Positions 1-37,313 of a DNA stretch of 37,313 nucleotides are shown one piece after another. The first letter of the stretch is position 1. Every line of letters starts with the position of its first letter. This DNA is from Pseudomonadota bacterium (GTDB lineage: Bacteria; Pseudomonadota; Alphaproteobacteria; Acetobacterales; Acetobacteraceae), in assembly GCA_021780035.1 (NCBI GenBank), contig JAJXZO010000003.1:1-37313 (forward strand), read 5' to 3'. The notes beneath the pieces were generated by a model. It did not search any database. It was not told where the DNA came from and saw only the letters and a list, made by a program, of their open reading frames with translations. Both the position numbers and the translations under genes were made by a program.

Positions 1-314
1 GTGGGATCGGAATAGTTCAGCATAGCCCTGGTGCGCTCATCCAGCGCGTCGAGGTCGAGCCCATGGTCACGCAGCGCATCCACCCGCTGCTGCCAGCCGG
101 TGACATCGGACTCCGCCCGCCCGAGATCGGCCTTGGCAAGCTGCAATTCCTGCAGCCGTTGCTGGTATGCCCGCAGCCCGCGGGACCCGTGCACGGTATT
201 CCACACCGCATAGCTGGTGAGCAGAAGCAAGACGGTGGGCAGAACCATGGCCTGCAGCGCTCGCTTGAGCCTGTGCCCGGTCGCTGCTCCCACACCGATG
301 ACGGTTGCCGACAT
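1..314 (-). CDS. ftsB: FtsB/DivIC-like septum formation initiator (partial, runs off left edge)
   Basis: Reverse-strand frame from ATG at 314: MSATVIGVGAATGHRLKRALQAMVLPTVLLLLTSYAVWNTVHGSRGLRAYQQRLQELQLAKADLGRAE...; N-terminal TM plus coiled coil; downstream of kdsA-eno as in alphaproteobacteria. Confidence 0.75.
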   Translation of the reverse strand, partial: MSATVIGVGAATGHRLKRALQAMVLPTVLLLLTSYAVWNTVHGSRGLRAYQQRLQELQLAKADLGRAESDVTGWQQRVDALRDHGLDLDALDERTRAMLNYSDP

Positions 315-397
315 TCCTGCCTCGAAACCCCGCCGCTACGCCACTCCCCCGACGCCTGCCGGATTTGCCGCAGGCGCGCAGGATGACACTTTCGCCC

Positions 398-1447
398 TCA
401 TCGGCGCAAGGAAGTATTTGCGGCGTAGCGCCCGGAATTTGCAAGTTTCTTTTCGATACGAAGCAGGGTGTTGGCACTGAGGCCACCGCACGTCCCGAGG
501 CCGATCCGCCCGGCGCCCGTCGCGAGAGCCAGTGCCGCCGTGCCATCGTCGATCCCGACCGGCCAGTCGTCTGCCAACAGCACGCCGAGGCCAGCCGCGT
601 GCGCCTCGGCGGCAAGCTGCAACACCTCCGTCACGCTGCCCGCCCGCAGCGGATCGAGCCGCACCGCGCCGGCGAAACCATCCGCGGCGCCGACCAGCGG
701 CAGCCCGGAATCGGCGGGGCGACAGGCGTCGGCCACCAGTTGTACGGCCGGCCCGACAGCATCCGCCAGTGCCTGCCACTGCCTGCGGCCAGAGACGCCG
801 TCCACGACACGCACCGTCGCGATCGCGGCATCGCGCGGCAGGCCGGCGCGCACGGTGGCGGCGGAACACTCCACCGCCAGGAGAACATCCTCGCCGAGGC
901 CGGCCGTCGCGATGGCTTCGCACGCCGCCGCAAGCCCCTCGAAGCGCGCCTGCCGCACGCCCTCGCGTACGGTGTGCGCAGCGGCGAGCGCCGCCGCGAA
1001 GCCCGGCACGCCCACGGGCAGAACCGACAAGGCGGCCACGTCGCCTTCCTGAGTCGCTACCCTGGCCACGGGAATCTGCGGCACCGGCAAGGTGCGGGCG
1101 GCGACGCCGCCGAGATGCCGCCACAGCGGCACGCCCGCCTCCGCCGCCGCCGCGCGCGCCACCGCAAGCGACGCCGCCAGCAGCATTCCGGAACCGATAC
1201 GATCCATCCGCGGTGTGCCGTCGCACTCCGCGAGCGCCCAGTCCGCCGCCCATTGATCGGCAGCATCGATCCCCGCGAGCGCATCGCCGAGTTCCCCGGC
1301 GGCGGCATCGACGCCGGCGGAAGCCTCCGTCAGCGCGGCGGCGCCTGTCCCGCGCGCACCGTTCCGCAGCTCCACCTCGGCCTCGCATGCCTTCTCGCCT
1401 CCCGTGCCCCACAGCGCGCGAAGGGAGATGCGAACGATGGCACTCAT
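398..1447 (-). CDS. Degenerate enolase-like protein (probable catalytically inactive paralog)
   Basis: Frame starting MSAIVRISLRALWGTGGEKACEAEVEL...; enolase-like segments 'GSGMLLAASLAVARAAAAEAGVPLWRHL', 'LPVPQIP..VLPVG', 'AVQLVAD', 'GSVTEVLQLAAEAHAAG', 'ALATGAGRIGLG....NTLLRIEKKL', but catalytic motifs absent; position kdsA-X-ftsB. Confidence 0.8.
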   Translation of the reverse strand: MSAIVRISLRALWGTGGEKACEAEVELRNGARGTGAAALTEASAGVDAAAGELGDALAGIDAADQWAADWALAECDGTPRMDRIGSGMLLAASLAVARAAAAEAGVPLWRHLGGVAARTLPVPQIPVARVATQEGDVAALSVLPVGVPGFAAALAAAHTVREGVRQARFEGLAAACEAIATAGLGEDVLLAVECSAATVRAGLPRDAAIATVRVVDGVSGRRQWQALADAVGPAVQLVADACRPADSGLPLVGAADGFAGAVRLDPLRAGSVTEVLQLAAEAHAAGLGVLLADDWPVGIDDGTAALALATGAGRIGLGTCGGLSANTLLRIEKKLANSGRYAANTSLRR

Positions 1448-1494
1448 GGGCTGTGCTCCAGACTGTCTCCGCGCGCCGGGGCGGCGCGCGCATC

Positions 1495-2331
1495 TCAGCC
1501 GGCGGGCGCGCTGGCCCGCTTGCCGAGTCGGTCGAACTCCCGCCATTCGGCGAGCAACGCCGGCATTTGCGCAAGCGGAATCATGTTCGGCCCGTCCGAA
1601 GGCGCGCAATCCGGGTCGGGGTGCGCCTCGACGAACAGCGCGGCCGCCCCCACGGCGAGCGCCGCGCGCGCCAGCACCGGGGCGAATTCGCGCTCGCCGC
1701 CCGAGCTTCCGCCCCGCCCGCTCGGCTGCTGCACCGAATGCGTGGCGTCGAACACCACTGGGTAGCCGGTGCGGGCCATGATCGGCAGCGAACGGAAATC
1801 CGTCACCAGCGTGTTGTAGCCGAAGCTCGTGCCGCGCTCGGTGAGCAGGATGGACTCGTTGCCCGCCGACGCGATCTTCGCGGCGACGCGTGCCATGTCC
1901 CAGGGCGCGAGGAACTGCCCCTTCTTCACGTTCACCGCCCGCCCCGTGCGCGCGGCGGCGAGCAGCAGGTCGGTTTGCCGGCACAGGAAGGCGGGAATCT
2001 GCAGCACGTCCGCGACTTCCGCCACCGGCTTGCACTGCGCGGCATCATGCACGTCGGTCAGCACCGGGCAGCCCACCCGTGCCCGCACTTCGGCAAGAAT
2101 TTCGAGGCCGCGGGCAAGCCCCACGCCACGCGGCGCCTCCGCCGAGGTGCGGTTCGCCTTGTCGAAGCTCGACTTGTAGATCAGCGGAACGCCGAGCGGC
2201 CTGGCGGCCTCGGCCAACGCGAGCGCCACCTCGAGGGCGTGCTCGCGCCCCTCGATCTGGCACGGCCCGGCAATGAGCACGAACGGCAGATGGTTGCCGA
2301 TGTCGATGCCGCCGACTCGCACCACCTTCAT
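1495..2331 (-). CDS. kdsA: 3-deoxy-8-phosphooctulonate (KDO-8-P) synthase
   Basis: 278 aa; [60 protein letters not shown] motifs. Confidence 0.97.
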
Positions 2332-2347
2332 CGCGGCGACCGCCCCC

Positions 2348-4009
<1,662 letters not shown>

Positions 4010-4097
4010 TCATTGGACCGAGTCGGGGAAAAGCCGGACAGGCAGCGCGGCGTTCGTGGGAGCGATGCGCGGCGCACGTGTCTCCGCCCGGCCGCCG

Positions 4098-4484
4098 TCA
4101 CTTGCCGCTGCCGGGCGCCGCGGGCGCGGGGGCCGGCACCGGAACCGGCGAGGGCGCCGGCACGCCACCGCCGGGTGTGGCCGGCAGGGCCGGACCCGGA
4201 GCCGTGCTCGCCGGTTTCGGCGCCAGGGTGATCAGCCCCTGCTGGGCCGACGAGCCCTTGTTCAGCAGGGCAAGCGCGAGCGACAGGGCGAAAAACAGTA
4301 CCCCCAGCACCGCGGTCGTGCGGGTCAGGAGGTTGGCGGTGCCGCGCCCGGTCATGAACGCGCCCATTCCCTGCGAGGTGCCGATGCCGAGCCCGCCCCC
4401 CTCGCTGCGCTGGATCAGCACGACGCCGATCAGGGCGATCGTTACGAAAATGTGAATGACCAGCAGAACCGCAACCATGAGCAT
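4098..4484 (-). CDS. secG: Preprotein translocase subunit SecG
   Basis: MLMVAVLLVIHIFVTIALIGVVLIQRSEGGGLGIG...; two TM segments, Pro/Ala-rich C-terminal tail; upstream of tpiA reading frame as usual. Confidence 0.92.
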   Translation of the reverse strand: MLMVAVLLVIHIFVTIALIGVVLIQRSEGGGLGIGTSQGMGAFMTGRGTANLLTRTTAVLGVLFFALSLALALLNKGSSAQQGLITLAPKPASTAPGPALPATPGGGVPAPSPVPVPAPAPAAPGSGK

Positions 4485-4558
4485 CCCCCGCCGGGAGACC
4501 ACCCCGGACGTCGCGGCGTTCTACCCGCGCCGCCGCGGAAAAGAAAGGGAGCGCCGCC

Positions 4559-5293
4559 TCAGTCCGCCGCCGCGGCGGCGATGGCGAGGAAGTCCGCCGC
4601 CGCCAGGCTGGCTCCGCCCACCAGCGCGCCGCCCACCTCGGGCAGCGCCAGCAGCGTGCGGGCGTTCGCCGGTTTCACCGAGCCGCCGTAGAGGATGCGA
4701 AGCCGTCGCCCGCCCTCCCCCAGCCTTTCCAGCAGAACAGCGCGGATGCAGGCGTGCATAGCGGCGACGTCGGCCTCGGTCGGCGTGCGGCCGGTGCCGA
4801 TCGCCCACACGGGCTCGTAGGCGATCACGCCCGCGAAACCATCGGGGAGCGAGTCCCACACCTGCGCGCGCACCACGTCTTCCTGGCGGCCGGCAAGCCG
4901 CTCGGCCTCCGTCTCGCCGACACAGACGATGGGCAGCAGCCCGCAGGCGACCGCGGCCACCACTTTCGCCCGCACCTCGGGGCTCGATTCCCCGTGGTCG
5001 GTGCGCCGCTCGGAGTGCCCCAGAATCACCGCGCTGGCGCCGGCATCCTTCAGCATGGCGGCGGAGATGTCGCCGGTGTGCGCGCCCTTCTCCTTGGCGT
5101 GGCAGTCCTGGCCGCCCACGGCGACAGCGGTGCCGGCCACCTTGCCGGCCACCGCCCGCAGCACCGTGGCCGGCGGGCAGACCAGCACATCGCAGGGGAG
5201 CGCAGCCGCCCCTTTGACGACGGCGGAGGCAAGCTCCAGCGAATCGGCCAGCAAGCCGTTCATTTTCCAGTTTCCCGCAATCAACTGGCGCAT
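4559..5293 (-). CDS. tpiA: Triosephosphate isomerase
   Basis: [13 protein letters not shown]...; [29 protein letters not shown]. Confidence 0.97.
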
Positions 5294-5396
5294 GGTTGTC
5301 CTGGTCCTTCCTGGTGTCGGGGCGCTCGTAGCGCAGGGAGATTGGCAAACCAAGGGGCAGCGCCCTATGGTGCGGCGCTTTTTCGTGGGATCCCCT

Positions 5397-7313
5397 ATGC
5401 TCGCATCGCTCCGCAACGGACTCAATTCCTGGGTCGCGCGCCTCTTCTTCCTGTTCCTGGTGGCGCTGTTCGTCGCCTGGGGCGTCGGTCCGCAGTTGCT
5501 GCAAGTGGTCGGCAACATGACCAACAACACCACGGTGGCCACCGTGGGCGGGCAGGGCATCTCGCTGCAGGAACTGCAGCAGGCCTACCAGCGGGCCCTC
5601 TCCCAGGCCGAGCGGGCAATGGGCAACAAGTCCAGCCCGCCGGCGGCGCTGAAGCAGGCGGTCGGCCAGCAGGCGCTGTCGAACCTCATCGTGCAGAAGG
5701 CGCTGACCGAGAAGGCGGATTCCCTCGGCCTCACCGTTCCCGAAGCGGTGCTGCAGCAGACCATCCGGCAGATGCCCGCCTTCAACGGCGGCAACGGCCA
5801 GTTCGACCAGGGCACCTTCCTGCGCGTGCTCTCCGAGAACAACCTGAACGAGGCAACCTTCCTCACGCTGATGCGCCAGGACATTCTGCACCGCGAAATG
5901 CTCGTGCCGGTGCAGGCGGGCGCGCTCGCCCCCGCCCCGCTCGCGCAGAACCTGTTCGCCTTCGAGCAGGAGACGCGCGTCGCCGACATGGTCTCCCTTC
6001 CCTTCTCCGCCGCGCCGCAGCCCGCCGCGCCTTCGCAGACCGACCTCACCCGCTGGTACGAGAACCACCAATACCTCTACCAGACACCGGAAATGCGCCA
6101 CATCCACGCGGTGGTGCTGACCCCCGCCGCGGTAGAGAAGGACGTCACGGTCACGGCGCAGGATCTTCTGGGCCTCTACGACCAGGAGAAGGCGCACTTC
6201 GCCCAGCCGGAAAAGCGCAGTGCCGACGTGGTGCTGGTGAACGCCGAACCGGCCGCCACCCAGCTTGCCGCGGAGTGGGCGAAGGGCGCGACGTGGGATG
6301 CGATCAAGGCCGCGGCCGCCAAGGACGGCGGTACCCCGATCGCGGTGACCGGCATGACCAGCGAGCAGATCCCCTCGCCCGAGCTGGCGAAGGCGATCTT
6401 CGCCGCCCCGGCCGGCTCCGCCCCGCAGACGGTGAAGACGCCGTTCGGCTGGTACGTGTTCCAGGTGACGAACGTCACTCCGGCCGATATTCAGACACTG
6501 CAACAGGCGACCCCGGAACTCCGCAAGCAGGTGATCGCCGGGAAGGCGGCCGACCTCGTCTACGAGCGCGCCAACAAGATCGACGATCTGCTCGCCGGCG
6601 GCGTGGCGCTCGACAAGCTGCCCGCCGACCTCGGCCTCGTCGCGGTCAGCGGCACGCTCGACGCCGCGGGCACCACGCCCACCGGGCAGCCGGCGCCGAT
6701 CCCCGGTGACGCGGCGCTCCGGAAAGCGCTCATCACCGCCGCCTTCGCCGCCAAGCCCGGCGATGCGCCGCAACTGCAGAGCGCGACGCCGAACGGCAAC
6801 GGCAGCAACGGCTATTTCGCCGTCACCGTGGACAAGATCGTTCCGCCGGCGCCGAAGCCCTTCACGGAAGTGGCCGATCAGGTGCGGAAAGACTGGACGC
6901 GGGATGCCATTCGCCACACGGAGGAGAAGGCGGCGGCGGCGATCCTCACCGCGGTGCAGGATGGCACGCCGCTTGCCACCGCCGCTGCCGGACTGACGGT
7001 CCAAAGGCTGCCGCCGGTATCGCGCAGCGCGGTCACGCCGGGCGTGCCGCCGCAACTCGTGGCGCCGCTGTTCGGGCTGAAGTCCGGCAAGGGAACGATG
7101 GCGGAAACCGCGGACGGCTTCGTCGTCGCCCAGCTTGTCTCCGTGCAGCACCCCGATCCGAAACAGGACCCGATCGGTTACAGTCAGCTCCGGAATGCGC
7201 TCACCCGCTCGATCGAGGGCGACCTCGAGACGCTGTTCACCGAGGCGGTGCGCGATCAGGCCAAACCGAAGGTGAACGACAAACTGCTTGCCACCTTCAC
7301 CCAGGCCGAGTGA
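5397..7313 (+). CDS. Peptidyl-prolyl cis-trans isomerase, PpiD/SurA_N type, membrane-anchored
   Basis: [40 protein letters not shown]...[22 protein letters not shown]; parvulin-like region; usual location upstream of trpE. Alternate start at 5367. Confidence 0.88.
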
Positions 7314-7340
7314 AACCTGTCCCAGCACGGGAACTCTCCG

Positions 7341-8855
7341 ATGGACGCCGACGCGAGCCCAAGTTTTGCCGACTTCCGCCTCCGCTACGAACGGAGCCGC
7401 GGCAGCCTGCTGTGGCGGCGCGCGGTGGCCGACCTCGAAACGCCGGTGGCGGCGTTCCTGAAGCTCGCGCACGGCAAGCCCTACACCTTCCTGCTGGAAA
7501 GCGTGGAAGGCGGAGCGAGCCGTGGCCGCTATTCCATCATCGGCCTTGTCCCCGATCTCGTGTGGCGCTGCCGCGGCGGCCGCGCCGAAATGAACCGCCA
7601 CGCGATCGCCGCGCCCTACGCCTTCACGCCTGAGGAACGCCCGGCGCTCGACAGCCTGCGCGCCGTGGTGGCCGAATCGCGCCTCGAGGTGCCGCCGGAA
7701 CTGCCGCCGATGTGCGGCGGGCTGATCGGCTACCTCGGCTACGACATGGTGCGGCTGATGGAACGGTTGCCGGAGAAGAACGCCGCCGCCATCGACGTGC
7801 CGGAGGCGCTGCTCGCCCGGCCGACGCTGTTCGCCATCTTCGACAACGTGACCGACCTGCTCACGCTGGTCGCCCCGGTGTATCCGCGCCCCGAGACCTC
7901 GGCGGAAGCCGCGTGGACGGCGGCGCAGGCCGCGCTCGACGCGGCGGAGGCGGCATTGCAGCGGCCGCTGCCGCTCGCCCTGCCGCCGGTCTCCCTGCCG
8001 CCGCAGCCCGAACCCGCGTCCAACTTCACGCGCGCGCAGTTCATGGCGGCGGTGGAGCGGGCCAAGGAATACATCCGTGCCGGCGACGCCTTCCAGATCG
8101 TGCCCAGCCAGCGCTTCTCGGTGCCCTTCGCACTGCCGCCGTTCGCGCTCTACCGCTCGCTTCGTCGCATCAGCCCGGCGCCGTTCCTGTTCTATCTCGA
8201 CTTCGGCGGCTTCGCCGTGGTCGGCTCCAGCCCCGAGATCATGGTGCGGCTGCGCGACGGCATCGTCACCATCCGCCCGCTCGCCGGCACGCGCAGGCGC
8301 GGCGCCACCGGCGCCGAGGACCAGATTCTCGCCGCCGAACTGCTCGCCGACCCGAAGGAGCGCGCCGAGCACCTGATGCTGCTCGACCTCGGCCGCAACG
8401 ACGTCGGCCGCGTAGCGGAAATCGGCTCCGTGCGGGTGACGGAGAGCTTCGCGGTGGAACGCTTCAGCCACGTCATGCACATCGCCTCCGAGGTGCAAGG
8501 CCGCCTGCGCGAGGGGCTCGACGCCATCGACGCGCTGATAGCCGGCTTCCCCGCCGGCACGCTCAGTGGCGCGCCGAAGGTCCGCGCGATGGAGATCATC
8601 GAGGAACTGGAGCCGACGCGGCGGGGCATCTACGCCGGCTGCATCGGCTATTTCGCCGGCAACGGCACCATGGATACCTGCATCGGGCTGCGCACCGCGG
8701 TAGTGAAGGACGGCACGATGTTCGTGCAGGCCGGCGCCGGCATCGTCGCCGATTCCAACCCGGCGGCCGAATACGAGGAGACGCGGCAGAAGGCCCGCTC
8801 GCTCCTGCGCGCCGCCGAAGAGGCGGTGCGTTTCGCCGCCGGCAAGGCGGGCTGA
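7341..8855 (+). CDS. trpE: Anthranilate synthase component I
   Basis: 504 aa; IRPLAGTRRRGAT, EHLMLLDLGRNDVGRV, GFPAGTLSGAPKVRAMEIIEELEP. Confidence 0.97.
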   Translation: MDADASPSFADFRLRYERSRGSLLWRRAVADLETPVAAFLKLAHGKPYTFLLESVEGGASRGRYSIIGLVPDLVWRCRGGRAEMNRHAIAAPYAFTPEERPALDSLRAVVAESRLEVPPELPPMCGGLIGYLGYDMVRLMERLPEKNAAAIDVPEALLARPTLFAIFDNVTDLLTLVAPVYPRPETSAEAAWTAAQAALDAAEAALQRPLPLALPPVSLPPQPEPASNFTRAQFMAAVERAKEYIRAGDAFQIVPSQRFSVPFALPPFALYRSLRRISPAPFLFYLDFGGFAVVGSSPEIMVRLRDGIVTIRPLAGTRRRGATGAEDQILAAELLADPKERAEHLMLLDLGRNDVGRVAEIGSVRVTESFAVERFSHVMHIASEVQGRLREGLDAIDALIAGFPAGTLSGAPKVRAMEIIEELEPTRRGIYAGCIGYFAGNGTMDTCIGLRTAVVKDGTMFVQAGAGIVADSNPAAEYEETRQKARSLLRAAEEAVRFAAGKAG

Positions 8856-8873
8856 GGAACGCGGGGCGGCACC

Positions 8874-9467
8874 ATGATCCTGTTGATCGACAACTACGAC
8901 AGCTTCACTTTCAACCTGGTGCACTTCCTGGGCGACCTCGGCGCGCGCTGCGACGTGCACCGCAACGACCGCCTCACCGTCGCAGAGGCCCTGGCCATGA
9001 CGCCGGAGGCGATCGTGCTGTCCCCCGGTCCCTGCACGCCGACCGAGGCGGGCATCTGCCTCGACCTCATCGCCGCCGCCGCCGGCAAGGTGGCCATCCT
9101 CGGCGTCTGCCTCGGCCACCAGGCCATCGGACAGGCCTTCGGGGGCGAAGTGGTGCGCGCGGACGTGCCGATGCACGGCAAGCTGAGCCCGATCCTGCAC
9201 GACGGCACCGATATTTTTTCCGGCATCCCCAGCCCGTTCGAGGCCACCCGCTACCACAGCCTGGTCGTGCGGCGCGAAACGCTGCCGCCCGCGCTGATGG
9301 AAACCGCGCGTACCGCCGACGGGCTGATCATGGGGCTGCGGCACCGCACCCTGCCGGTTTTCGGCGTGCAGTTCCACCCCGAAAGCATCGCCAGCGAGCA
9401 CGGCCACCGCATCCTGGGCAATTTCCTCGCTATCGCCCGCGGCGCCAACGCGCCCGCCGCAGGCTGA
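8874..9467 (+). CDS. trpG: Anthranilate synthase component II (glutamine amidotransferase)
   Basis: [46 protein letters not shown]. Confidence 0.97.
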
Positions 9468-9482
9468 AGCCGGGAGCACGTC

Positions 9483-10493
9483 ATGACCGTCACCCTGAAG
9501 CCCGTTCTCGCCCGCCTCGCCACAGGAGAGACGCTTTCGGTCGCCGAGGCCGAGGAAGCCTTCGGCATCATCATGTCGGGCGAGGCGACGCCCGCGCAGA
9601 TCGCCGGGCTGCTGATGGCCATGCGCGTGCGCGGGGAGACGGTGGCCGAACTCACCGGCGCGGTGCGCGCCATGCGCGCGCGCATGCACAAGGTGGAGGC
9701 GCCGCCGGGCGCGATCGACATCGTCGGCACCGGCGGCGACAACGCTGGCTCCCTCAACGTCTCCACCGCCACCACTTTCGTGGTGGCCGGGCTCGGCGTG
9801 CCGGTGGCGAAGCACGGCAACCGCGCGCTCTCCTCCCGCACGGGCGCCGCCGACGTCGTAGGCGCGCTCGGCGTCAACGTGGATGTGCCCCTCGAACGCC
9901 TGCCCGCCATCCTGCGCGCGGCGAACTGCGTGTTCCTGTTCGCCATCCGCCACCACTCGGCGCTCCGCCACGCCGCCGGCCCGCGCGCCGAACTCGGCAC
10001 CCGCACCATCTTCAACCTGCTGGGGCCGCTGGCCAATCCGGCCGAGGTGAAGCGGCAGCTGACCGGTGTGTTCGACCCGGCCTGGTTGCGGCCGATGGCG
10101 GAAACACTGGCCGCTCTCGGCACCGAGTGCTGCTGGATGGTGCACGGCCAGGGGCTCGACGAAATGACCGTCGCCGGCGACAACCAGGTGGTGGAACTGC
10201 GCGACAGCTCCATCCGCAGCTTCATCGTCACCCCCGAGGACGCGGGCCTGCCGCGAGCGCCGGTCGCGGCCATCCGCGGCGGCGGTGCGGCGGAAAACGC
10301 CGCGGCCCTGCTCGCGCTGCTCAAGGGAGCGGAAGGGGCTTACCGCGACACGGTGCTGCTGAACGCCGCCGCCGCTCTGATCGTCGCCGGGCGGGAAGAC
10401 AGCCTGCGCTCCGGCGTGGCGCGCGCGGCACAGGCGATCGACAGCGGCGCGGCGCTGTCGGCGCTGGAAACGCTGAAACGCGAAACCGCATGA
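9483..10493 (+). CDS. trpD: Anthranilate phosphoribosyltransferase
   Basis: [52 protein letters not shown]. Confidence 0.97.
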
Positions 10494-10508
10494 TCGGGCG
10501 CTGAAACG

Positions 10509-11315
10509 ATGGTCGAAAGCGATACTTTGCGGCGGATCTGCGCGGAGACCCGCGCGGAGGTGGAGAAACGCAAGGCGGCCACCAGCCTTGATTCCCTGCG
10601 CTCCCGCGCCCTGTCGAAGGCGGATCCGCCGCGCGGCTTCGGCGCCGCGCTGATGACGGCGGCGGCCGATGGCAGGCCCGGCCTGATCGCCGAGATCAAG
10701 AAGGCCTCGCCGTCCGGCGGGCTGATCCGGCCCGACTTCGACCCCGCCGCGCTTGCCCGCGCCTATGCGGAAGGCGGAGCCAGTTGCCTTTCCGTGCTCA
10801 CCGACGAGCCCTTCTTCCAGGGCGCGGCCGAGCACCTGCAGGCGGCGCGCGCGGCAGTGAAGCTGCCGGTGTTGCGCAAGGATTTCGTGCTCGACCCCTG
10901 GCAGATCTACGAAAGCCGGGCGCTCGGCGCCGACTGCATCCTCATCATCCTCGCCGCCGTCACCGACGAGCAGGCAGTGGAACTGGAAACGCTCGCCCGC
11001 GCCCTCGACATGGACGTCCTGGCCGAGGTCCACGACCGCCGCGAACTCGACCGCGCGCTCGGGCTGCAAACGAAGCTGATCGGCATCAACAACCGCAACC
11101 TGCGCACGCTGCAGACCGACATCTCGGTCACCGAGGCGCTCGCTCCGCAGGTGCCGCCCGACCGCTTCCTCATCGCCGAGTCCGGCCTGCGCAGCCACGA
11201 CGAACTGAAGCGGCTGTTCGATCTTGGCGTCGGCGGCTTCCTGGTCGGCGAATTCCTTATGCGTCAGGACGACCTCGTCGCCGCCACCCGCACCCTGCTC
11301 GGCACCGCCGTATGA
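10509..11315 (+). CDS. trpC: Indole-3-glycerol phosphate synthase
   Basis: [48 protein letters not shown]. Confidence 0.97.
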
Positions 11316-11788
11316 CCGAGGGCTTCACCCATTTCGACGCCGCCGGCAAGGCGATCATGGTGGACGTGGCCGCCAAGCCGCAGACGCACCGGGTGGCGAC
11401 GGCGCGGGCGCAGGTGGTGATGGCGCCCGCCACGCTGGCGATGATCCGCGAGGGCGGCGCGGCCAAGGGCGACGTGCTCGGGGTGGCGCGCATTGCCGGC
11501 ATCATGGCCGCCAAGCGCACCGCCGACCTCATTCCCCTCTGTCATCCGCTGCCGCTCACCTCGGTGCGCATCGACTTCGCCTTCGCGGCGGAGAACGCTG
11601 TCGCCATCGAGGTCACCGCCGAGACCACCGACCGCACCGGCGTGGAGATGGAGGCGCTGACCGCGGCGTCAGTCGCCGCGCTCACCATCTACGACATGTG
11701 CAAGGCGGTCGATCGCGGCATGCGCATCGAGGCGTTGCGCCTGGTGGCAAAATCGGGCGGCAAATCCGGCGAGTTCCGGCAGGACTGA
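11312..11788 (+). CDS. moaC: Cyclic pyranopterin monophosphate synthase
   Basis: [29 protein letters not shown]...[18 protein letters not shown]...[26 protein letters not shown]; overlaps trpC stop by 4 nt. Confidence 0.96.
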
Positions 11789-11792
11789 CGCC

Positions 11793-12998
11793 ATGCTCAG
11801 CGTGGAAGAGGCGCGCGCGCGCATTCTCGCCCCCCTCAGGCCCACCACCCCCGAAGTGGTGGCGCTTGCCGAAGCCTGGCAACGCGTGACGGCCGCGCCG
11901 GCCGTCGCGCGGCTCACGCAACCCCCCGCCGCCCTCTCGGCGATGGACGGCTACGCCGTGCGAGGCACCGACGCGAAAGAGGGCGCGAGGTTGCGCGTGG
12001 TCGGCGCCGCACCTGCCGGCCATCCATGGAGGGGCACGCTCGGCCCCGGCGAGGCGCTCAGGCTGTTCACCGGCAGCGTCATGCCCGACGGCGCCGACGC
12101 GGTGCTGATCCAGGAGAACGCAAGCGCCGAGGGCGACACCATCACCGTGAACAGCGCCGTTGCCGCCGGCGGCCATGTCCGTCGCCGCGGCCAGGACTTC
12201 GCCGAAGGCGAGGTGGTGGTGCCTGCGGACCGGCGGCTGACGGCGCGGCAGGTCGGTCTGCTGGCGGCGGCGAACCACCCCTGGGTAGTCGTGCATCGCC
12301 GCCCCAGGGTGGCGATCCTCTCCACCGGCGACGAACTCGCCCTTCCGGGCGAGCCCATCGGCCCCGGCGGCATCGTTTCCTCCAACTCCCACGCGCTCGC
12401 GGCGGTGGTGCGCGCCTGCGGCGGCGACGCGGTGGTGCTGCCGGTGGCGAAGGACGACGCCGCGGCGCTGGCCGGGGCGGCGGAAGCCGCGCGCGGCATG
12501 GATCTGTTCGTCACCAGCGGCGGGGCAAGCGTCGGCACGCACGACCTGGTGCAGTCCGCCCTCGCCCCGGCGGGGCTCCGGGTCGATTTCTGGAAGATCG
12601 CCATGCGGCCGGGCAAGCCGCTGCTGTTCGGCAGCCTCGGGGGCGTGCCGCTGCTTGGCCTGCCGGGCAACCCGGTTTCCTCCCTGGTCTGTGCGCTGCT
12701 CTTTCTCTGGCCGGCGCTGGAGCGGCTTTCCGGCCTGCCGGCGACGGGCGCGCCCGTCACCCGCGCCACCCTTGCCGCACCCTTGCGCGCGAACGATGCG
12801 CGTGCCGACCATTTGCGCGGCACGCTCGATGAAGCTCCGGACGGCACGCTCCGCGTCACCGCCTTTCCGCGCCAGGATTCCGCGCTGCTGCGCCTGCTCG
12901 CCGATGCCGAGGCGCTGATTCTGCGCCCGCCGCACGCCCCGGCGGCGAGCGCGGGAGAGGACGTGAAGGTGATCCGCCTCGATCGCCTGGGGTTGTAG
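11793..12998 (+). CDS. moeA: Molybdopterin molybdenumtransferase
   Basis: MLSVEEARARILAPL...LSAMDGYAVRGTDAKEGA...LFTGSVMPDGADAVLIQE...ILSTGDEL...TSGGASVGTHDLV...GLPGNPVSSLV. Confidence 0.96.
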   Translation: MLSVEEARARILAPLRPTTPEVVALAEAWQRVTAAPAVARLTQPPAALSAMDGYAVRGTDAKEGARLRVVGAAPAGHPWRGTLGPGEALRLFTGSVMPDGADAVLIQENASAEGDTITVNSAVAAGGHVRRRGQDFAEGEVVVPADRRLTARQVGLLAAANHPWVVVHRRPRVAILSTGDELALPGEPIGPGGIVSSNSHALAAVVRACGGDAVVLPVAKDDAAALAGAAEAARGMDLFVTSGGASVGTHDLVQSALAPAGLRVDFWKIAMRPGKPLLFGSLGGVPLLGLPGNPVSSLVCALLFLWPALERLSGLPATGAPVTRATLAAPLRANDARADHLRGTLDEAPDGTLRVTAFPRQDSALLRLLADAEALILRPPHAPAASAGEDVKVIRLDRLGL

Positions 12999-13016
12999 CG
13001 GCACCACGCAAACTGC

Positions 13017-13046
13017 TTGACGCGGCAGCGGAAATCTCTCTACACA
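13017..13046 (+). promoter_or_regulatory. Candidate sigma70 promoter for lexA (TTGACG - 18 nt - TACACA)
   Basis: -35-like TTGACG at 13017-13022, -10-like TACACA at 13041-13046 in the moeA-lexA intergenic gap. Confidence 0.35.
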
Positions 13047-13115
13047 GGCAGAGCGTTGCCTTTTTGTTCCATCCTGCCCGCCACTGCGACCGCGCCGTTA
13101 CCCGGAGGTGCCTGT

Positions 13116-13823
13116 ATGCTCACGCGCAAGCAGCACGAACTGCTCACCTTCATCGAGCAGCACCTCGCCAGCACCGGATTTTCGCCCAGCTTCGAGGAGA
13201 TGCGCGAAGCTCTGCACCTGCGCTCCAAATCCGGCATCCATCGCCTCATCATGGCACTCGAGGAGCGCGGCTTCCTCCGCCGCCACCATCACCGGGCGCG
13301 GGCGCTGGAAGTCGTCCGCCAGCCGGAAGCCGGCCGGGCCGGCGCGGCCGAGGTCATCGGCGGCTCCGGCTTCGCTCCCAATGTCATCCGCGGCGATTTT
13401 TCCGCCCGCCTCGCCGGCGTGCGCGCCGCCGGAGAGGCGGCGGCGGTGCAACTGCCGCTTTACGGGCGGATCGCGGCGGGCCTGCCGATCGAGGCGCTGC
13501 GAGACAACGTTACACAGTTGGAGGTGCCGCTCGCGCTCCTCGGCAGTGGCGAGCACTTCGCCCTCGAAGTGGCCGGCGAATCGATGCGCGACGCCGGCAT
13601 CCTCGACGGCGATCTGGTGGTCATCCGCCGCGGCGAGTCCGCGGAAACCGGCCAGATCGTGGTGGCGCTGATAGACGACTCGGAAGTGACGCTGAAGCGC
13701 CTGCGCCGGCGCGGCAATTCCATCGCGCTGGAAGCGGCGAATACCGCCTTCGAGACCCGCATCTTCCCGGCCGAACGGGTGAAGGTGCAGGGCCGCCTGG
13801 TGGCGCTCCTCCGCCGCTACTAG
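13116..13823 (+). CDS. lexA: LexA repressor
   Basis: [76 protein letters not shown]. Confidence 0.96.
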
Positions 13824-13864
13824 GGATACGCGCGGGGGCTTCCCGGCGCCGGGTGCGCTGCGTC

Positions 13865-14587
13865 TCAGGCGCGGAGTGCCGCGCGATGCGCCTCCGCCAG
13901 TTCCGCCATGGACGTGAAGCGGAACGCGCACTGCGGCATGTCCCCCGGATGCATGGTGGCGCCGAACCCCTCCTCCGCATGACGGCGGTGGATCCAGCAG
14001 TTGGCAAGGCCGAGCCGGTTCGCCGGCGCGTGATCATGGAACAGGCTTTCCGCCGTGTGCAGAATATCGTGCCTCGTCACGCCCAGGGTTTGCAGCTTTT
14101 CCAGCATATACTCGAAATTGCGCTCCGAGGGCTTGTAGGAGCCGATGTCCTCGGCGGTGTAGATGGCGTCGAAGGTCACGCCGAGCCTCGCGTTCGAGGT
14201 GGCGAAGCTTCGGTTGTCCACATTCGAGAGGATCACCAGCTTGTAGTGCCGTTTCAGGTAGCGCAGCGCCTCGGCGCTGTCGGGAAACGCCGGCCAGTCC
14301 CCGATCGACCGCCCGTAGGCCCCGCACTCGGCGTTGCTCGCTGCCACCCCCCATTCCTCGGCGAGGCGCTTGTAGACGACGGGCAGGATCTCCCGGTAAC
14401 GCCTGCCCGGCGTCCAGCGCTGCTGGCTCGATTCGTGGCGCGCGTGCGCCTGTAAAATCTCGTCGCGGCCGAGTGGCCGGGAAACACGCGAGGTCAGGGG
14501 CGCGAGAGCGGCGATCATCCCGCTCTCCCAGTCGATCAGCGTGCCGTAGCAGTCGAAGGTGAGCGCCTTGAAGTCGGTCAGCTTCAT
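13865..14587 (-). CDS. Haloacid dehalogenase type II (HAD superfamily hydrolase)
   Basis: MKLTDFKALTFDCYGTLIDWESGMIAAL...; LVILSNVDNRSFATS; YKPSERNFEYMLEKL. Confidence 0.92.
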   Translation of the reverse strand: MKLTDFKALTFDCYGTLIDWESGMIAALAPLTSRVSRPLGRDEILQAHARHESSQQRWTPGRRYREILPVVYKRLAEEWGVAASNAECGAYGRSIGDWPAFPDSAEALRYLKRHYKLVILSNVDNRSFATSNARLGVTFDAIYTAEDIGSYKPSERNFEYMLEKLQTLGVTRHDILHTAESLFHDHAPANRLGLANCWIHRRHAEEGFGATMHPGDMPQCAFRFTSMAELAEAHRAALRA

Positions 14588-14705
14588 GGGGATCCTCGCA
14601 GTTCTTCCGTGGCGATGCGGCCCGGCCGCGGGAATGAAACTCCGAAAACGGCGCATGCGGCGCCAATTCCGCGCCGAAGCGCCGCAGAATCTGCCGGGCG
14701 CGCCC

Positions 14706-15005
14706 TCACGGCAGCACCGCGCGCAGCACCGCCGCCGCGGCGACGCCGATCAGCACCGTCGGCAGCATCGGCAACCGTATCGAGGCGGCGACGGTCGCAC
14801 CCAGCGCCAGCAGGCCCGCGGGCGAGGAGGTAACGAAAAAGGGCGCGATCACCGAGATCAGTACGCATCCCGGCGCGGCATGCAGCAAAGCCCGCGCGCG
14901 GGGCGAAAGCCGGCGATTGCGCAGCGCGACATAACCGAGGCCGCGCGTCGAGTAGGTTGCCGCCAGCATCAGCACAATGGTGAGGAGGGTCTGGGCGTGC
15001 AGCAT
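14706..15005 (-). CDS. azlD: AzlD family branched-chain amino acid exporter small subunit
   Basis: MLHAQTLLTIVLMLAATYSTRGLGYVALRNRRLSPRARALLHAAPGCVLISVIAP...; adjacent to AzlC. Confidence 0.85.
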   Translation of the reverse strand: MLHAQTLLTIVLMLAATYSTRGLGYVALRNRRLSPRARALLHAAPGCVLISVIAPFFVTSSPAGLLALGATVAASIRLPMLPTVLIGVAAAAVLRAVLP

Positions 15006-15733
15006 CAGGCCCGCTCCGCCGTCACGCCGGCCGCCAGCAAGCCACAGGCGGCACCGACGGGCACGTACCAGCCGCCGGGAACCAGCAGATACGTCGTGCC
15101 GGCGGCGATAAGGCTCGCGACCCACGGGGCGGCGGCGCGCGGCCCGCGCCACAGGCCACGCAGCAGCACGATGAAGAGCGCCGGAAACGCCATGTCGAGG
15201 CCGACGGCGCGGACATCGCCCAGCACCGGCCCCACCAGGGCGCCGGCCGTGGTGGAAACCACCCAGGAGACGTAAAGGAACAGCGCTCCGCCCAGGTAAT
15301 AGGGCAGGCTGAGTAGCGGGCCCCTTCCGGCCTCCGCGCGCCTCTCGGCGTCGGTGAGCCCGAGTGCCCAGGCCTCGTCGCACATCAGGAACAGCACCAG
15401 CGGCACGGCGCGTCTCGGCAGGCGCCCGAGATAGCGGGCGAAGGTCGCCCCCATCAGGATGTGGCGGCTGTTGACCAGGAAGGTGACGGCGACAATCAGC
15501 AGGATGTGCGGCGGCGACGTCCACAGGCCGATGGCAGCGAACTCCGAGCCGCCGGCGAAATTGAGGCCGGTCAGCAGCGGCACTTCCACCGGGCTGAACC
15601 CCTTGCGGGCGGCCTCGTCGCCCAGCACCAGCGCGGCCGGCACGAAGCTGAGTGCGAAGGGAAGCGCCGCCACGAGTCCCCGGCGGAACTCCGCGGCCGC
15701 TGCCGGGGCGGTGCCGGCTGGCCTGGCGCTCAA
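15005..15733 (-). CDS. azlC: AzlC family ABC-independent amino acid exporter (start uncertain)
   Basis: RRGLVAALPFALSFVPAALVLGDEAARKGFSPVEVPLLTGLNFAGGSEFAAIGLW...NSRHILMGATFARYL; probable TTG start near 15733, overlapping pssA stop. Confidence 0.85.
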   Translation of the reverse strand: MSARPAGTAPAAAAEFRRGLVAALPFALSFVPAALVLGDEAARKGFSPVEVPLLTGLNFAGGSEFAAIGLWTSPPHILLIVAVTFLVNSRHILMGATFARYLGRLPRRAVPLVLFLMCDEAWALGLTDAERRAEAGRGPLLSLPYYLGGALFLYVSWVVSTTAGALVGPVLGDVRAVGLDMAFPALFIVLLRGLWRGPRAAAPWVASLIAAGTTYLLVPGGWYVPVGAACGLLAAGVTAERA

Positions 15734-16608
15734 GCCTGCTCGCGCGGCGCGGCGGACGCCTCGGCAGCCAGTTCGGCCTCCGCCTCGCGCCGCAGCCGGC
15801 GATAGCTGCGCACGGAAAACGGCAGCATGCCGAGGTAGATGACGCCGCCCGCCGCCAGCGCCGCCCACGGGTCGGTTACCAGCAGCGCGGCGAACAACCC
15901 GGTGCCGAGCAGCAGCGGCAGCACGTAGTTCGCCGGCACCTTAAAATTCTTGAAGCTCCACACCGGCAGGGTGGAAACCAGCAGCAGCGCGACGCCGATC
16001 AGCACGGCGGCGACGAGCGGCGGGAACTGCGACAGACGCAGCAGCCAGCCGATGCCGAGCGCCTTCGCCTCCAGCCCGAGGAACAGCGGGAACAGCACGA
16101 GCCCCGCCCCCGCCGGCGCAGGCACGCCGGTGAAGAAATTGTAGGCATAGGCCGGGTGCGGCACGTCCAGCATGGCGTTGAAGCGGGCGAGTCTCAGCGC
16201 CATGCACACGGCGAACATCAGGCAGGGGACATAGCCAAAGCCGTGCGCCACCTGCAGCGACCACAAATAAAGAATGATCGAGGGCGCCACGCCGAAGCAG
16301 AGGAAATCGGCCAGGCTGTCGAACTCCGCGCCGAAGCGCGACACCGCCTTCAGCAGCCGGGCGATGCGGCCGTCCAGCCCGTCGATGCAGGCCGCGACCA
16401 GGATCGCCACCGCCGCCGCGCCGAACTTGGCCTCGAGACCGAAGCGGATGGCGGTGAGCCCGGCGCACAGGCCGAGCATGGTAAGCAGGTTCGGGATGAT
16501 GCGGTTGAACGACGGCCCCTTGAAGCGTGGCCGGCGGCGGTGGAACCGCCGGCGCAGCATGCCGATGGGAACGGCAACCGGACGCGGCTTCGGCTCGGGC
16601 GCGGGCAT
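15730..16608 (-). CDS. pssA: CDP-diacylglycerol--serine O-phosphatidyltransferase
   Basis: IPNLLTMLGLCAGLTAIRFGLEAKFGAAAVAILVAACIDGLDGRIARLLKAVSRFGAEFDSLADFLCFGVAP (CDP-alcohol phosphotransferase motif). Confidence 0.96.
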   Translation of the reverse strand: MPAPEPKPRPVAVPIGMLRRRFHRRRPRFKGPSFNRIIPNLLTMLGLCAGLTAIRFGLEAKFGAAAVAILVAACIDGLDGRIARLLKAVSRFGAEFDSLADFLCFGVAPSIILYLWSLQVAHGFGYVPCLMFAVCMALRLARFNAMLDVPHPAYAYNFFTGVPAPAGAGLVLFPLFLGLEAKALGIGWLLRLSQFPPLVAAVLIGVALLLVSTLPVWSFKNFKVPANYVLPLLLGTGLFAALLVTDPWAALAAGGVIYLGMLPFSVRSYRRLRREAEAELAAEASAAPREQA

Positions 16609-17279
16609 CAGGCGCCGAGGTCGGCGATCACCGTCTCGCCGCCGATCATCGTCTGCCCGACGGCCACCAGCGGCGCCACCCCCTCGGGGAGGTAAAGCTC
16701 GGTGCGGCTGCCGAAGCGGATGATGCCGAAGCGCTGTCCGGCCTCGACGCGCTCGCCCTCGTGCACGTCGCACAGCACGCGCCGCGCCACGAGCCCGGCG
16801 ATCTGCACCACCACCACGTCGCGGCCGTCCTCGAGGCCCACCGCCAGGGCGTTGCGCTCGTTGTCGGTGCTCGCCTTGTCGAGGCTGGCGCTCAGGTACT
16901 TCCCGTGCCGGTAGGCGATGCGCTTCACCGTGCCCGCCACCGGCATGCGGTTCACGTGCACGTTCAGTACGGAGAGGAAGATCGCCACGCGCGGACGCGG
17001 CGTCTCGCCAAGGCCGAGCTCAGGCGGCGGCACCGCGGCATCGACCACGAGCACGCGGCCGTCGGCCGGCGCCAGCGCGAGATTTGCCCGCGGCGGCGGC
17101 ACCCGCTCGGGATCGCGGAAGAAATACAGGCAGGCCAGCGCGAACGCTCCCCCGATCCAGGCGAGCCAGTGCGCGAAGGCCAGGCCGGCGAGAAAGGCGA
17201 GCGCGCCTGCCAGGATGAACCCGTGGCCGGCGGGATGCGGCGGCGCGAAGGAATGACGCAGCGTTTCGGTGATGGTCAT
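16608..17279 (-). CDS. psd: Phosphatidylserine decarboxylase
   Basis: 223 aa; FLSVLNVHVNRMPVAGTV; RFGIIRFGSRTELYLP (autoprocessing GS); in operon with pssA. Confidence 0.95.
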   Translation of the reverse strand: MTITETLRHSFAPPHPAGHGFILAGALAFLAGLAFAHWLAWIGGAFALACLYFFRDPERVPPPRANLALAPADGRVLVVDAAVPPPELGLGETPRPRVAIFLSVLNVHVNRMPVAGTVKRIAYRHGKYLSASLDKASTDNERNALAVGLEDGRDVVVVQIAGLVARRVLCDVHEGERVEAGQRFGIIRFGSRTELYLPEGVAPLVAVGQTMIGGETVIADLGA

Positions 17280-17362
17280 GGCGCTTCCAGAGCCCAGCGG
17301 GACAGAACGTTTATGGATGCTTCATCCCCGCGCGGCAAGCTCGGCCTCGCCATCCGGAGGCG

Positions 17363-17875
17363 ATGATGCCGCTCGACGCACCATTCAGGCTCGGTCCGTT
17401 CACCGTCGATGCCGCTGGCGGGCTTTCTCCCGGCACTGCCGACCGCTTCCCCTCCTTCCGTCTTTGCTGGCGGGGTCAGACCGTGCACGCGCGGCTCGCC
17501 AACCGGGCTGCCGGTGGCGGCGCGCTCGCACTCAGGGCCGTGCTCGGCAGGGTGCGCAGCACCGGTCAGCCGGGGTGTCCGGCCACGGCGCCGAGGCAGA
17601 GCGCCTTCGCCGCCTTGCGCGCCCTGCCGCCCCTGCTGCCCGGCGGCTGGAGCGCCGGGCTGCTGCCCGACCACCGCATCTGGATAGAGACACAGGAACA
17701 CATGGCGCTCCCCACCGGGGTCGAGCGCCTGGTCGCCCAGCTCGCCCTCTTCCTGTTGCGGCTCGCGCCCTACCTCGACTGGCTGACCGAGGGCGCGGGC
17801 TTCGAGCCGGCGGCCGAACCCTTCCCCGCCGCGGATGCGGCCGGCGGCGGCAGCCGGAACACTTGGCCCGGATAG
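17363..17875 (+). CDS. Hypothetical protein (170 aa)
   Basis: ORF fills the gap between psd and the LysM gene; MMPLDAPFRLGPFTVDAAGGLSPGTADRFPSFRLCWRGQTVHARL...; reads like a plausible protein up to ~17800. Confidence 0.55.
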   Translation: MMPLDAPFRLGPFTVDAAGGLSPGTADRFPSFRLCWRGQTVHARLANRAAGGGALALRAVLGRVRSTGQPGCPATAPRQSAFAALRALPPLLPGGWSAGLLPDHRIWIETQEHMALPTGVERLVAQLALFLLRLAPYLDWLTEGAGFEPAAEPFPAADAAGGGSRNTWPG

Positions 17876-18873
17876 ATCAGGTTCGGGTTGCGGATCTGGT
17901 CGCGGTTCGCCTGGTAGATCACCGTGTATTCGATGCCGTGGCCATAGGTGCTGCGTGCGATCCGCCACAGGCATTGCCCCGGCTGCACCACCACGCGACC
18001 CGCCGGCACCGTCGCGGCGGCCAGGGTGCTGCGCTCGACCGGCACCTCGATGCGGGCGATCACCTTGCCGCTGCCGTCGGCGGCCAGCGCGTCGAGCCGA
18101 AGCCTGTGCTCGCCCGGCGCAACCGCCCCCGGCGCCGGCACGAACTGCCAGCGCCCGTCCGCGCCGGCCTCCGTCTCGCCCAGCAGGGCATTGTCCACGT
18201 AGAGCCGCACGTGCACGCCCTTGGGCGCGGTGCCGGCGAAGCGGATGTTGCCTTGCTCGTCGTAGGTGATGGCGCCGAGCCCGAGCGTGCCCGGCGGGGT
18301 CTGGCCTCCGCCCGGCGCCTCCAGCAGGTGCGGCGCGGCATTCGGCGGCATCAGCACCGCAACCGCCGACCCGGCCGCCGGCGCGGCCGCCGTTCCCGGC
18401 ACCAGCACCGCAACCGGCGTGTTGCCGGCGGTTTGCGTGCCTTCTGGGGACTTTTCGGTGAGCGTCAACTCGTGCGAGCCGGGTTCCAGCGGCGCCTTCA
18501 GGATGATGACGAACTGGCCCTCGACGTTGGCCTTCGCGCTCCCGACGGCCGCGCCGTTGTCGTTCACGGTCACGTCCGCCCCGGGTGCGGCACGCCCGGC
18601 GATCACCGTCTCGCCCCGCTTCGTCACGCGGACGACGTCGAAACTCGGCGCCGGCACGGGCTTCGCGGCCACCGCCGGCGCGAAAGCGGGAACCGGAGCG
18701 GCTTTCTGCTCGGCGGGAGCGGCGGGCTGCGGCGCCGCCGGGGCGGCCGGCTTCGCCGCCTCCGTCGCCGCCGGCGGACGAACGGGCGTCGGCGCCGGCA
18801 TCTCGCGCCACCAAAGGAATGCGCCTGCCAGCACCAGCAGCACCAAGCCCGACAACAGCGGCCAGCGCGACAT
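17770..18873 (-). CDS. LysM peptidoglycan-binding domain protein with N-terminal TM
   Basis: MSRWPLLSGLVLLVLAGAFLWW...; Pro/Ala-rich linker; Ig-like repeats; C-terminal LysM VVVQPGQCLWRIARSTYGHGIEYTVIYQANRDQIRNPNLIYPGQVFRLP. Confidence 0.92.
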   Translation of the reverse strand: MSRWPLLSGLVLLVLAGAFLWWREMPAPTPVRPPAATEAAKPAAPAAPQPAAPAEQKAAPVPAFAPAVAAKPVPAPSFDVVRVTKRGETVIAGRAAPGADVTVNDNGAAVGSAKANVEGQFVIILKAPLEPGSHELTLTEKSPEGTQTAGNTPVAVLVPGTAAAPAAGSAVAVLMPPNAAPHLLEAPGGGQTPPGTLGLGAITYDEQGNIRFAGTAPKGVHVRLYVDNALLGETEAGADGRWQFVPAPGAVAPGEHRLRLDALAADGSGKVIARIEVPVERSTLAAATVPAGRVVVQPGQCLWRIARSTYGHGIEYTVIYQANRDQIRNPNLIYPGQVFRLPPPAASAAGKGSAAGSKPAPSVSQSR

Positions 18874-19023
18874 TTGCGCATGCCCTCCATGCATTCGCGT
18901 TGCCGCACCCTAGGCCGCGCCGATCATATCGGCAATGTTCCTTAACAACGCACGGTCCGGCTCGCGCGGCGCACGCGGGCACGGCAGAATGCCTCCGCCG
19001 ATTCCAGCCGAAAGGTCCGCCGC

Positions 19024-19716
19024 ATGGCCCTCCGCGACTTCAGCCGCACGCTGCTCCTGCCCATGCGCGTCTGGGACGGACCGACGCGGCTGTTCCACTG
19101 GGCGATCGCGCTGAACGTCGCCGCCAGCGCAGTGCTCGCCGAACTCGGCTGGATGCGGGCGCACCGCATCGCCGGCCTCGTCGCCCTCGGCCTGCTGGTG
19201 TTCCGCATCATCTGGGGCTTCGCCGGCAGCGAGACCTCACGCTTCCGGCAGATGCTCGCCTCGCCGGCGGAGGTGGCGCGCCATCTCGGGAGCTTCGGCG
19301 GGCGCGCGCCCGATACCTCGGTCGGCCCCACCCCGCTGAACGGCTGGTTCGGCGTCCTGCTTCTGCTCCTGCTCGCCGTGCAGATCGTCTCCGGACTCGG
19401 CAATCCCGGACGCTCGGCGGCCGGGGGCGCCTTTGCCGGGCCGCTCGCCGCGCACCTCGGCCCCGCGCTCGCCCATGCCTGCACCATCGTGCACGACGCC
19501 GCCTTCCGGGTGCTGTTGGCGGCGATCGCGCTGCACGTCCTGGTGGTGATCGCCTACGCGGTGATGAAACGGCAGGATCTGGTCCGGCCGATGGTCACCG
19601 GCCGCAAGCGCCTGCCGGGCACCACCCGCCAGCCGCGCATGGCCAGCTTCCTGCTCGCCTTCGTCACCGCCCTGCTCGCCGCGGGAATCGCCCTGCTGGT
19701 CGCCCTGCTCGCGTAG
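19024..19716 (+). CDS. Cytochrome b561 family protein
   Basis: MRVWDGPTRLFHWAIALNVAAS...RIAGLVALGLLVFRIIWGFAG...; four-TM pattern with His residues. Confidence 0.9.
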   Translation: MALRDFSRTLLLPMRVWDGPTRLFHWAIALNVAASAVLAELGWMRAHRIAGLVALGLLVFRIIWGFAGSETSRFRQMLASPAEVARHLGSFGGRAPDTSVGPTPLNGWFGVLLLLLLAVQIVSGLGNPGRSAAGGAFAGPLAAHLGPALAHACTIVHDAAFRVLLAAIALHVLVVIAYAVMKRQDLVRPMVTGRKRLPGTTRQPRMASFLLAFVTALLAAGIALLVALLA

Positions 19717-19723
19717 GCCGCGC

Positions 19724-20164
19724 TCAGCGGTGCCGGTAGACGCGGTGGCACGCCCCGCAGGCGTCGTCGGTAGCGCGGAAGGCGGCGCCAAATCGCTTCT
19801 GGTCGCCGGCTTCGCCGGCGACCGCCATCGCCCGCGTCGCCCGGCGCAGCGCGGCGACCCTGGCGGCGAATCCTTGCGGGTCTGACCAGATGGTGGGCAA
19901 CGCGTACGTGGCGCCCGTGTCGCTGCCGGGCGGGAACAGCGCCGGCAGATGCTCCGCCCACGCGGCCAGCCAGCGCGCCTGCCCGGCGAGGCTGGCCGCC
20001 GGCTTGCCGGCCAGAATACCGGCCCACAGGCCCTGCATCGTCACGCCGGCCTCATGCATGCTCGCCCGCCGCGCGCCCGCCGCGCCGATGCCGGCCGCCC
20101 CCGCCAGCCCCAGCAGGCACACCGCCGCCGCCACCCGCGCCGTCCGTCCAGACAGTCCTCGCAT
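19724..20164 (-). CDS. Cytochrome c' / c556 family protein
   Basis: MRMRGLSGRTARVAAAVCLLGLAGAAGIGAAGA signal-like N-terminus; C-terminal CGACHRVYRHR heme motif. Confidence 0.9.
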   Translation of the reverse strand: MRGLSGRTARVAAAVCLLGLAGAAGIGAAGARRASMHEAGVTMQGLWAGILAGKPAASLAGQARWLAAWAEHLPALFPPGSDTGATYALPTIWSDPQGFAARVAALRRATRAMAVAGEAGDQKRFGAAFRATDDACGACHRVYRHR

Positions 20165-20259
20165 CCGCACCCTCCAAGCGTTCCCGACAAATTCGCTTGC
20201 AGCCGGCGCGGAAGCAACCGACACCGGCACCGTCACGTGATTCCGCCCGAGGAGCCTCC

Positions 20260-20841
20260 ATGCCGCCGATCACCACCGTCGCCGTCTTCTGCGGGGCACG
20301 CCCCGGGTGCAACCCCGCCTATCGCAGCGCCGCCATCGCGCTCGGCGAGGCGATCGCGCACGCCGGCATGCGCCTTGTCTACGGCGGCGGCCGCGTCGGG
20401 CTGATGGGCGCGCTGGCCGACGGCGCGGTGAACGCGGGCGGGCACGTGGTGGGGATCATCCCGGAGTTCCTCAGCGCCCGCGAGCTTGCCCACGAGGGGC
20501 TTACCCGGCAGATCGTCACCGACAGCATGCACACCCGCAAGCGGCGGATGTTCGAACTCGCCGATGCCTTTGTGGCGCTGCCCGGCGGCCTCGGCACCCT
20601 CGACGAGGTGGTGGAGATCATCACCTGGCGGCAGCTTGGCCTGCACGACAAGCCTATCCTGCTCTGCGACGTGGCGAACTCGGCGGCGCCGCTGCTCGCC
20701 CTCCTGGAGGCGGCCATCACCTGCGGCTTCGCCCAAGCGGAAGCGCGCGACCTGTTCGAGCGCACCGACGGCGTCGCCGCCACCATCGCCCGTCTGCGGC
20801 AGTTGCAGACCGGCCGCGAGGGCGAGGCGGCGCGGCTGTAG
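20260..20841 (+). CDS. LOG family protein (putative cytokinin riboside 5'-monophosphate phosphoribohydrolase type)
   Basis: VYGGGRVGLMGALADGAVNAGGHVVGIIPEFL...LPGGLGTLDEVVEIITWRQLGLHDKP. Confidence 0.94.
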   Translation: MPPITTVAVFCGARPGCNPAYRSAAIALGEAIAHAGMRLVYGGGRVGLMGALADGAVNAGGHVVGIIPEFLSARELAHEGLTRQIVTDSMHTRKRRMFELADAFVALPGGLGTLDEVVEIITWRQLGLHDKPILLCDVANSAAPLLALLEAAITCGFAQAEARDLFERTDGVAATIARLRQLQTGREGEAARL

Positions 20842-20856
20842 GCCCCGCCGCGACGG

Positions 20857-21093
20857 TCAGGCGCGGAGCCACGCCTCCACGGCTTCCGCCGCCGGCACTC
20901 CACCCGCGTGCACCACTTTGTCGTTCACCACCACGGCGGGCGTGCTCATCACCCCGTGAGCGAGGATGGCGGCCATGTCCGTCACCTTCTCGAGCGCGAT
21001 GGCAACGCCGAGCGCCGCTGCCCTGCTCTCGATCAGCTTGGCGGTGTTGGCGCAGTTGCGGCAGCCGGAGCCGAGAACCTTGATCCGCTTCAT
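20857..21093 (-). CDS. Thioredoxin-like redox-active disulfide protein (small, CxxC)
   Basis: MKRIKVLGSGCRNCANTAKLIE...MSTPAVVVNDKVVHAGGVPAAEAVEAWLRA. Confidence 0.92.
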   Translation of the reverse strand: MKRIKVLGSGCRNCANTAKLIESRAAALGVAIALEKVTDMAAILAHGVMSTPAVVVNDKVVHAGGVPAAEAVEAWLRA

Positions 21094-21102
21094 GAATCCC
21101 TC

Positions 21103-22074
21103 CTAGGCGAGGACGAAGTTGAACAGATAGCCGACGAACACGAAGGCCACGGCGAGGAAGGCGGCGAAGAACACCAGCAGCGGCACCTTCAGCACGCGGC
21201 GCAGTATCATCAATTCGGGAAGCGAGATGGCCGTGACGCTCATCATCAGCGCGAGCACGGTTCCCACGGGCAGCCCCTTGGCGAGCAGCGCCTCCACCAC
21301 CGGGATCATGCCGGCGGCATTGGAATAGAGCGGGATGCCCGCCAGCACCGCCACAGGCACCGCGAACGGGTTGGACGGTCCGGCGACGCGGGCGAAAAAG
21401 TCGGCGGGCACGAACCCGTGCAGCCCGGCGCCGATGGCGATGCCGATGATGATATAGAGCCAGACACGGCCGATGATCTCCCGCACCTGCTCGAGGCCGT
21501 AGATCACGCGCCCGCGCAGGCTGTTGTCGAGCGCCGTCTCCACTACCTCCCCCATGCGGATCTTCCAGACGTAATCCTCGACGTAGCGCTCCATGCCGAG
21601 CGCGTCGATGGCGATGCCGCCCGCGATCCCCACGAATGTCCCGGTAAAGAAATAGAGTGCCGTCAGCTTCCAGCCGACCAGGGCGACAAGGAGGATCACC
21701 GCCACCTCGTTCACCATCGGCGAGGTGATGAGGAAGGTCATGGTCACGCCCATCGGCACCGAAGCCTCAAGCAGGCCGATGAACAGCGGCACCGCCGAGC
21801 AGGAGCAGAACGGCGTCACCGCACCGAGGAGCGCCGCCAGCACGTAGGCCGGTCCCTGCCGCTTGCCGGCCAGCACGCGCCGCATCCGCGACGGCGTCAG
21901 CATGGTGCGCAGCATGCCAACGGCGAATATGATCGCTGTCAGCAGGACGAAGATTTTAGTGATGTCCTCGACGAAGAAGTGCACAGCGTCGCCGAGCTTG
22001 CCCGCCCCGGACAGCCCGAGCAGGCGGAAGGTGACGAAATCAGCGAGTGTGGTGAAGATGCTGAGATAGTTCAT
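21103..22074 (-). CDS. Putative permease (DUF318/ArsP-like family)
   Basis: MNYLSIFTTLADFVTFRLLGL...LLGAVTPFCSCSAVPLFIGLLEASVPMGVTMTFLITSPMVNEVAVILL; multi-TM. Confidence 0.9.
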   Translation of the reverse strand: MNYLSIFTTLADFVTFRLLGLSGAGKLGDAVHFFVEDITKIFVLLTAIIFAVGMLRTMLTPSRMRRVLAGKRQGPAYVLAALLGAVTPFCSCSAVPLFIGLLEASVPMGVTMTFLITSPMVNEVAVILLVALVGWKLTALYFFTGTFVGIAGGIAIDALGMERYVEDYVWKIRMGEVVETALDNSLRGRVIYGLEQVREIIGRVWLYIIIGIAIGAGLHGFVPADFFARVAGPSNPFAVPVAVLAGIPLYSNAAGMIPVVEALLAKGLPVGTVLALMMSVTAISLPELMILRRVLKVPLLVFFAAFLAVAFVFVGYLFNFVLA

Positions 22075-22242
22075 CGGAATTCCGTGGCCGTCGCGTTGGT
22101 ATGCCTCGCCGCGTATATCCGAAATATCGCATACTGACGCAACCCCCAAATGCTACCCTCGCGCGCGGATTTTCCGGCTGCACATCGCCGCCGCTTCCGG
22201 CAAGCTGCCGGCCGCCGGAGAAACCGCACGGGAGCGGCAGGG

Positions 22243-22905
22243 ATGCGTCTTTTGGTGGTGGAGGACAACGCGGCACTGGCCGCCCAGGTGCGCGCGGCGC
22301 TGGAAGCCGCCGCCTTCGCCGTCGATGCCGCGGCCGACGGCGAGGAGGCGCACTTCCTCGGCTCCACCGAAACCTACGACGCCGTGGTGCTCGACCTCGG
22401 CCTGCCGGTGCAGGACGGCCTCACCGTGCTGCGCCGCTGGCGCGCCGAGGGGAAAACGATGCCGGTGCTGATCCTCACCGCCCGGGGCACCTGGTCAGAC
22501 AAGGTGGAAGGGCTGAATGCCGGTGCCGACGATTACCTCGCGAAGCCGTTCGCCATGGCCGAACTGGTGGCGCGGCTACAGGCACTGATCCGCCGTAGCC
22601 ACGGCCACGCCCAGCCGGTGATCCGCTGCGGCACGCTCGCCATCGACACGACACGGCAGGCGGTGACGCTGGCGGAAGCGCCGGTGCGCCTCACCGCCAT
22701 GGAGTACAGAGTGCTGGAGTGTCTCGCCCTGCACCTCGGCGAGCCCGTATCGAAGACGCGCCTCACCGAGCACCTCTACAGCCAGGACTTCGACCGCGAT
22801 TCCAACACGCTCGAGGTGATGGTCGCCCGGCTGCGCCGCAAGCTCGGCGAGCAGATGATCGAGACCGTCCGCGGCGCCGGCTACCGGCTCGCCGCGCCGC
22901 CATGA
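22243..22905 (+). CDS. Two-component response regulator, OmpR/PhoB family
   Basis: MRLLVVEDNAALAAQVRAALE...VVLDLGLPVQDGLTVLRRWR...LAKPFAMAELVARL...winged-helix TLEVMVARLRRKLG...IETVRGAGYRL. Confidence 0.96.
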   Translation: MRLLVVEDNAALAAQVRAALEAAAFAVDAAADGEEAHFLGSTETYDAVVLDLGLPVQDGLTVLRRWRAEGKTMPVLILTARGTWSDKVEGLNAGADDYLAKPFAMAELVARLQALIRRSHGHAQPVIRCGTLAIDTTRQAVTLAEAPVRLTAMEYRVLECLALHLGEPVSKTRLTEHLYSQDFDRDSNTLEVMVARLRRKLGEQMIETVRGAGYRLAAPP

Positions 22906-24245
22906 ATCCGCGCTCCCTGACGCTCCGGCTGGCGCTGCTCACAGGGCTCTGGGTCAGCATCGGGTTGCTCGTCGCCTGGTTCCTGGTGGCGCACGAGGCG
23001 GCCGGTGCGCTCGAACGCTCTTTCGACACCCGCCTCATCGGCCTCCTCGACACGGTAACGGGCGGCGTGGTGACGAACGCCAACGACACCTCCACCGCCG
23101 CCCTCGCTCGCGCCTTCTCCGACCCGCGCTTCGACATACCCTTCTCCGGCGCCTATTGGCAGATCGAGACGGCGGAGGGCCGCGTCCTCACATCCCCCTC
23201 CCTGGCCGGGCAAAGGCTGCCGCTGTCTCGCATGGAAGGGCCGGGCGTAAGACTGCTGAGGTTGGCCGGTCCGCGAGGCCAGCATCTCCGCCTCGCCGAG
23301 CGGAAGCTCGTGCCGCCGAGAGGCCAGGCGCTGCTGGTGGCGGTGGCGATGGCGCACGACCGAACCGACCACGAGATCGACCGCCTCACCCACGGCCTCG
23401 CCCTCGGCCTTGCCCTGCTCGGCGCCGGGCTGGTAGCGGGCACGGTCGTCGCCGTCTCCCTGGTGCTGGCGCCGCTCCGCCACCTGCGGGGCGAAGTGGC
23501 GGCGCTGCGCACCGGCAAGAGCGAGCGGATTTCCACGGCGGCGGGCGCCGAGGTGCAGCCGCTGATCGCGGAGATCGAGGCGCTGGTGGCGCAGAACCGC
23601 GCCACCGTGGAGCGCGCCCGGGGCCACGTCGGCAATCTCGCGCACGCGCTCCGCACGGCGCTCGCCGTGCTGCGCAACACCCTGGAACGCCCCGGTGGCG
23701 CAGACCTCGAGATGGCGAAAACCCAACTCGCCGCCGCCGAACAGCTGGTGGCGCACCATCTGGCGCGCGCCCGCAGCGCGGCGCTGGCCGGCGCCACCGC
23801 AAGCGACGTGCCGCCCCTCGAGGTCGCCACCGAGATCGCCGCCGCCCTGCGACGGCTGTTCGCCGGACGCGCGCTCGCCATCGACGTGATGGGCGGTGCC
23901 GGATTGCGCGTGCGCTGCGAGCGCCAGGACCTCGCCGAGATGCTCGGCAACCTGATGGAGAACGCCTGCAAATGGGCGGCGAGCGCGGTGGTGGTGTCGG
24001 CCGCCGCCGCCGGAGCGGATGTGCGCGTGGTGGTCGAGGATGACGGCCCCGGTCTGCCGGAGGTGGCCATGCCGCAGGCGCTCGCCCGCGGCGGCCGTCT
24101 CGACGAGGCGGCCCCCGGCAGCGGGCTGGGGCTCGCCATCGTTGCCGACCTCGCCGCGCTCTACGGCGGAGCGCTCGAACTCGCGAAGAGCGAGCAGGGC
24201 GGACTCGCCGCCATTCTGTCGCTGCCGGCCGGCCGACCGCTGTAG
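22902..24245 (+). CDS. Two-component sensor histidine kinase
   Basis: MNPRSLTLRLALLTGLWVSIGLLVAWFL...; HAMP-like; H-box NLAHALRTALAVL; N-box NLMENACKWA; G-box DDGPGLP, GSGLGLAIVADLAALYGG. Confidence 0.95.
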   Translation: MNPRSLTLRLALLTGLWVSIGLLVAWFLVAHEAAGALERSFDTRLIGLLDTVTGGVVTNANDTSTAALARAFSDPRFDIPFSGAYWQIETAEGRVLTSPSLAGQRLPLSRMEGPGVRLLRLAGPRGQHLRLAERKLVPPRGQALLVAVAMAHDRTDHEIDRLTHGLALGLALLGAGLVAGTVVAVSLVLAPLRHLRGEVAALRTGKSERISTAAGAEVQPLIAEIEALVAQNRATVERARGHVGNLAHALRTALAVLRNTLERPGGADLEMAKTQLAAAEQLVAHHLARARSAALAGATASDVPPLEVATEIAAALRRLFAGRALAIDVMGGAGLRVRCERQDLAEMLGNLMENACKWAASAVVVSAAAAGADVRVVVEDDGPGLPEVAMPQALARGGRLDEAAPGSGLGLAIVADLAALYGGALELAKSEQGGLAAILSLPAGRPL

Positions 24246-24351
24246 AGCGCATCCGTCTTATTTGTCGGTATTACGAAATAAAAGCCCGGCGCAAAGTGCT
24301 GGTCTGGCAGACTGTCAGCGGGACGCTCGTCTTGTCTTTGCAAGGCTCCGG

Positions 24352-24365
24352 TTGATTTAGGTCAA
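24352..24365 (+). promoter_or_regulatory. Candidate FNR/FixK-type anaerobox upstream of hoxE
   Basis: TTGATTTAGGTCAA: one mismatch to TTGAT-N4-ATCAA; 53 nt upstream of hoxE ATG. Confidence 0.7.
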
Positions 24366-24418
24366 AGCACTACCCGAAGGTCTTGGGCGACAGTCGGCCG
24401 AATTCAGGGAGTCGCCCA

Positions 24419-24955
24419 ATGAAGGCCCCTTCGTCCCAGCGTTCGTCCGAGCTGGATCAGGATTTCGTCAACGGCGTTCTCGTCAGACACGACGGGAGAC
24501 CCGGCGCGCTGCTGGCGATCCTGCAGGAAATCCAACAGAACAACCCGCGGAAATACTTGCCGCGGGAGACGCTCTCCTACATCGCGGAGAGGGCGAACAT
24601 TCCGCTTTCGAGAGTATATAGCGTCGTCACGTTCTACGCGCTGTTCAATCTCGAGCCGCAGGGCCGCCACACCGTTTGCGTCTGCCGCGGCACCGCCTGC
24701 CACACCAGGGGCTCGCGCGACCTGCTCGACAATCTGGTGATGAACCTCGGCCTGAAGTCCGGCGAGGAAGGCGAGCGCGACCAGCTTGGCCTCACAACGC
24801 CCGACGGCAACCTCACCGTCCGCACCGTCGCCTGCTTCGGCCAGTGCGCGCTGGCGCCGGTCGTCGAGGTCGACCACGTGATTTTCGGTCACATGAACGA
24901 GCAGCGCATGCAGCGTGAAATGAAGACCCTGGAGAAGCGGGAACAGCAGTCATGA
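24419..24955 (+). CDS. hoxE: NAD-reducing bidirectional [NiFe] hydrogenase, HoxE subunit (NuoE-like, 2Fe-2S)
   Basis: LPRETLSYIAERANIPLSRVYSVVTFYALFNLEPQGRHTVCVCRGTACHTRGSRDLLDN...TVACFGQCALAPVVEVD. Confidence 0.93.
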   Translation: MKAPSSQRSSELDQDFVNGVLVRHDGRPGALLAILQEIQQNNPRKYLPRETLSYIAERANIPLSRVYSVVTFYALFNLEPQGRHTVCVCRGTACHTRGSRDLLDNLVMNLGLKSGEEGERDQLGLTTPDGNLTVRTVACFGQCALAPVVEVDHVIFGHMNEQRMQREMKTLEKREQQS

Positions 24956-27900
24956 CGCGCATTCGCGACCTCAGCACTTTCAACGCGGTGCGCACGACCG
25001 GCCTTGGCAAGCTGCGGCCGCATCATGTCCGCATCGCCGTCGGCATGGGCACCTGCGGTACCGGCAACGGCGCCGAGGCCGTCTATTCCGCCTTCGCCGA
25101 CGCCATCTTTCAGCGTGGCCTTGATGCCACCCTGGTTTCCACCGGCTGCTTCGGCTTCTGCGCCGAGGAGCCGCTGGTCAACCTCTACAGCCCGGGCCAG
25201 CCGCTGGTCATCCTGCACCGCGTCCGCTCGGAGCAGGTGAACCAGATCCTCGACGGCCTTCTGGAAAAGAACATCCCCGAGGCGCTGGCACTCTGCAAAA
25301 TCGAGCAGTGGGACCACATCACCGCGCAGATCGACTACGGCGCTGGCTACCCGATGGTTCCGCTGTGGAACGAGGTGCCCTTCTTCCAGAACCAGAAGAA
25401 GATCGTGCTGCGCAACTGCGGCATCATCAACCCCGACGACATCGAGGAATACATCGCCGTCGGCGGCTACCAGTCGCTCTACAAGGTGCTGATCGACCGT
25501 ATGCCGGAACTGGTGTTGGAGCAGCTGAAGGCCTCGAAGCTGCGCGGCCGTGGCGGCGCCGGCTTCTCCACCGGCATGAAGCTCGAGTTCCTGTTCAAGT
25601 CGAACGCCGCGCAGAAGTACCTCATCTGCAACGCCGACGAGGGCGACCCCGGCGCCTACATGAACCGCAACGAGATCGAGGGTGACCCGCACTCGCTGCT
25701 CGAAGGCATGGCCATCGGCGGCTATATCACCGGCGCTACCAAAGGCATCATCTACGTTCGCGCCGAATACCCGCTCGCGGTCAACCGGCTGAACAAGGCC
25801 ATCGCCCAGGCGCGCGAATACGGCCTGCTCGGCCAGGACATCCTTGGCCGAGGCTTCGATTTCGATATCGAACTGGTCGAGGGCGCCGGCGCCTTCGTCT
25901 GCGGCGAGGAGACGGCGCTGATTGCCTCCCTCGAAGGCCGCGCCGGCCGTCCGCGCCCGCGCCCGCCGTTCCCGGCCGAGAAGGGCCTTTGGGGCTGCCC
26001 GACCGATATCAACAACGTCGAGACCTGGTACAACCTCGCTCCCATCGTCGCCCGCGGTCCCGCGTGGTTCACCGAGACCGGCAGCACCACCTCCGCCGGC
26101 ACCAAGGTGATTTCGCTGGTCGGTAAGGTGCGCAACACCGGCCTGGTGGAAATGCCGCTCGGCACACCGCTCAGCCAGTACGTCTACGACGCCGGCGGCG
26201 GCGCGGCCGATGGCCACAGCATCAAGGCGGTGCAGACCGGCGGACCTTCCGGTGGCTGCATCCCGCACGACCTGTTCGACACGCCGGTCGACTACGAATC
26301 GCTCGCCAAGCTCGGCTCGATCATGGGCTCGGGCGGCATGGTGGTGATGGACGACGACAACTGCATGGTCGACGTCGCCCGCTACTTCGTCGAATTCACC
26401 CGCTCGGAATCCTGCGGCAAATGCACGCCTTGCCGTGTGGGTCTCGACAAGGCGCTGCGCACGCTCACGCGCATCACCAAGGGCGAAGGCCGCGAGGAGG
26501 ATCTGGTCGAACTCGAAGAGCTCGGCCGCATGATCCGCGACACGTCGCTCTGCGGCCTCGGCCAGTCGGCGCCGAACCCGGTGCTCACGGCGCTCCGTCA
26601 CTTCCGCCACGAGTTCGAGGACCACATCCGCGCCAAACGCTGCCACGCCGGCGTGTGCCTGGAACTCGCGCTGTCGCCTTGCGAAAACTCGTGCCCGCTG
26701 CACATGAACATCCCGCGCTTCCTGCAACTCTACAAGGAAGGGCGGCTCGCCGACGCGTTCGAATCCGTCATCATGGACAACCCCCTGCCGGCCTCCACCG
26801 GGCGCGTCTGCCAGCACCCGTGCGACAACCGCTGCCGCCGCCAGGGCATCGATGAATCGGTGAACATGCGGGAAGTGCACCGCGTCATCGCCGATGCCGT
26901 GCTGCTCTCCGACCAGTTCGAGGAGGCGGTCGGCCGCGTGCTGGCGAAGAAGCGTAAGGCTACGGGCAAGAAGGTCGCCGTGGTCGGCGCCGGTCCCACC
27001 GGGCTCACCGCCGCCTTCTACCTCGCCCTGCTCGGGCACGAGGTGATGGTGTTCGAAGCCCACGCCGACGCGGGCGGCATGCTGCGCTACGCGCTGCCCG
27101 AATACCGGCTGCCCAACTCCGTTCTCGACCGCGAGATCGAGATCATCCGCCGCCTCGGCGTGAAGTTCACGTTCAACACCGCCATCGGCGAGGATATCAC
27201 GCTGAACGACCTGGGCAGCCAGTACAACGCCGTGTTCCTCTCCATCGGCACCTGGAAGGAATCGCAGCTCTACCTCCCTGGCAACGAACTCGCCGGCGTG
27301 TTCGTGGCGCTTCCCTTCCTCGAGGCAGAGGCGAAGGCCGAGCCGATGCAACTCGGCAACCACGTCGTCGTCATCGGCGGCGGCAACGCCGCCATCGACT
27401 GCGCCCGCACCGTGGTGCGCCGCGGTTCGGCCGCCACCGTCATCTACCGGCGCGACCGCGGCGACATGCCGGCCATCCCCGAGGAGGTCGACGCCGCCGA
27501 GAAGGAAGGCGTGCGCTTCCGCTTCCTCGCCACGCCGCATCGCATCATCGGCGAGCGCGGCGGCGTGAAGGCGATCGAGGTGACGAAGACCCGCCTCGGC
27601 GAGTTCGACACCTCCGGCCGCCGCCGCCCCGTCGCCACCGGCGAGGTGCAGGTGGTCAGCTGCACCAACGTCATTCTGGCGGTGGGCGAGGACGTGGACC
27701 GCGACTTCTACCGCTCCGCCGGCCTCACCATCACCGAGAGCGGCATGCTGCAGGTGGACCGCTACTCCCTGGAATCCAGCCGCGAGAACTTCTACGCCGG
27801 CGGCGACCTGATCACCGGCGCCTCCAACGTCTCCAATGCCATGAGCTACGGCAAGGACGCGGCACGGAACATCGACGCCCGCCTCACCGGGGACTCCCAC

Positions 27901-28122
27901 TTCGACGGGCTGATCCCGACGTTCCAGTACGACCAGACCGCGCCGGCGGAACCCAGCAAGTCGCCCAGGCATCACGCGCACGATCTCCCCGTGGCGATCC
28001 GCGCCAAGAGCTTCGAGGAGGCAACGACGGCGCTGAAGCCGGAGGAGGCATTCGAGGAGGCCTGCCGCTGCCTGCGCTGCGACATCCGCGACTCCGCCCA
28101 CTTCGCCGTCAGCCATCGGTAA
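24952..28122 (+). CDS. hoxF: HoxF/NuoF-type diaphorase subunit fused to a C-terminal GltD/NfnB-like FAD-NAD(P)H oxidoreductase (1056 aa)
   Basis: N-terminal Trx-like region; FMN/NADH domain SKLRGRGGAGFSTGMKLEF...ADEGDPGAYMNR; 4Fe-4S SESCGKCTPCRVG; then CENSCPLHMNIPRFLQLYKEGRLADAFESVIMDNPLPASTGRVCQHPCDNRCRR, FAD motif VAVVGAGPTGLTAAFYLALLGHEVMVFEA, NADP motif VVVIGGGNAAIDCARTVVRRGSAATVIYRRDRGDMPA, C-terminal CRCLRCD. Confidence 0.93.
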   Translation: MTRIRDLSTFNAVRTTGLGKLRPHHVRIAVGMGTCGTGNGAEAVYSAFADAIFQRGLDATLVSTGCFGFCAEEPLVNLYSPGQPLVILHRVRSEQVNQILDGLLEKNIPEALALCKIEQWDHITAQIDYGAGYPMVPLWNEVPFFQNQKKIVLRNCGIINPDDIEEYIAVGGYQSLYKVLIDRMPELVLEQLKASKLRGRGGAGFSTGMKLEFLFKSNAAQKYLICNADEGDPGAYMNRNEIEGDPHSLLEGMAIGGYITGATKGIIYVRAEYPLAVNRLNKAIAQAREYGLLGQDILGRGFDFDIELVEGAGAFVCGEETALIASLEGRAGRPRPRPPFPAEKGLWGCPTDINNVETWYNLAPIVARGPAWFTETGSTTSAGTKVISLVGKVRNTGLVEMPLGTPLSQYVYDAGGGAADGHSIKAVQTGGPSGGCIPHDLFDTPVDYESLAKLGSIMGSGGMVVMDDDNCMVDVARYFVEFTRSESCGKCTPCRVGLDKALRTLTRITKGEGREEDLVELEELGRMIRDTSLCGLGQSAPNPVLTALRHFRHEFEDHIRAKRCHAGVCLELALSPCENSCPLHMNIPRFLQLYKEGRLADAFESVIMDNPLPASTGRVCQHPCDNRCRRQGIDESVNMREVHRVIADAVLLSDQFEEAVGRVLAKKRKATGKKVAVVGAGPTGLTAAFYLALLGHEVMVFEAHADAGGMLRYALPEYRLPNSVLDREIEIIRRLGVKFTFNTAIGEDITLNDLGSQYNAVFLSIGTWKESQLYLPGNELAGVFVALPFLEAEAKAEPMQLGNHVVVIGGGNAAIDCARTVVRRGSAATVIYRRDRGDMPAIPEEVDAAEKEGVRFRFLATPHRIIGERGGVKAIEVTKTRLGEFDTSGRRRPVATGEVQVVSCTNVILAVGEDVDRDFYRSAGLTITESGMLQVDRYSLESSRENFYAGGDLITGASNVSNAMSYGKDAARNIDARLTGDSHFDGLIPTFQYDQTAPAEPSKSPRHHAHDLPVAIRAKSFEEATTALKPEEAFEEACRCLRCDIRDSAHFAVSHR

Positions 28123-28134
28123 GGAACCACCGCC

Positions 28135-28845
28135 GTGTCTGAACAAATCACGATGCGCATCGACGGTCAGGTCTGCACCGCCAAGGAAGGCCAGACCATC
28201 ATCGAGGTGGCCCAGGCGAACGGGCGCTACATCCCCTCGCTCTGCCACATGCCGGGACTGAGCGCCGACGGCTGCTGCCGCCTGTGCCTGGTGGAGGTCA
28301 CCGGCCTCAACCGCCTGCTGCCGGCCTGCACCACGCCGGTCCGCAACGGCATGTCGGTGGTGACCGACTCGGAACGCCTGAACCAGAACCGGCTGATGGC
28401 CCTGGAACTGCTGTTCAGCGAGCGCAACCACATCTGCGCCGTCTGCGTCTCCAACGGCCACTGCGAGCTGCAGGGACTGGCGCAGCAGCTCGGTCTCACC
28501 CACATCCACTTCACCTACAACTATCCGAAGCTCCCGGTGGATGTCTCGCATCCCCGCTTCGTGCTCGACCACAACCGCTGCATTCTCTGCGCGCGCTGTG
28601 TGCGCGTGTGCGACGAGGTGGAGGGCGCGCACGTGTGGGACATCGCGGGCCGCGGCATCAACTCGATGCTCGTCTCCGACCTGCAGCGGCCCTGGGGCGA
28701 ATCGCAGTCCTGCACCAGTTGCGGCAAGTGCGTGCAAGTGTGCCCGACCGGCGCGCTGGTGGAGAAGGGGCACGCGGTCGAGGAAATGACCAAGCGCAAC
28801 GCCGTCGTCACGCAACTGGCCATCAAGCGGGGCACACACCCATGA
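28135..28845 (+). CDS. hoxU: Hox hydrogenase HoxU subunit (NuoG N-terminal-like ferredoxin domains); GTG start
   Basis: [51 protein letters not shown]...[16 protein letters not shown]...[17 protein letters not shown]. Confidence 0.95.
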
Positions 28846-29372
28846 AAAAGGCGCGCGTGGCCACGATGTGGCTCGATGCCTGTTCCGGCTGTCACATGTC
28901 CTTCCTCGACATCGACGAGGCGTTGCTCGACGTCGCGCCGAAGATCGATCTGGTCTACGGGCCGCTCGTCGATGCACAGGAATTTCCCGACGACGTGGAT
29001 GTCTGCATCATCGAAGGCGCCATCGGCAATCAGGACGACGTGGAGCGGGTGAAGCGTGCCCGTGAACGCTCGCGCATCCTGGTGGCGCTCGGCGACTGCG
29101 CCACCACTGGTAACGTTCCTTCCATGCGCAACCCGATCCCGGTGAAGACCATTCTCGAGCGGGTCTATATCGAGGGTGCGGAGGGGCAGAAGGTCATTCC
29201 CACTCAGGGCGTGCCGGCGCTGATGCGCCACGCGCGACCGCTGCACGAACTGGTGAAGATCGACCTCCACGTGCCCGGCTGCCCGCCGCCGGCGCCCGCC
29301 ATCCTCTACGTCGTCAGCGAACTGCTGGCCGGTCGCATTCCCGATCTGAAATCGAAGGTGCGCTTTGGCTGA
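28842..29372 (+). CDS. hoxY: [NiFe] hydrogenase small subunit HoxY
   Basis: [24 protein letters not shown]...[18 protein letters not shown]...[22 protein letters not shown]. Confidence 0.96.
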
Positions 29373-29382
29373 GGAACAAGTC

Positions 29383-30801
29383 ATGCGGACAATCACCATT
29401 GACCCGGTTTCGCGCATCGAGGGCCACGCCAAGATCTCGATCCACCTCGACGCCGACGGCCACGTCGCCGACACCGTCTTCCACGTCACCCAGCTGCGCG
29501 GCTTCGAGAAGTTCGCGGAGGGACGGCCGTTCTACGAGATGCCGGCGATCACCGCGCGCATCTGCGGCATCTGCCCGGTAAGCCACCTGCTCGCCTCGGT
29601 GAAGGCGTGCGACGCCATCATGAGCGTGCGCATCCCTCCGGCGGCGGCGAAGCTGCGCGAGCTGCTGCACTGCGCGCAGATCGTGCAGTCGCACGCGTTG
29701 AGCTTCTTCCATCTCTCCTCCCCCGACCTGCTGCTCGGCTTCGACTCCGACCCGGCGAAACGCAACGTGCTCGGCGTCATCGAGGCCTTCCCCGACCTCG
29801 CGCGCGACGGCATCGCGCTGCGCAAGTTCGGCCAGCAGGCGATCGAGGGGCTGGCGAAGGAGCGCGTGCACCCGTCGTGGACGGTTCCCGGCGGCGTCAA
29901 CGCTCCCCTCGACCCGGCCGTGCGCGACCGCATCCGCGCGGGCCTGCCGCAGGCGAAGGAAATCGCTCTCCGCACCATCGCCTTCTTCAAGGGCGTGGTG
30001 GACCAGTTCAAGGAGGAGATCGCCAACTTCGGCAACACGCACACGATGCACGCGGGCCTCGTGGATGCCGAGGGCAACGTGCAGTTCTACGACGGCAACG
30101 TCCGCTTCATCGACGCCGAGGGCAAGGTGGTGGTGGACCGCATGGAGTCCGCCGACTACTCCCGGTACATCGGCGAGGCGGCGCTGCCCTACTCCTACCT
30201 GAAGGCGCCGTTCTTCAAGCCGCGCGGATTCCCCGAGGGCATCTACCGCGTCGGCCCGCTCGGACGCATGAACGTCGCCACCCGCTGCGGCACGCCCGCC
30301 GCCGACGCCGAGTTCGCGGAATACCACCAGCGCTACGGCAAGGTGGTGCATTCTTCCTTCCATTTCCACTACGCGCGGCTGATCGAGCTGCTCTACGGCG
30401 TGGAACGGATGGAGGCGCTGCTCGAAGACGAGTCCATTCTCGACCGGCACGTTCGCGCCCATGCCGGGGTGAACGCGCTGGAAGGCGTGGGCATCATCGA
30501 GGCGCCCCGCGGCACGCTGATCCACCACTACAAGGTGAACGAGGAGGGCGCGATCACCTGGGCCAACCTAATCGTCGCCACCGGCAACAACAACCTCGCC
30601 ATCGGCCGCAGCGTCGACCAAGTCGCGAAGCACTTCATCCACGGCAAGAAGATCAAGGAAGGTATGCTGAACCGCGTCGCCGCGGTGGTGCGGGCCTACG
30701 ACCCCTGCCTCAGCTGCTCCACCCACGCCGCCGACCAGTATCCGCTGGAGATCAACCTGGTGGACGCCGACGGCACGCGTCTGCAGACGCTGCGGAGCTG
30801 A
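29383..30801 (+). CDS. hoxH: [NiFe] hydrogenase large subunit HoxH (group 3d type)
   Basis: [40 protein letters not shown]-terminal DPCLSCSTHAADQYPLEINLVDADGTRLQTLRS with extension beyond the DPCxxCxxH motif. Alternate TTG start 29365. Confidence 0.97.
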   Translation: MRTITIDPVSRIEGHAKISIHLDADGHVADTVFHVTQLRGFEKFAEGRPFYEMPAITARICGICPVSHLLASVKACDAIMSVRIPPAAAKLRELLHCAQIVQSHALSFFHLSSPDLLLGFDSDPAKRNVLGVIEAFPDLARDGIALRKFGQQAIEGLAKERVHPSWTVPGGVNAPLDPAVRDRIRAGLPQAKEIALRTIAFFKGVVDQFKEEIANFGNTHTMHAGLVDAEGNVQFYDGNVRFIDAEGKVVVDRMESADYSRYIGEAALPYSYLKAPFFKPRGFPEGIYRVGPLGRMNVATRCGTPAADAEFAEYHQRYGKVVHSSFHFHYARLIELLYGVERMEALLEDESILDRHVRAHAGVNALEGVGIIEAPRGTLIHHYKVNEEGAITWANLIVATGNNNLAIGRSVDQVAKHFIHGKKIKEGMLNRVAAVVRAYDPCLSCSTHAADQYPLEINLVDADGTRLQTLRS

Positions 30802-30811
30802 GACACCCCGC

Positions 30812-30847
30812 CGGGAAGGCCGGGAGCGGCTCCTCCCCGCCTTCCCG
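30812..30847 (+). terminator. GC-rich hairpin just downstream of hoxH, candidate terminator
   Basis: CGGGAAGGCCGGGAG / CTCCCCGCCTTCCCG: 14 of 15 bp pair, 6-nt loop, 10 nt after hoxH stop; no clear T-tract. Confidence 0.6.
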
Positions 30848-30873
30848 TTCCCGCCACCGGCTTTCCGGGCTGG

Positions 30874-31119
30874 TCACCTCGGCGCGCCGAGCCGCTTTTG
30901 CACCGCCCAGCGCGGGCGCAGGCCGGCGATCGGCAGCCGCGGCAGCACCATCACCAGGATCGCCGGAGAGACGAGCAGCCACATCGTCCCGACTGTGACG
31001 TAGAGCGGCGCCGCGAACCCCTTCAGGCGCCACATGCCGGCATCGGCGACGCGACCGGTGGCCGGATCGGGGAAAGACGAACCCACCGCCTGTCTCTCCG
31101 CATGCGCCACCTCCCTCAC
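30874..31119 (-). CDS. Small hypothetical membrane protein (81 aa), translationally coupled to the protease gene
   Basis: GTG start overlaps the upstream protease stop (GTGA); predicted TM PLYVTVGTMWLLVSPAILVMVLPRLP. Confidence 0.5.
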   Translation of the reverse strand: MREVAHAERQAVGSSFPDPATGRVADAGMWRLKGFAAPLYVTVGTMWLLVSPAILVMVLPRLPIAGLRPRWAVQKRLGAPR

Positions 31120-31583
31120 CCGTCTTCGCCTGCCCTGTATTCCGCGAGCAGGCGGCGCACCGTGGCGACGGCCCGCGGCAGCGCGTTCGCCACCGCCGGG
31201 GATAGTCCTTCGCCGATCTCCATCGCGTCCGCACCCACGGCGACGAGCACGGTCCGGGCCGCGCTGCCGTAGAGCGTCACCGCCAGCGTGAGCAGCGCCC
31301 CGGGGTCGAGATGGTGCACGATCCCCGAGGCCGGCAACGCGGTGGCATGTTGGGCGGATGTGCGAATGCTGCCCGCCGGGGCGTCGGCCACGGCATCGAC
31401 GAACACGGCGAAGGCGGCGCCGGCGAGGCTCTCCGCCAGTTCCGGCGTCAGTTGCTGGCAGAACACCACCGTCACGTCGGGGGCGTCGGCCTCGGCAGCG
31501 ATGGCCTGCGCCACGGCCTGCCCGATGCCGTCGTCACCGCGGAGCGGATTGCCGTAGCCGATGACGAGAGCCTTGCCGCCCAC
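31116..31583 (-). CDS. hoxW: [NiFe] hydrogenase maturation protease (HoxW-like)
   Basis: From GTG 31583: MGGKALVIGYGNPLRGDDGIGQAVAQAI...AVFVDAVADAPAGSI...HHLDPGALLTLAVTLYG. Adjacent to hoxH, divergent from the group 3b operon. Confidence 0.88.
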   Translation of the reverse strand: MGGKALVIGYGNPLRGDDGIGQAVAQAIAAEADAPDVTVVFCQQLTPELAESLAGAAFAVFVDAVADAPAGSIRTSAQHATALPASGIVHHLDPGALLTLAVTLYGSAARTVLVAVGADAMEIGEGLSPAVANALPRAVATVRRLLAEYRAGEDG

Positions 31584-31676
31584 CCCGGATTCCCTGCGCG
31601 AAGCCCTGCGTGCCGATGTACACGCAAAGTTTGACCCGCCAAATCGGCAGGTTTCCACTACAAAATTGAAACCTCA

Positions 31677-31690
31677 TTGATATAGATCAA
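31677..31690 (+). promoter_or_regulatory. FNR/FixK-type anaerobox (perfect TTGAT-N4-ATCAA) upstream of the group 3b hydrogenase operon
   Basis: TTGATATAGATCAA, centre 31683.5; a -10-like TAGGCT at 31712-31717 is at class II FNR spacing; 63 nt upstream of the hydB ATG. Confidence 0.82.
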
Positions 31691-31753
31691 AGCGCCGTCA
31701 CAATAAACCTTTAGGCTAGAAGGCCAATAGCCGAACGTCAAGGGGAACCTGGG

Positions 31754-32902
31754 ATGACCACCATCCGTGCCCTGCCCCCCGGCAGTGCGGTGCTCAGGCT
31801 CGACGGCCTGCAGCAGCTCATCGCGGCACTGGCGGTCCGCGGCTACGAGATCGTCGGCCCCGTCGAGCGCGACGGGGCGATCCTTTACGACCGCATCGCC
31901 TCCACCGCCGACCTCCCGGCCGGACGAACCGACCGGCAGGAGCCTGGCTCCTACCGGCTGGAGCCCCGGGCCGACGGCGCCCTGTTCGCCTATGCCGTGG
32001 GTCCGCACTCCTGGAAGCGCTACCTGCACAGGCCGAACGAGACGCTGTTCAAAAGCCGCCGCGTCGGCGAGGAACTGGTGTTCGATCCGCCGGCCGGACC
32101 ACCGCCGCGCACCGCCTTCCTCGGCGTGCGCCCCTGCGAACTGGTGGCGATCTTCGTGCAGGACCGCGTGCTGATGGAGGGCCACTACGTCAACACCGGC
32201 TACAAGGCGCGCCGCGAGGCCACCTTCCTGGTGGTGGTGAACTGCGGCAGCCCCGCGGCCACCTGCTTCTGCACCTCGATGCACACCGGCCCTCGGGCCA
32301 CCGGCGGATTCGACATCGCGCTGACGGAATTGCTCGCCGACGGCCGGCAGGAGTTCCTGGCCGAACCCGGCACCGACGGCGGCGCCGCCCTGCTCGCCTA
32401 CCTGCCCACCCGCCCCGCCACCGAGGCCGATTGGCAGGCGGCGCTTGCCGTCACCGCGCAGGCGGTGGCGTCGATCGGCCGACGCATGCCGCCGGGGAAC
32501 GAAATCAAGGCGGCGCTGCAATCGAACCCGGAACACGCGCGCTGGGACGACGTGGCCAGGCGCTGCCTCGCTTGCGCCAACTGCACGCTGGTCTGCCCCA
32601 CCTGTTTCTGCACCACGGTGGAAGACCGCAGCGATCTCGACGGGCAGGGAGCGGCGCGCGTGCGGCGCTGGGACTCCTGCTTCACCCGCGACTTCTCATA
32701 CGTTCACGGCGGGGCGGTGCGCACGCAAACGCGATCACGCTTCCGCCAGTGGATGACACATAAGCTGGCACACTGGTGGGATCAGTTCGGCACCTCGGGC
32801 TGCGTCGGCTGCGGCCGTTGCATTGCCTGGTGTCCGGCCGGCATTGATATCACCGTGGAAGCGGCTGCGTTCACAGAGGGGCAAAATCATGGAATCACTT
32901 GA
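31754..32902 (+). CDS. hydB: Group 3b [NiFe] hydrogenase (sulfhydrogenase) beta subunit, 4Fe-4S protein
   Basis: [23 protein letters not shown]...; clusters [16 protein letters not shown] and [16 protein letters not shown]. Confidence 0.92.
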
Positions 32903-33356
32903 GCGGATCATTCTCGAACAGACCCTGTTCGCCGGGCTCGACCCGGACATCGCGCAACTCGTGACGGGCTGCGCGCGCAACCTGCATTTCGAGCCGGGCG
33001 CCTACCTGTTCCACGAAGGCGAGGATGCCAAGGAGTTCTACCTCATCCGCCACGGCGAGGTCGTGCTCGAGATCACCGCGCCGGGCCGGCGCACGCTCGT
33101 CCTCAGCACCATCAAGGATGGGGAGGTCGTGGGCGCATCGTGGCTCATTCCCCCCTACCGCTGGAACAGCGACGCCCGCGCCCGCGGTCATGTGCGTGCG
33201 CTCGGCTTCAACGCCGAGTGCCTGCGCCGCAAGTGCGACGAGGACGCGCGCGTCGGCTACGAGATGACCAAGAGGTTCATGCCGATGATGGTCAACCGGT
33301 TGCAGGCAGCCTACCTGCAACTGCTCGACGTCTACGGCCGGCCGGAAGGCAGTTGA
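32889..33356 (+). CDS. Stand-alone cyclic nucleotide-binding-fold protein, no HTH (HoxI-like)
   Basis: 155 aa; LEQTLFAGLDPDIAQLVTGCARNLHFEPGAYLFHEGEDAKEFYLIRHGEVVLEITAPGRRTLVLSTIKDGEVVGASWLIPPYRWNSDARARG; overlaps hydB end. Confidence 0.88.
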   Translation: MESLERIILEQTLFAGLDPDIAQLVTGCARNLHFEPGAYLFHEGEDAKEFYLIRHGEVVLEITAPGRRTLVLSTIKDGEVVGASWLIPPYRWNSDARARGHVRALGFNAECLRRKCDEDARVGYEMTKRFMPMMVNRLQAAYLQLLDVYGRPEGS

Positions 33357-33358
33357 AC

Positions 33359-34180
33359 GTGGACCCATATGTACCGCTACCCTACCGGGTGCTCGCCACC
33401 CGCAAGGATACGCCCGATGTGGTGACTCTCGATCTCGCACCGGTCGGCGACTCCATCCCGGAGCCGCAGCCGGGGCAGTTCACCATGCTCTACGTATTCG
33501 GCGTGGGCGAAGCGCCGATCAGCGTCAGCGGCGCGCCAGTGGACGGCAACCCGCTGGTGCAGACGGTGCGCGCCGTCGGCGCCGTCAGCAACGCCATCAC
33601 CCGGCTTCGTCCTGGCCAGGAGATCGGCGTGCGCGGCCCCTACGGCACCGCCTGGCCGGTGGAGAGCGCCACCGGCCACGACATCCTGTTCGTCGCCGGC
33701 GGCCTCGGCCTCGCGCCGCTGCGCCCGGCGATCCGCCATGTCCTCTCCAACCGCGACCGCTACGGCCGCGTCTCCCTGCTCTATGGCACCCGCGGCCCGG
33801 AAGACATGCTCTACCGCGACGAGCTGGCCGAGTGGCGGCGCATGCTCGACGTCGAGATCGAGGTCACCGTCGATCACGCCGACCGCACCTGGCGCGGCAC
33901 TGTCGGCGTCGTCACTAAGTTGATCCCGCGCGCCGATTTCGACCCCGAGCGCACCACGGCGATGGTCTGCGGGCCGGAAGTGATGATGCGCTTCTCGGTC
34001 CTCGCGCTGCAGGTCGCGGGGCTGCCGTTCGAGCGCACCTTCCTCTCGCTGGAGCGGGCGATGAAATGCGGCCTGGGGCTCTGCGGCCGCTGCCAGTTCG
34101 GCGCCCATTTCGTGTGCCAGGAAGGCGCGGTGATCAGCTACGACCGCATCGCCCACATCTTCACCGTGCGGGAGATCTGA
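33359..34180 (+). CDS. hydG: Group 3b hydrogenase gamma subunit, FAD/NAD(P)-binding with 2Fe-2S; GTG start
   Basis: [26 protein letters not shown]...[21 protein letters not shown]...[18 protein letters not shown]...CGPEVMMRF...[19 protein letters not shown]. Confidence 0.94.
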
Positions 34181-34181
34181 G

Positions 34182-34949
34182 ATGTCCCGGCCCAGGCTTG
34201 CCGTCGTCAAGTTCGCCTCCTGCGACGGGTGCCAGTTGTCCCTGCTTGACTGCGAGGACGAACTGATCGCCGTCGCCGGTGCGGTGGAAATCGCCAATTT
34301 CCCCGAGGCATCGCGGGCGGTGCAGCCCGGCCCCTACGACGTCACCCTGGTGGAAGGCAGCATCACCACGCCGCACGACGTGGCGCGCATTCGCGAGATC
34401 CGCGCCGATTCCGGGCTGCTGGTCGCCATCGGCGCCTGCGCCACCGCCGGCGGCATCCAGGCGCTGCGCAACTTCGCCGACGCGGGGGAATACGTCAGCG
34501 CGGTCTACGCGCATCCCGAATACATCCGCACGCTGGCCACTTCGACGCCGATCAGCGACCACGTGAAGGTCGATTACGAACTGCGCGGCTGCCCCGTGAG
34601 CAAGCGGCAGTTGCTGGAACTCGTCTCCGCCCTGCTCGCCGAGCGCCGCCCCGAGTTGCCGGTGCACAGCGTCTGCGTCGAGTGCAAGCTCGCCGGCAAG
34701 GTGTGCGTGATGGTGGCGCACGGCACGCCGTGCCTCGGCCCGGTCACGCAGTGCGGCTGCGCCGCGCTCTGCCCCGGCTTCGCCCGCGGCTGCTACGGCT
34801 GCTTCGGCCCGGCCGAGACCACCAACACCACGGCGCTTGCCGCGCGGTGGCAGGCTCTCGGAACCACCCCGCGCGACGTACAGCGCGCATTCCGAACCTT
34901 CAACGCCGGCGCCGAACCCTTCCGCCGGGAGTCCGAATCCCATGGGTGA
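34182..34949 (+). CDS. hydD: Group 3b [NiFe] hydrogenase small (delta) subunit
   Basis: [23 protein letters not shown]...[17 protein letters not shown]...[19 protein letters not shown]...APYG-type C-terminal cysteines [28 protein letters not shown]. Confidence 0.95.
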
Positions 34950-36234
34950 AACACGACGGCTCCGCGTCGACATGCTCGCCCGCGTCGAGGGCGAGGGCGC
35001 GGTCGATATCGAGATCGACGACGGCCGGGTCACCTGCGCGCGGCTTTCCATCTTCGAGCCACCCAGGCTGTTCGAGGCGTTTCTGCGCGGCCGCGCCGCC
35101 GAAGAGGCACCCGACATCACCGCGCGCATCTGCGGCATCTGCCCCGTCGCCTACCAGATGAGTTCGGTGAACGCCATCGAGAGCATCTACGGGTTGGACC
35201 CGGGACCGGAGATCCGTGCGCTGCGCCGCCTGCTCTACTGCGGCGAATATATCGAGAGCCACGCCCTGCACATGGTGCTGCTGCACGCGCCGGATTTCCT
35301 CGGCTTCGAGGACGGCCTCGCCATGGCCGCCGAGCACGGGGAGATCGTCAAGCGCGCGCTGTTCGTCAAGAAGACCGGCAACACGCTGATGAGCGTGGTC
35401 GCCGGGCGCGAGGTGCACCCGATCAACGTCCGCGTCGGCGGCTTCTACCGCGCGCCCCGGCACGCCGAACTGGCGGCGATGCAGCCGGCCATCGCCCGCG
35501 CCCGCGACGACATGGTGGCCATCCTTCGCTGGGCCGGGAACTTCACCTACCCCGATCTGGAACAGGACTGGGAACTGGTGGCGCTGCGACATCCCGCCGA
35601 ATATCCGCTGATCGACGGGCGCATCGCCTCCACCGGCGGCATCGACATCCCCTTCACCGCCTTCGACGAGGAATTCGAGGAGGTCCACCACCCGCACTCC
35701 ACCTCGCTCTACGGCCGGGTGAAAAGCCGCGGCACCTATCTCACCGGCCCGCTCGCCCGCTACGCGCTGAATTACGAGTGCCTGCCGCCGCACATCCAGG
35801 CGCTGGCGAAGGAGGTCGGCCTCGGCCCCGTCTGCCGTAACCCTTACAAAAGCATCCTGGTGCGCGGCATCGAGACCGTCTACGCCTGCGAGGAGGCGCT
35901 GCGCATCATCGGCGCCTACCGCGAGCCCACCCCTGCCTCGGTGCCCTACACCCCGTGCGCGGGCGTGGGCGCCTGGGCAACGGAAGCGCCGCGCGGGATG
36001 CTCTGGCACCGCTACGAGGTGGACGGCGAAGGCACCATCCTGAACGCCCGCATCGTGCCGCCCACGGCGCAGAACCAGGCCGCGATCGACGCCGATGTGC
36101 TCGCCATGGCCAACCGCCACGTAAAGGAATCCGACACCGCGCTACAGCTTGCGTGCGAGACGGCGGTGCGCAACCACGACCCCTGCATCTCCTGCTCCTG
36201 CCACTTTCTCAAGCTCAACGTCACCCGCAGGTGA
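34942..36234 (+). CDS. hydA: Group 3b [NiFe] hydrogenase large (alpha) subunit
   Basis: [30 protein letters not shown]...[21 protein letters not shown]...C-terminal [19 protein letters not shown]. Confidence 0.96.
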
Positions 36235-36686
36235 CGGCGCTCGTCGTCGGCTTCGGAAACCCCGACCGCGGCGACGATGCCGCCGGGCCGCTGGTGGCGC
36301 GGCTGCTCGTGGATCGCATCGCGGCGCGCGTCGTGGAGCGGCACGGTGATGCGTTGGCGCTGCTCGACGAGTGGCGCGAAGCCGAGGCGCTGGTGCTGAT
36401 CGACGCCGCCGCGCCGATGGGCGAGCCGGGGCGCATCCACGAGATCGACCCTTGCACGGACGAGCTGCCGCGGCAGTTCGCCTTCGGCTCCACTCACGCC
36501 TTCGGTCTGGCCGAGGCCATCGCCCTGAGCCACCGCCTGGGCTCCCTGCCCGCGCGCACCAAGGTGTACGCCATCGAGGGGGAAAACTTCGCCCCCGGCG
36601 CCGCGCTTTCGCCCGCGGTCGCTGCCGCCGTGGACCGCCTCGCCGCCCGTGGCGGGGCGCTGCTGCCGCCCGCCGCCGAGGAATAA
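36231..36686 (+). CDS. Hydrogenase maturation protease (HycI/HoxW superfamily); GTG start overlapping hydA stop
   Basis: [26 protein letters not shown]...EALVLIDAAAPMGEPGRIHEID...STHAFGLAEAIALSHRLGSLPARTKVYAIEGENFAPGAALSPAV. Confidence 0.93.
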   Translation: MTALVVGFGNPDRGDDAAGPLVARLLVDRIAARVVERHGDALALLDEWREAEALVLIDAAAPMGEPGRIHEIDPCTDELPRQFAFGSTHAFGLAEAIALSHRLGSLPARTKVYAIEGENFAPGAALSPAVAAAVDRLAARGGALLPPAAEE

Positions 36687-36726
36687 CCGCGCCGCCGAAC
36701 CATTGCCGCAGCACCCCGACGGGACC

Positions 36727-37029
36727 ATGTCTGTTCCGGCGCCCAACGAAGGCGATGCTCCGGTGTTGCGCAACCTGCTTCTCACCCTGCTGGCGTCGGC
36801 GCTCTGGATAGGCAACTGGCTTGCCTATTTCGCCCGCGACCTGGGGGAGTGGTGGCAGCGGAGGCAGGAGCGGCGCGACTTCTGGGCCGGCTTCAGGCCG
36901 GAAAGCCACAAGCCCGTGCAGGGACCGCTCGGCGGCGAGGCGAAGCGCTCGTTCCCGCCGCCGCCGCCCCCACCACCGCCGGTGCGCGACATCGAGGAAC
37001 TGCCGCGGCGCACCCCGCGCCGTCGCTGA
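36727..37029 (+). CDS. Hypothetical protein, one predicted hydrophobic segment and polyproline tract (100 aa)
   Basis: MSVPAPNEGDAPVLRNLLLTLLASALWIGNWLAYFARDLGEWWQRRQERRDFWAGFRPESHKPVQGPLGGEAKRSFPPPPPPPPPVRDIEELPRRTPRRR. Confidence 0.55.
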   Translation: MSVPAPNEGDAPVLRNLLLTLLASALWIGNWLAYFARDLGEWWQRRQERRDFWAGFRPESHKPVQGPLGGEAKRSFPPPPPPPPPVRDIEELPRRTPRRR

Positions 37030-37033
37030 GCCT

Positions 37034-37282
37034 TCAGCCGCCGCCGATGGCGGGGATCAGCACCACCTCGCGGGCGTCGGCGAAGGAGGCGGCGTAGTCG
37101 CCCTGCACGATCACGCCATCGACGGCGAGCGCCATTCCCCGCTCGGCCGCGCGCCCGAGGCCGGGAAACCGGGCTTCCAGTTCACGCACCAGCGCGCCGA
37201 AGGTGGTGGCGCGCACCTCCACCTCCTCGGCACCACCGGCGAGGTCGCGGGCGATGGAGCCCGCGAGCCTTACCACCGGCAT
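37034..37282 (-). CDS. MoaD/ThiS family ubiquitin-like sulfur carrier protein
   Basis: 82 aa; VRLAGSIARDLAGGAEEVEVRATTFGALVRELEARFPGL...LAVDGVIVQGDYAASFADAREVVLIPAIGGG (C-terminal GG). Confidence 0.88.
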   Translation of the reverse strand: MPVVRLAGSIARDLAGGAEEVEVRATTFGALVRELEARFPGLGRAAERGMALAVDGVIVQGDYAASFADAREVVLIPAIGGG

Positions 37283-37285
37283 CCC

Positions 37286-37313
37286 CTAGCCACCCGCGCC
37301 GTCGAGCGCCTCC
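37286..37313 (-). CDS. 3' end of an unidentified minus-strand CDS (…EALDGAGG*)
   Basis: Stop codon (cta on + strand) at 37286-37288, open frame to window edge, 3 nt before the moaD-like start. Confidence 0.4.

Follow-up and report, generated by a model that had tools for sequence, protein, structure and literature searches.

A Hox-type [NiFe] hydrogenase with a bifurcating-type HydB subunit fused to a GltD flavoprotein, possibly coupling H2 to both NAD(H) and NADP(H)

The analysed window, a stretch of 37,313 nucleotides from an Acetobacteraceae genome, contains a hydrogenase operon in which the gene at the hoxF position encodes a BfuB-type subunit fused to a GltD-type flavoprotein. This fusion gene is real and conserved. 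The best-supported reading of its sequence is that the enzyme would couple H2 to NAD(H) as well as to NADP(H). No published description of a BfuB–GltD fusion was found in the full-text literature searched, with subscription papers lying outside its reach.

The fusion gene and its operon

The reading frame consists of 1056 codons with zero internal stops, and its product matches, in order, the Pfam domains Complex1_51K, SLBB (residues 387–435), NADH_4Fe-4S, Fer4_20, and Pyr_redox_2, bearing out the initial annotation of one uninterrupted frame with a HoxF-like half and a C-terminal GltD/NfnB-like half. The neighbours HoxE, HoxU, HoxY, and HoxH that place it inside a Hox operon are likewise as first described, by their Pfam and NCBIfam matches. 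The features are as follows.

24419–24955, + strand: hoxE, BfuC-like [2Fe-2S] subunit (Pfam 2Fe-2S_thioredx, 1.4e-38; closest solved chain 7t2r_C)
24952–28122, + strand: hoxF/bfuB-gltD fusion, 1056 aa, HoxF/HydB half and Fer4_20–GltD half
25024–25266, + strand: N-terminal HydB-type [2Fe-2S] (B5) domain, residues ~25–105, with C35, C66, and C70 invariant
25528–26037, + strand: FMN/NADH-binding Complex1_51K domain (Pfam), residues 193–362
26362–26658, + strand: Bfu "B2" site, C471, T509, H558, C564, and C569, aligned with C438, C476, H525, C531, and C536 of 7t2r_B
26371–26625, + strand: NADH_4Fe-4S domain, residues 474–558, with the B1 cluster at C488, C491, C494, and C534
26644–26901, + strand: Fer4_20 domain, residues 565–650, with C577, C581, C620, C624, and C628
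26878–26880, + strand: His643, predicted ligand of the FAD-proximal [4Fe-4S] cluster
26968–27849, + strand: GltD/NfnB FAD–NADP(H) domain (Pyr_redox_2), residues 673–966, with R719 and Y832-R833-R834
28069–28080, + strand: C-terminal CLRC, with C1040 and C1043, the remaining cysteines for the Fer4_20 clusters
28135–28845, + strand: hoxU, BfuA-like [2Fe-2S] and [4Fe-4S] subunit (NCBIfam PRK07569, above cut-off; closest solved chain 7t2r_A)
28842–29372, + strand: hoxY, [NiFe] small subunit (Pfam Oxidored_q6, 3.8e-30)
29383–30801, + strand: hoxH, [NiFe] large subunit (motifs RICGIC and DPCLSCSTH)
31116–31658, − strand: hydrogenase maturation protease, probably that of HoxH (TIGR00072, above cut-off)

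For hoxE, the first ATG is at 24419 in a frame that opens at 24383, and for hoxH the ATG is at 29383 in a frame opening at 29365. The best NCBIfam match of HoxE, PRK07571, falls under its cut-off; among solved chains it is closest to HydC from the bifurcating NiFe hydrogenase of Acetomicrobium mobile. No NfnA-like gene is present in the hox operon.

Two near full-length relatives from independent assemblies (78% and 74% identity) also contain the fusion without interruption, and two further relatives are cut by contig ends. The former are among 27 complete copies in named genomes, all with 68–78% identity. Chance or assembly error is excluded because the fusion is uninterrupted across independent assemblies, and a frameshift or an assembly chimera is rejected on the same ground.

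The N-terminal half is of the bifurcating HydB type

The N-terminal ~570 residues had been assigned to HoxF/NuoF, and while the domains are indeed HoxF-like, the sequence places this half with bifurcating HydB (the Bfu family) and not with canonical HoxF. It scores 638 bits against HydB of A. mobile versus 368 against NuoF of Thermus, and it groups with HydB-type proteins, not with HoxF, in a tree. The FMN (IPR011538), SLBB (IPR019554), and NADH_4Fe-4S (IPR019575) domains of BfuB are present through their Pfam equivalents, above cut-off, and the first ~120 residues form the HydB-type [2Fe-2S] domain with its three invariant cysteines. The BfuC [2Fe-2S] subunit and the BfuA-type Fe-S subunit are found in the operon as HoxE and HoxU.

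This half also carries the Bfu-specific B2 site. Its diagnostic histidine occurs in all but 8 of 1558 BfuB proteins and is missing from non-bifurcating homologues (PMC9304861). The ligands C471, H558, C564, and C569 are invariant in 28 of 28 fusions, with Thr or Ser at position 509, and are missing from the three canonical HoxF proteins used as controls (Acaryochloris, Cupriavidus, and Lichenicola). A canonical HoxF carrying an appended domain is ruled out by these ligands together with the tree of the N-terminal half.

The definition of Bfu also includes a C-terminal 4Fe-4S ferredoxin domain of BfuB (IPR017896; B3/B4) (PMC9304861). This ferredoxin-binding domain is missing from the fusion, Fer4_20 and Pyr_redox_2 taking its place seven residues past C569, and Pfam detects no ferredoxin-type domain in the remainder of the protein. 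GltD thus stands in for the B3/B4 domain rather than being added onto a NuoF.

As B3/B4, a defining feature of Bfu that is thought essential for its bifurcation, is gone, bifurcation may be lost too. GltD would then be a second diaphorase, with H2, NAD(H), and NADP(H) equilibrating through one cluster chain, so that the enzyme would amount to an NAD/NADP-linked hydrogenase combined with a soluble transhydrogenase. We consider this, one of the two main rivals of the mechanism proposed below, unlikely, although it has precedents, since bifurcation has been lost in the GltD of StnC (PMC10482914) and elsewhere [FeFe] hydrogenases (HydDB group A2) have a GltD module as their only partner; the host genome itself, like Pelobacter (L066), has a PRK12771-type GltD beside an [FeFe] HydA. 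It leaves a B2 site that is invariant in every complete copy with no known use, as none is known in a plain diaphorase and the site is missing from canonical HoxF, and plain equilibration of NADH with NADPH would be wasteful.

The GltD half and its clusters

Seven cysteines and His643 are the predicted ligands of two [4Fe-4S] clusters, the tail initially recorded as CRCLRC providing two of the seven. The ligand position of the FAD-proximal cluster, occupied by an invariant histidine in the complete fusions, is Lys in StnC and in the GltD proteins beside [FeFe] hydrogenases, and Glu in NfnL. Bifurcation at the FAD, as in Nfn, is disfavoured by His643 where the bifurcating NfnB has Glu; with this ligand replaced, the GltD flavin is more readily seen as an ordinary two-to-one-electron switch than as a bifurcation site. 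The NADPH-type YRR motif noticed at the outset holds up, being invariant, as is the FAD-site Arg, in the 28 complete fusions, and this single feature, typical of GltD, suggests a preference for NADP. The AlphaFold model is confident (mean pLDDT 87.9, pTM 0.78).

Distribution and conservation

In 36 loci of named genomes, from Acetobacteraceae, Ancalomicrobiaceae, Acidobacteriota, Chloroflexota, and other groups, hoxU, hoxY, and hoxH follow the fusion; hoxE precedes it in nearly all of them, and this gene order is fixed across phyla. Most of the hosts are peat and sediment MAGs. Every predicted cofactor ligand is kept in 28 of 28 complete copies, and purifying selection acts on both halves; for the GltD half, a dN/dS of 0.11–0.44 and the full ligand set rule out a decaying passenger. 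Among near relatives, the fusion and the matching HoxH are both present in four of four cases and both absent in three of three. In the HoxH tree, the clade of fusion loci is sister to HoxH of Acaryochloris (55% identity). A single origin of all BfuB–GltD fusions is not supported, WOR-1 (L061) and Zixibacteria (L062) falling outside the main clade, both on long branches. A scan of viral contigs for phage or mobile carriage of the locus found nothing.

A NADPH-input role in reactivation has been proposed for HoxI in the soluble hydrogenase of Cupriavidus, where a cNMP-binding gene that we take to encode HoxI lies near hoxH. By analogy, GltD might feed low-potential electrons from NADPH to reactivate an oxidised [NiFe] site, without turning over as an acceptor, and the Cupriavidus enzyme is specifically activated by NADPH (Burgdorf 2005, as cited in PMC7363133). 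The only cNMP-binding gene in the window is located inside the neighbouring 3b operon (24% identity over 102 aa). We find this second main rival improbable. A complete GltD, with its FAD and two clusters, would be large for such a device, exposure to O2 is unproven for most of the hosts, and both the retained B2 site and the exchange of the ferredoxin domain would be left without an explanation.

Comparison with known systems

The closest solved relative of HoxE, the N-terminal half, HoxU, and HoxH is the NiFe-Bfu HydABCSL of A. mobile (7t2r), which shares the B1, B2, and B5 sites and a NiFe site feeding a HydBC core. Its HydB, however, lacks GltD and has the B3/B4 ferredoxin domain at its C-terminal end, and its HydA is 692 residues long, compared with 236 in HoxU. 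The operon shares its gene set with cyanobacterial-type HoxEFUYH (group 3d), and hoxE, U, Y, and H, intact [NiFe] motifs, and a HoxH in the 3d/cyanobacterial branch are all present; a canonical NuoF-like HoxF is not. HoxF of Acaryochloris has 554 residues, without equivalents of C471, H558, C564, and C569 and without GltD.

Other GltD-containing enzymes differ in arrangement. In [FeFe] group A2 hydrogenases, a GltD with an NADH_4Fe-4S domain (PRK12771 family) is also the electron partner of a soluble hydrogenase, but the metal site is [FeFe], there is no FMN domain, and Lys replaces His643; residues 527–1043 of the fusion match NF009410 with a score under its cut-off. NfnAB (NfnL/NfnB; Pyrococcus, 5jca) shares the GltD-fold domain for FAD and NADP(H) and its two [4Fe-4S] clusters, but NfnB bifurcates at its own FAD next to a Glu-ligated proximal cluster, whereas the fusion has His and no NfnA.

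In the Stn and Nfn-Bfu transhydrogenases (Sporomusa, 8oh5; Caldicellulosiruptor, 9bov; Thermococcus sibiricus, 9n5u), too, a GltD module bearing Fer4_20 clusters is joined to a HydBC core, but it sits on the BfuA-type A subunit rather than on BfuB, the StnB-type subunit retains B3/B4, Lys is the proximal-cluster ligand, and there is no [NiFe] site. Since the module feeds the A-subunit clusters in these enzymes, GltD might here dock on HoxU, exchanging mid-potential electrons with the hydrogenase, while free ferredoxin bound elsewhere would be the low-potential exit of an H2/NADPH : NAD+ : ferredoxin enzyme. Ferredoxin does react with cyanobacterial HoxEFU (PMC7363133), although the cyanobacterial-type HoxF examined here lacks B3/B4. 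We regard this arrangement as hardly probable, as the subunit that bears GltD is the opposite one, GltD occupies the place of its ferredoxin domain, and the fusion has no ferredoxin-type domain left.

Proposed mechanism

The ferredoxin-binding end has been lost and an NADPH-type flavoprotein gained in its place, and the enzyme may therefore couple H2 to NADH and NADPH together. The mechanism that we favour, with roughly even confidence, is a reversible bifurcation in which electrons from H2 go to NAD+ at FMN and to NADP+ at FAD, GltD taking the place of ferredoxin. Its more specific form, a ferredoxin-independent bifurcating hydrogenase in which GltD, with a His-ligated FAD-proximal [4Fe-4S] cluster, would give the Bfu core its low-potential exit, is put forward more tentatively. 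The enzyme would be a cytoplasmic [NiFe] hydrogenase, HoxE–(BfuB–GltD)–HoxU–HoxY–HoxH, built on the bifurcating HydBC core. The predicted sites conserved in it comprise the H2 site of HoxYH, the HoxU relay, the FMN/NAD, B1, B2, and B5 sites, the [2Fe-2S] cluster of HoxE, the two Fer4_20 clusters, and the FAD and NADP(H) sites.

Electrons from H2 would pass from HoxH through HoxY and HoxU to FMN, from which one pair would leave as a hydride to NAD+. The other pair would enter the B2/HoxE branch, in which the mobile [2Fe-2S] cluster of HoxE would deliver them to the Fer4_20 clusters, the FAD, and finally NADP+, the GltD flavin acting only as a switch. With one pair going to NAD+ and the other to NADP+, the reaction would be 2 H2 + NAD+ + NADP+ <-> NADH + NADPH + 2 H+, in either direction. 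With NADPH assumed at −370 mV, uptake is computed to need ~1e-3 atm H2 at a mean acceptor potential of ~−325 mV, and ~0.15 atm with ferredoxin as the second acceptor. A point against the proposal is that PntB homologues are also present in the host genome, so there is no obvious need for a further source of NADPH.

Implications

The fusion enzyme is a natural experiment on the mechanism of FMN-based (Bfu) bifurcation and on what determines its low-potential acceptor, with the proposed bifurcation site kept and the ferredoxin exit exchanged for an NADP(H) flavoprotein, which makes the Bfu model testable. The fusion is carried by peat and soil Acidobacteriota, Chloroflexota, and Acetobacteraceae, and generic HoxF/NuoF annotation may conceal it there. 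If the enzyme bifurcates to NADP+, cells could obtain NADPH from H2 at a pressure of H2 ~150-fold below that required by a ferredoxin-linked enzyme or, alternatively, NADH and NADPH would be vented as H2 in peat; this would be a new type of acceptor for the Bfu mechanism, spread over soil phyla.

Fused subunit and its operon

The open reading frame at 24952–28122 encodes 1056 residues with no internal stop codon, and the same fusion occurs in near relatives (74–82% identity), bearing out the single uninterrupted frame of the initial annotation. The domain reading that it proposed is also recovered by Pfam, with Complex1_51K, SLBB and NADH_4Fe-4S in the N-half, followed by Fer4_20 and Pyr_redox_2 in the C-half. 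In NCBIfam, none of the models listed for the window protein passes its own cut-off; the nearest are nuoF_fam and PRK12771, and all 28 complete fusions (the window copy and 27 from named genomes) match the same models. The AlphaFold model of the fusion is confident (pLDDT 87.9, pTM 0.78). The genes are arranged as follows.

hoxE
24952–28122, + strand, fused hoxF/bfuB-gltD gene
hoxU
hoxY
hoxH
maturation protease gene, after the hox operon, opposite strand

N-half and the B2 site

Among solved structures, residues 27–572 best match bifurcating HydB, that of A. mobile NiFe-HydB scoring 638 bits, followed by T. sibiricus NfnB (a BfuB, 611 bits) and A. woodii HydB (599 bits), whereas the best NuoF reaches 368 bits; a fold search agrees with a HydB-type N-half. 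The B2 site is one of the defining features of the FMN-based bifurcating (Bfu) core; its ligands in A. mobile HydB are C438, C476 (often Thr), H525, C531 and C536, and the histidine is missing in non-bifurcating homologues (PMC9304861). Later structures assigned a zinc atom in the BfuB-type subunit StnB (PMC10482914). The corresponding residues of the window fusion are C471, T509, H558, C564 and C569; all but position 509 (Thr in 27 copies, Ser in one) are invariant in the 28 complete fusions, whereas these four are missing from the HoxF proteins of Acaryochloris, Cupriavidus necator and Lichenicola. The HoxF/NuoF domains initially assigned to this half are present, but it is not of the canonical type.

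Replacement of the ferredoxin domain by GltD

BfuB ends with a ferredoxin domain carrying clusters B3 and B4, the route of ferredoxin reduction (PMC9304861), which in A. mobile HydB corresponds to the 58 residues past the matched part. In the fusion, the first Fer4_20 cysteine, C577, lies seven residues past the last B2 cysteine, Fer4_20 is followed by GltD, and Pfam detects no remaining ferredoxin-type domain. In the transhydrogenases Stn and Nfn-Bfu, GltD sits on the A subunit and BfuB retains B3/B4 (PMC10482914); therefore, although the module itself is not new, it is placed differently here, on another subunit and with another partner.

Seven cysteines of the GltD half (577, 581, 620, 624, 628, 1040 and 1043), as well as H643, R719 and Y832-R833-R834, are invariant in the 28 complete fusions, the cysteines and H643 supplying the predicted ligands for two [4Fe-4S] clusters. 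Position 643 aligns with Lys170 of StnC and with the NfnL Glu. Lys occupies it in Stn-type proteins, in GltDs linked to [FeFe] hydrogenase and in the fusions from WOR-1 and Zixibacteria; every hydrogenase-linked fusion and the PVC copy have His. From the alignment, we infer that His643 is a cluster ligand. The dN/dS values are 0.11–0.44 for the C-half and 0.07–0.33 for the N-half.

Distribution and phylogeny

The window genome comprises 2.67 Mb in 253 contigs (90% completeness). Fusion and window-type HoxH are both present in four relatives and both absent in three. The fusion is rare elsewhere in the order (2/397 genomes, the window's own and one relative), as is the full fusion in the phylum (1/398, the window's own). 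When named genomes were scanned with the junction region, more than 40 loci showed full junction coverage (69–86% identity). They come from Acetobacteraceae, Ancalomicrobiaceae, Acidobacteriota (Bryobacterales, Solibacteraceae), Chloroflexota and a few other groups, and most belong to peat, fen and soil MAGs. The association with hoxE/U/Y/H noted initially extends to these loci, since hoxU, hoxY and hoxH come after the fusion in 36 of the loci, with hoxE nearly always ahead; most of the others end at contig edges. Hydrogenase-linked fusions form one clade by N-half (100/100), HoxH (100/99) and GltD half (100/100), and these trees broadly agree, which suggests that the operon moves as one block and has crossed phyla.

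Neighboring hydrogenases and other fusions

Directly behind the hox operon lies a second hydrogenase, with an apparent second maturation protease.

31754–36686, group 3b (sulfhydrogenase-like) hydB, hydG, hydD and hydA
32880–33356, cNMP-binding-domain gene between 3b hydB and hydG, weakly HoxI-like

The arrangement recurs in two Acetobacteraceae relatives (L017, L020), and in the Chloroflexi loci L028 and L030 a 3b cluster is upstream of the fusion; in L028, a single 658-residue frame (4888–6864) joins 3b HydB (Fer4_22) and HydG (NAD_binding_1). Immediately upstream of the hox genes in an Acidobacteriales locus (L045, 1200–6147), an extra NiFe large subunit adjoins a FAD/Fer4 protein that may be of the HdrA-like, group 3c type. 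Elsewhere in the window's genome (L002, G000:C60), a group A2-type [FeFe] hydrogenase, unusual for an acetobacterium, adjoins a PRK12771 GltD protein and a HydF-like GTPase, and is the second GltD-linked hydrogenase in the same cell.

In WOR-1 (L061, 8429–14230), the gene after a divergent BfuB-GltD fusion (44% identity) encodes a formate-dehydrogenase-like molybdopterin protein whose N terminus is HoxU-like, so a fusion of this design also occurs with a formate site. Alongside a BfuB-GltD fusion, one Zixibacteria cluster (L062, 7528–13940) encodes a HoxU-like protein and another that resembles the glutamate synthase FMN domain. Kiritimatiellae/PVC contigs L055 and L056 carry the fusion and hoxU, with no hoxY or hoxH found downstream; in L056, a MaoC-like protein and an iron-type alcohol dehydrogenase follow (read by eye). 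Phage-deposited human faecal records MT836960 and MT839894, probably bacterial contamination, contain GltD/hydrogenase-type proteins with ~40% identity to the junction.

Proposed mechanism

A full set of predicted sites for H2, NAD(H), NADP(H), FMN, FAD and the relay clusters is kept across phyla. The Bfu core would keep splitting electrons, one pair passing to NAD+ as hydride while the HoxE/B2 branch carries the second pair to the Fer4_20 clusters, FAD and NADP+. Potentials of −280 mV for NAD(H), −370 mV (assumed) for NADP(H) and −500 mV for ferredoxin place the computed balance point near 1e-3 atm H2 with NADP(H) and at 0.15 atm with ferredoxin. Below the balancing H2, the enzyme would run in the confurcation direction, releasing H2 from NADH and NADPH. 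The leading alternative is a hydrogenase that uses both cofactors without bifurcating, modeled on [FeFe] group A2 pairs such as the one encoded in the window's own genome.

No published description of the fusion was found in the literature searched. It lacks the B3/B4 clusters, one of the defining features of Bfu, the canonical HoxF of HoxEFUYH, the A-subunit GltD of Stn and the Glu found at the proximal-cluster position of Nfn. Bifurcation is the preferred reading, at about even odds, and the window enzyme is predicted to act most like a Bfu hydrogenase with an altered third partner.
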